A DNA stretch of 40,277 bases from an uncultured Clostridia bacterium (GTDB lineage: Bacteria > Bacillota > Clostridia > Christensenellales > UBA3700), in contig CAMFVQ010000051.1 of NCBI GenBank assembly GCA_945992255.1, positions 1 to 40,277 on the forward strand, read 5' to 3'. The position numbers and the translations under genes are program-made. How positions within the stretch are numbered: position 1 is the first letter of the stretch; the number at the start of each line of letters is the position of its first letter. The notes below the pieces were generated by a model. The model searched no databases, was not told the DNA's origin, and was given only the letters and a program-made list of their open reading frames with translations. Shown piece after piece: positions 1-40,277 of this stretch.

Positions 1-41
1 GTGTTGCACTTGATAGTATAATTCACCAATAACCAAACAAA

Positions 42-69
42 AGAGTAGCTCTCGGGCTACTCTTTTTTT
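42..69 (+). terminator. Rho-independent terminator of a gene upstream of the window
   Basis: Arms AGAGTAGC (42-49) and GCTACTCT (56-63) form a perfect 8-bp stem with a 6-nt loop, followed by a run of T. It must end a transcript entering from the left, because no gene is seen between position 1 and gap. Confidence 0.85.
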
Positions 70-267
70 GTAAGGCGTGATCAACAAGATATACAATAGA
101 ATATTGATAAGTGATTCGGCACACGCCTATCAGATAAAAAATATTGTTTGGAGTGGTGGGTGCAAAACTTGCAAGGCGCATTTTTGCCGAAAAGAGCAGA
201 ATTTGTATGGCTTTTGGACAAAAAAGTTCAAATTTATATAGATTTTACAACTTTTTCGCTTTTTTGC
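70..267. other. AT-rich intergenic DNA upstream of gap, no gene seen
   Basis: The stretch between the first terminator and the gap promoter is AT-rich, and I find no convincing reading frame with a ribosome binding site and no strong hairpin. A minus-strand frame at 130-363 is rich in Phe, Cys and Lys, looks non-coding and overlaps the gap start. Confidence 0.5.
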
Positions 268-296
268 TTGCAATAATCTCATATAGTTGTTAAAAT
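268..296 (+). promoter_or_regulatory. Promoter of gap
   Basis: TTGCAA (268-273), a 17-bp spacer and TAAAAT (291-296), with TG one base upstream of the -10 (extended -10). Transcription should start near 303, giving a leader of about 40 nt. A TTGACA at 298-303 has no good -10 at 17 bp, so I prefer the upstream pair. Confidence 0.6.
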
Positions 297-341
297 ATTG
301 ACAGCATATTAAGAAAATTAAATTTTTTGGAGGAATATAAT

Positions 342-1361
342 ATGGCAAATGTAAGAGTTGCAATCAACGGTTTTGGCCGTATTGGTCGTCTCGCATTCAG
401 ACAAATGTTTGGTGCAGAGGGCTACGAAGTAGTTGCTATCAATGATTTGACAAGCCCAAAAATGCTTGCTCATCTTTTGAAGTACGATTCATCACAAGGT
501 AGATACGCTTTGGCAGATACAGTTTCTGCTACAGAAGATTCTATCATCGTTGATGGAAAAGAAATCAAGATTTATGCTAAGGCTAACGCTGCAGAGCTCC
601 CATGGGGCGAAATCGGTGTTGACGTAGTTCTTGAATGTACAGGTTTCTACGTTTCTAAGGCTAAATCTCAAGCACACATCGATGCAGGTGCTAAGAAAGT
701 TGTTATCTCTGCTCCAGCAGGAAATGACCTTCCAACAATCGTATTCAACGTAAACCACGAGACATTGACAGCTGAAGACAACATCATCTCTGCTGCTTCT
801 TGTACAACCAACTGTCTTGCTCCTATGGCTCAAGCTTTGAACAAGCTCGCTCCTATCCAAAGTGGTATCATGAGCACAATCCACGCTTACACAGGTGACC
901 AAATGGTACTTGATGGACCACAAAGAAAGGGCGACCTCAGAAGATCTAGAGCTGCTGCTGTGAACATCGTTCCAAACAGCACAGGTGCTGCTAAGGCAAT
1001 CGGTCTTGTTATCCCAGAACTCAACGGCAAACTTATCGGTTCTGCACAAAGAGTTCCAACCCCAACTGGTTCTACAACTATCCTTGTAGCAGTTGTTAAG
1101 GGCAACGTAACAAAAGAACAAATCAATGCTGCTATGAAAGCTGCATCTAACGAGTCTTTCGGTTACACCGAAGAAGAGCTTGTATCTAGCGATATCGTAG
1201 GTATCAGATACGGTAGCTTGTTCGATGCTACCCAAACAATGGTTGCTCCAATGGAAGATGGCAACACACAAGTACAAGTTGTATCTTGGTACGACAACGA
1301 GAATTCTTACACAAGCCAAATGGTAAGAACAATCAAGTACTTTGCTGAGCTTAGCAAATAA
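342..1361 (+). CDS. gap: Glyceraldehyde-3-phosphate dehydrogenase, type I (glycolytic)
   Basis: Cytoplasmic glycolytic enzyme that oxidises glyceraldehyde-3-phosphate to 1,3-bisphosphoglycerate. The 339-residue product has the usual family length. An N-terminal NAD-binding motif INGFGRIGR is followed by Asp35 in the INDL context expected for NAD preference. The active site ASCTTNC places the catalytic Cys at 154 and the partner His at 181 in HAYTGDQ. I chose ATG 342 because the sequence GGAGGA at 329-334 is an ideal ribosome binding site for it; an upstream TTG at 327 would overlap that site. The gene is monocistronic, with its own promoter and a strong terminator. Confidence 0.97.
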
Positions 1362-1373
1362 TTGAACAAAATC

Positions 1374-1405
1374 TAGGAGTAGAGCAATCTACTCCTATTT
1401 TTTTT
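1374..1405 (+). terminator. Terminator of gap
   Basis: A 10-bp perfect stem, TAGGAGTAGA (1374-1383) with TCTACTCCTA (1388-1397), closed by a GCAA tetraloop and followed by a run of T. It lies 12 nt after the gap stop codon. Confidence 0.93.
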
Positions 1406-1493
1406 GCAAATTTTAGATTATAATGAGCATTGATATTTGCTCATTTTTTGTTGAAAAAAACTGCCAAAATGCCAATTTGGAATGGTATTGGGG

Positions 1494-1522
1494 TTGACAA
1501 TATCAACTTTTGCGATTAAAAT
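1494..1522 (+). promoter_or_regulatory. Promoter of the CLC gene
   Basis: Consensus TTGACA (1494-1499), 17-bp spacer, TAAAAT (1517-1522). Only 14 nt separate the -10 from the start codon, so the predicted leader is about 7 nt, just enough for a weak GGTGA before the ATG. Confidence 0.8.
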
Positions 1523-1536
1523 ATCTATGGTGAAAT

Positions 1537-3108
1537 ATGAAACTAAATAGTCAACAAAAGAGAAAACAATTTTTGTCGAAACTCAAAAGTATTGTCATTC
1601 CTGTAATTGCCTATGGTGGAGTTGCAGGTATTATGACTGGCTTTATTGTCAGTCTTTTCAATTTGTGTGCCAATTTTTTGGGTAAGGTAAGTGGACAAAT
1701 CTATACTTATGTCAGAGCCAATCCAGCATTTATCCCATTGCTTTTTGCAGGACTTGTAGTGCTGGCACTTTGCATGTATGCGTTGCACAAATTTTGCCCA
1801 CAAGTGCGTGGTAGCGGTATTCCTCAGACTGAGGGTGTTTTGCGTGGACTTGTTACACTCAGGTGGTTGCGTACACTTATTTGTACCATTGTAGGCTCAT
1901 TTATCAGCTTTTTTGCAGGGCTTTCTATGGGTTCAGAAGGACCTAGTGTCCAAATAGGTGCGATGACCGCCAAAGGAACTAGCGAGCTTATGCGTAGCAG
2001 ACTTGCTTGGCGTAGATATGTCATCACAGGCGGTGCAAGTGCAGGTCTTGCCGTTGCGTTCAATGCGCCACTCACAGGCATTGTCTTTGCACTCGAAGAA
2101 GCTCACCGCAGATTTACTCCAATGATTTTGATGACTGCCTCATCTTCCGTGATTTTCGGAACGGTGACCTATCGACTATTTTCTAGATTGTGGGGTGGCG
2201 GTGACCACGTTTTGTTCGATATGGGCGTGATTACACCACTTCCTACCAGCTCAGCTTGGATGCTCATCATCTTGGGTATTGTGTGCGGAGCAGGTGCGAT
2301 TTTCTTCAACTTTGCAATCATTCGCAGCCAAAGATTTATGGACAAACATACCAAAGAATTGCCATATTGGGCAAGACTTATCATTGTATTTTTGCTCACA
2401 GGCGTGACAGGCTTGTTGCTCCTTGATGCCAACGGCGGTGGACATGGCTTGATTATGAAGATTGTCAACCTTGACTTTGCTTGGCAAATGCTCTTGCTCG
2501 TGCTTGTTGTCAAAATGATTATGATTGTGTTGTGTGTCAACGCAGGTGCAACCGGCGGATTGTTTATTCCAATGCTTGCTATCGGCGCACTTGTCGGCGG
2601 ACTATGTGGCAAGCTGTTTATGCTGATGGGACTTGATGTTGTGTACTACAAGGCTGTTGTGTGCATTGCGATGACCACATTCTTTGGTGCAAGCGTAAGG
2701 GCGCCTATCACAGCCATTGTGCTTATCCTAGAAATCACTGGTTATTCGGCAGGCTTTTTGTCTGCGGCAATAGCAATCTTTACCGCATATATGGTGTCAG
2801 AACTTCTTGGCAATCGCCCAATTTATGACAGTATGTTGGAGAGATATTGCGAGATAGAGAACAAAGGTGTCAAGCCAAAATCCGTGACAATCGAAGTGCA
2901 AATCGAGCTTGGTGCATTCTTGATAGACAAGAGTGTAAATGATATTTTGTGGCCTGCCAACTGCTTAGTCAAGAACATTGTGAGAGATGATGAGTCAATC
3001 GTGCCAGATGGCGAAACTCTCATCAAAGTAGGCGACAAACTTGTCATCAAAGTCGAAACCAACGACCCAAAGAAAACATACGAATATATCAAAGGCTTGG
3101 TAGCCTAA
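1537..3108 (+). CDS. CLC-family chloride/proton exchanger with C-terminal RCK_C-type domain
   Basis: Polytopic membrane protein of the CLC family (523 aa), predicted to exchange chloride for protons. The anion-site motifs are present: GSGIP (residues 92-96), GSEGP with the gating Glu134, and GLFIPMLAIGA near 345. A Glu-Glu pair at 187-188 corresponds to the internal proton glutamate of the Escherichia coli exchanger, and a Tyr follows EITG near the expected ion-coordinating position. This favours an exchanger over a channel. Roughly residues 440-523 form a soluble domain resembling TrkA_C/RCK_C, a common regulatory attachment in this subfamily. The gene stands alone, and start ATG 1537 has only a weak ribosome binding site because the leader is very short. 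Confidence 0.9.
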   Translation: MKLNSQQKRKQFLSKLKSIVIPVIAYGGVAGIMTGFIVSLFNLCANFLGKVSGQIYTYVRANPAFIPLLFAGLVVLALCMYALHKFCPQVRGSGIPQTEGVLRGLVTLRWLRTLICTIVGSFISFFAGLSMGSEGPSVQIGAMTAKGTSELMRSRLAWRRYVITGGASAGLAVAFNAPLTGIVFALEEAHRRFTPMILMTASSSVIFGTVTYRLFSRLWGGGDHVLFDMGVITPLPTSSAWMLIILGIVCGAGAIFFNFAIIRSQRFMDKHTKELPYWARLIIVFLLTGVTGLLLLDANGGGHGLIMKIVNLDFAWQMLLLVLVVKMIMIVLCVNAGATGGLFIPMLAIGALVGGLCGKLFMLMGLDVVYYKAVVCIAMTTFFGASVRAPITAIVLILEITGYSAGFLSAAIAIFTAYMVSELLGNRPIYDSMLERYCEIENKGVKPKSVTIEVQIELGAFLIDKSVNDILWPANCLVKNIVRDDESIVPDGETLIKVGDKLVIKVETNDPKKTYEYIKGLVA

Positions 3109-3122
3109 TCCAAGCCAAACAA

Positions 3123-3160
3123 AAAAATAAGGACCAACCAATCGGTTAGTCCTTTTTTGT
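3123..3160. terminator. Terminator after the CLC gene, first copy of a 38-bp duplicated element
   Basis: Stem AAGGACcAACC / GGTTaGTCCTT (3129-3139 with 3144-3154, one mismatch), preceded by a run of A and followed by a run of T, so it can act on both strands. The same 38 bases recur exactly at 3413-3450. Confidence 0.85.
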
Positions 3161-3230
3161 CGCGATAAATATGTATTGACTATTCGTAAGAGAGCCCACA
3201 CTATTTGCGACAGCAACAACAGCTAAAAAC
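3161..3230. other. Non-coding DNA between the duplicated terminators
   Basis: No gene is seen in 3109-3449. The stretch holds two copies of a terminator and two stem-loop repeat units, annotated separately. The first 70 bases show nothing recognisable. Confidence 0.5.
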
Positions 3231-3294
3231 GGCTGCCTTAGTGCAGCGGGAGCTGGCTGACACAAAACGAAGTGGCTGTCAGACTGAGGGATTG
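3231..3294 (+). repeat. Stem-loop repeat unit C (GCTGC..GCAGC / GGAGCTG..CTGAGGGATTG)
   Basis: A short hairpin GCTGC-GCAGC is followed by GGAGCTG, then variable arms CTGACA (3257-3262) and TGTCAG (3277-3282), then ACTGAGGGATTG. The layout and conserved flanks recur at 38375-38436 and 38584-38646, while the arm sequence differs but stays complementary. Confidence 0.8.
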
Positions 3295-3311
3295 TATCCG
3301 TATTGTGAGCG

Positions 3312-3368
3312 CCCCTTATGGTAAGGGGAGCTGTCCGACTGAATGACTATGTAGTCGGACTGAGGGGA
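3312..3368 (+). repeat. Stem-loop repeat unit D (CCCCTTA..TAAGGGG / GAGCTG..CTGAGGGG)
   Basis: Hairpin CCCCTTAtggTAAGGGG (3312-3328) runs directly into AGCT and then perfect 8-bp arms GTCCGACT (3333-3340) and AGTCGGAC (3353-3360), ending in TGAGGGG. It follows unit C by 17 bp and shares its two-hairpin layout, with a different first hairpin. Confidence 0.75.
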
Positions 3369-3412
3369 CTAAGACAAGACAATTTGGAAGTTAAAACCAA
3401 GTTGCACTTGGC

Positions 3413-3450
3413 AAAAATAAGGACCAACCAATCGGTTAGTCCTTTTTTGT
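3413..3450. terminator. Bidirectional terminator, second copy; serves the ABC-F gene
   Basis: Exact second copy of the 38-bp element at 3123-3160. The hairpin starts next to the stop codon of the minus-strand ABC-F gene, and the A run at 3413-3417 gives a T tract on that strand. It therefore probably terminates the ABC-F transcript and isolates it from the CLC gene. Confidence 0.85.
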
Positions 3451-4997
3451 TAGAATTCTATATCGAATATATCATTGCATAGACGCTCAGCATACATAGG
3501 TTCGTGGCTGACCAAGATGATAGCACCGGGGTAGTCTGCCAAAGCCTCGAACAAGGCTTCTTTGGAGTTGACATCTAGGTGGTTGGTCGGCTCATCGAGA
3601 ATGAGTAGATTGCTTTCTTTTTGCATAAGCGCACACAGCTTGATTTTGACTTGTTCGCCACCAGATAGCGAGCCTATTGCTTTGGTAGTAAGCTCAGCTT
3701 TGAGTCCTACTTTTGCGAGTTGGGTACGGATTTCTTTTTGGGACATTTTTGGATAAGTCTCATTCATAAAGGTAATCGCATTGTACTCCATTGTGCGGAA
3801 TTGCAAATCTTGTTCGATGTAGTTGATTTTGCAGTTTGGGTGGAAAGAGAATTTTCCGCTGATGGCTGGGAGCTTACGCATAATTGTTTTGAGCAGAGTA
3901 GTTTTGCCCAATCCGTTAGTACCACGAATCCACAGCTTTGTATCGCTGGCAATCTCAAAAGAGATAGGTGGCAAGATTGCTTTGCCCTCATAGCCGATTT
4001 CTAGGTTGTCCACTTGTAGCATATGCTTAGACACGGCAAGGGTATAAGGGAAAGTAAAAGTTGGTTTTTCCACCGACACAGGCTTTTGCATAACCTCGAT
4101 GCGGTCGAGCATTTTTTTGCGAGAGTTGGCCATACCCGCTGTCGCAGCACGAGCTTTGTTGCGAGCAATGTAGTCCTCCATTTTCTTAATTTCACGCTGT
4201 TGGCGTTCATAGCTGTCGGCATATTGCTTTGCATTTTGTTCGTGTTGTGCCAAAAACTCGTTGTAGTTGCCCCAATACTTCTTAATCATACCATTCTCGA
4301 TGTTGACAATGATTTTGCATACATCGTTCAAGAAAGTTGTATCGTGTGAGATGAGTATAAATGTTTTCTTGAAGCCGTCCAAGAACTTACGCAACCACTC
4401 GATATGTTCGATGTCAAGGAAGTTGGTAGGCTCATCTAGGAGCATAACGTCCAAGTCTTCTAGCAAAAGTTTTGCAAGCATAAGTTTAGCACGCTGACCA
4501 CCACTCAGTTTAGAAATCACGGTGTCATAACCAAAATTTTGCACACCAAGTCCACCGGCAACTTTTTTGATTTTGCTATCTAAGTCATAGAAGCCTTCAT
4601 TGTCCAAATATTCTTGCATCTTAGAAGAGCGGTTGATAAGCATATCCAGCTTGTCAGGGTCTTCTTCGGTAGACATATCCATATACATTTGTTCGAGCTG
4701 TTCATTGGCTTCATACAAATATGTAAATGCCGATTGGAGATATTCCATAACTGTTTGACTTCTGTCAATATTGGCGTGTTGGTCGAGATAGCCCCAACGA
4801 ATGCCATTGAGCCATTTGATTTCGCCTGCATCTTGGGAAAGTCTGCCAGAGATGATATTCATAAATGTAGACTTGCCAGCTCCATTCAGACCTACAATAC
4901 CGATATGTTCACCGTTGTTGATAGTGAGATCGGCATTTTCAAATAGGACTTTGGAGTCAAAAACGTGTGTTAGACCTTTGATTGTTAAAATACTCAT
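3450..4997 (-). CDS. ABC-F family ATPase (ribosome-associated, YkpA/YbiT-like)
   Basis: Soluble protein of 515 aa with two tandem ABC domains and no membrane segments, the hallmark of ABC-F translation factors that bind the ribosomal E site; some confer antibiotic resistance. First domain: Walker A GLNGAGKST (36-44), signature LSGGQ, Walker B LLDEPTNFLD. Second domain: Walker A GTNGLGKTT, signature LSGGEQ, LILDEPTNHLD. A charged linker between them contains the expected coiled-coil region. The start follows the family's usual N-terminus directly. It is transcribed divergently from comF. The predicted transcript begins at or within a base or two of the ATG, so it may be leaderless. The exact ABC-F subfamily is uncertain. 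Confidence 0.92.
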   Translation of the reverse strand: MSILTIKGLTHVFDSKVLFENADLTINNGEHIGIVGLNGAGKSTFMNIISGRLSQDAGEIKWLNGIRWGYLDQHANIDRSQTVMEYLQSAFTYLYEANEQLEQMYMDMSTEEDPDKLDMLINRSSKMQEYLDNEGFYDLDSKIKKVAGGLGVQNFGYDTVISKLSGGQRAKLMLAKLLLEDLDVMLLDEPTNFLDIEHIEWLRKFLDGFKKTFILISHDTTFLNDVCKIIVNIENGMIKKYWGNYNEFLAQHEQNAKQYADSYERQQREIKKMEDYIARNKARAATAGMANSRKKMLDRIEVMQKPVSVEKPTFTFPYTLAVSKHMLQVDNLEIGYEGKAILPPISFEIASDTKLWIRGTNGLGKTTLLKTIMRKLPAISGKFSFHPNCKINYIEQDLQFRTMEYNAITFMNETYPKMSQKEIRTQLAKVGLKAELTTKAIGSLSGGEQVKIKLCALMQKESNLLILDEPTNHLDVNSKEALFEALADYPGAIILVSHEPMYAERLCNDIFDIEF

Positions 4998-5003
4998 AAA
5001 CCT

Positions 5004-5032
5004 ATTTTATATATATAAAGAATTTTTGTCAA
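5004..5032 (-). promoter_or_regulatory. Promoter of the ABC-F gene
   Basis: Read on the minus strand: TTGACA (5032-5027), 17-bp spacer, TAAAAT (5009-5004). Only 6 nt lie between the -10 and the start codon at 4997, which predicts a transcript starting about at the A of the ATG. Confidence 0.75.
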
Positions 5033-5058
5033 ACAAACTACCCAATTTTGATTATGTA

Positions 5059-5086
5059 TTGCAAATCTTGGCGGTTGTGCTATAAT
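5059..5086 (+). promoter_or_regulatory. Promoter of comF
   Basis: TTGCAA (5059-5064), 16-bp spacer and consensus TATAAT (5081-5086) with an extended TG at 5078-5079. It is divergent from the ABC-F promoter within a 120-bp intergenic region. Confidence 0.7.
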
Positions 5087-5117
5087 TTAATTGGAATAAA
5101 ACAATGCAGGTGGGCTT

Positions 5118-5882
5118 GTGAGCGATACAAAGAGCAAAATAAAAAAGTTTTTCAGAAGAGTAAAAGAGAACTTTTTTGTAGACAAGTTTAATTGTATTTG
5201 TTGCGACAGAGAACTCCACAAACCTACAAGATATGGACTTTGTCCAGATTGCCTAGCCAAGCTCAATATGCTTGATGACAATATATGCTTGAAGTGTGGT
5301 AGGTACGAGAACACCGAGGCGGATTATTGTCTTGTATGCCAAAACAAGGACAGGCATTTCAACAAAGTGCGTTCTTGTTGCGTGTATGAGGATATAGGTA
5401 AAACGCTTGTTCATCGTATCAAATTCGGTGGCAAGAGGTATCCGGTGCCATACCTTGCCAATATGATGATTGACAAATTCCTAGATGAGGGATATGACAG
5501 CCAAGTAGTGGTGAGCGTTCCAATATCCGATGAGAGGCGAAAGGAGCGAGGCTACAACCAGTCCGAACTCATTGCCAAGCATATTGCACAAGAACTAAGA
5601 CTTGACTATGTGGGAGAGTGTATCCGCAAAGTCAAGCACAATACAGAGCAAGCTAAGCTGAAAGGCAACGAGCGTGAGCAAAATGTAATTGGTGTCTACA
5701 AAGTGGTAGACAAGACTGCTGTCAAAGGCAAAAGAGTGCTAGTAGTCGATGATGTTTTGACTACAGGGGCTACAATGAGTGAAGTATGCAAAATGCTTTA
5801 CAAAGCAGGAGCTAGCCAAGTGGACGGCTTGACCTTGTGCAGTACCAAGTACAAGTTGCAGACCGACAGCGGCGAGATATAA
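5118..5882 (+). CDS. comF: ComF-family phosphoribosyltransferase-like protein
   Basis: Cytoplasmic protein of 254 aa related to ComF, the DNA-uptake accessory factor (GntX in proteobacteria). The N-terminal third has four Cys pairs (near residues 26-29, 42-45, 57-60 and 71-74) that fit the zinc-binding region. The C-terminal half is a phosphoribosyltransferase fold with the PRPP loop VLVVDDVLTTGAT at 207-219. The start is GTG 5118, preceded by AGGTGG at 5109-5114; there is no in-frame ATG nearby. It lies 25 bp before the glucosidase gene and may be co-transcribed with it. No other competence gene lies close by, except a ComEC-like MBL protein at 22.5 kb that lacks the channel. Confidence 0.9.
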   Translation: MSDTKSKIKKFFRRVKENFFVDKFNCICCDRELHKPTRYGLCPDCLAKLNMLDDNICLKCGRYENTEADYCLVCQNKDRHFNKVRSCCVYEDIGKTLVHRIKFGGKRYPVPYLANMMIDKFLDEGYDSQVVVSVPISDERRKERGYNQSELIAKHIAQELRLDYVGECIRKVKHNTEQAKLKGNEREQNVIGVYKVVDKTAVKGKRVLVVDDVLTTGATMSEVCKMLYKAGASQVDGLTLCSTKYKLQTDSGEI

Positions 5883-5907
5883 AATCGGCAAAACAAAGGG
5901 GGAATTT

Positions 5908-7563
5908 ATGAAGACAAGATGGTACAAAGATGCGGTAATTTATCAAATTTATCCACGCAGTTTTTGTGACGGCAACGGCGATGGTGTAGGCGACATCAAA
6001 GGCATCATATCCAAGCTTGACTATTTGCAAGATTTGGGAGTGAACGCCGTGTGGTTGTCACCTTGTTACAAGTCGCCAAACGATGACAACGGCTATGATA
6101 TCAGCGACTATCGAGATATTATGGACGAGTTCGGCACGCTAGAAGACTGGCAAGAGATGATAGACGGTATGCACAAGCGTGGTATCAAGCTTGTTATGGA
6201 CTTGGTTGTCAATCACAGCTCAGATGAACACGAGTGGTTCAAGCAGTCCAAGTCATCTAAAGATAATCCATACAGAGATTATTATATTTGGAGAGAGGGC
6301 AAGCTAGGCGGAAAGAAACCACCAAACAATTGGCGTGGCAACTTCGTGGACAATACTTGGGAATACGATGAGGCAAGTGGCGAGTACTATTTGCACTTAT
6401 TCTCTAAGAAGCAACCTGATCTAAACTGGGACAATCCAAAGGTCAGACAAGAGATAGTGGATATTTGCAACTATTGGTTCGAAAAAGGGGTAGACGGTTT
6501 CCGTTGCGACGTTATCACCTATATTAGCAAGAATCACGGCTTGCCTGATGGCAAAAATCCTTTCAATCCGCTCAGAGGCATAGAGCATTATTGCATAGGC
6601 GAAAATTGGGAAAAGTACATAACCGAAATCAACGAAAAATCTTGGTCAAAGTATGATTCTCTCATTGTGGGAGAATGTGCCGGTGTGAATTACGATCAAG
6701 CCATTACCATAGCCGATGAGAACAAACCACTCCTTGACACAATGTTCACTTTCGAGCATATGTTCGTGGACATGGTAAGTCCGTTCAAGTTGTCCAAGTT
6801 CAAGAAAATTGTATCCAAGTACCAACAAGTGCCAAAGAGCGTGTGGGTATCCAACTATCTCGAAAATCACGACCAACCACGCAGTATTCCAAGGTATGTG
6901 GACGGCTCAGAGGAGTATCGAAAATACGGTGCAACAATGTTGGCAACTGTCACTTTTATGCTTAGAGGAACGCCATACATTTATCAAGGGCAAGAGTTTG
7001 GTATGACATCGTGCGAGTTTGCCGAGGACGAATATAAGGATATTATGTCCGTCAACATTATCAAAATGCTCAATCGCCACCGCTGTATCAAGAGTCTTGG
7101 CATGAAAATTCTTGCCAAAAAGGCTAGGGACAATGCTCGTACTCCAATGCAGTGGACAGCGGGCAAAAATGCAGGATTTTCGAGTACTACGCCTTGGATG
7201 AAACTCAATCCCAACTATACAGAAATCAATGCGGAAAAAGACAGGGCAAGTGAATTTTCCATTTTCAACTACTACAAAGACTTGATTGTCAAGCGTAAAC
7301 AAATCTTTGATATTATTGCAGATGGCGAGTGGAGAGAGTATTATCCAAAGTCCAATCACGTGTATGTATTTTCTCGTAAGCTTGGCGACAAATATATCTA
7401 TGTCGAGGCCAATTATCAATCAAAAGCAGTGGAGATTGACCCTGCTTGCACGATGAATACCAAAGATGGCGAGTTGTTTATCCACAACTATAACAAAACG
7501 CACGATGAGGGCGGCAAACATATCCTCAGACCTTATGAAGTGCGAGTGTATGTAAAAAAGTAA
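5908..7563 (+). CDS. GH13 alpha-glucosidase, probably oligo-1,6-glucosidase
   Basis: Cytoplasmic glycoside hydrolase of 551 aa with the full-length GH13 oligo-glucosidase layout. Nucleophile Asp201 lies in GFRCDVI, acid/base Glu256 in IVGECAG, and transition-state Asp322 in ENHDQPRS. The calcium-loop motif DGNGDGVGD is at 21-29. Val directly after the nucleophile is typical of enzymes preferring alpha-1,6 bonds (isomaltase type) rather than maltases. A GGGGG ribosome binding site at 5898-5902 supports ATG 5908. There is no signal peptide, so the substrate must be imported or made inside, and short branched oligosaccharides from glycogen breakdown are plausible. Trehalose-6-phosphate hydrolase is a less likely alternative because no PTS gene lies nearby. 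Confidence 0.9.
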   Translation: MKTRWYKDAVIYQIYPRSFCDGNGDGVGDIKGIISKLDYLQDLGVNAVWLSPCYKSPNDDNGYDISDYRDIMDEFGTLEDWQEMIDGMHKRGIKLVMDLVVNHSSDEHEWFKQSKSSKDNPYRDYYIWREGKLGGKKPPNNWRGNFVDNTWEYDEASGEYYLHLFSKKQPDLNWDNPKVRQEIVDICNYWFEKGVDGFRCDVITYISKNHGLPDGKNPFNPLRGIEHYCIGENWEKYITEINEKSWSKYDSLIVGECAGVNYDQAITIADENKPLLDTMFTFEHMFVDMVSPFKLSKFKKIVSKYQQVPKSVWVSNYLENHDQPRSIPRYVDGSEEYRKYGATMLATVTFMLRGTPYIYQGQEFGMTSCEFAEDEYKDIMSVNIIKMLNRHRCIKSLGMKILAKKARDNARTPMQWTAGKNAGFSSTTPWMKLNPNYTEINAEKDRASEFSIFNYYKDLIVKRKQIFDIIADGEWREYYPKSNHVYVFSRKLGDKYIYVEANYQSKAVEIDPACTMNTKDGELFIHNYNKTHDEGGKHILRPYEVRVYVKK

Positions 7564-7912
7564 TTGTGTGAGGACAATCCAGTCAAACAAGATTATGGCA
7601 AATCACATAATTGTGTGCTGATTGTAAAATTGAAGTTTTGCTTGTGATGAACCAAGTCGCAAATTTTTGAGAATGCCAGTTGTAGGATATGGTAATCCAA
7701 CCAACAAAAATATTTGCAAATCAAATATCAATCAAAAAAATATTATCCAAAAGTGATTATTGCAAAATAGTCACTTTTTCTATGTTTTTCGCTAAGCTAA
7801 AAATGTATAAAATAAGTAAAAATTGAAAAATATACACAATAAATTGCATAAATATACAAAATATTGCAAATAATGAATAAAAATACATTTTTGATTTTTT
7901 TTTGCAAAAAAG
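7564..7912. other. AT-rich intergenic DNA after the glucosidase, no gene seen
   Basis: About 350 bases of very AT-rich DNA with no reading frame that carries a ribosome binding site. The only clear element is the terminator at 7749-7779. Confidence 0.5.
7749..7779 (+). terminator. Terminator after the GH13 glucosidase
   Basis: Stem AAAAGTGAtTATT / AATAgTCACTTTT, closed by a GCAA tetraloop and followed by T residues. It is about 185 bp from the stop codon, with no closer candidate. Confidence 0.75.
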
Positions 7913-7941
7913 TTGAAAATAAATGTTGATATAGCTAAAAT
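7913..7941 (+). promoter_or_regulatory. Promoter of the amino acid ABC importer operon
   Basis: TTGAAA (7913-7918), 17-bp spacer, TAAAAT (7936-7941). The leader would be about 27 nt and contain AAGGAG at 7961-7966. Confidence 0.75.
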
Positions 7942-7974
7942 GTAGACATAAACAAAACGCAAGGAGTTATGATT

Positions 7975-8829
7975 ATGAAAAAGACAATACTATCAATTTT
8001 GATTGTGGCAATGATTGTAGTAAGTGCAATCGGTATGATGGCATGCATTAATAACAATAAGGATACCAACAAAGTTAAAGTTGTTGAAATTCAACTTACA
8101 GAAGAAGAATATGCTATCGGAGTTAAGAAGGGCAACACAGAACTTCTAGGACAAATCAATGAGGCAATGGACGCTCTCAAAGCTGACGGAACAGTTGACG
8201 CTATTATGCAAAAGTATTTTGCAGGCGATAAGGTTGAAGGCGTTGTATCTGCCAAGAAAGACAGCAGCAAAAATCAACTTGTAGTAGCTACCAATGCAGA
8301 ATTCGCACCATTCGAATATAAAATGGGTGAAAAGTTCGCAGGTATCGATATGGAAATTGCAAAAGCTATTGCTGACAAGCTAGGTAAAGAACTTGTTATT
8401 GATGATATGCAATTCGATGCAGTAGTTACTTCAGTAGGCACAGGACTTGCAGATATGGCAATCGCTGGACTTACAGTTACTCCAAAACGTGCAGAGAGTG
8501 TTGATTTCACCAAGGCATACTACCAAGCATCACAACAACTTGTTGTAAAGGCTGGTGACACAACATTCGACGAGTGCAAAACAGCGCAAGATGTAGAGAA
8601 TGTACTCAAAGGCTTGACTGGCAAAAAGGCTGGTTTCCAAAACGGAACAACAGGTCAATACTATGTCAAGGGTGATGAGTCTTGGGGCTTTGCAGGATTC
8701 AGCAACATTACTGCAGTAGGTTATGACAATGCAGGACTTGCCGTTAAGGATATGCTCAACGGAAAAATCGACATCGTGGTAGTTGACCAAATGCCAGCGA
8801 AGTCAATCGCAAGCAAATTCAATAAATAA
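7975..8829 (+). CDS. Polar amino acid ABC transporter substrate-binding lipoprotein, apparently circularly permuted
   Basis: Extracytoplasmic solute receptor (284 aa) with a lipoprotein signal and lipobox MMAC (Cys24). Residues 101-284 match an SBP_bac_3 protein from its first strand (LVVATNAEFAPFEY) to the second-lobe helix DQMPAKSIASKFNK, where the protein stops. The segment that normally follows, a hinge strand (VKVVEIQLTEEEYAIGVKKGN) and the final helices ending DAIMQKYF, is instead at residues 33-83, joined by a roughly 17-residue Lys/Ser linker. A stop codon follows and the permease begins 3 bp later, so the piece is moved rather than duplicated. ATG 7975 is preferred over ATG 7969 because AAGGAG lies 8 nt before it. 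A cystine- or glutamine-type ligand is plausible but not provable. Confidence 0.9.
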   Translation: MKKTILSILIVAMIVVSAIGMMACINNNKDTNKVKVVEIQLTEEEYAIGVKKGNTELLGQINEAMDALKADGTVDAIMQKYFAGDKVEGVVSAKKDSSKNQLVVATNAEFAPFEYKMGEKFAGIDMEIAKAIADKLGKELVIDDMQFDAVVTSVGTGLADMAIAGLTVTPKRAESVDFTKAYYQASQQLVVKAGDTTFDECKTAQDVENVLKGLTGKKAGFQNGTTGQYYVKGDESWGFAGFSNITAVGYDNAGLAVKDMLNGKIDIVVVDQMPAKSIASKFNK

Positions 8830-8831
8830 TC

Positions 8832-9521
8832 ATGTGGGAATCGTTTGTAGAACAATTTATCACATACAAAGGCTACAAAATGGTGCTGGACGGCTTAAAA
8901 GCCACAGCACTTATTGCCGTTTGTGGACTGATAATTGGTATCGTTGTAGGAACAATATTGGCAATATCCAAGGTGTTGCCACAAGACAAAGTCGCAGTAA
9001 AAATTTGGTCAAAAATCAACGATGTATACGTTTGGCTCTTCCGTGGAACTCCAATGGTTGTACAATTGTTGATTTTCTATTTTGTACTTTTCCCTGCACT
9101 CAATCTAAAAATTGATAATATAGTCGTAGCTATCGCTGCATTTGGTCTAAACAGCGGAGCATACGTATCTGAGATTATGCGTGGCGGAATTTTGTCTGTC
9201 GACAGCGGACAAATGGAAGCAGCTCGTTCACTAGGAATGGGTTACAACGCATCAATGTTCAAGGTTGTTTTGCCACAAGCTATCAAGAACATTTTGCCAA
9301 CTCTCGGCAACGAATTTATCACTTTGGTCAAAGAAACTTCAGTAGTAAGCTTTATTGCTGTGGTTGACCTCACCCGTGCATTCAAGTCTATCGGTGATGC
9401 AACATACGAATATGTTGTGCCATATTTGATGCTTGCGGCAGTTTATTTGGTGATAGTGTCACTCATCACCTTGCTTATCAAACTACTAGAAAGGAGAATG
9501 AGAAGAAGTGAGCGTAGATAA
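8832..9521 (+). CDS. Polar amino acid ABC transporter permease (HisM/GlnP family)
   Basis: Inner-membrane permease of 229 aa, the usual size for the His/Glu/Gln family, with five or so hydrophobic segments. The cytoplasmic EAA loop reads [20 protein letters not shown] (about residues 132-151), which contacts the ATPase. The start is ATG 8832, two bases after the receptor gene's stop codon and without a visible ribosome binding site, so translation is probably coupled to the upstream gene. Only one permease is present, so the transporter probably works as a homodimer. Confidence 0.93.
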
Positions 9522-10470
9522 CTTAAATCAAAGACAAGAAATCATCAGGGTAGAAAACCTTGAAAAGTCTTTTGGCAGCAACAAAGTCCTTGCAGGTATA
9601 AATGAAAGTATAAAAGTAGGCGAAAAGGTGGTAGTTATCGGACCATCAGGCAGTGGTAAAAGCACATTTTTGAGATGTTTGAACCTTATGGAAACTCCAA
9701 CAGGCGGCAGTATTTATTTCGAGGGACAACTTCTCAACGGCAAGCATACCAACATCAATGTCCACAGACAAAAAATGGGTATGGTGTTCCAACACTTCAA
9801 CTTGTTCAACAACTTGACCATAATCCAAAATATTATGCTAGCTCCAGTCAAGATTGGCACCAAGAACTTCCGCAAAAAAGCCAAGCAATCTTACAAATTC
9901 AACAAAGCAGAAATTGACAAAAAGATTGCAGACACCAAGGCTCTCATAGCACAAGCCAAGCAAGCAGGCGAGAGCGTAGGCGAGTTGGAGTCCAACCTTG
10001 TGGGCTACAAAGAAGAAAAGAAAGCACTTTGGGCAAAACTCAAAAAAGATTTTTTCGCAGCCAAAAAGCAAGTGAAAGAGCAGGCAGAAGCTCGTGCATA
10101 CAAGCTCCTTGACCGCATAGGACTTAGAGATAAAGCCGATGTATATCCATCTACATTGTCAGGCGGACAAAAGCAAAGAATTGCTATCGTAAGAGCGTTG
10201 GCGATGAACCCGGATGTTATGTTGTTCGATGAGCCAACAAGCGCACTTGACCCAGAAATGGTAGGCGAAGTACTCGAACTTATCAAAGAAGTTGCCGATG
10301 AGGGAATGACCATGGTGATTGTTACTCACGAAATGGGATTTGCCAGAGAAGTAGGCACTCGTATTTTGTTCATGGACAAGGGCAACATTGTCGAGCAGAA
10401 CGAACCAAAGGAGTTTTTCTCCAACCCACAAAATCCAAGGCTCAAAGAGTTTTTGGCAAAAGTATTGTAA
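9508..10470 (+). CDS. Polar amino acid ABC transporter ATPase with an internal coiled-coil-like insertion
   Basis: Cytoplasmic ATPase (320 aa) of the GlnQ/HisP family, whose members are usually about 240-250 aa. Walker [10 protein letters not shown] (45-53), Q-loop Gln95, signature LSGGQ (217-221) and Walker B VMLFDEP (238-244) are intact. The extra length is one block at about residues 118-192, between the Q-loop and the signature in the helical subdomain. It is rich in Lys, Glu, Ala and Gln and is predicted to be helical. The reading frame is continuous across it. The start is GTG 9508, overlapping the permease gene by 14 nt, with GGAG at 9493-9496. Confidence 0.92.
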
Positions 10471-10476
10471 AAGAAG

Positions 10477-10506
10477 AAGTCTATACGCAAGTATAGGCTT
10501 TTTTGT
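10477..10506 (+). terminator. Terminator of the amino acid importer operon
   Basis: Stem AAGtCTATAC (10477-10486) with GTATAGgCTT (10491-10500), closed by a GCAA tetraloop and followed by T residues. It lies just after the ATPase stop codon. Confidence 0.9.
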
Positions 10507-10644
10507 TGGTGCAATATTTGGGTAGAGGCAATCTTTCACTTTTTCAGAATATTTGACATGATGAAGTTGAGTTTTGAGAGAGGTTGAGCGGTGGAAAATG
10601 TCGGTTTTTTCTCACAAAATGCCCAAAATAAAATATATTGCATC

Positions 10645-10673
10645 TTGAAATGGCATAATATATGTGTTATAAT
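10645..10673 (+). promoter_or_regulatory. Promoter of the glgBCDA run
   Basis: TTGAAA (10645-10650), 17-bp spacer, consensus TATAAT (10668-10673) with an extended -10 (TG at 10665-10666). Transcription should start near 10680, leaving a leader of about 20 nt with GAGG at 10691-10694. Confidence 0.8.
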
Positions 10674-10699
10674 GTAGAAAAGCTGTTAGAGAGGACACA

Positions 10700-12643
10700 A
10701 TGGTAGAAACACAATCACAATTACCAATTTACTTGTTCCACGAAGGAACAAATCACCAAGCTTACAAATATTTTAGTCCCCAACATATCAAGGACAAAGA
10801 TAAAGACGGTTGGCAATTCACCGTCTGGGCTCCACACGCACAAAGCGTAAGCGTTGTGGGCAACTTCAATGATTGGGACCGCAATGTCAATCCAATGACA
10901 GAGATAAGTGATGGCATATGGCAAGTATTCATCGAAAAGTTGAAGAATTTCGAGATGTACAAATTCAGTATCGAAACGGCTAGCGGAGATATCAAGCTAA
11001 AAGCCGACCCTTATGCCAACCACTCAGAGACCACACCAGCCACCGCTTCCAAGATTTTTGAGAGTACATACAAGTGGGGCGACAAAAAGTGGCTCAAAGA
11101 AAGAGAAAATTATGACCCATACCACACACCTATGAACATCTATGAGATGCACATGGGCAGTTGGATCAAGACCAAAGACGGCGATGTTTGCAACTATCGT
11201 GATATAGCAGACAAACTTGTCGAATATGTGCTTGATATGGGGTACACTCATGTAGAGATTTTGCCAATTACAGAGTATCCATACGACGGCAGTTGGGGAT
11301 ATCAAGTGACTGGTATGTTTGCGCCAACCTCTCGTTTTGGCACACCAGATGATTTTAGATATTTTGTGGACAAATTGCACTCAGCAGGCATAGGAGTATT
11401 CCTTGATTGGGTAGTAGCACATTTTCCTAAGGACGCTCACGGTTTGTTCGAGTTCGATGGCGAGCCATTGTACGAATACGGCAATTCATTCAAAGCCGAA
11501 CACAAAGAATGGGGCACAATGGTATTCGACTATGGCAGAAAGGAAGTTTGCTCATTCTTGATTTCTTCTGCCGACTATTGGATCAACGAATTCCATATCG
11601 ACGGCATAAGAGTAGATGCTGTGGCATCAATGTTGTATCTTGATTACAACCGCAAGGACGGCGAATGGTTGCCAAACGTATTTGGTGGCAGTCACAACCT
11701 AGAAGCTATCGAATTTTTGAAACAACTTAACACCTCGATTTTGACCAGACACAAAGGCGTTGTGATGATTGCCGAAGAGTCTACCGCATTCCCAATGGTG
11801 ACCAAGCCAGCAGAAATTGGCGGACTAGGCTTCAATTTTAAGTGGAATATGGGTTGGATGAACGACATGATAAGATATGTATCTGCCAATCCGTTCTTCC
11901 GTAAGAATATGCACAACAACCTTACTTTTGCTATCACTTACGCATACAGCGAGAATTATATTTTGCCTCTATCACACGATGAAGTAGTGCATGGCAAATG
12001 CTCACTTTTGTCAAAGATGCCGGGCGAATACGCAGACAAATTCGAGGGACTCAAAGCATTCTATGGCTTTATGATGGCACATCCGGGCAAAAAACTTTTG
12101 TTCATGGGTGGCGAGTTCGGACAATTCATAGAGTGGGATTACAAGAAACAACTTGATTGGTTCTTGCTCGACTATGAGAGCCACCGCAATCTTCGCAATT
12201 TTGTCAAAAAACTCAATACATATTACAAGAAAAACCCAGAAATGTATGACCTAGATGTATCATTCGAGGGCTTCAAGTGGATATGTGTAGATGACAACAC
12301 TCAGAATATTGTGTCTTTCCTCAGATATGACAGAGAGGGCAACTATACCATAGCGGTAGTCAATTTTAGTCCTATCACTCGTACCCAATATTGTATGGGC
12401 GTGCCTGAGAACAAGAATTATCGTGTGGTTTTGTCCAGCACTAGCAAAGAGTTTGGTGGCAATGATGACATCTCGACTATCAAATATTCGGCAAAGAAAG
12501 GCGGAATGCACGGACAAGATTATCATATCGAGATGACCATTCCGGGCAACAGCGTGACATATCTCAAAGCTGTGGCAAAGAGGACCAACAAAACTACAAA
12601 AGACACCAGTAGCACTCAAAAATCAACAAAAAACCAAAAATAA
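10700..12643 (+). CDS. glgB: 1,4-alpha-glucan branching enzyme
   Basis: Makes the alpha-1,6 branch points of glycogen by transferring segments of alpha-1,4 chains; cytoplasmic. The 647-aa protein has an N-terminal CBM48 domain (FTVWAPHAQSVSVVGNFNDWD around 40-60) and a GH13_9 catalytic barrel. Nucleophile Asp306 is in IRVDAVASML, acid/base Glu359 in IAEEST, and the third carboxylate is in LSHDEVVHG. The last 24 or so residues are an unusual Lys/Thr/Ser/Gln-rich tail beyond the normal C-terminal beta domain. It is the first gene of the glycogen run and has its own strong promoter. Confidence 0.96.
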   Translation: MVETQSQLPIYLFHEGTNHQAYKYFSPQHIKDKDKDGWQFTVWAPHAQSVSVVGNFNDWDRNVNPMTEISDGIWQVFIEKLKNFEMYKFSIETASGDIKLKADPYANHSETTPATASKIFESTYKWGDKKWLKERENYDPYHTPMNIYEMHMGSWIKTKDGDVCNYRDIADKLVEYVLDMGYTHVEILPITEYPYDGSWGYQVTGMFAPTSRFGTPDDFRYFVDKLHSAGIGVFLDWVVAHFPKDAHGLFEFDGEPLYEYGNSFKAEHKEWGTMVFDYGRKEVCSFLISSADYWINEFHIDGIRVDAVASMLYLDYNRKDGEWLPNVFGGSHNLEAIEFLKQLNTSILTRHKGVVMIAEESTAFPMVTKPAEIGGLGFNFKWNMGWMNDMIRYVSANPFFRKNMHNNLTFAITYAYSENYILPLSHDEVVHGKCSLLSKMPGEYADKFEGLKAFYGFMMAHPGKKLLFMGGEFGQFIEWDYKKQLDWFLLDYESHRNLRNFVKKLNTYYKKNPEMYDLDVSFEGFKWICVDDNTQNIVSFLRYDREGNYTIAVVNFSPITRTQYCMGVPENKNYRVVLSSTSKEFGGNDDISTIKYSAKKGGMHGQDYHIEMTIPGNSVTYLKAVAKRTNKTTKDTSSTQKSTKNQK

Positions 12644-12647
12644 ATTT

Positions 12648-12656
12648 TGATATAAT
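12648..12656 (+). promoter_or_regulatory. Possible internal promoter before glgC
   Basis: An extended -10 of the form TGATATAAT at 12648-12656, right after the glgB stop codon. No good -35 is found 17 bp upstream, so it may be weak or fortuitous. Confidence 0.35.
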
Positions 12657-12690
12657 ACGATATATATTCGCAATTATAGGGAGGGAATAG

Positions 12691-13875
12691 ATGTTTACAA
12701 GCAATAAAGAGTGTGTAGCCATGTTGTTGGCAGGCGGACAAGGAACAAGATTGTATTCGCTCACCAGAGATTTGGCAAAACCAGCAGTATCATTTGGTGG
12801 CAAGTACCGCATTATCGACTTTCCACTGTCCAACTGCATCAACTCCAACATAGATACAATCGGTGTATTGACCCAATACCAACCATTTTATCTGAACCAA
12901 TATATTGGCAATGGTCAACCATGGGACTTGGACAGACTCAATGGCGGTGTATTTGTTTTGCCACCATATATGAAGAACAAAGGCTCAGATTGGTACAAAG
13001 GCACAGCCAATGCTATCTATCAAAATATCCAATTCGTGGACAGATTCAATCCACAATATGTGCTTATTTTGTCAGGTGACCATATCTATAAAATGGACTA
13101 TTCCAAGATGCTAGACTATCACAAAGAAAAGGGTGCAGATTGTACAATCGCAGTCATCAACGTGACCAAGGAAGAGGCTAGCCGTTTTGGTATTATGAAC
13201 ACCAACCCAGACAATTCGGTATACGAATTTGAAGAGAAACCAAAGAATCCGAAGTCAACCAACGCTTCAATGGGTATTTACATATTCACTTGGGAAAAAC
13301 TCCGCAAGTATTTGATTGAAGATGAAGAAGACAAGACTTCCAGCAACGACTTTGGTAAGAACATCATTCCAAATATGCTCAATGATGGACAAAAGTTGTT
13401 CGCATACAGCTTTGAAGGCTATTGGAAAGATGTAGGAACTATATCTAGTCTTTGGGAAGCTAACATGGACTTGCTCGATGAGAACAGCGGTATGAATTTG
13501 TCCGACACAGGTTGGAAGATTTATGCAAGAAATACTGCTGAGCCACCTCACTATGTAGCCGATGATGCTACTATCGAGAACAGTCTTGTGACCGAAGGTT
13601 GCGAGGTCAATGGCGTTGTTCGCAACTCAGTTATCTCATCAGGTGTAAAGATTGGTAAGAATGTAGTCATCGAAGATTGCAACATTATGCCAAACGTAGT
13701 CATCGAAGATGGTGCAGAAATCAGATATACAATCGTAGGACCAAACGCTCACATTGGCAAGAATGCCAAGGTTGGCGGAGTGTGCAACAAAGACAACTTG
13801 AAGATTGCAGTTATAGGTCCAAACGCAGTTGTAGCAGAAGACCAAGTAGTGCCAATGGGCGAAATGGTTGATTAA
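12691..13875 (+). CDS. glgC: Glucose-1-phosphate adenylyltransferase, catalytic subunit
   Basis: Makes ADP-glucose from ATP and glucose-1-phosphate, the committed step of bacterial glycogen synthesis. The 394-aa protein has an N-terminal nucleotidyltransferase fold with the signature AGGQGTRL (14-21), followed by [19 protein letters not shown] and [11 protein letters not shown], all consistent with an active enzyme. The C-terminal third is a left-handed beta-helix of hexapeptide repeats ending around [10 protein letters not shown] strong AGGGAGGG ribosome binding site precedes ATG 12691. It lies 47 bp after glgB and 11 bp before glgD, with which it should form a heteromer. Confidence 0.96.
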
Positions 13876-13886
13876 GGGGGTAGAAA

Positions 13887-14999
13887 ATGAACAATATAAT
13901 GAGTATTATTTTTGCAAGTGACAATGAGTCCAAGCTCAATGAACTTACTTTGCATCGTACCACAGCATCTTTGCCAGTAGGCGGAAGATATAGATTTATT
14001 GACTTTACACTATCCAACCTAGTCAACAGTCAAATCACCACAATCGGTATTATCACCAAGTCCAACTACTCATCACTTATGGACCATATCCGAATGGGTA
14101 GAGATTGGGACCTTAACAGAAAAAACAGCGGTATCACAGTATTCCCACCATATGCTTCCAACACTTCTCGCAGTGTGTCCAAGGGCAAAATCGAAGCTAT
14201 GTATGGCATACTTGACTATATCGAAAAGGCGACAGAAGACTATGTAATTGTGACCAACAGCAACATAGCTGCCAACATTGACTTTGATGACGTATACAAC
14301 AAACATATCGAAACAGGTGCAGACATTACTATGCTTTCTTACTTTGACAAGCCAACCAGCTCACGCCGAGTTATCATCGAAAGTGACGAGTCAGGCAGAG
14401 TAACAGGCAGTCGCATCACCCAAAATATCAGCGACAAGACAGAGGAAATCGGACTTAACATTTATTTGTTGAAGAAGTCATTGCTTATGGATCTCGTGAC
14501 ATCTTGTTATGAGAGAGGCGGTGTTGACTTTGAGAAGAGTATTATTCAACAAAAAGTCGATGAGTTGCATATCCATACATACAAAGTCCCTGGACATGCA
14601 GCAATGATTGATGATATCAAGACATATTTCGAGGAGTCTATGAGACTTCTTGACAAAGACGTCCGCAACGACTTGTTCTATGCTTGTGGCAAGATTTTCA
14701 CCAAAGTTAAGGACAGTGTGCCAACAATTTACCGCAACAAAGCCAAGGTAAAGAACTCTTTGATTGCCGATGGTTGTGACATCAACGGCGTGGTAGAGAA
14801 CAGCATTTTGTTCCGTGGCGTAAAGGTTGAAGAAGGCTCTTGCATCACCAACTCAATCGTTATGGAGAACGGACATGTTTATCCAAACTCTTCACTTGAC
14901 TATGTTATCACGGACAAGAACGTGACAATCACCGAAGACAAGAAAATCAGCGGATTCGAGACATATCCGCTAGTTATTGTAAAGAACAAAACTATCTAA
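13887..14999 (+). CDS. glgD: Glucose-1-phosphate adenylyltransferase regulatory/accessory subunit
   Basis: Paralogue of GlgC (370 aa) that lacks the nucleotide-binding AGGQGTRL signature: the corresponding N-terminus reads SIIFASDNESKLNELTLHRT. It keeps the following ASLPVGGRYRFIDFTLSN segment and the C-terminal hexapeptide beta-helix. In Firmicutes, GlgD is known to associate with GlgC and modulate its activity rather than catalyse efficiently alone. A GGGGG ribosome binding site at 13876-13880 precedes ATG 13887. Translation is probably coupled to glgC across the 11-bp gap. Confidence 0.94.
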   Translation: MNNIMSIIFASDNESKLNELTLHRTTASLPVGGRYRFIDFTLSNLVNSQITTIGIITKSNYSSLMDHIRMGRDWDLNRKNSGITVFPPYASNTSRSVSKGKIEAMYGILDYIEKATEDYVIVTNSNIAANIDFDDVYNKHIETGADITMLSYFDKPTSSRRVIIESDESGRVTGSRITQNISDKTEEIGLNIYLLKKSLLMDLVTSCYERGGVDFEKSIIQQKVDELHIHTYKVPGHAAMIDDIKTYFEESMRLLDKDVRNDLFYACGKIFTKVKDSVPTIYRNKAKVKNSLIADGCDINGVVENSILFRGVKVEEGSCITNSIVMENGHVYPNSSLDYVITDKNVTITEDKKISGFETYPLVIVKNKTI

Positions 15000-15025
15000 G
15001 AAGTAACAATCTTAAAGGAGGCATT

Positions 15026-16690
15026 ATGGCAACCAACAAGACTACTAAGGCGGTAGAAGAGAGTGAGCAAGTGGCAAATCCAGCCCCAGCAAAAACAGCT
15101 CCAAAGCAAACTTCTTCCAAAGCTAAGGCTTCATCAGCTCCAAAAGCAAGCACCAAAACAGCCGCAGCTCCAAAGAAAACAGCACCGAAGAAAGCTGCTC
15201 CAAAGGCAAGCGAAAAAGCTGAGCCAACCCCACAAAACTCGAAACAGGTCGCACAAAACGAGGACAAGAAAAAGATTTTGTTCGTTGCGAGTGAGGCATT
15301 GCCTTATGTCAAATCAGGCGGTTTGGCAGATGTTGCAGGAGCATTGCCAAAGGCGCTCAACAAACAAGGTTGTGACACGAGGGTTATTTTGCCATTGTAT
15401 ATGGACATTCCCAACTCGTTCCGTCAAACAATGGTATATGTAGGCAATTGCTATGTTACACTTTCTTGGCGTTACCAATATTGTGGTATTTTTACCCAAC
15501 AATATGACGGCGTTACCTACTATTTTATTGACAACGAATATTACTTTAAGCGACACGGCTTGTACGGACACTATGATGACGGCGAGAGGTTTGCTTTCTT
15601 TTCCAAAGCAGTGCTAGAATGTTTGAAAGTCATTGACTTCAAGCCTGACATCATACATTGCAATGATTGGCACTCAGCTCTCACTCCAGTATTTTTGGAT
15701 TGCTTCTATCGTGGACAAGATGAAACTCGCAACACCAAGACAGTGTTCACTATCCACAATATAGAATTCCAAGGCAAATATGGCGACGGAATGATAAGCG
15801 ATGTGTTGGGTCTTGACCAAGGCGCTCGCCGGCTCGTAGAGCTTGACGGCTGTGTCAACTTTATGAAGGGCGGTATCGAGTGTTCCAACAAGGTTACTAC
15901 CGTATCACCTACATATGCCAATGAGATTTTGACGCCATTCTTTGGATATGATATGCAAAAAATTCTCAACAATCGTCGCTACAAACTTAGCGGAATTATC
16001 AATGGTATCGATACGGCTAAGCTTGATCCGATGACCGACAAGTCACTTTTCAAGAACTTCAACCTAGAGAATTTTGGCGACAAAGTAAAGAACAAGACAG
16101 CACTCCAAGAGCTACTTGGCCTTCCTGTTCGTGAAGATGTGGCGATGATTGGTATGGTCGGCAGACTTACACACCAAAAGGGACTTGACTTGCTCACTTG
16201 TGTGATCGAGCGACTTCTCAATATGGATATCCAACTTGTTATCCTCGGCACAGGCGATTGGAAGTACGAGAACCAACTCAAAGAAATCCAGAACAGATAT
16301 TCTGGCAGACTTCGTGCAATCATCAACTTTTCCAGCGATATGGCAAGCAAGATTTACGGCGCAACCGATATGTTCTTGATGCCATCTAAGTTCGAGCCAT
16401 GCGGTCTTAGCCAAATGATTGCAATGCGTTATGGCTCAATTCCTATCGTAAGAGAAACTGGTGGACTAAAAGACACAGTGCCTCCATACAACCACGAAAC
16501 CAAAGAGGGCAGAGGCTTTACATTCGTGACATACAATGCCGATGATATGTTGTATGCTATCGAGAGAGCAGTTGGGTTGTATTATGATTACAAAGAAGAA
16601 TGGAAACAAGTCGTTCACAATGCTATGACAGCCGACTTTAGTTGGGATAACATAGCTAAGCAATACCTAGAATTATACAATAATCTCTAA
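15026..16690 (+). CDS. glgA: Glycogen synthase (ADP-glucose type) with a basic low-complexity N-terminal extension
   Basis: Adds glucose from ADP-glucose to the non-reducing ends of glycogen; GT5 family, cytoplasmic. The catalytic part begins near residue 82 (KILFVASEALPYVKSGGLADV, with the ADP-glucose motif KSGG at 96-99) and has normal family length. Before it is an extension of about 80 residues made almost entirely of Lys, Ala, Pro, Ser and Thr, rich in AAPKK/APKA units. A near-perfect AAAGGAGG at 15014-15021 four bases before ATG 15026 makes that start secure, so the extension is translated. It is the last gene of the run starting with glgB and is followed by a strong terminator. Confidence 0.95.
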   Translation: MATNKTTKAVEESEQVANPAPAKTAPKQTSSKAKASSAPKASTKTAAAPKKTAPKKAAPKASEKAEPTPQNSKQVAQNEDKKKILFVASEALPYVKSGGLADVAGALPKALNKQGCDTRVILPLYMDIPNSFRQTMVYVGNCYVTLSWRYQYCGIFTQQYDGVTYYFIDNEYYFKRHGLYGHYDDGERFAFFSKAVLECLKVIDFKPDIIHCNDWHSALTPVFLDCFYRGQDETRNTKTVFTIHNIEFQGKYGDGMISDVLGLDQGARRLVELDGCVNFMKGGIECSNKVTTVSPTYANEILTPFFGYDMQKILNNRRYKLSGIINGIDTAKLDPMTDKSLFKNFNLENFGDKVKNKTALQELLGLPVREDVAMIGMVGRLTHQKGLDLLTCVIERLLNMDIQLVILGTGDWKYENQLKEIQNRYSGRLRAIINFSSDMASKIYGATDMFLMPSKFEPCGLSQMIAMRYGSIPIVRETGGLKDTVPPYNHETKEGRGFTFVTYNADDMLYAIERAVGLYYDYKEEWKQVVHNAMTADFSWDNIAKQYLELYNNL

Positions 16691-16715
16691 GCGTTATAAA
16701 ATAATAAACTTTCTA

Positions 16716-16753
16716 CAAAAAGCGTGTATATCTATGGACAATACACGCTTTTT
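16716..16753. terminator. Terminator after glgA
   Basis: Stem AAAAAGCGTGTAT with ATACACGCTTTTT, nearly perfect over 13 bp, A-rich before and T-rich after, so possibly active on both strands. Its loop and right arm overlap the glgP promoter. Confidence 0.88.
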
Positions 16754-16763
16754 ATGTTATAAT
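16735..16763 (+). promoter_or_regulatory. Promoter of glgP, overlapping the glgA terminator
   Basis: TGGACA (16735-16740), 17-bp spacer, TATAAT (16758-16763) with extended TG. The block TCTATGGACAAT, then 11 nt, then ATGTTAT is shared with the promoter of the MFS operon at about 20899. Confidence 0.75.
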
Positions 16764-16801
16764 TTTTTTGTCAAAGTATATTATTTTTATGGAGAGAATA
16801 A

Positions 16802-19291
16802 ATGACTAAATACGACATTGAACAACTAGATAAAGCAGTTTGCCAAAAATGTGAAGTATTTTTTGGTAAAAAAGTTGAAGAAGTAAGCAAAACCCAACTT
16901 TATAGAGCAATATGCACAACTGTAAGAAACATTCTTACCGAGAAACGTTTGGAATTCAAGTCCAAAAGGCGTGACCAACAAACTAAGCAAGTATACTATA
17001 TGTCTATGGAATTCTTGCTCGGCAGATCACTCAAAAACCACCTTTTCAATCTTGGTATGACAGACATTTTCGAGGAAATTTGCAACCGCCACGGTGCAAC
17101 TCTTGACGAAATGTATTCTATCGAGCCTGATGCAGGCTTGGGCAACGGCGGTCTTGGAAGACTTGCGGCTGCATATATGGAGTCTTTGACCAATCTCAAT
17201 TATGTTGCGAGCGGATTTTCTATCAGATATGACTATGGTATTTTCAAACAAAAAATATCCGATGGTTGGCAACTTGAAATGCCTGATGAGTGGCTCAACA
17301 ATGGTGATGTATGGCTTTCATCTCGTGAAGAGGACAGTTTTGAAGTCAAGTTCGGCGGTTCTGTCGAGCAACATTGGGAAGACGGCAAGCTCAAAATCGA
17401 GTACAAAGATTGCTACAACATCATCGCAGTACCTTATGATATGAATATCTCTGGTTACAATGTGCCAGCAGTCAACAAGCTCAGACTTTGGACAGCCAAA
17501 GCACCAGTTGACTTTGATATGCAACTTTTCTCCCAAGGCGAATATGTAAAATCTTTGGAGCAAAAGGCGCTAGCTGAGAGTATTTGCAAAGTTTTGTACC
17601 CAGCTGACCACCATATCGAAGGCAAAATGCTCAGACTAAAACAACAATACTTCTTTGTATCCGCATCTATCCAATCTATCATCAAGAAACATATGCGTGA
17701 TTACAATACACTTGACAATCTTGGCGAAAAGGTTGCTATCCATATCAACGATACCCACCCAACATTGTGTATCCCAGAGCTTATGAGAATTTTGCTCGAT
17801 GATTATGGATATAGTTGGGACGATGCTTGGAAGATTATCAAAGAGACCATTTCTTACACCAACCACACCGTTATGGCGGAGGCTTTGGAGAAGTGGCCAG
17901 AGAATATCTTCAAACAACTTTTGCCACGTATCTACCAAATCGTTTGCGAAATCAACCAAAGATATTGTGCTGATCTTTGGAACTTCTATCCAAACGACTT
18001 CAACAAGGTAACTTACAACGCTATCTTGTCCAATGGTCAAATCAAAATGGCAAATCTTTGTTTGGCTGCATCTCACACTGTCAATGGTGTATCTGCACTC
18101 CACTCAGAGATTTTGAAGAACGATGTATTCCACGATGCTTACGTGATGACTCCAAACAAATTCACCAACGTAACCAATGGTATCACATACCGCAGATGGC
18201 TATGTCAAGCCAACCCATTGCTCAGCAACTATATCACCGAGCTTATCGGCGATGACTTCAAGAAAGATGCCACCGCACTCAAAGGCTTGGAAGCTTTCAA
18301 GGGCAACCAAGACGTGCTTGACAAGTGGATGAAAATCAAGAGAGAGAACAAAGTTGCACTATCCAACTATATCAAAGAAGCCAACGGCATTGATGTTGAC
18401 CCAGACTCGATCTTTGACGTTCAAGTAAAGAGATTGCACGAATACAAGAGACAGCTTCTCAATGCATTGCACATTCTTGACTTGTACTACCAAATCAAGC
18501 AAAACCCAAATATCGAGATGAACCCACGCACATTTATCTTTGGTGCAAAGGCAGCTCCAAGCTACTATATGGCTAAGCAAATCATTCGACTTATTCATTC
18601 TTTGGGTACACTTATCAACAACGACCCAGATGTCAAAGGTCGCATCAAGGTTGTATATATCGAGAACTATCGTGTAACACTTGCCGAGATGATTATGCCT
18701 GCATCTGATGTATCTGAGCAAATCTCTATCGCAGGAAAAGAGGCGAGCGGAACAGGCAATATGAAGTTTATGATCAATGGTGCAGTGACTATTGGTACAA
18801 TGGACGGAGCAAATATTGAAATCCACGAGAACGTTGGTGCAGAGAATATCTTCATCTTTGGACTTTTGGCACACGAGATTGATGAACTCAACCGCAACGG
18901 CTATGAGCCAAGCAGATATTACCAATCCAACGCACGCATCAAGGCAGTTATCGATGGCTTGCACAGAGGTATCGCAGGTGTCAATTACAGCGAAGTTGCT
19001 GACAGCTTGGTATTTGGCGGTGACAGCTATAAGGTGCTTGCAGACTTTGATTCTTATTGCGAAGCGCATACTCGCCTTGACAGAGCATATTCTGACAAAG
19101 AGCGTTGGGCTCGTATGAGTCTTATGAACACTGCCAACTCAGGCTTCTTCTCATCTGACAGAAGTGTAGAAGAGTACGCAGAAAGAATTTGGAACTTGCA
19201 ACCAGTCAAGGATATTCCAGTCAAAGCAAAAGCTGAGCCAAAGGCTGCTCCAAAGGCAAAGAAAGCGCCAACAAAGAAAACAACAAAATAA
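16802..19291 (+). CDS. glgP: Glycogen phosphorylase with a basic C-terminal tail
   Basis: Releases glucose-1-phosphate from glycogen ends using pyridoxal phosphate; GT35, cytoplasmic. The 829-aa protein contains the PLP-lysine motif EASGTGNMKF in the last third, and the conserved segments DAGLGNGGLGRLAA near residue 103 and HINDTHPTL near 315. After the usual end of the family (AERIWNLQP) it continues with about 27 residues rich in Lys, Ala and Pro (KAEPKAAPKAKKAP), resembling the N-terminal extension of GlgA. A GGAGAG ribosome binding site at 16791-16796 supports ATG 16802. It has its own promoter, allowing control separate from the synthesis genes. Confidence 0.96.
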   Translation: MTKYDIEQLDKAVCQKCEVFFGKKVEEVSKTQLYRAICTTVRNILTEKRLEFKSKRRDQQTKQVYYMSMEFLLGRSLKNHLFNLGMTDIFEEICNRHGATLDEMYSIEPDAGLGNGGLGRLAAAYMESLTNLNYVASGFSIRYDYGIFKQKISDGWQLEMPDEWLNNGDVWLSSREEDSFEVKFGGSVEQHWEDGKLKIEYKDCYNIIAVPYDMNISGYNVPAVNKLRLWTAKAPVDFDMQLFSQGEYVKSLEQKALAESICKVLYPADHHIEGKMLRLKQQYFFVSASIQSIIKKHMRDYNTLDNLGEKVAIHINDTHPTLCIPELMRILLDDYGYSWDDAWKIIKETISYTNHTVMAEALEKWPENIFKQLLPRIYQIVCEINQRYCADLWNFYPNDFNKVTYNAILSNGQIKMANLCLAASHTVNGVSALHSEILKNDVFHDAYVMTPNKFTNVTNGITYRRWLCQANPLLSNYITELIGDDFKKDATALKGLEAFKGNQDVLDKWMKIKRENKVALSNYIKEANGIDVDPDSIFDVQVKRLHEYKRQLLNALHILDLYYQIKQNPNIEMNPRTFIFGAKAAPSYYMAKQIIRLIHSLGTLINNDPDVKGRIKVVYIENYRVTLAEMIMPASDVSEQISIAGKEASGTGNMKFMINGAVTIGTMDGANIEIHENVGAENIFIFGLLAHEIDELNRNGYEPSRYYQSNARIKAVIDGLHRGIAGVNYSEVADSLVFGGDSYKVLADFDSYCEAHTRLDRAYSDKERWARMSLMNTANSGFFSSDRSVEEYAERIWNLQPVKDIPVKAKAEPKAAPKAKKAPTKKTTK

Positions 19292-19296
19292 TCAAC

Positions 19297-19324
19297 AAGG
19301 CACTCCTATTGGGGTGCTTTTTTG
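19297..19324 (+). terminator. Terminator of glgP
   Basis: Stem GCACTCC with GGGGTGC (one G-T pair) and loop TATT, flanked by AAG and a T run. It starts a few bases after the glgP stop codon. Confidence 0.9.
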
Positions 19325-19414
19325 TTGTATTTGGTGCAAATTCAGTATATGTTGCTTTGAAATGATAACAATGTATATTGATAAATATATAGAGGTGAAA
19401 ATATTTTGAAAAAG

Positions 19415-19429
19415 TGATAATAATTACTA
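19415..19429. promoter_or_regulatory. Putative PerR box upstream of perR-rbr
   Basis: The 7-1-7 sequence TGATAAT-A-ATTACTA matches 11 of the 14 defined positions of the PerR box TTATAATnATTATAA. It lies just upstream of the -35 of a PerR-like gene, where autoregulation is common. Confidence 0.45.
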
Positions 19430-19437
19430 TTTTTTGA

Positions 19438-19466
19438 TTGACAAGCTTGATTTTATGGTGTATTAT
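19438..19466 (+). promoter_or_regulatory. Promoter of perR-rubrerythrin
   Basis: Consensus TTGACA (19438-19443), 17-bp spacer, TATTAT (19461-19466). A perfect TATAAT at 19466-19471 would need a 22-bp spacer and is less likely. Confidence 0.65.
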
Positions 19467-19494
19467 ATAATCACAAAGCATGGGAGGTAGAGGA

Positions 19495-19890
19495 ATGGCG
19501 AATTATTCTAGCAGAAGAGAAACCATTTTGAAAGTACTCAGAAGTACCAAGTCTCACCCTTGTGCAGAGTATGTTTATGAAGAATGTCGCAAGAGTATTC
19601 CCAACATATCACTCGGCACTGTCTATCGCAACTTGGCGATGCTAGAGCAAAGCGGTGATGTTATCAAGGTAGCGACAGTAGATGGCAGGGACAGATATGA
19701 TGGTGACACATCTACTCACACCCACCTTATATGCACTCGTTGTGGCAGGGTGATTGACATAGACATATCAAGCGAGCTTGCCTTAGCTCTCGAACAGGAG
19801 CGAGCAAACAATGATTATCAATATATTCAACTCAACTTTTATTCGTTGTGTGACGAATGCAAGCAGAGTGAAAATAAACAAACTATATGA
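19495..19890 (+). CDS. perR: Fur-family regulator, PerR-like
   Basis: Winged-helix metal-dependent repressor of 131 aa. The N-terminal half carries the recognition helix around [14 protein letters not shown]; the C-terminal half has [18 protein letters not shown], matching the Asp/His regulatory metal site of PerR, with structural zinc pairs CTRC and CDEC. PerR senses peroxide through iron-catalysed oxidation of its metal-ligand histidines. I chose ATG 19495 (MANYSS) because GGGAGG at 19482-19487 is well placed before it; an upstream ATG at 19480 overlaps that site. The next gene is a rubrerythrin, which supports PerR over Fur or Zur, as does a PerR-box-like site in front of the promoter. Confidence 0.85.
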
Positions 19891-19907
19891 ATGACGGAGG
19901 AATTGAA

Positions 19908-20456
19908 ATGAAAAAATTTAGATGTAGTGTATGTGGATATGTTCACGAGGGAGACAGCGCACCAGCAGAATGCCCAGTATGCCATGTTGGAGCTGACAAG
20001 TTTGTAGAGGTTGTTGCAAATGACAACGCACCTTATGCTGATGAGCATAGAGTTGGCATTGCCAAAGACCTTGACCCAGAAGTAGTAAAAGGCTTGCTCG
20101 AAAACTTCAATGGTGAGTGCACCGAAGTTGGTATGTATATCGCAATGAGCAGACAAGCTGACAGAGAGGGTTATCCTGACGTTGCAGAGGCTTTCAAGAG
20201 ATACGCTTTTGAAGAGGCAGAGCACGCAGCTAAGTTCGCAGAACTTCTTGGCAATGTTTTGACCAACAGCACAGCCAAGAACGTTAAGATGAGAATGGAA
20301 GCTGAGGCAGGAGCTTGCGAAGGCAAACTTGCACTTGCAAAACTTGCAAAACAACTCGGCTATGATGCAGTACACGACACTGTTCACGAAATGTGCAAAG
20401 ATGAAGCTAGACACGGTGCTGGTTTTAGAGGTCTATACAACAGATACTTCAAATAA
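19908..20456 (+). CDS. Reverse rubrerythrin (rubredoxin domain first)
   Basis: Peroxide- and oxygen-detoxifying diiron protein of anaerobes (182 aa). The N-terminus is a rubredoxin-type iron site (CSVCGY at residues 5-10 and CPVCHV near 25), followed by a four-helix diiron domain with [19 protein letters not shown] and [10 protein letters not shown]. The rubredoxin-first order is that of reverse rubrerythrin, known from Clostridium acetobutylicum as an NADH-dependent peroxide and oxygen reductase under PerR control. ATG 19908 is chosen because ACGGAGG (19894-19900) precedes it; the frame is open upstream to 19887. It is probably co-transcribed with perR, 17 bp upstream. Confidence 0.92.
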
Positions 20457-20491
20457 TCAAGTATGTCCTTGGGGGAGATACAAGATAAATG

Positions 20492-20521
20492 CGAGCAGGG
20501 CTTAGGTCCTGCTTGTTTTTT
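20492..20521 (+). terminator. Terminator after reverse rubrerythrin
   Basis: Stem CGAGCAGG with CCTGCTTG, an 8-nt loop and a following run of T. Confidence 0.85.
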
Positions 20522-20898
20522 GCATTAAAATCCAACAAGAGATAGTCCGAACAATAATTATGAGTTGATTGAGTATTGAATAAGGAAAAATATTCGCCCA
20601 AACAGAAAGTGCGACAACAGCCAAAGACAGTCTAGATATGAAAGGCGTTCGCCAAGTTGAGGTTGTAAGATTAGCAAATTGAGGGTGTGATTATACCCAG
20701 TTAAGATTGCAGATTAAGCAAAACAGAAAATGAAAAGCAAAAAACAATACAAATTTTTGTTGTGATAGACCGCCATTGAAAAGCAAGGCTGATTGCCAAA
20801 AATTTAACACTAACATTTATAACGTATTCTTATTTATTTGCATACAATATACTATGAAATTCCCCAAAAATCGGCTATTTTTCAACAAAAAACTTTTC
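20522..20898. other. Intergenic DNA with no recognised gene
   Basis: About 380 bases with no credible reading frame, no tRNA and no long hairpin. Base composition is more mixed at 20580-20720 than in the flanking AT-rich DNA, so a small RNA cannot be excluded, but I see no structure that supports one. Confidence 0.4.
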
Positions 20899-20902
20899 TC
20901 TA

Positions 20903-20931
20903 TGGACAATGCTACTTTTATATGTTATTAT
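20903..20931 (+). promoter_or_regulatory. Promoter of the MFS-MBL-kinase operon
   Basis: TGGACA (20903-20908), 17-bp spacer, TATTAT (20926-20931) with extended TG. The region TCTATGGACAAT is identical to the one before glgP. A TATAAT at 20929-20934 overlaps the -10 but would need a 20-bp spacer. Confidence 0.65.
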
Positions 20932-20958
20932 AATATTATAAATAATTAAGGAGCGAGT

Positions 20959-22506
20959 ATGACTGACAAAACTCAACAACAAGGTATCAAACTTGATATC
21001 AAACGCACCTTTTTTATAGGCTTTGCTTTTATGAGCATCATGTGCTTTTGGGAAGTATATGATTATATTATGCCTCTCATTCTGTCCAGATATTTTGGAC
21101 TCAACCAAGCACAATATGGTATCGTCATGGGACTTGACAACTTGTTAGCAATTTTCTTGTTACCACTCTTTGGACACCTAAGCGACCGCAAAAAAAAGAC
21201 TAGACTTGGCAGACGTACTCACTTTATTTTGATTGGTACAATAGCGGCAAGCTTGTGTCTTATCTCGCTGAGTTTGGCGGAGTATGGGCAATACAAAGCT
21301 ATCCTAGATGCCAACATTACCAACATAGAGGGCTTGACCGAATACGGCTTAGATGCCAAGTATCTCGCAGCTCCATACATTGATTTGTACAACCAAGTCC
21401 AAATAGACAAAGTAAAACTAAGCGGCAATGAGCTTGTTATGTACAACGAAATGTTGAACGAAGTATATGCTGCCCAAGTCAAACTTGCAGGCGGTGTTAC
21501 CAAAGCCAACCCAGTTTACTTTATTGTATTTATGGTAGTTTTGGTACTCGAACTTGTAGCAATGGCTTCATATCGTTCGCCAGCCGTTGCGCTTATGCCT
21601 GATGTGACACCAAAGCCACTCAGATCCCAAGCCAATGCGATTATCACCTTTATGGGCGGTGCAGGCGGTCTTGTATCAATCGCACTTTACACCTTCCTTG
21701 CCAAGCAGAGATACCAATCTCACATTGCATTGTTCTGCACACTTGCAGGCGTAATGCTGGCTATGTTGGTAGCATATATGTTGACTTGCAACGAAAAGAA
21801 ATTCGTAGAGAAGCGACTCGCAGAAGAGAAAGAATGGGGCATAGTCGATGAAGTCGAAGAGCTAGGCACAGCCAAACTTCCAAAAGAAAAATTTGGTTCA
21901 TTGCTACTTATTTTGTTCACAGTATTTTTGTGGTTCATGGGCTACAATGCAGTCAAGTCACACTTGTCAACATACGCAACTGCCACACTCAATCTCAAAG
22001 ATAGTTTTGTAGGAATTATCAACATTATCAATGGTATCGGCGGTGCAGTTGCACTCCTACCAGTTGCATTGCTAGCAAGCAAAATCGGACGCAAAAAGAC
22101 AATTGTTTTGGGACTTTTGTTGGCTGCAGCGGCATTCATTCCTTGTATCTTTATGAATGCCAACACTCCAGGTATCAAATTCCTATTCCCACTATGCTTC
22201 ATTTTGTCAGGATTTGGACTTGTATGTGTCAATGTTAACACCTTGCCAATGGTTACCGAGCTATCCAAGGGTAGCAACGTGGGCAAATATACAGGATATT
22301 ATTATATATTCTCTATGACTGCCCAATCCGTGACACCATTCTTTGCAGGTGTCTTTATGGACAAATTCCACAGCAATGCAGTATTTATCTATGGTATCGT
22401 ATTTATCTTGCTTGCGACAGTGACCAACATGTTTATCAAGCATGGTGACAACAAGCCAGAGAAAAAAACAAAAATGATAGAATATTTTGGTGAAGAAGAT
22501 GACTAA
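20959..22506 (+). CDS. MFS transporter, GPH/SLC45-like, probably a sugar symporter
   Basis: Membrane protein of 515 aa with about 12 predicted helices and a central cytoplasmic loop near residues 270-310. The MFS loop-2 motif appears as GHLSDRKKKTRLGRR (about 74-88), a form typical of glycoside/sucrose-type (GPH, SLC45) symporters. A roughly 70-residue stretch between helices 3 and 5 (LDANITNIEGLTEYG onward) looks like an enlarged extracytoplasmic loop. AAGGAG at 20948-20953 supports ATG 20959. It is the first gene of a tightly overlapping operon. A promoter like that of glgP hints at a link to carbohydrate use, but the substrate cannot be told from sequence. Confidence 0.8.
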   Translation: MTDKTQQQGIKLDIKRTFFIGFAFMSIMCFWEVYDYIMPLILSRYFGLNQAQYGIVMGLDNLLAIFLLPLFGHLSDRKKKTRLGRRTHFILIGTIAASLCLISLSLAEYGQYKAILDANITNIEGLTEYGLDAKYLAAPYIDLYNQVQIDKVKLSGNELVMYNEMLNEVYAAQVKLAGGVTKANPVYFIVFMVVLVLELVAMASYRSPAVALMPDVTPKPLRSQANAIITFMGGAGGLVSIALYTFLAKQRYQSHIALFCTLAGVMLAMLVAYMLTCNEKKFVEKRLAEEKEWGIVDEVEELGTAKLPKEKFGSLLLILFTVFLWFMGYNAVKSHLSTYATATLNLKDSFVGIINIINGIGGAVALLPVALLASKIGRKKTIVLGLLLAAAAFIPCIFMNANTPGIKFLFPLCFILSGFGLVCVNVNTLPMVTELSKGSNVGKYTGYYYIFSMTAQSVTPFFAGVFMDKFHSNAVFIYGIVFILLATVTNMFIKHGDNKPEKKTKMIEYFGEEDD

Positions 22507-23752
22507 AAAAGCAACTAGCGACAAGGACAAGGCAAAAGCTAAGACCAAGCAAAAAGTCGCCAAAAAAGTAAAAAAAGAAGTAAAGAAAGAAATCAAACGC
22601 AACAAACCACTCAGGATTACGTTGATTGTACTTGCCGTGCTCATCATTGCAACAATTGTTTGTTTGTATGTATTCAAGCCTGACTTTATATCCAATATCA
22701 TTGCCATGCTAAAAGGCAACTCGGGCGGTGGTGGCTCAGGCGGAGCAAATGGAGCTGTCGGCACAACGCCTATAGACGGACCAAAGCTCGAGATGACAGT
22801 TGTCAATGTAGGACAAGGCGATGGCATATTCATCAATTTTCCTGATGGCAAAACAATGGTTATGGATATGGGAACGAAAGGTGGCGTTGATGATGCTTAT
22901 GGCAATATGCAGCAAGCGCTTGCCAAAGCCAATGTGACCAAACTCAACTATGTATTTGTCACCCACACAGACAGCGACCATATATCTTCTATGGCAAAAC
23001 TTATTGCCGACTATGAAGTAGAGTCTTTCCACTTCCCTAAGGCGGCAGATGATACAACAGCCACTTGGAATAAGGTCATCAAAGCGGCTAGGGAAGAAAC
23101 TTATACTGATAACAATGGCAACACAGCCAAAGCAAAAATCAATCTCAATGTAGGTTGTTTTGAAATCAAGGGCGATGGTTGGGATATGCAATGCCACAGC
23201 TATGCTGAAGAAGATTATCCAGATGTCAAGAAAAGCTCAGATGCTTACACCAAGAACAAAGTATCCCCAATATGTGTCCTCACTTATGGTGGCAGACAAA
23301 TTGTTTTGACAGGTGACTCCAACGAGAAGAACGAGCCATATATTTTAAAAAAGGGTTGTCTAGACAATGTAGATGCTGATGTTCTCAAAGTTGCGCACCA
23401 CGGCTCAGGTACTTCCACTACCCAAGAGTTTTTGGACAAAATTGACCCTGAGTATGCAATCATAAGCGTTGGAAAAGGCAACAAACACGGTCACCCAGAA
23501 ACAGGACTTATGGAACGACTAAACAACTATACCGATGTCAAACCTGACAAGGACTATGACAAAATCAGTCAAATTTATCGCACAGATGAAGATGGCGATG
23601 TGGTTGTTCAAGTAAGCTCAACAGGTGTGCTTAATGTAATATCTTCCAACAATGCTGACCGCAACAAGACACAGACCTCAATCGTGTTGGTTGTTCATCA
23701 CGAGAATGTTGTGTTGTTCGCTATCACCACCAAGGAGCAATATGAAGAATAA
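22499..23752 (+). CDS. Membrane-anchored MBL-fold hydrolase (ComEC C-terminal-like)
   Basis: Protein of 417 aa with three parts: a Lys-rich cytoplasmic head (1-36), one membrane helix (about 39-59) and, after a Gly-rich linker (74-90), an external metallo-beta-lactamase-fold domain from about 96. The metal motifs HTDSDH (156-161), GDSN, HHGSG and GHPETG resemble the C-terminal domain of ComEC. The DNA-channel part of ComEC is absent. Related stand-alone proteins are proposed nucleases or phosphodiesterases. ATG 22499 overlaps the MFS gene by 8 nt; GTG 22490 and TTG 22487 are possible in-frame alternatives. The last 35 or so residues do not look like the rest of the fold. Confidence 0.8.
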   Translation: MTKKATSDKDKAKAKTKQKVAKKVKKEVKKEIKRNKPLRITLIVLAVLIIATIVCLYVFKPDFISNIIAMLKGNSGGGGSGGANGAVGTTPIDGPKLEMTVVNVGQGDGIFINFPDGKTMVMDMGTKGGVDDAYGNMQQALAKANVTKLNYVFVTHTDSDHISSMAKLIADYEVESFHFPKAADDTTATWNKVIKAAREETYTDNNGNTAKAKINLNVGCFEIKGDGWDMQCHSYAEEDYPDVKKSSDAYTKNKVSPICVLTYGGRQIVLTGDSNEKNEPYILKKGCLDNVDADVLKVAHHGSGTSTTQEFLDKIDPEYAIISVGKGNKHGHPETGLMERLNNYTDVKPDKDYDKISQIYRTDEDGDVVVQVSSTGVLNVISSNNADRNKTQTSIVLVVHHENVVLFAITTKEQYEE

Positions 23753-24242
23753 TCTTGTACTCATCTCTCCTGATATACACTTATTGAACCAAGTCGGTGA
23801 GCAGTTGTCGACAGCAATGGGTGTCAAAACTATGGATATGGAAGAGTACACAAGATACACCCTATCACGAGATGATGATATTGTGCTAGCCAAAGCTGGC
23901 AAAGATTATTATTTTGAGGGTTACGAAAAGGCGTTCTATTCGCTTGCAGATTTTGAAGAAGCGTTGGTGCTAGCCGATCTAAAAATTTGTATGGTGGACA
24001 AGTTGGTCGAGAATATCAACCAACATATGTATGTAGTTTTGCTCAATGCTCCTGTCAAAGAGCTAGATAGTATGATAACTCAATACATATCCACCAAAAA
24101 TAAATTGTACAAAATGACAAAGACCAAAATAAAAAACAATTTTCGCACTCTAAAGTGCAATGCGGACATTGTTGTAAAGATAGGCGAGGACAATATCGCC
24201 GACATAATAATCGACAAAATGATGGAGAAATACAATGGCTAA
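23742..24242 (+). CDS. Shikimate-kinase-like protein lacking the P-loop, function unknown
   Basis: Cytoplasmic 166-aa protein I cannot assign a function. Its pattern follows shikimate kinase: a first strand LVLIS, a helix, an MDMEEYTRY segment where the kinase has its FIDxD motif, YFEGYEKAFYSL where it has YFRxxE, VVLLNAP near the VVxLxAxP strand, and a C-terminal ADIVVKIGEDNIADIIID. The Walker A motif GxxGxGKS is replaced by SPDIHLLNQV, so ATP binding in the usual way is unlikely. AAGGAG at 23731-23736 supports ATG 23742, overlapping the MBL gene by 11 nt. It may be a regulatory pseudo-enzyme for its neighbours. Confidence 0.7.
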   Translation: MKNNLVLISPDIHLLNQVGEQLSTAMGVKTMDMEEYTRYTLSRDDDIVLAKAGKDYYFEGYEKAFYSLADFEEALVLADLKICMVDKLVENINQHMYVVLLNAPVKELDSMITQYISTKNKLYKMTKTKIKNNFRTLKCNADIVVKIGEDNIADIIIDKMMEKYNG

Positions 24243-25065
24243 ATTCGACGTAGAATTGGTAGGAAAAGTTGGCTCAATGGCTTTGGTAAACAAAGAATGG
24301 GGCGACATTGATTACAATATTATTGCCCGCATATCCAAAGAGTTGGAGCCGGGCATGATATGGGTTACTTCTGGTGCGAGCGAGATAGGTAGACTTGACT
24401 ATATGAAACGCAATGGCGGAATGGAGCTAGAAGGCAAACAAGATGAAATCAAGATAGACTATGCTGCCCAAGGTCAAACCATACTTATGAACAACTATCG
24501 TGAGTATATCGACCCAAAGTACAGCGTAAGGCAAATTTTGGTGGAACATCAACACTTCAACGATGACCAAAAGAGGGAAACGTTGCGCAAGTTGTTGCTC
24601 AGATGCCCAAAACAAAACGCAATCCCTATCATCAACTACAACGACCCAATATCCAACGAGGAAATTGTCAAGCTTGAAATCCAACAGCTTGAACAAAAAG
24701 GCTTCAAGACAGTGCATTGTGTGGACAATGATGAAACAGCATCGCAAGTTGCTTGCCTTGTCAAGTGCAAGACATTGCTCATCTATACTTCCACATTGGG
24801 TATCTATGCTGACCCAACCAATCCAGACACACTCATCAGAGAGATCGTGGGCAAGGACGCATACGAGTTGATAGACAATATCACCGCCTGCCAAGAGGCT
24901 TGCCACGGTGCATCACGCAAGGGTGCAAATGGTGCGAGAGCAAAGCTCGAATATATCAAAGCACCTGTCCAAAACGGCACGCAAGTGTACATTGCCAGCC
25001 CACAATTCAGTATGAAACAAGTGCTGTCAGGTGAAGTGCCAAGCACAAAGATATATGTAAAATAA
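24235..25065 (+). CDS. Amino acid kinase family protein, glutamate-5-kinase-like
   Basis: Cytoplasmic kinase of 276 aa with the amino acid kinase fold. Recognisable glutamate 5-kinase features in order are KVGSMAL near the N-terminus, VTSGASEIGR (about 44-53), AAQGQTILM, a PIINYNDPISNEEI segment and DNDETASQVACLVKCKTLLIY ending in LGIYADP. No proA or proC lies next to it and no PUA domain follows, so proline synthesis is not supported by context; a related acid substrate is equally possible. ATG 24235 overlaps the preceding gene by 8 nt, so the two are probably translationally coupled. It ends the four-gene operon. Confidence 0.8.
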   Translation: MAKFDVELVGKVGSMALVNKEWGDIDYNIIARISKELEPGMIWVTSGASEIGRLDYMKRNGGMELEGKQDEIKIDYAAQGQTILMNNYREYIDPKYSVRQILVEHQHFNDDQKRETLRKLLLRCPKQNAIPIINYNDPISNEEIVKLEIQQLEQKGFKTVHCVDNDETASQVACLVKCKTLLIYTSTLGIYADPTNPDTLIREIVGKDAYELIDNITACQEACHGASRKGANGARAKLEYIKAPVQNGTQVYIASPQFSMKQVLSGEVPSTKIYVK

Positions 25066-25082
25066 TAATATTTATACAATGC

Positions 25083-25111
25083 AAGACCAACTTTTGTTGG
25101 TCTTATTTTTT
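25083..25111 (+). terminator. Terminator of the MFS-MBL-kinase operon
   Basis: Perfect 9-bp stem AAGACCAAC (25083-25091) with GTTGGTCTT (25096-25104), TTTT loop and a T run. Confidence 0.92.
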
Positions 25112-25530
25112 GCCCAATTATTCTAAATTTTTCTAATCAATCGCAGTTTTTATCATTCGCAAGAACAGCTCCACCCAAAACAGCCAAGCAACATACTGTC
25201 TACAACTTGCTCTAACGCCCTCTCTCGCCGCTCAAAATGGTAGTTCGCCCAAGTAGCCAAGCAACACACCGCCAAGCTTTTCCAACCACACACTCAGCTT
25301 TTTCAATCACAACATTCCAAAGCACTTATATTCTTTCAATATACCTAATGACAGCTTCACCAAAGCAACCAAACACCACACCGCCAAGCTTTTCCAACCA
25401 CACACTCAGCTTTTTCAATCACAACATTCCAAAGCACTTATATTCTTTCAATATACATAATGACAGCTTCACCCCAAGCAGCCAAGCAACACACCGCTCC
25501 CAATTTTCTCTATCCACGCATTTTCCCACC
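25112..25530. other. C-rich intergenic DNA between convergent operons, no gene seen
   Basis: Contains the tandem repeat annotated separately. A plus-strand frame at 25237-25887 exists, but its protein is repetitive (Ser, Thr, Phe, His), lacks a ribosome binding site and then runs antisense to PFOR, so I do not call it. Confidence 0.6.
25265..25493. repeat. Tandem repeat, two copies of about 112 bp plus partial flanking copies
   Basis: Two copies start at CCGCCAAGC, at 25269 and 25381. About 90 bases of each are identical except for one substitution near the end (ATACCTAATG versus ATACATAATG); the last 22-23 bases of the unit diverge. A third start, CCGCTCCC, is at 25494, and AGCCAAGCAACA motifs occur at 25180-25265 and near 25480. 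Confidence 0.88.
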
Positions 25531-25559
25531 AAAAAAGCCACCCTTGCGAGTGGCTTTTG
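25531..25559 (-). terminator. Terminator of the PFOR gene
   Basis: On the minus strand, AAAAGCCAC and GTGGCTTTT form the stem and a T run follows. It lies 14 bp beyond the PFOR stop codon. Confidence 0.9.
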
Positions 25560-25572
25560 TTGTTTGTTGATA

Positions 25573-28500
25573 TTACTCAGACAACTTCTTGTATCCGTCG
25601 TATCTATCCTTAGCTTGCTTTTCGTTGAGGTCGAAGAGTTTTTCTGCAACTTCAGGTTTAGCTTTAGCAAGTTGAGCATATCTGTTTTCGCCCATGAGGA
25701 ATTGCTTGTAGTCGCCAGTTGGCTCTTTGCTATCCAAAGTGAATGGGTTCTTGCCTTGCTCAACGAGGTCTGGATTGAAGCGGTACAATTGCCAATAACC
25801 AGCCTCAACAGCTTTCTTCATTTCGAGTTGGCTGTTGGACATGTTGATACCATGGTTGATACATGGAGCATAAGCGATGATGAGTGATGGTCCATCATAA
25901 GCTTCAGCTTCCTTGATAGCTTTGATACATTGGTTCATGTTTGCACCCATAGAGATTTGAGATACATATACATAGCCATAGCTCATTGCAATCTTGCCGA
26001 GGTCTTTCTTCTTAGTAATCTTACCACCAGCAGCGAACTTAGCAACTGCACCTGTAGGAGAAGACTTAGAAGCTTGTCCGCCAGTGTTGGAGTAAACTTC
26101 AGTATCGAGAACGATAACGTTTACATCTTCACCCATAGCGAGTACGTGGTCAAGGCCACCAAAGCCGATATCATAAGCCCAGCCGTCACCACCGAAGATC
26201 CAAATAGATTTCTTGATGAGGCAATCTTTGTTCTTAGCAATTCTGTCGAGAAGAACTTTCTTGTCAGCGTCCTTTTCAGCAGCAGCGATTGCATCGATTT
26301 CTGCCTTGATAGCAGCACTTGCGACCTTGTTAGCTTCAACGTCTTTGTATGTGTCGAGCCAAGCTTGGAATAGGTTAGCTGTCTTTTCGTCTACGCCCAA
26401 AGCCATAACCGCTGTCATATCATCAGCAAGTTTTACACGTCTTTGACCATAAGCGATATTCATACCATAACCGAATTCTGCATTGTCCTCGAACAAGCTG
26501 TTAGCCCAAGCAGGACCATTGCCGTTTTCATCTTTGCAGTATGGGCAAGTAGGAGCAGAACCACCATAGATTGAAGAACAACCAGTAGCATTTGCAACTA
26601 CCATTCTGTCACCAAAGAGTTGGGTGATAACTTTGAGATAAGGAGTTTCGCCACAACCAGCACAAGCGCCAGAGAACTCGAAGTAAGGTCTGTTAAGTTG
26701 GCTACCAAGAACGGTGTCACGCTTAACTGGAGCATCAGAAGCAGGAAGAGTTTGAGCAAAATTCCAATTCTTATCTTCGCCGTTTGTGATAGCGCTGTCG
26801 AGGTCAACCATAACGAGAGCTTTTTCTTTAGCAGGGCAGATATTTGCACAGCTTCCGCAACCAGTACAATCCATTGCACTTACTTGCATACGATATTTGT
26901 AACCCTTAGCAGCTTTGCTATCAACTACACCGAATGTAGCAGGAGCGCCAGCGAGCTTGTTTTCCTTTTGAACAACAGGTCTGATACAAGCATGTGGACA
27001 AACGAAAGAACATTGGTTACATTGGATACAGTTGTCGCTTACCCACATAGGAACTTTGACAGCAACGCCACGTTTTTCGTATTGGGTAGTAGCAGTAGGA
27101 ACTGCACCATCAGCATTTGGAAGGAATGCAGAAACTGGGAGTTTGTCACCTTCTTGAGCCAAGATAGGAGAGATGATTTCGTTGAAGTACTTGTCATCGG
27201 TTACCTTAGCAACGGTAGCGCCAGTAGTAGCATTTTCCCAAGATTGTGGATATTCAATTTTTACTATATTGCTTACTGCATTGTCGATAGCAGCGAAGTT
27301 TTGGTTAACGACCTTTTCACCCTTACGAGAGAAAGACTTAACAACGAATTCTTTCATATGCTTTTCAGCTTCGCTATATTCGATAACATTTGCAAGCTTG
27401 AAGAAGCAAGATTGCATTGCAGTAGAGATACGGTTGCCAAGACCAATTTCGCTTACAACTTTGATAGCATCGATGTTGTAGAAGTTGATATGTTTCTTAG
27501 CGATGAGTTGTTTCATAGAAGCAGGGAGTTTTTCTTCCATTTCTTCAAGAGTCCAAGGGCTGTTGAGGAGGAATGTTCCGCCATCTTTGAGTGAGCTAAT
27601 CATATCGTATTTTACAACGTAAGAAGGGTTGTGACAAGCAACGAAGTCAGCATGGTCGATGAGGTATGCGCTGCGGATAGGTGTGTCACCAAATCTGAGG
27701 TGAGATACTGTGATACCGCCAGACTTCTTAGAGTCATAAGCAAAGTAAGCTTGAGCATACTTGTCTGTGTAGTTACCGATAATCTTGATAGAGTTCTTGT
27801 TGCTACCAACAGTACCGTCAGAACCAAGACCATAGAACTTGCAGCAGATAGCATCAGCAGGAGAAGCATTGATAATGTCTTTTACTTCGAGAGAAGAATT
27901 GGTTACGTCATCAACGATACCTACAGTGAAGTGATTCTTTGGAGCAGGTGTTGTCATATTTTGGTAGATAGCATTTACCATAGAAGGGGTAAACTCTTTG
28001 CTACCAAGACCATATCTACCACCAACAACTTCAATGTTAGCTCTCTTTGTCTCAGCAAGAGCAGCAACAACGTCGAGGTAAAGTGGCTCGCCTGCGCTAC
28101 CAGCTTCTTTCACTCTGTCAAGAACAGTAATTCTCTTTACAGAGCTTGGAATTGCAGCAGCGAATTTTTCTACAGCGAATGGGCGGAAAAGTCTAACTTT
28201 GAGTACGCCGACTTTAGCACCACGAGCGTTGAGGTAATCAACAGTTTCGCTGATTGTTTCAGCACCGCTACCCATAACAACGATGATGTTTTCTGCATCG
28301 GCAGCACCATAATAATCATAAAGGTTGTATTTTCTGCCAGTGATTTTTGCAACATCTTCCATAGCTTCCTCAACGATAGCTGGGGTGTTGTTGTAGAATG
28401 TGTTGCAAGCTTCTCTATTTTGGAAATAGATATCAGGGTTTTGAGCAGTACCTTTTTGTAGTGGATGCTCAGGGTTGAGTGCACGATTCTTAAAATCTTC

Positions 28501-29106
28501 TACATACTTAGCATATTTTGCATTGAATGTTGGCAAAATATCTTCATAGTCAATCATCTCAACCTTAGAAATTTCGTGAGAAGTTCTGAAACCATCGAAG
28601 AAGTGTAGGAAAGGAACTCTAGCCTTCAAAGTAGCGAAGTGAGCTACCAAAGCAAGGTCCATAACTTCTTGAACAGAGTTAGAACAAAGCATGGCAAAAC
28701 CAGTTTGGCGACAAGCCATAACGTCACTGTGATCACCAAAAATGTTCAATGCATGATAAGCAAGAGCACGAGCGCTTACGTGGAATACGCAAGGGGTAAG
28801 TTCACCTGCAATCTTGTACATATTTGGAATCATAAGCAACAAGCCTTGGCTTGCTGTAAATGTAGTAGTCGTAGCACCAGCCATCAAAGAACCATGCACT
28901 GCACCAGCAGCACCAGCCTCTGATTCCATTTCAGCTAGTCTAAGAACTTGTCCGAAAAGATTTTTTCTTCCGGCGTTTGCCCACTCATCGCAGTTTTCTG
29001 CCATAGGGGAAGATGGTGTAATAGGATAGATAGCCGCAACTTCACTGAACGCATAAGCGATATGTGCGGCAGCTGTATTACCATCAATAGTCATTTTTTT
29101 GCCCAT
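25573..29106 (-). CDS. nifJ: Pyruvate:ferredoxin (flavodoxin) oxidoreductase, single-chain
   Basis: Converts pyruvate and CoA to acetyl-CoA, CO2 and reduced ferredoxin, the central energy step of fermentative anaerobes. The 1177-aa protein has the full homodimeric PFOR layout: an N-terminal pyrimidine domain starting with IDGNTAAAHIAYAFSE and YPITPSSPMAE, the gamma domain near residues 400-600, two 4Fe-4S motifs (CIQCNQCSFVCP near 690 and CTGCGSCANICP near 745), and a thiamine-diphosphate domain with CAGCGET, NATGCSSIYGG and GGDGWAYDIGFGGLDHVL. GGAGG 7-8 nt before ATG 29106 supports the start. It is monocistronic, with its own promoter and terminator, and converges with the MFS operon. Confidence 0.97.
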   Translation of the reverse strand: MGKKMTIDGNTAAAHIAYAFSEVAAIYPITPSSPMAENCDEWANAGRKNLFGQVLRLAEMESEAGAAGAVHGSLMAGATTTTFTASQGLLLMIPNMYKIAGELTPCVFHVSARALAYHALNIFGDHSDVMACRQTGFAMLCSNSVQEVMDLALVAHFATLKARVPFLHFFDGFRTSHEISKVEMIDYEDILPTFNAKYAKYVEDFKNRALNPEHPLQKGTAQNPDIYFQNREACNTFYNNTPAIVEEAMEDVAKITGRKYNLYDYYGAADAENIIVVMGSGAETISETVDYLNARGAKVGVLKVRLFRPFAVEKFAAAIPSSVKRITVLDRVKEAGSAGEPLYLDVVAALAETKRANIEVVGGRYGLGSKEFTPSMVNAIYQNMTTPAPKNHFTVGIVDDVTNSSLEVKDIINASPADAICCKFYGLGSDGTVGSNKNSIKIIGNYTDKYAQAYFAYDSKKSGGITVSHLRFGDTPIRSAYLIDHADFVACHNPSYVVKYDMISSLKDGGTFLLNSPWTLEEMEEKLPASMKQLIAKKHINFYNIDAIKVVSEIGLGNRISTAMQSCFFKLANVIEYSEAEKHMKEFVVKSFSRKGEKVVNQNFAAIDNAVSNIVKIEYPQSWENATTGATVAKVTDDKYFNEIISPILAQEGDKLPVSAFLPNADGAVPTATTQYEKRGVAVKVPMWVSDNCIQCNQCSFVCPHACIRPVVQKENKLAGAPATFGVVDSKAAKGYKYRMQVSAMDCTGCGSCANICPAKEKALVMVDLDSAITNGEDKNWNFAQTLPASDAPVKRDTVLGSQLNRPYFEFSGACAGCGETPYLKVITQLFGDRMVVANATGCSSIYGGSAPTCPYCKDENGNGPAWANSLFEDNAEFGYGMNIAYGQRRVKLADDMTAVMALGVDEKTANLFQAWLDTYKDVEANKVASAAIKAEIDAIAAAEKDADKKVLLDRIAKNKDCLIKKSIWIFGGDGWAYDIGFGGLDHVLAMGEDVNVIVLDTEVYSNTGGQASKSSPTGAVAKFAAGGKITKKKDLGKIAMSYGYVYVSQISMGANMNQCIKAIKEAEAYDGPSLIIAYAPCINHGINMSNSQLEMKKAVEAGYWQLYRFNPDLVEQGKNPFTLDSKEPTGDYKQFLMGENRYAQLAKAKPEVAEKLFDLNEKQAKDRYDGYKKLSE

Positions 29107-29156
29107 ATAGTACCTCCGTATATAGTAAAAATTGTGTATAATGTTTGTACCTATTT

Positions 29157-29185
29157 ATTATAATATACTATTCCATTTTAGTCAA
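29157..29185 (-). promoter_or_regulatory. Promoter of the PFOR gene
   Basis: On the minus strand: TTGACT (29185-29180), 17-bp spacer, consensus TATAAT (29162-29157). The leader would be about 44 nt. Confidence 0.8.
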
Positions 29186-29316
29186 TCTATAATGGTCACA
29201 ACTTTTACAATTTACCAAAATCTTGCTATTTTTTTAAGTTATAGTTTTGCAGGTGTCAACAAGTGGCAGATTTTACAAAAATATTGGCACAAAAGTTATT
29301 ATATAATAGCATTTGG

Positions 29317-29345
29317 TTGAAAATTTGACTTAATTATGCTACAAT
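29317..29345 (+). promoter_or_regulatory. Promoter of the ecf-truA operon
   Basis: TTGAAA (29317-29322), 17-bp spacer, TACAAT (29340-29345) with extended TG at 29337-29338. It gives ecfA1 a leader of about 20 nt. Confidence 0.75.
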
Positions 29346-29370
29346 ATTTGACAATAATGTAGGAGTGGTT

Positions 29371-30207
29371 ATGTCAATCATCAAGCTTAGCAACGTATTT
29401 TACACATACAACAAAGACACCGAAGAGCAAGTCCACGCTCTCCAAGGCATCAATTTGGAGATTGAAGAGGGCAGCTTTGTTGCACTTGTAGGACACAATG
29501 GCAGTGGCAAAAGTACACTTGCCAAGCTTTTGAATGGTCTTTTGTTGCCGACCAGCGGTTCGGTAAACATTTATGATATGGACACGACCAACCCAAGCAC
29601 AATTTACGAAATTCGCAAGAATGTGGGTATGGTATTCCAAAATCCTGACAACCAAATGATTGCCTCTATTGTCGAAGATGATATTGCTTTTGGTCCAGAG
29701 AATTTGGGCGTTCCAAGAGAAGAGATTATCGAGAGAGTGGATTGGGCATTGTCCAAAGTTGGCATGCTCGAACACAAGAAAGGCACTCCATTCAAGATGA
29801 GTGGCGGACAAAAACAACGCCTTGCCATAGCAGGTGTGCTTGCTATCAAACCAAGAGTTTTGGTACTCGATGAGTCCACCGCAATGCTCGACCCACAGGG
29901 CAGAAGAGAAGTTTTGAGTGTGGTCAAACAACTCAATCAGGATGAAAAAATCACTATCATCAACATTACTCACTATATGGACGAAGCGCTCGATGCAGAC
30001 AGACTTATTGTGATGAACGAGGGCAAAATCATTGATGATGACACCCCAAAGAACGTATTTTCGAGATATGCACAGCTCGAAGCTGTCAAGCTTGCCACAC
30101 CACCGGTGACAGGACTTGCAATCAAGCTCAATCAAGCAGGCATACCTATTGATACCAATATTACAACTCAATCGGAGTTGGTGGAGAAGCTATGTCAATT
30201 GTTGTAA
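29371..30207 (+). CDS. ecfA1: ECF transporter ATPase A1
   Basis: One of two ATPases energising vitamin- and metal-specific S components through EcfT. The 278-aa protein has Walker A GHNGSGKST (about 41-49), Q-loop in VFQNPDNQ, signature MSGGQKQR and Walker B VLVLDESTAMLD. AGGAG at 29361-29365 favours ATG 29371 (MSIIKLSN); a GTG at 29365 overlaps that site. In many Firmicutes this operon follows rplQ; here the operon has its own promoter and the preceding gene is an inverted PFOR. No S component is in the window, as expected for a shared module. Confidence 0.94.
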   Translation: MSIIKLSNVFYTYNKDTEEQVHALQGINLEIEEGSFVALVGHNGSGKSTLAKLLNGLLLPTSGSVNIYDMDTTNPSTIYEIRKNVGMVFQNPDNQMIASIVEDDIAFGPENLGVPREEIIERVDWALSKVGMLEHKKGTPFKMSGGQKQRLAIAGVLAIKPRVLVLDESTAMLDPQGRREVLSVVKQLNQDEKITIINITHYMDEALDADRLIVMNEGKIIDDDTPKNVFSRYAQLEAVKLATPPVTGLAIKLNQAGIPIDTNITTQSELVEKLCQLL

Positions 30208-31094
30208 AAAATCTATCTTTCACATACGGAGTTGGCACAGCCTTTGCCAAGAAAGCTCTCGATGACATCAACCTCACTATCAATGACGGCGATTTTGTAG
30301 GCATTATTGGTCATACAGGCAGCGGCAAGTCCACATTTATCCAACATATCAACGGACTTATCAAGCCCCAAGAAGGCAGTGTGGAAGTCTTTGACATATC
30401 GCTCACCCCAGCCAAAAAGCCAAAGCCAGACCTCAGGAAATTGAGGAGTAGCGTGGGTATGGTATTCCAATATCCAGAGTACCAACTTTTTGAAGAAACA
30501 GTCTACAAAGATGTAGCTTTCGGACCAAAAAATCTAGGTCTTAGTGCCGAAGAAATCGAAGAAAGAGTAAAGGAAGCCATAGGTCTTGTTGGGCTTGATT
30601 ATGACGCTATCAAAGACAGAGCGCCATTCGAGTTGTCAGGCGGTCAAAAACGCAGAGTTGCCATTGCAGGTATCATTGCCATGCGACCAAAAGTGCTTAT
30701 TCTAGATGAGCCATCAGCAGGTCTTGACCCATACGGCAAGGAGCAAATTCTCAATCTTATTGTCAAGCTGAAAGAGCAATGTTCTCCAACAATCATAGTT
30801 ATATCTCACGATATCGATGAGATAACTCGCTTTGCCAGCCGTATTGTTGTTTTCAATGATTCTCACGTGGCATACGACGTTCCAATGACCGAGCTTTTCG
30901 AGCATCAAGCCGAGCTTGTCGAAATGGGACTTGACATTCCGCAAGCGGTAAAAATTGCCAAGGCTTTGGAGCAAAAAGGCATTGTTTTTGACCAGCCGAT
31001 TGTGTCGCTTTCCGACCTCTACAAGGCTATTGTAGATAGGTATAACTCGATACATGTCGACAAAAATGCATTTGACGAGGAGGAAAATCACTGA
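30192..31094 (+). CDS. ecfA2: ECF transporter ATPase A2
   Basis: Second ATPase of the ECF module (300 aa). Walker A GHTGSGKST (about 38-46), VFQYPEYQLFEE at the Q-loop, LSGGQKRRVAIA and LILDEPSAGLDP are intact. The VFQYPEYQ form and a longer C-terminus are typical of EcfA2. ATG 30192 overlaps ecfA1 by 16 nt and is preceded by GGAG, so expression is coupled. Confidence 0.94.
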   Translation: MSIVVKNLSFTYGVGTAFAKKALDDINLTINDGDFVGIIGHTGSGKSTFIQHINGLIKPQEGSVEVFDISLTPAKKPKPDLRKLRSSVGMVFQYPEYQLFEETVYKDVAFGPKNLGLSAEEIEERVKEAIGLVGLDYDAIKDRAPFELSGGQKRRVAIAGIIAMRPKVLILDEPSAGLDPYGKEQILNLIVKLKEQCSPTIIVISHDIDEITRFASRIVVFNDSHVAYDVPMTELFEHQAELVEMGLDIPQAVKIAKALEQKGIVFDQPIVSLSDLYKAIVDRYNSIHVDKNAFDEEENH

Positions 31095-31960
31095 TGAGAG
31101 ATATATCATTTGGTCAGTATTATCCGTCCGAGTCGGTCATTCATCGCATGGACCCAAGGGCGAAGATAATTTTTTCACTCCTATATATGATAGGAATGTT
31201 TTTTATTGTATCATATACAATGTATCTAGTCACATTTATCTTTTTGATGACAGTCATTTTGATTGCCAAGATACCGCCAAAGATTGTGTTCCGCAGTATC
31301 AAAGCCATTGTGTTTATTTTGATATTTACGGCGATTATCAACTTGCTATTTTACAACGAAGGCAAAGTGCTTGTCGAGTGGTGGAAAATTCGCATAACCG
31401 ATGCAGGCATCAACTTTTCTGTCAAGATGATTTTCAGACTTACCATGCTTGTTATGGGAACGAGTTTGTTGACATACACGACCACACCGACAGCCCTTAC
31501 CGATGCTATCGAAAGTTTGCTAAAACCATTGTCATATATCAAAGTTCCTGTGCATGACATAGCAATCATCATGAGTATTGCACTCAGATTTATCCCGGGA
31601 CTTATCGAAGAAACAGACAAAATTATGATGGCGCAAAAGGCAAGGGGTGCCAGCATTGACACAGGCAATTTTATCCAAAAAGTCAAAGCTATGCTTCCAG
31701 TGCTTATTCCGCTTTTTGTGAGTGCATTCCGCAGAGCTGATGAGCTAGCCGATGCCCTCGATGCTCGTTGTTACAACGCCACCGATCACCGCACCAAGAT
31801 GAAAGTGTTGAAGTACAGTGGCAAAGATTTGGTAGGTGCAATCGTTGTTGTCGCACTGTTTGTGGGCATTTTACTCGACAAATATCTTATTGGTGGCAGT
31901 GGACTTTGGGTAGGCATTGACAGATATATTGCCGATGGCATAAGGAATTTGGTGGGCTGA
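31094..31960 (+). CDS. ecfT: ECF transporter transmembrane subunit EcfT
   Basis: Membrane coupling protein of the ECF module (288 aa) with several hydrophobic segments in the first half and a cytoplasmic part carrying the two coupling motifs, seen as MAQKARGAS and ALDARCY. The N-terminus (SFGQYYPSESVIHRMDPRAK) is typical. Its ATG shares one base with the ecfA2 stop codon (TGATG), with GAGGAGG at 31076-31082. Confidence 0.94.
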   Translation: MRDISFGQYYPSESVIHRMDPRAKIIFSLLYMIGMFFIVSYTMYLVTFIFLMTVILIAKIPPKIVFRSIKAIVFILIFTAIINLLFYNEGKVLVEWWKIRITDAGINFSVKMIFRLTMLVMGTSLLTYTTTPTALTDAIESLLKPLSYIKVPVHDIAIIMSIALRFIPGLIEETDKIMMAQKARGASIDTGNFIQKVKAMLPVLIPLFVSAFRRADELADALDARCYNATDHRTKMKVLKYSGKDLVGAIVVVALFVGILLDKYLIGGSGLWVGIDRYIADGIRNLVG

Positions 31961-32706
31961 TGGGAAGATATGCAATCAAAATTTGCTATGACGGCACAGC
32001 ATACAAGGGATTTCAGAGCCAAGATGGGTTGGACACTATCCAATCCAAGCTCGAAGAGGCATTGAGCAAAAAGCTCAACCAACCTATCGAGATTGTAGCC
32101 AGTGGCAGGACTGATGCAGGAGTGCATGCACTTGCCCAAGTTGCACATTTTGACACCGACAAAGAGATTGATTGCGAGAGTTTTGGCTATTCTGTCAACA
32201 CACTTTTACCCCAAGATATAGCTATCACCTATTGCCAAAGGGTAGATGATGATTTTCACAGCCGATTTGATGCAATCAGCAAGACTTATCGCTACAAGAT
32301 TGTTTTGTCCAAAATTCATAGTCCGCTTGACAGAATGTATCGCCATGTTTGCTTTTATGACCTTGATGTGGACAAAATGCGAGCAGCCAGCAAATATCTA
32401 GTTGGCGAAATGGATTTTCGCAGTTTTATGCTCACAGACCCCACCAAACTCAACACGATCCGCACGATTTACGACATTCAGATAGAGCAAAATGGCAACT
32501 ATCTAGACATTGTTGTCAAGGGCAACGGATTTTTGCACAATATGGTGCGCAACATTGCCGGCACTTTGGTCGATGTAGGCAGAGGAAGATTTGCGGTGGA
32601 GGATATGCAAAGTATCATTGATGCCAAGGACAGAAGTCGAGCAGGCAAGACTCTCGAGGGCAAAGGGTTGTATCTAGAGAGTGTAGAATACAAAAATTTT
32701 GACTAA
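31960..32706 (+). CDS. truA: tRNA pseudouridine(38-40) synthase
   Basis: Modifies uridines 38-40 in the anticodon stem-loop of tRNAs. The 248-aa protein has the catalytic Asp in ASGRTDAGVHA (about residues 47-57) and the C-terminal segment FLHNMVRNIAGTLVDVG, both standard. ATG 31960 shares one base with the ecfT stop codon. Its place between ecfT and rplM is a conserved Firmicutes arrangement. Confidence 0.95.
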   Translation: MGRYAIKICYDGTAYKGFQSQDGLDTIQSKLEEALSKKLNQPIEIVASGRTDAGVHALAQVAHFDTDKEIDCESFGYSVNTLLPQDIAITYCQRVDDDFHSRFDAISKTYRYKIVLSKIHSPLDRMYRHVCFYDLDVDKMRAASKYLVGEMDFRSFMLTDPTKLNTIRTIYDIQIEQNGNYLDIVVKGNGFLHNMVRNIAGTLVDVGRGRFAVEDMQSIIDAKDRSRAGKTLEGKGLYLESVEYKNFD

Positions 32707-32752
32707 AAATTGGATAAAAAGTAAAATTATATCGCAAACATAGTCAAAACAG

Positions 32753-32781
32753 TTGACAACGACTAAAATATTTATTAAAAT
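32753..32781 (+). promoter_or_regulatory. Promoter of rplM-rpsI
   Basis: TTGACA (32753-32758), 17-bp spacer, TAAAAT (32776-32781), nearly consensus. It leaves a leader of about 75 nt before rplM. I see no strong hairpin in that leader that would identify an L13-type autoregulatory site. Confidence 0.8.
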
Positions 32782-32862
32782 TAACAAGCATTTGTATGAG
32801 TATCGAAGAACTAGCCCCTTGGAGATATTTATATCACTATTAAAATTGATGGAGGAAAGACC

Positions 32863-33291
32863 ATGAAAACATATATGGCAAAACCTGAAGAAATTCAAAG
32901 AAACTGGTATGTTGTAGATGCTACTGATATGGTACTTGGTAGATTGGCAAGCAACGTTGCTACCATTCTTAGAGGAAAGAACAAGCCACAATATACACCA
33001 AACGTAGATTGCGGTGACCACGTTATCATCATCAACTGCGACAAAGTAGTTTTGACAGGTAAAAAGTTGGAGCAAAAGAATTACACCTATCACACAGGTT
33101 ATGTAGGTGGTTTGAAACAAATTCAGTACAAGAAAATTATGGAAGATAAGTCTGACAAAGCAGTTATGCTTGCAGTTAAAGGCATGCTTCCAAAGAACAC
33201 TCTTGGAAGAAATATGATCAAGAAATTGCGTTGTTACAAGGGTGCTGAGCACAATCACGAAGCACAACAACCAATCGAGTTGAAATTCTAA
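32863..33291 (+). CDS. rplM: 50S ribosomal protein L13
   Basis: Large-subunit ribosomal protein of 142 aa, the usual length, with the characteristic [17 protein letters not shown] and [12 protein letters not shown] segments. GGAGGAAAG precedes ATG 32863. It is co-transcribed with rpsI, 15 bp downstream. Confidence 0.97.
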
Positions 33292-33306
33292 TAAGGAGAT
33301 AGGACT

Positions 33307-33723
33307 ATGGCAACTAAAAAGACAAAGAAGAAAGTTCAATTTTGGGGTACAGGTAGAAGAAAGAAAGCTATCGCTAGAGTAAGACTTATCCCTGAAGGAA
33401 GCGGTGTAGTAACTATCAACAACAGAAGCCTTGATGAGTTCTTTGGCGGATTGGATACATTGAAATACATCGTAAATCAACCACTCAACCTTGTAAATGC
33501 TGCTGACAAATATGACGTTATCGTAAATGTAAACGGTGGCGGTTCTACAGGTCAAGCTGGCGCAATCAGACATGGTATTGCTAGAGCTTTGGTTCTTGCA
33601 GATGCTGATACAAAGGCTGCTTTGAAAGAAGCTGGATTCCTCACTCGTGATCCAAGAGCTAAGGAAAGAAAGAAGTACGGTCTTAAGAAAGCTAGACGTG
33701 CACCACAATTCAGCAAGAGATAA
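33307..33723 (+). CDS. rpsI: 30S ribosomal protein S9
   Basis: Small-subunit ribosomal protein of 138 aa with [14 protein letters not shown] near the N-terminus, the [19 protein letters not shown] block, and the terminal SKR that reaches the P-site tRNA. AAGGAG at 33294-33299 precedes ATG 33307. Confidence 0.97.
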
Positions 33724-33742
33724 TAGATTTATCACAATCAAG

Positions 33743-33772
33743 ATATCCACTCATTCGAGTGGATATTTTTTT
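33743..33772 (+). terminator. Terminator of rplM-rpsI
   Basis: Perfect 10-bp stem ATATCCACTC (33743-33752) with GAGTGGATAT (33757-33766), 4-nt loop and seven or more T. Confidence 0.95.
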
Positions 33773-33978
33773 AGCGTACAAGCAGGTTGTTAGAATGTAA
33801 GCCACTGAGAACAGCCGATATAGATATTGCTAGATTTGGCAGGCAAATATTTTGCACTTGTTGAAGTGCGACATAGTGTGGCGTTTTGGTGCAGATATGA
33901 TTAGTATATTGATATATAGAGTATAATATATAGATAATATAGTTTTGGCCAATGCTAGGCCTGCTTAAAATGCCGTAG
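33773..33978. other. Intergenic DNA, no gene seen
   Basis: No reading frame with a ribosome binding site. GATAT words occur repeatedly, some complementary to the ATATC words in the hairpins further right. Confidence 0.4.
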
Positions 33979-34036
33979 AAATATCAATCGGCAAAGCGAT
34001 ATTCGGCGGTGTAAAATATCAATAAAACGATATTTT
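33979..34036. repeat. Two related tandem hairpins upstream of the ABC exporter operon
   Basis: AATATC (33980-33985) pairs with GATATT (33998-34003), and AAAATATC (34013-34020) pairs perfectly with GATATTTT (34029-34036). Both left arms are followed by AAT and both right arms are preceded by C, so the two look like diverged tandem copies. They lie about 36 bp upstream of the exporter's -35. Confidence 0.55.
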
Positions 34037-34072
34037 AGGCAAGTTTTTTTACATAGGTTTTTCATTCAAAAG

Positions 34073-34102
34073 TTGACTATTTTTGATGAAAATCAGTATA
34101 AT
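34073..34102 (+). promoter_or_regulatory. Promoter of the ABC exporter operon
   Basis: TTGACT (34073-34078), 18-bp spacer, consensus TATAAT (34097-34102). Confidence 0.65.
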
Positions 34103-34137
34103 ATTTTATAGAAAACAACTATAGGAAATGATAATAT

Positions 34138-35895
34138 ATGCAGAAAAAAGATAACGAAAAGGTAGGCTTAGGCAAGTTTTACAAACCGTATTGGTTGCTT
34201 ATATTTATGTCTATCACATTTTTGGGATTGCAAGCGACTTGCAATCTCCAACTTCCGGAATTTATGGCGAATATTGTATCCCAAGGTATCGCAGTCAGCA
34301 ATATGGACAAAGTGCTATATTGGGGCGGATTGATGATAGGGCTTACATTATTCAGCTCAATTTGCGCTATTTTGGTAGGATATTTTTCTTCTAAAGTAGC
34401 GTCAAGTGTTGCTCGTGATATTCGCAAGGCTTGTTTTGAAAAGGTTATGGCATTTTCTGCCGAAGATTACAACAAGTTCGACCAAGCATCGCTTGTCACA
34501 CGTAGCACCAACGACATAACCCAACTCCAAATGTTCACACTTGTGCTTTTGAGAATGATTATGATGACTCCAATCATGGGAATTGGTGGTGTTATCAAGG
34601 CAGTCAAGCTCAGTTCAGGTATGGGGTCGCTCGCTTGGGTAATATTCGTAGCTGTTGCGGTGATTATGACCACCATAGCCATACTTTTGATGATTGCCCA
34701 ACCAAAGTTCATGAAAATGCAAAAGGCTATTGACGGTGTCAACCAAGTATCCAGCGATGAGCTTACTGGCATGATGGTAATCCGTGCATTCAATACCCAA
34801 GATGTAGAGCAAAAGCGTTTTGATGATGCCAACAAGCACTTGACAGGACTCAGCTTGTTTGCCAACCGCACAATGGTATCACTTATGCCAATGATGATGC
34901 TCGTGATGAATGCGGTATCGATTGCCATTGTATGGATTGCATCTTTCGAGGCTGAGGACATCAACCAAGTTGCCAATATGATGGCATTTATCCAATATGC
35001 AATGTTCATCATCACATCATTTATGCTTATCTCCATGGTATTTGTAATGATGCCAAGAGCGGTCGTATCGAGCAAGCGTATCAAAGAAATTTTGAATACC
35101 GACATTAGCATTGTCAACTCAGAAGAACATCAGACAGCGACCGGCGAAAAGGTGGTTGGCGATGTAGAATTTAGGAATGTAGCATACAGCTATGGCGGTG
35201 ATGCCAATGCGGTAGAGGGCATATCGTTCAAGGCTTTGCACGGACAAACTACCGCCATCATCGGCAGTACAGGCAGTGGCAAATCTACCATTATCAATAT
35301 GATTCCAAGACTTACCGATGCTACCCAAGGCGAAGTATTGATTGATGGAATCAATGTCAAAGACTACAATCTCCACGACCTAAGAGAAAACATAGGTTTT
35401 GTACCACAGAAGAACTATCTATTCAGTGGCAGCATTGCTTCCAACGTTGGATATGGCTCCAATGCGGACATTCAAACAATCAACCAATCTATCGATATTG
35501 CCCAAGCAAGGCACTTTGTAGACAACAAGTCCAACGGAATTGACTCAGAGATTGCCCAAGGCGGTGGCAACGTGTCAGGCGGTCAAAAACAAAGACTTGC
35601 CATAGCTCGTGCCATATCCAAACAAGCCCCAATCTATGTATTCGATGACTCATTTTCAGCACTTGACTTCAAGACCGACAAGGCTTTGCGTAAGGCACTC
35701 AGAGAAGAACTAGACCAAGCGACAATCATCATTGTTGCCCAAAGAGTAGGCACAATCAAGAATGCCGACCAAATCATCGTGCTAGATGATGGCAAAATTG
35801 TAGGGCTTGGCAAACACGAAGAATTGCTTCAAAATTGCGATGTGTATCGAGAAATCGCTACATCTCAGTTGTCAAAGGAGGAACTAGGACTATGA
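34138..35895 (+). CDS. ABC exporter half-transporter, subunit with degenerate ATP site
   Basis: Fused membrane and ATPase domains (585 aa), type IV exporter fold, presumably a multidrug or peptide/lipid exporter. Six helices occupy about the first 300 residues. The ATPase domain has Walker A GSTGSGKST (about 377-385), signature VSGGQKQR, and Walker B YVFDDSFSALD. In the last, the catalytic Glu after Walker B is Asp, the usual mark of the degenerate partner in heterodimeric exporters (as in BmrC or TM287). The ribosome binding site is only AGGA about 11 nt before ATG 34138. It overlaps the next gene by 4 nt (ATGA). Confidence 0.92.
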   Translation: MQKKDNEKVGLGKFYKPYWLLIFMSITFLGLQATCNLQLPEFMANIVSQGIAVSNMDKVLYWGGLMIGLTLFSSICAILVGYFSSKVASSVARDIRKACFEKVMAFSAEDYNKFDQASLVTRSTNDITQLQMFTLVLLRMIMMTPIMGIGGVIKAVKLSSGMGSLAWVIFVAVAVIMTTIAILLMIAQPKFMKMQKAIDGVNQVSSDELTGMMVIRAFNTQDVEQKRFDDANKHLTGLSLFANRTMVSLMPMMMLVMNAVSIAIVWIASFEAEDINQVANMMAFIQYAMFIITSFMLISMVFVMMPRAVVSSKRIKEILNTDISIVNSEEHQTATGEKVVGDVEFRNVAYSYGGDANAVEGISFKALHGQTTAIIGSTGSGKSTIINMIPRLTDATQGEVLIDGINVKDYNLHDLRENIGFVPQKNYLFSGSIASNVGYGSNADIQTINQSIDIAQARHFVDNKSNGIDSEIAQGGGNVSGGQKQRLAIARAISKQAPIYVFDDSFSALDFKTDKALRKALREELDQATIIIVAQRVGTIKNADQIIVLDDGKIVGLGKHEELLQNCDVYREIATSQLSKEELGL

Positions 35896-38072
35896 ATAAC
35901 AATGCTCCAAGACGACCAATGGGACCTCCAGGAGGCCACGGCAATTTTGGCGGACAAAAAGCTAAAAACTTCAGCAAAACAATGGGCAAAACAATCAAGT
36001 ATTTGCGTCGTGACTTAGTTGTCATCATCGTAGCATTTATGCTTGCAATCGGTGGTGTAATTGCAACGCTACTTGTACCTGATATTTTGGGCGGAGCAAC
36101 TGACACATTGATGACAGGTGCAATGCAAAAGACAATATACAAAGAAATCAAGAAGTATGACTTGCCTCAGTTGCCGGCAGAAACCAAGGCGGTATTTGAA
36201 GAGTTGGCAGAACTTGATGTGGATATGCGTGTTCTTGCAATGGAAGATGAGGACCGCACTCCAGAGCAAAACGAGATTATCAACAAACTTGGTGTTGCCA
36301 AACCAATTGTCAAGAATGTTGTCCAACAAATGCCTGAGAGTATGAAGTCCAACAAGGTATCCAACTTTTTGAAAGCATACTCAGCTACCACAATAGGCGA
36401 GTATGTAGAGTGCTTGAACCTAAACGAAGTCCTCAACAAAATTCCATCCAACTATCGTGATGCGGTAGCTAAGACTTCACTCGATGTTACACCAAGCATA
36501 GACACCGATGCGATTGTGGACATTTTGATCAAAATTCTTATTTTGGTAGCCCTGTCGGCAGTGCTATCATATATCCAAGGCTTCTTGCTAGCAGGTGTTG
36601 CACAAAGAGTTTCGTATAGATTTAGGCGAGATATCAATGCCAAATTCGACAAGTTGCCACTTTCGTACTTTGACAAAATGACACGTGGCGAGATTATGAG
36701 TTTGGTAACCAACGATGTAGATACCATATCTACTTCACTCAACCAATCTTTGTCCCAACTTGTTACATCTATCACCACCATAGTGGGCGTGTTCATTATG
36801 ATGATCAAAATCAGTTGGAAACTCACCTTGATTGCTATTGCAATTTTGCCACTTACAATGATTGCAACTATGCTTGTTGTACGCAAATCTCAGAAGTATT
36901 TTGCAGGTCAACAAAAATCACTTGCCAATGTCAACGGCTTTATCGAAGAGAACTTTGCAGGACACAATGTTGTCAAGCTGTTCAACAACGAGCAAGCAAG
37001 CGTAGAACAATTTAGCCAATACAACGAAGAATTGCGTGACTCAGCCCAACAATCCCAATTCTTTGCAGGACTTATGCACCCACTAACAATGCTTATGGGC
37101 GACATTGGATATGTATGTGTATGTGTTGTGGGTGGAACATTGGCAATCAACGGTAGCATTACTGTTGGTAACGTGCAAGCATTCTTGCAGTATGTAAAAC
37201 AATTCAACCAACCTATCAACCAACTATCCAGTATCACCAACACCCTACAATCTACAATGGCAGCGGCTGAGCGTGTATTTGAATTTTTGGAAGAGGAAGA
37301 TGAAAAAGAGAGCGAAAATGTTGTGGAATGTCCTAGCGACATCAAGGGCAGTGTAACTTTCGACCATGTGCGTTTTGGCTACAATCCAGACAAAATTATC
37401 ATCAATGACTTCTGTTGCGATGTGTTGCCAAGCCAAAGAATTGCACTTGTAGGACCTACCGGCGCAGGCAAAACAACTATCGTCAAATTGTTGATGAGAT
37501 TTTATGACCTCAATGGTGGCAGTATCAAGCTTGATGGCATTGACATAACCAAGCTTAGACGCCGTGACCTCAGACAAAATGTAGGTATGGTATTGCAAGA
37601 CACTTGGCTGTTCGGCGGTACGATTATGGACAATATCCGCTATGGAAGACTTGATGCAACCGATGAAGAAGTTGTCGAAGCGGCAAAGATTGCATATGCT
37701 GATCACTTCATCAACACTTTGCCGGGTGGATACAACTTTGTCATCAATGCCGATGCAGACAACATTTCCCAAGGTCAAAAGCAGTTGTTGACAATCGCAA
37801 GAGCTATCCTTGCCAATCCAAAGATTTTGATTTTGGACGAGGCAACCAGCTCAGTTGATACTCGTACCGAGCAACTTATCCAGAACGCAATGGAAAGACT
37901 TATGCAAGGCAGAACAAGCTTTGTCATAGCTCACCGCTTGTCAACTATCAAGAATGCAGACAAAATTCTTGTACTCAAAGAGGGTGACATCATCGAACAA
38001 GGCACTCACCAAGAATTGCTAGAACAAAATGGCTTCTATGCCGAGTTGTACAATGCCCAATTCGAGCAATAA
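35892..38072 (+). CDS. ABC exporter half-transporter, catalytic subunit with enlarged extracytoplasmic loop
   Basis: Partner of the preceding subunit (726 aa, longer than the usual 580-620). After a Pro/Gly-rich head (PRRPMGPPGG), the first membrane helix is at about 41-63. The second helix begins only near residue 207, leaving about 140 residues of hydrophilic, mostly helical sequence that should lie outside the cell. The ATPase domain has Walker A GPTGAGKTT (about 521-529), signature ISQGQKQ and Walker B LILDEATSSVD with the catalytic Glu intact. ATG 35892 follows AAGGAGG (35874-35880); the open frame upstream overlaps the first subunit and is not needed. Confidence 0.92.
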   Translation: MNNNAPRRPMGPPGGHGNFGGQKAKNFSKTMGKTIKYLRRDLVVIIVAFMLAIGGVIATLLVPDILGGATDTLMTGAMQKTIYKEIKKYDLPQLPAETKAVFEELAELDVDMRVLAMEDEDRTPEQNEIINKLGVAKPIVKNVVQQMPESMKSNKVSNFLKAYSATTIGEYVECLNLNEVLNKIPSNYRDAVAKTSLDVTPSIDTDAIVDILIKILILVALSAVLSYIQGFLLAGVAQRVSYRFRRDINAKFDKLPLSYFDKMTRGEIMSLVTNDVDTISTSLNQSLSQLVTSITTIVGVFIMMIKISWKLTLIAIAILPLTMIATMLVVRKSQKYFAGQQKSLANVNGFIEENFAGHNVVKLFNNEQASVEQFSQYNEELRDSAQQSQFFAGLMHPLTMLMGDIGYVCVCVVGGTLAINGSITVGNVQAFLQYVKQFNQPINQLSSITNTLQSTMAAAERVFEFLEEEDEKESENVVECPSDIKGSVTFDHVRFGYNPDKIIINDFCCDVLPSQRIALVGPTGAGKTTIVKLLMRFYDLNGGSIKLDGIDITKLRRRDLRQNVGMVLQDTWLFGGTIMDNIRYGRLDATDEEVVEAAKIAYADHFINTLPGGYNFVINADADNISQGQKQLLTIARAILANPKILILDEATSSVDTRTEQLIQNAMERLMQGRTSFVIAHRLSTIKNADKILVLKEGDIIEQGTHQELLEQNGFYAELYNAQFEQ

Positions 38073-38074
38073 CC

Positions 38075-38111
38075 AATTGTCAACCAAAGAACAAATTTTT
38101 GGTTGACAATT
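38075..38111. repeat. Long perfect inverted repeat after the exporter operon
   Basis: Perfect 14-bp arms AATTGTCAACCAAA (38075-38088) and TTTGGTTGACAATT (38098-38111) with a 9-nt loop, starting 2 bp after the stop codon. There is no T run, so it is more likely an mRNA 3'-end stabiliser or a binding site than a standard terminator. Confidence 0.8.
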
Positions 38112-38203
38112 ACCTAACAACAACCACTATACAGGAAAAATACACTCCCCAAAATATGCGGTTGCGACCAGCTCGAAGAGGAATTTTCCACCAAACAAGC
38201 AAA

Positions 38204-38234
38204 TGTCAACCAAGAAATTAAAATCAGGTTGACA
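38204..38234. repeat. Second, related inverted repeat
   Basis: Arms TGTCAACC (38204-38211) and GGTTGACA (38227-38234) repeat the core of the inverted repeat at 38075-38111, 93 bp upstream, with a different loop. Confidence 0.7.
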
Positions 38235-38245
38235 ATCAAAACGAC

Positions 38246-38273
38246 AAAAACAGCTCTTATGTGAGCTGTTTTT
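38246..38273. terminator. Terminator of the ABC exporter operon
   Basis: Perfect 11-bp stem AAAAACAGCTC (38246-38256) with GAGCTGTTTTT (38263-38273), usable on both strands. It is the first standard terminator after the operon, about 170 bp beyond the stop codon. Confidence 0.85.
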
Positions 38274-38374
38274 AGTTATATTATTGAAAAATACAAAATA
38301 ATATTATATAATAAATAAGGCAAAACTCATTCTATGCCAACAAACATATAGAGTGGATAGCAATCCTTATGAAC

Positions 38375-38436
38375 GGCTGCCGTAGTGCAGCGGGAGCTGT
38401 CGCACGAAACGAACGTGGAGTGTGACTGAGGGATTG
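38375..38436 (+). repeat. Stem-loop repeat unit A
   Basis: GGCTGC..GCAGC hairpin, GGGAGCTG, arms GTCGCAC / GTGTGAC (one G-T pair) and CTGAGGGATTG. Same layout as 3231-3294. Confidence 0.8.
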
Positions 38437-38475
38437 CCACCCATATGCGAAGCAACTATCCTTATAAAAGACTGT

Positions 38476-38535
38476 CCCTTAGATAAGGGAAAGTGGGTTG
38501 TTGGAACGCAAGTGGAAACAAGCCGAAAGGGATAG
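38476..38535 (+). repeat. Stem-loop repeat unit E, variant subfamily
   Basis: Hairpin CCCTTAgaTAAGGG (38476-38489), then AAAGT, arms GGGTTGTT (38495-38502) and AACAAGCC (38517-38524, one mismatch), then GAAAGGGATAG. It keeps the two-hairpin layout of the other units, with different linking words. Confidence 0.6.
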
Positions 38536-38583
38536 ATAAGCCGAGTTGCAAATTTTAGGAAATAAAAGAAATCCATATAAAAA

Positions 38584-38646
38584 GGCTGCCTTGTGCAGCG
38601 GGAGCTGTCCAACATAAAGCGAAGCGATTGTTGGACTGAGGGATTG
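38584..38646 (+). repeat. Stem-loop repeat unit B
   Basis: GGCTGC..GCAGC hairpin, GGGAGCTG, perfect 8-bp arms GTCCAACA and TGTTGGAC, then TGAGGGATTG. Same layout as units A and C, with its own arm sequence. Confidence 0.8.
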
Positions 38647-38719
38647 TCATCATTTAGGAATTGTAAATCTACAAAAGCAAACATTAAGCTAGCCAAAATG
38701 CAGAATGATGACTGCGAAT

Positions 38720-38795
38720 GTACCCGTAGTCTAATTGGATAAAACGGTGCCCTCCGACGGCACTGATCCGAGTTCAACTCTCGGCGGGTGCACCA
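38720..38795 (+). tRNA. tRNA-Arg (anticodon CCG), CCA encoded
   Basis: A 76-nt cloverleaf. Acceptor GTACCCG (38720-38726) pairs with CGGGTGC (38785-38791), one G-T pair. Anticodon stem GTGCC/GGCAC encloses loop CTCCGAC with anticodon CCG at 38754-38756, reading CGG. T stem CCGAG/CTCGG has loop TTCAACT. Discriminator A and CCA end the gene. The D stem (GTCT with AAAC) contains one C-A mismatch. It is a single tRNA with its own terminator. Confidence 0.95.
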
Positions 38796-38816
38796 ACAAG
38801 ATAGGCAAGTTCTATC

Positions 38817-38851
38817 AAAAAATGACAGGTAAAACATACCTGTCATTTTTG
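38817..38851 (+). terminator. Terminator of the tRNA-Arg gene
   Basis: Stem AAAAATGACAGGTA with TACCTGTCATTTTT, essentially perfect over 14 bp, about 22 bp after the tRNA. Confidence 0.93.
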
Positions 38852-39179
38852 CGTAGCTTCAACTCACATATTTCATTTTACTACAAATTGTTATATTTGT
38901 CAATAACCAACTTTTTCAGTTGATTTTTTACCCCAAATATGCAAAACATGTACAAAATGTGTCCAAAAACTCATTTTTTGACAAAAAATAGCATATTGGA
39001 ATATATTTTTCAAGATATTGCAATATTTGCTCCCAAACACGACTTTTCAAAGATTTTACACACTTTCAGAACGAAAAATAAGATAAAGTTCAAAAATTGT
39101 TAAAATTTCCACAAAGTACTAGCAAAAAATTAATAGGTGAGTATAATAATAGTAACAGTAATAACTTATAAGATTGATT
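38852..39179. other. AT-rich intergenic DNA before the last lipoprotein gene
   Basis: No gene seen. A TATAAT at 39142-39147 lies about 45 bp before the start codon but lacks a good -35; a TGTTAAAAT at 39098-39106 is an alternative. I do not commit to a promoter. Confidence 0.4.
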
Positions 39180-39191
39180 GGGGGATTTGAT

Positions 39192-39989
39192 ATGCGTAAG
39201 AGATTATTTGTTACAACTACAATTATACTTATTTTGGTGATGTGCATGGCACTAGCCGTGGGCTGCACGAAGACGAAAACCGATTGGGAATATATCCAGT
39301 CCAAAGGCAATATTGTCGTGGGATATTTTGATTTCGAGCCGTTCTCGTACACTAGGGGAGATACCAAAGGTGCGGAAGTGGATATTGTCAAAGCAGTTGG
39401 CGAAAAGTTGGGATTGAGAGTCACATTCCAAAAGCTGAATGCAGATGAGGTAAAGGCCAAACTCGATGACAAATCAGTCGATGTCGTAATTGGCGGCTTG
39501 CCAAACGGTAGTTCATTTGCTGAAGGAATTGCAACCACCAAGTCATATTTGCGCAATCGCCAAGTGGCGGTAGTCAAGAAAAGTGACAGCTCATCTTGGC
39601 AAACAATAGACAAAATTAACACTGCCAAAATTGTTGCTTGGAATGGCGGAGAAAGCTCTAGCATTATTGAAGACCAGTTCGCCGATGCCAGTGTAGAATA
39701 TGTGGACAGCACTGCCAAAGCTTTGCAAAAAGTTATGAGTGGTGGCGCTGATGTTGCTATTGTGGGCGATTGTTATTCTAGCTACAATCTAGCAATGGCG
39801 TACTATTCTGACCTAACTATTGTAGAGGGACTTAGTTGGGGCGGTCAAGATATTGTGATGGGTGTGCGAGAGAGTGACACTGATTGGCTAGCCAAACTAG
39901 ATGAAATACTCGCCACTTTGGCAGAAGAGGGCAAACTAGCAGAAATCTTAGCAAAATACAATTTGACCAATCAACTCAACCTAAAATAA
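39192..39989 (+). CDS. Amino-acid-type ABC substrate-binding lipoprotein (SBP_bac_3), standard order
   Basis: Extracytoplasmic receptor of 265 aa with a lipoprotein signal and lipobox AVGC (Cys25). It has the normal SBP_bac_3 order: NIVVGYFDFEPFSY as first strand, KGAEVDIVKAVGEKLG, DVVIGGLPNG in lobe one, a lobe-two section around IVAWNGGESSS, and the usual closing helices LDEILATLAEEGKLAEILAKYN. GGGGGA at 39180-39185 supports ATG 39192. A terminator follows, so no permease or ATPase is co-transcribed within the window; it may borrow another transporter, possibly the one at 7.9-10.5 kb. The ligand is unknown. Confidence 0.88.
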   Translation: MRKRLFVTTTIILILVMCMALAVGCTKTKTDWEYIQSKGNIVVGYFDFEPFSYTRGDTKGAEVDIVKAVGEKLGLRVTFQKLNADEVKAKLDDKSVDVVIGGLPNGSSFAEGIATTKSYLRNRQVAVVKKSDSSSWQTIDKINTAKIVAWNGGESSSIIEDQFADASVEYVDSTAKALQKVMSGGADVAIVGDCYSSYNLAMAYYSDLTIVEGLSWGGQDIVMGVRESDTDWLAKLDEILATLAEEGKLAEILAKYNLTNQLNLK

Positions 39990-40017
39990 AATCATCATAA
40001 CCTCAATATATTATTAC

Positions 40018-40046
40018 AAAAGACAGCTCTAGAGCTGTCTTTTGCA
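40018..40046. terminator. Terminator after the last lipoprotein gene
   Basis: A perfect 26-bp palindrome, AAAAGACAGCTCT joined to AGAGCTGTCTTTT (40018-40043), symmetric and so potentially active on both strands. Confidence 0.8.
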
Positions 40047-40277
40047 TGTATAAAGCAGTCTACAAGGAATAGAAACAACAAGATAATCGATAAATAAAAG
40101 CAACTAAGTAAGTAACATACACTTACAATGATAAATAAATCATTATTGTGAGCGCCCAGTTCGATCTTATCATATTAAAAAGTTGCGACAAAGTGTTATT
40201 GAAGCGTAGCGTAAATTACCACTTTCGTTTGGTCGCAATCTAGGAGCAGGCACATTCAGCATAAAGAGCTAGCTGAA
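40047..40277. other. Non-coding right edge with an inverted repeat
   Basis: No gene recognised. TTGCGAC (40183-40189) pairs with GTCGCAA (40232-40238), and the inner words AAAGTG (40190-40195) and CACTTT (40220-40225) also pair, leaving a bulge. It may be part of another repeat cut by the window edge. Confidence 0.4.

Follow-up and report, generated by a model that had tools for sequence, protein, structure and literature searches.

The 276-residue kinase encoded at positions 24235 to 25065 of the window (the whole stretch of DNA analysed here, 40,277 nt) is very probably the glutamate 5-kinase (G5K) of this lineage, a deeply divergent stand-in for ProB, and it appears that this unrecognised kinase performs the first step of proline synthesis in genomes from a Christensenella-related order of gut bacteria that do not encode ProB. 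Four computed lines of support stand behind this reading: the kinase and ProB exclude each other across genomes, ProA and ProC accompany the kinase, the active-site residues are conserved, and the predicted fold is nearest to G5K. The enzyme would phosphorylate the gamma-carboxyl group of glutamate with ATP, and the ordinary ProA and ProC of the genome, which are encoded elsewhere, would convert its product to proline. The features of the locus are listed below.

20959..22506, + strand: MFS transporter, first of the overlapping set (Pfam MFS_1 5.3e-41, MFS_2 1.6e-12)
22499..23752, + strand: ComEC-like metallo-beta-lactamase-fold (MBL) protein, probably membrane-anchored and external (Lactamase_B 6.5e-10, motifs)
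23742..24242, + strand: P-loop-less shikimate-kinase-fold (SK-like) protein, a pseudo-shikimate kinase (profile, predicted fold)
24235..25065, + strand: divergent glutamate 5-kinase, proposed functional replacement of ProB (HMM, phylogenetic profile, active site, fold)
25083..25104, + strand: terminator-like hairpin with a T-rich tail, 3' of the kinase gene (pattern scan)

The coordinates agree with the original prediction, made from the sequence of the window, of four co-oriented genes overlapping by 8, 11 and 8 nt. Longer alternative starts exist in the list of open reading frames for the MBL gene (TTG 22487) and the third gene (ATG 23652). The starts of the original prediction were retained; for the third gene, AAGGAG is found just 5' of 23742 and the aligned homologues start near there. 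Six terminator-like sites were observed in the region against 4.3 ± 1.8 in shuffled sequences, so the hairpin at 25083 is weak evidence, and the argument for it is its position and not its score. The promoter scan returned 13 sites against 13.1 in shuffles, and hence no promoter is claimed.

The genome from which the window derives encodes ProA (556 bits to PRK00197) and ProC (236 bits), both away from the kinase, and no ProB above the NCBI cut-off; its top match to the ProB model is the kinase itself. The earlier remark that the kinase has no proline genes near it thus holds for the neighbourhood, but not for the genome. In the 46 genomes of the family, ProA scored over the cut-off in 44 and ProB in none, and the kinase was matched in 41 (two of these being fragments), the other five having no kinase match despite a ProA.

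The same pattern was observed in the sample of 151 genomes from the order, where 83 had the kinase, 14 had a canonical ProB and none had both. The 96 genomes with ProA comprised 80 with the kinase, 13 with ProB and three with neither (G032, G051 and G068), and the corresponding figures for the 55 genomes without ProA were three, one and 51. The association of the kinase with ProA among ProB-less genomes of the order gives a Fisher p of 4e-30 when relatedness is ignored. ProA was found in 80 and ProC (E<=1e-20) in 77 of the 83 kinase genomes; ProC was also present in seven genomes of this sample having neither kinase nor ProB. One of the three ProA-positive exceptions, the family member G032, is assembled in only 20 contigs, so that its lack of both enzymes cannot readily be put down to incomplete assembly. 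The three kinase genomes in which ProA was not matched (G062, G082 and G085) are assembled in 130–240 contigs. A sample of 293 genomes from the class contained the kinase in nine, ProB in 216 and both in none (p 4e-6). Five of the nine also belong to the order sample, and the four from outside the order all match ProA, three of them over the cut-off, whereas the ProA of G327, truncated by a contig end, falls just below it. Seven families of the order contain both kinase and ProB, in different genera, and in the genera g82 and g177 the kinase was found in one genome each, with ProB in the sampled sister genomes. We propose that the kinase replaces ProB in most of the sampled ProA-positive genomes of the order, and sporadically in other orders, a direction of replacement that we infer.

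The kinase sequence matched Pfam AA_kinase (8.1e-15) and the proB HMM TIGR01027 (4.2e-19), the latter with 68.9 bits, well below the curated cut-off of 186, in line with the original expectation that it is not an ordinary ProB. In an alignment of 44 of the 69 distinct kinase sequences, the positions of E. coli G5K residues K10, S50, N134, D137, D148, N149, D150 and K217, which we take to be the catalytic and glutamate-site residues, were invariant in all 44, whereas the position of D170 was occupied by serine in 38 and by aspartate in none. The motifs NxND and DND were both present in 30 of 30 kinases; in the ProB comparison set they were found in 13/13 and 12/13, and in the ArgB and PyrH sequences searched in 0/2 and 0/4. 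The spacing between the two motifs is 25–29 residues in the kinases (26 in that of the window) versus 10–11 in ProB (10 in E. coli, hence 16 fewer than here), and the loop that flanks the glutamate site exceeds its E. coli counterpart by about 16 residues. This longer loop would presumably alter the feedback control by proline.

The predicted model of the kinase (pLDDT 90) has an amino-acid-kinase fold that is nearest to G5K. Foldseek ranks 1–26 were all G5K or the glutamate-kinase domain of P5CS, as were VIA ranks 1–18, with E. coli G5K 2j5t_C superposing at Z 26.3 and 2.3 Å over 235 residues and the top non-G5K structure at Z 19.9. Compared with the ProB references (EC 2.7.2.11; E. coli 2j5t and 2w21, and the short form of C. 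jejuni, 2ako), the kinase is alike in near full-length fold, catalytic lysines, both motifs and the genomic partnership with ProA and ProC. It differs in that the two share about 23% identity when structurally aligned and that its length leaves no room for a PUA domain. P5CS provided the top sequence-profile match (7f5t) and one of the top folds (8j0g, Z 25.2), but the kinase lacks the fused ProA domain of P5CS. Nor was proA found alongside it: the genome's own ProA used as query gave no match in stretches of limited length around 79 kinase loci, or in a further 76 loci that partly repeat these, so the kinase does not display the proBA linkage that is common, albeit not obligatory, for ProB.

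The third protein was originally described as shikimate-kinase-like but devoid of Walker A, and both parts of that description were borne out. Its AlphaFold2 model, a prediction suggested at the outset, attained a pLDDT of 91.8 and displays a shikimate-kinase fold; Foldseek ranks 1–14 were all shikimate kinases and VIA gave Z 17.8 to 2pt5_B. The profile of 13 homologues had 4loa as top PDB match, followed by the shikimate kinases 1via and 1kag at about 4e-7. 4loa is a designed amidase, and the stretch of it aligned to the profile resembles 1via. Pfam SKI matched nine of the 13 members at E<=0.01, but not the protein of the window (0.028). Thus, the resemblance to AroK/AroL (1via, 1kag, 2pt5) in fold and profile extends over the whole protein, whereas Walker A (GxxxxGK[S/T]) was absent from all 13 aligned homologues. 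A separate SKI match of 139.7 bits in a 446-residue frame indicates that the SK-like protein is not the sole candidate shikimate kinase of the genome. The gene is under purifying selection (dN/dS 0.04–0.17 in the 18 pairs of relatives, out of 22, for which it could be computed) and is present in only some genera, and its product would be a maintained, presumably non-catalytic shikimate-kinase fold. An origin from the intact shikimate kinases encoded before the kinase in family f4, genus g55 (L082, L111 and L112), was considered and is unsupported, since two shikimate-kinase frames of the family to which the window belongs (L110 and L109) obtained higher scores with the SK-like profile, 33.8 and 25.2 bits versus 13.7–17.3 for those of g55.

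One might suppose that the SK-like protein serves the kinase as a pseudokinase subunit, in a dedicated regulatory or scaffolding role, and has been kept by translational coupling. The purifying selection and the 8-nt overlap with the kinase gene speak in favour of this, as does the presence of homologues between the MBL and kinase genes in 10 of the 30 family loci, in L061–L063 (genomes G008, G010 and G009) and in L043, and, in families f6 and f3, next to the kinase in one genome apiece (L068 and L121). On the other hand, 20 of the 30 family loci, including that of the same-genus genome G007, have no such gene between MBL and kinase, which implies that the protein is not needed for kinase function, and it evolves faster than the kinase. 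We consider such a role unlikely.

No NCBIfam model scored above its cut-off for the MFS protein, and its substrate is not assignable. The MBL protein contains the motifs HTDSDH, GDSN, HHGS and HGHP and a basic N-terminus followed by one hydrophobic segment (judged by eye). It resembles the MBL domain of ComEC/Rec2 in its motifs and profile, but the match to the ComEC_Rec2 model (3e-30) is confined to the MBL part, and its 105 bits fall below the equivalog cut-off of 190.05. A check for a conserved neighbourhood, proposed in the original prediction, found the MBL gene directly 5' of the kinase or SK-like gene in all 30 family loci (L001–L030, drawn from the 41 family genomes with a kinase match), an adjacency that exceeds chance. 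MFS precedes MBL in 11 of 12 loci from genome contigs with MBL before the kinase; the twelfth (L039) starts inside the MBL gene, so MFS is present in 11 of the 11 that reach far enough. The order sample includes 72 genomes with the kinase from outside the family. There, however, stretches of about 3.6 to 14 kb around the kinase contained an MBL relative in two, an MFS relative in three and an SK-type gene in five. The order of MBL and kinase is thus conserved within the family and mostly absent beyond it, and the transporter and other genes beside the kinase appear to be mostly local neighbours. The MFS and MBL genes would then be operon neighbours in this family, dispensable for kinase function.

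These observations bear on the idea that the substrate of the kinase is a different small carboxylate or amino acid, e.g. a modified glutamate, and that its pathway also involves the external MBL hydrolase and the MFS transporter. The conserved order within the family agrees with it, as do the few genomes with MBL or MFS relatives near the kinase in families f3, f6 and f14, but it is hard to reconcile with the scarcity of MBL (2/72) and MFS (3/72) outside the family, it does not predict that the kinase follows ProA and excludes ProB, and the compared glutamate-site residues are unchanged; we regard it as very unlikely. Nor did the single nutrient or signalling pathway of uptake system, hydrolase and kinases first envisaged for the four genes survive, and it was rejected because the neighbourhood falls apart outside the family while the kinase tracks ProA. 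Since the neighbours are rare outside the family and its presence tracks that of ProA and the absence of ProB, the kinase is most readily understood as a divergent glutamate 5-kinase acting in proline synthesis.

That the kinase is an ordinary ProB missed solely through its short length or a strict cut-off is, despite its homology to ProB and a fold most like G5K, highly improbable, given the altered motif spacing, the separate clades in the tree (ProB 97/98, kinase 100/96; long branches) and the 295–329 bits scored by short canonical ProBs of the order. Indeed, 13 of the 14 ProBs of the order sample match the model only to position 253–274 of 363 and yet attain these scores, so length does not explain the 69 bits of the kinase. 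The kinase clade adjoins ProB, apart from ArgB and PyrH, a position that the long branches make uncertain by the tree tool's own warning; the kinase would be a branch of its own within the glutamate-5-kinase group.

A more far-reaching scenario, which we put forward only tentatively and think unlikely as a whole, is that this glutamate 5-kinase family was repeatedly swapped with ProB in Clostridia, that its enlarged glutamate-site loop confers a different control by proline, and that in some genera a shikimate kinase devoid of the P-loop was taken on as a regulatory subunit translated together with it. Among the matches listed in a literature search on proline, ProB and its replacement, G5K structure and shikimate-kinase-like proteins, none concerned the replacement of ProB in this order. 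The presence of ProA and ProB can serve to score genomes for proline synthesis, and in a gut-microbiome reconstruction (PMC9026213) just these two make up the signature, based on curated subsystems and not on the NCBIfam cut-off. By the NCBIfam cut-off for ProB, 83 of the 96 ProA-positive genomes of the order count as ProB-less, and 80 of those 83 have the kinase. Naming the kinase family would close that annotation gap, and the family would offer a natural variant for studying the inhibition of glutamate 5-kinase by proline.

The kinase examined here is the product of the last of four genes that overlap by 8, 11 and 8 nt, as the original prediction had it, all on the + strand:

20959-22506, + strand, MFS transporter, first gene of the overlapping set
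22499-23752, + strand, ComEC-like MBL protein, probably membrane-anchored, second gene
23742-24242, + strand, shikimate-kinase-like (SK-like) protein without P-loop, third gene
24235-25065, + strand, amino-acid kinase, fourth gene
directly 3' of the kinase gene, terminator-like hairpin

Upstream of the operon, genes for a PerR-like Fur regulator and a rubrerythrin (19480-20456) overlap each other by 4 nt; their relatives also adjoin each other at loci L031 and L043.

The kinase gave a single match in its own genome, and its top curated match was glutamate 5-kinase (G5K), scoring 68.9 bits where the cut-off is 186. The same genome holds ProC and an ordinary ProA, the latter adjoining ruvC-ruvA-ruvB. 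Of 46 genomes of the family, 44 had ProA above the cut-off and none had ProB above it, and the kinase was matched in 41, two of them with fragments. Five genomes (G012, G018, G019, G032, G045) had no kinase match despite the presence of ProA.

The same 151 genomes of the order Christensenellales (completeness at least 90%) were searched for kinase, ProB, ProA and ProC. The kinase (at least 280 bits) occurred in 83 of them and canonical ProB in 14 others, with no genome containing both; the 14 genomes with a weak best kinase match were identical with the 14 ProB genomes. Where ProA was present (96 genomes), 80 had the kinase, 13 had ProB and three (G032, G051, G068) had neither, which may reflect a third form, loss or assembly gaps. 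Where ProA was absent (55 genomes), three had the kinase (G062, G082, G085), one had ProB (G059) and 51 had neither. ProC (E<=1e-20) was found in 77 of the 83 kinase genomes, and also in seven with neither kinase nor ProB. Fisher values for this distribution are descriptive and ignore relatedness. Since seven families (f4, f8, f10, f12, f14, f15, f20) hold both kinase genomes and ProB genomes, the exchange was not one ancient split. Among the genomes listed, seven that lack both kinase and ProA (G072, G091, G048, G092, G096, G089, G105) belong to families f3, f4, f12 and f26, in which relatives have both. The ProB at locus L097 (G183), a 383-aa open frame, is the only one of the 14 to match the full-length model; ProA and a ProC match slightly below cut-off belong to the same run.

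In a sample of 293 genomes of the class Clostridia, ProB exceeded the cut-off in 216 and the kinase (E<=1e-30) was present in nine, again never together. Five of the nine are shared with the order sample and four (G309, G327, G391, G447) lie outside the order. All four had a ProA match, three above cut-off and that of G327 slightly below it and interrupted by the contig end. In genera g82 and g177 the sampled sister genomes have ProB in place of the kinase, a pattern that fits what replacement by transfer, in either direction, would look like. In G309 and G447 a 321-aa gene precedes the kinase (L105, 7137-8102; L106, 5222-6187), and its sequence, judged by eye only, resembles glycerol-3-phosphate dehydrogenase.

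A set of 44 kinases, chosen from 69 distinct sequences, was mapped to E. coli G5K through a HMMER alignment. The positions of the catalytic and glutamate-site residues K10, S50, N134, D137, D148, N149, D150 and K217 were invariant in all 44, and that of T169 was T in 40 and S in four. The position of D170 was S in 38 and D in none. NxND and DND motifs were found in every one of 30 kinases, likewise drawn from those 69 sequences, and in 13 and 12, respectively, of 13 ProBs of the order sample (L092, the fourteenth, was left out by a start-motif filter), but in neither of two ArgB and none of four PyrH. In the kinases 25-29 residues separate the two motifs, against 10-11 in ProB. PMC13198045 mentions a regulatory loop of 16 residues in ProB and assigns a residue critical for proline control to a flexible loop next to the substrate site; it is thus plausible that the kinase is regulated differently from ProB.

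The AlphaFold2 model of the kinase (pLDDT 90) retrieved exclusively G5K or P5CS at Foldseek ranks 1-26 and VIA ranks 1-18. In the tree the kinases form one clade (100/96) next to ProB (97/98), with long branches between them that the tree tool flagged. The score of 68.9 bits against 186 and the separate clade speak against the kinase being an ordinary ProB, the reading that the original prediction had named as its own refutation.

A joint pathway for the four genes had been proposed, with a neighbourhood search as a check, and here the outcome was divided. All 30 family loci examined (L001-L030) have MBL ahead of the kinase, but this gene order is mostly absent beyond the family. There, the surroundings of the kinase were examined in all 72 kinase genomes that the order sample contributes from other families (L065-L083 and L111-L163), in stretches between 3.6 and 14 kb long. 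Within these stretches an MBL relative was found in two and an MFS relative in three. An SK-type gene adjoins the kinase in five of the 72, two without and three with a P-loop. MFS, MBL and SK-like genes were all absent in 15 (L041, L044-L057) of 27 loci taken from a set of genome contigs, some of the 15 on short contigs. The arrangement is therefore a family-level one. Two genomes of family f14 have, upstream of the kinase and in the same orientation, an MFS gene that shares about 40% identity with that of the window (L131, 4829-6250; L132, 5247-7133).

Within the family, 10 of the 30 loci have the SK-like gene between MBL and kinase; the other 20, that of same-genus G007 included, lack it there. 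G050 (family f6; L068) and G119 (family f3; L121) likewise have a P-loop-less relative ahead of the kinase. The loss of Walker A noted from the sequence recurred throughout, the motif being found in none of 13 SK-like homologues. A profile built from these 13 (L026, L027 and L121 left out) matched 4loa first in the PDB and then shikimate kinases; 4loa is a designed amidase, and the part of it that aligns closely resembles 1via. Pfam SKI was matched (E<=0.01) by nine of the 13, the window's own protein not among them, and its genome has a separate full SKI match (139.7 bits) in a 446-aa frame. The structure prediction suggested for 23742-24242 gave a shikimate-kinase-like fold (pLDDT 91.8), with shikimate kinases as nearest structures. 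The gene is maintained, not decaying; pairwise dN/dS in genus g4 was 0.04-0.17 (18 of 21 pairs computable, dS near or past saturation), and the sole pair of genus g3 gave no computable value. The SK-like protein evolves faster than the kinase, for which the g4 values were 0.02-0.06. Genus g55 (family f4) includes three genomes in which an intact P-loop shikimate kinase immediately precedes the kinase gene (L082, 5953-6498; L111, 3652-4167; L112, 4183-4749). The SK-like profile matches these less well than it does shikimate-kinase frames from the family to which the window belongs, so an origin of the SK-like gene from them was not supported.

The kinase is not dependent on the four-gene arrangement. 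None of the literature matches listed described a protein standing in for ProB in this order, and the kinase is best labelled a putative divergent glutamate 5-kinase family.
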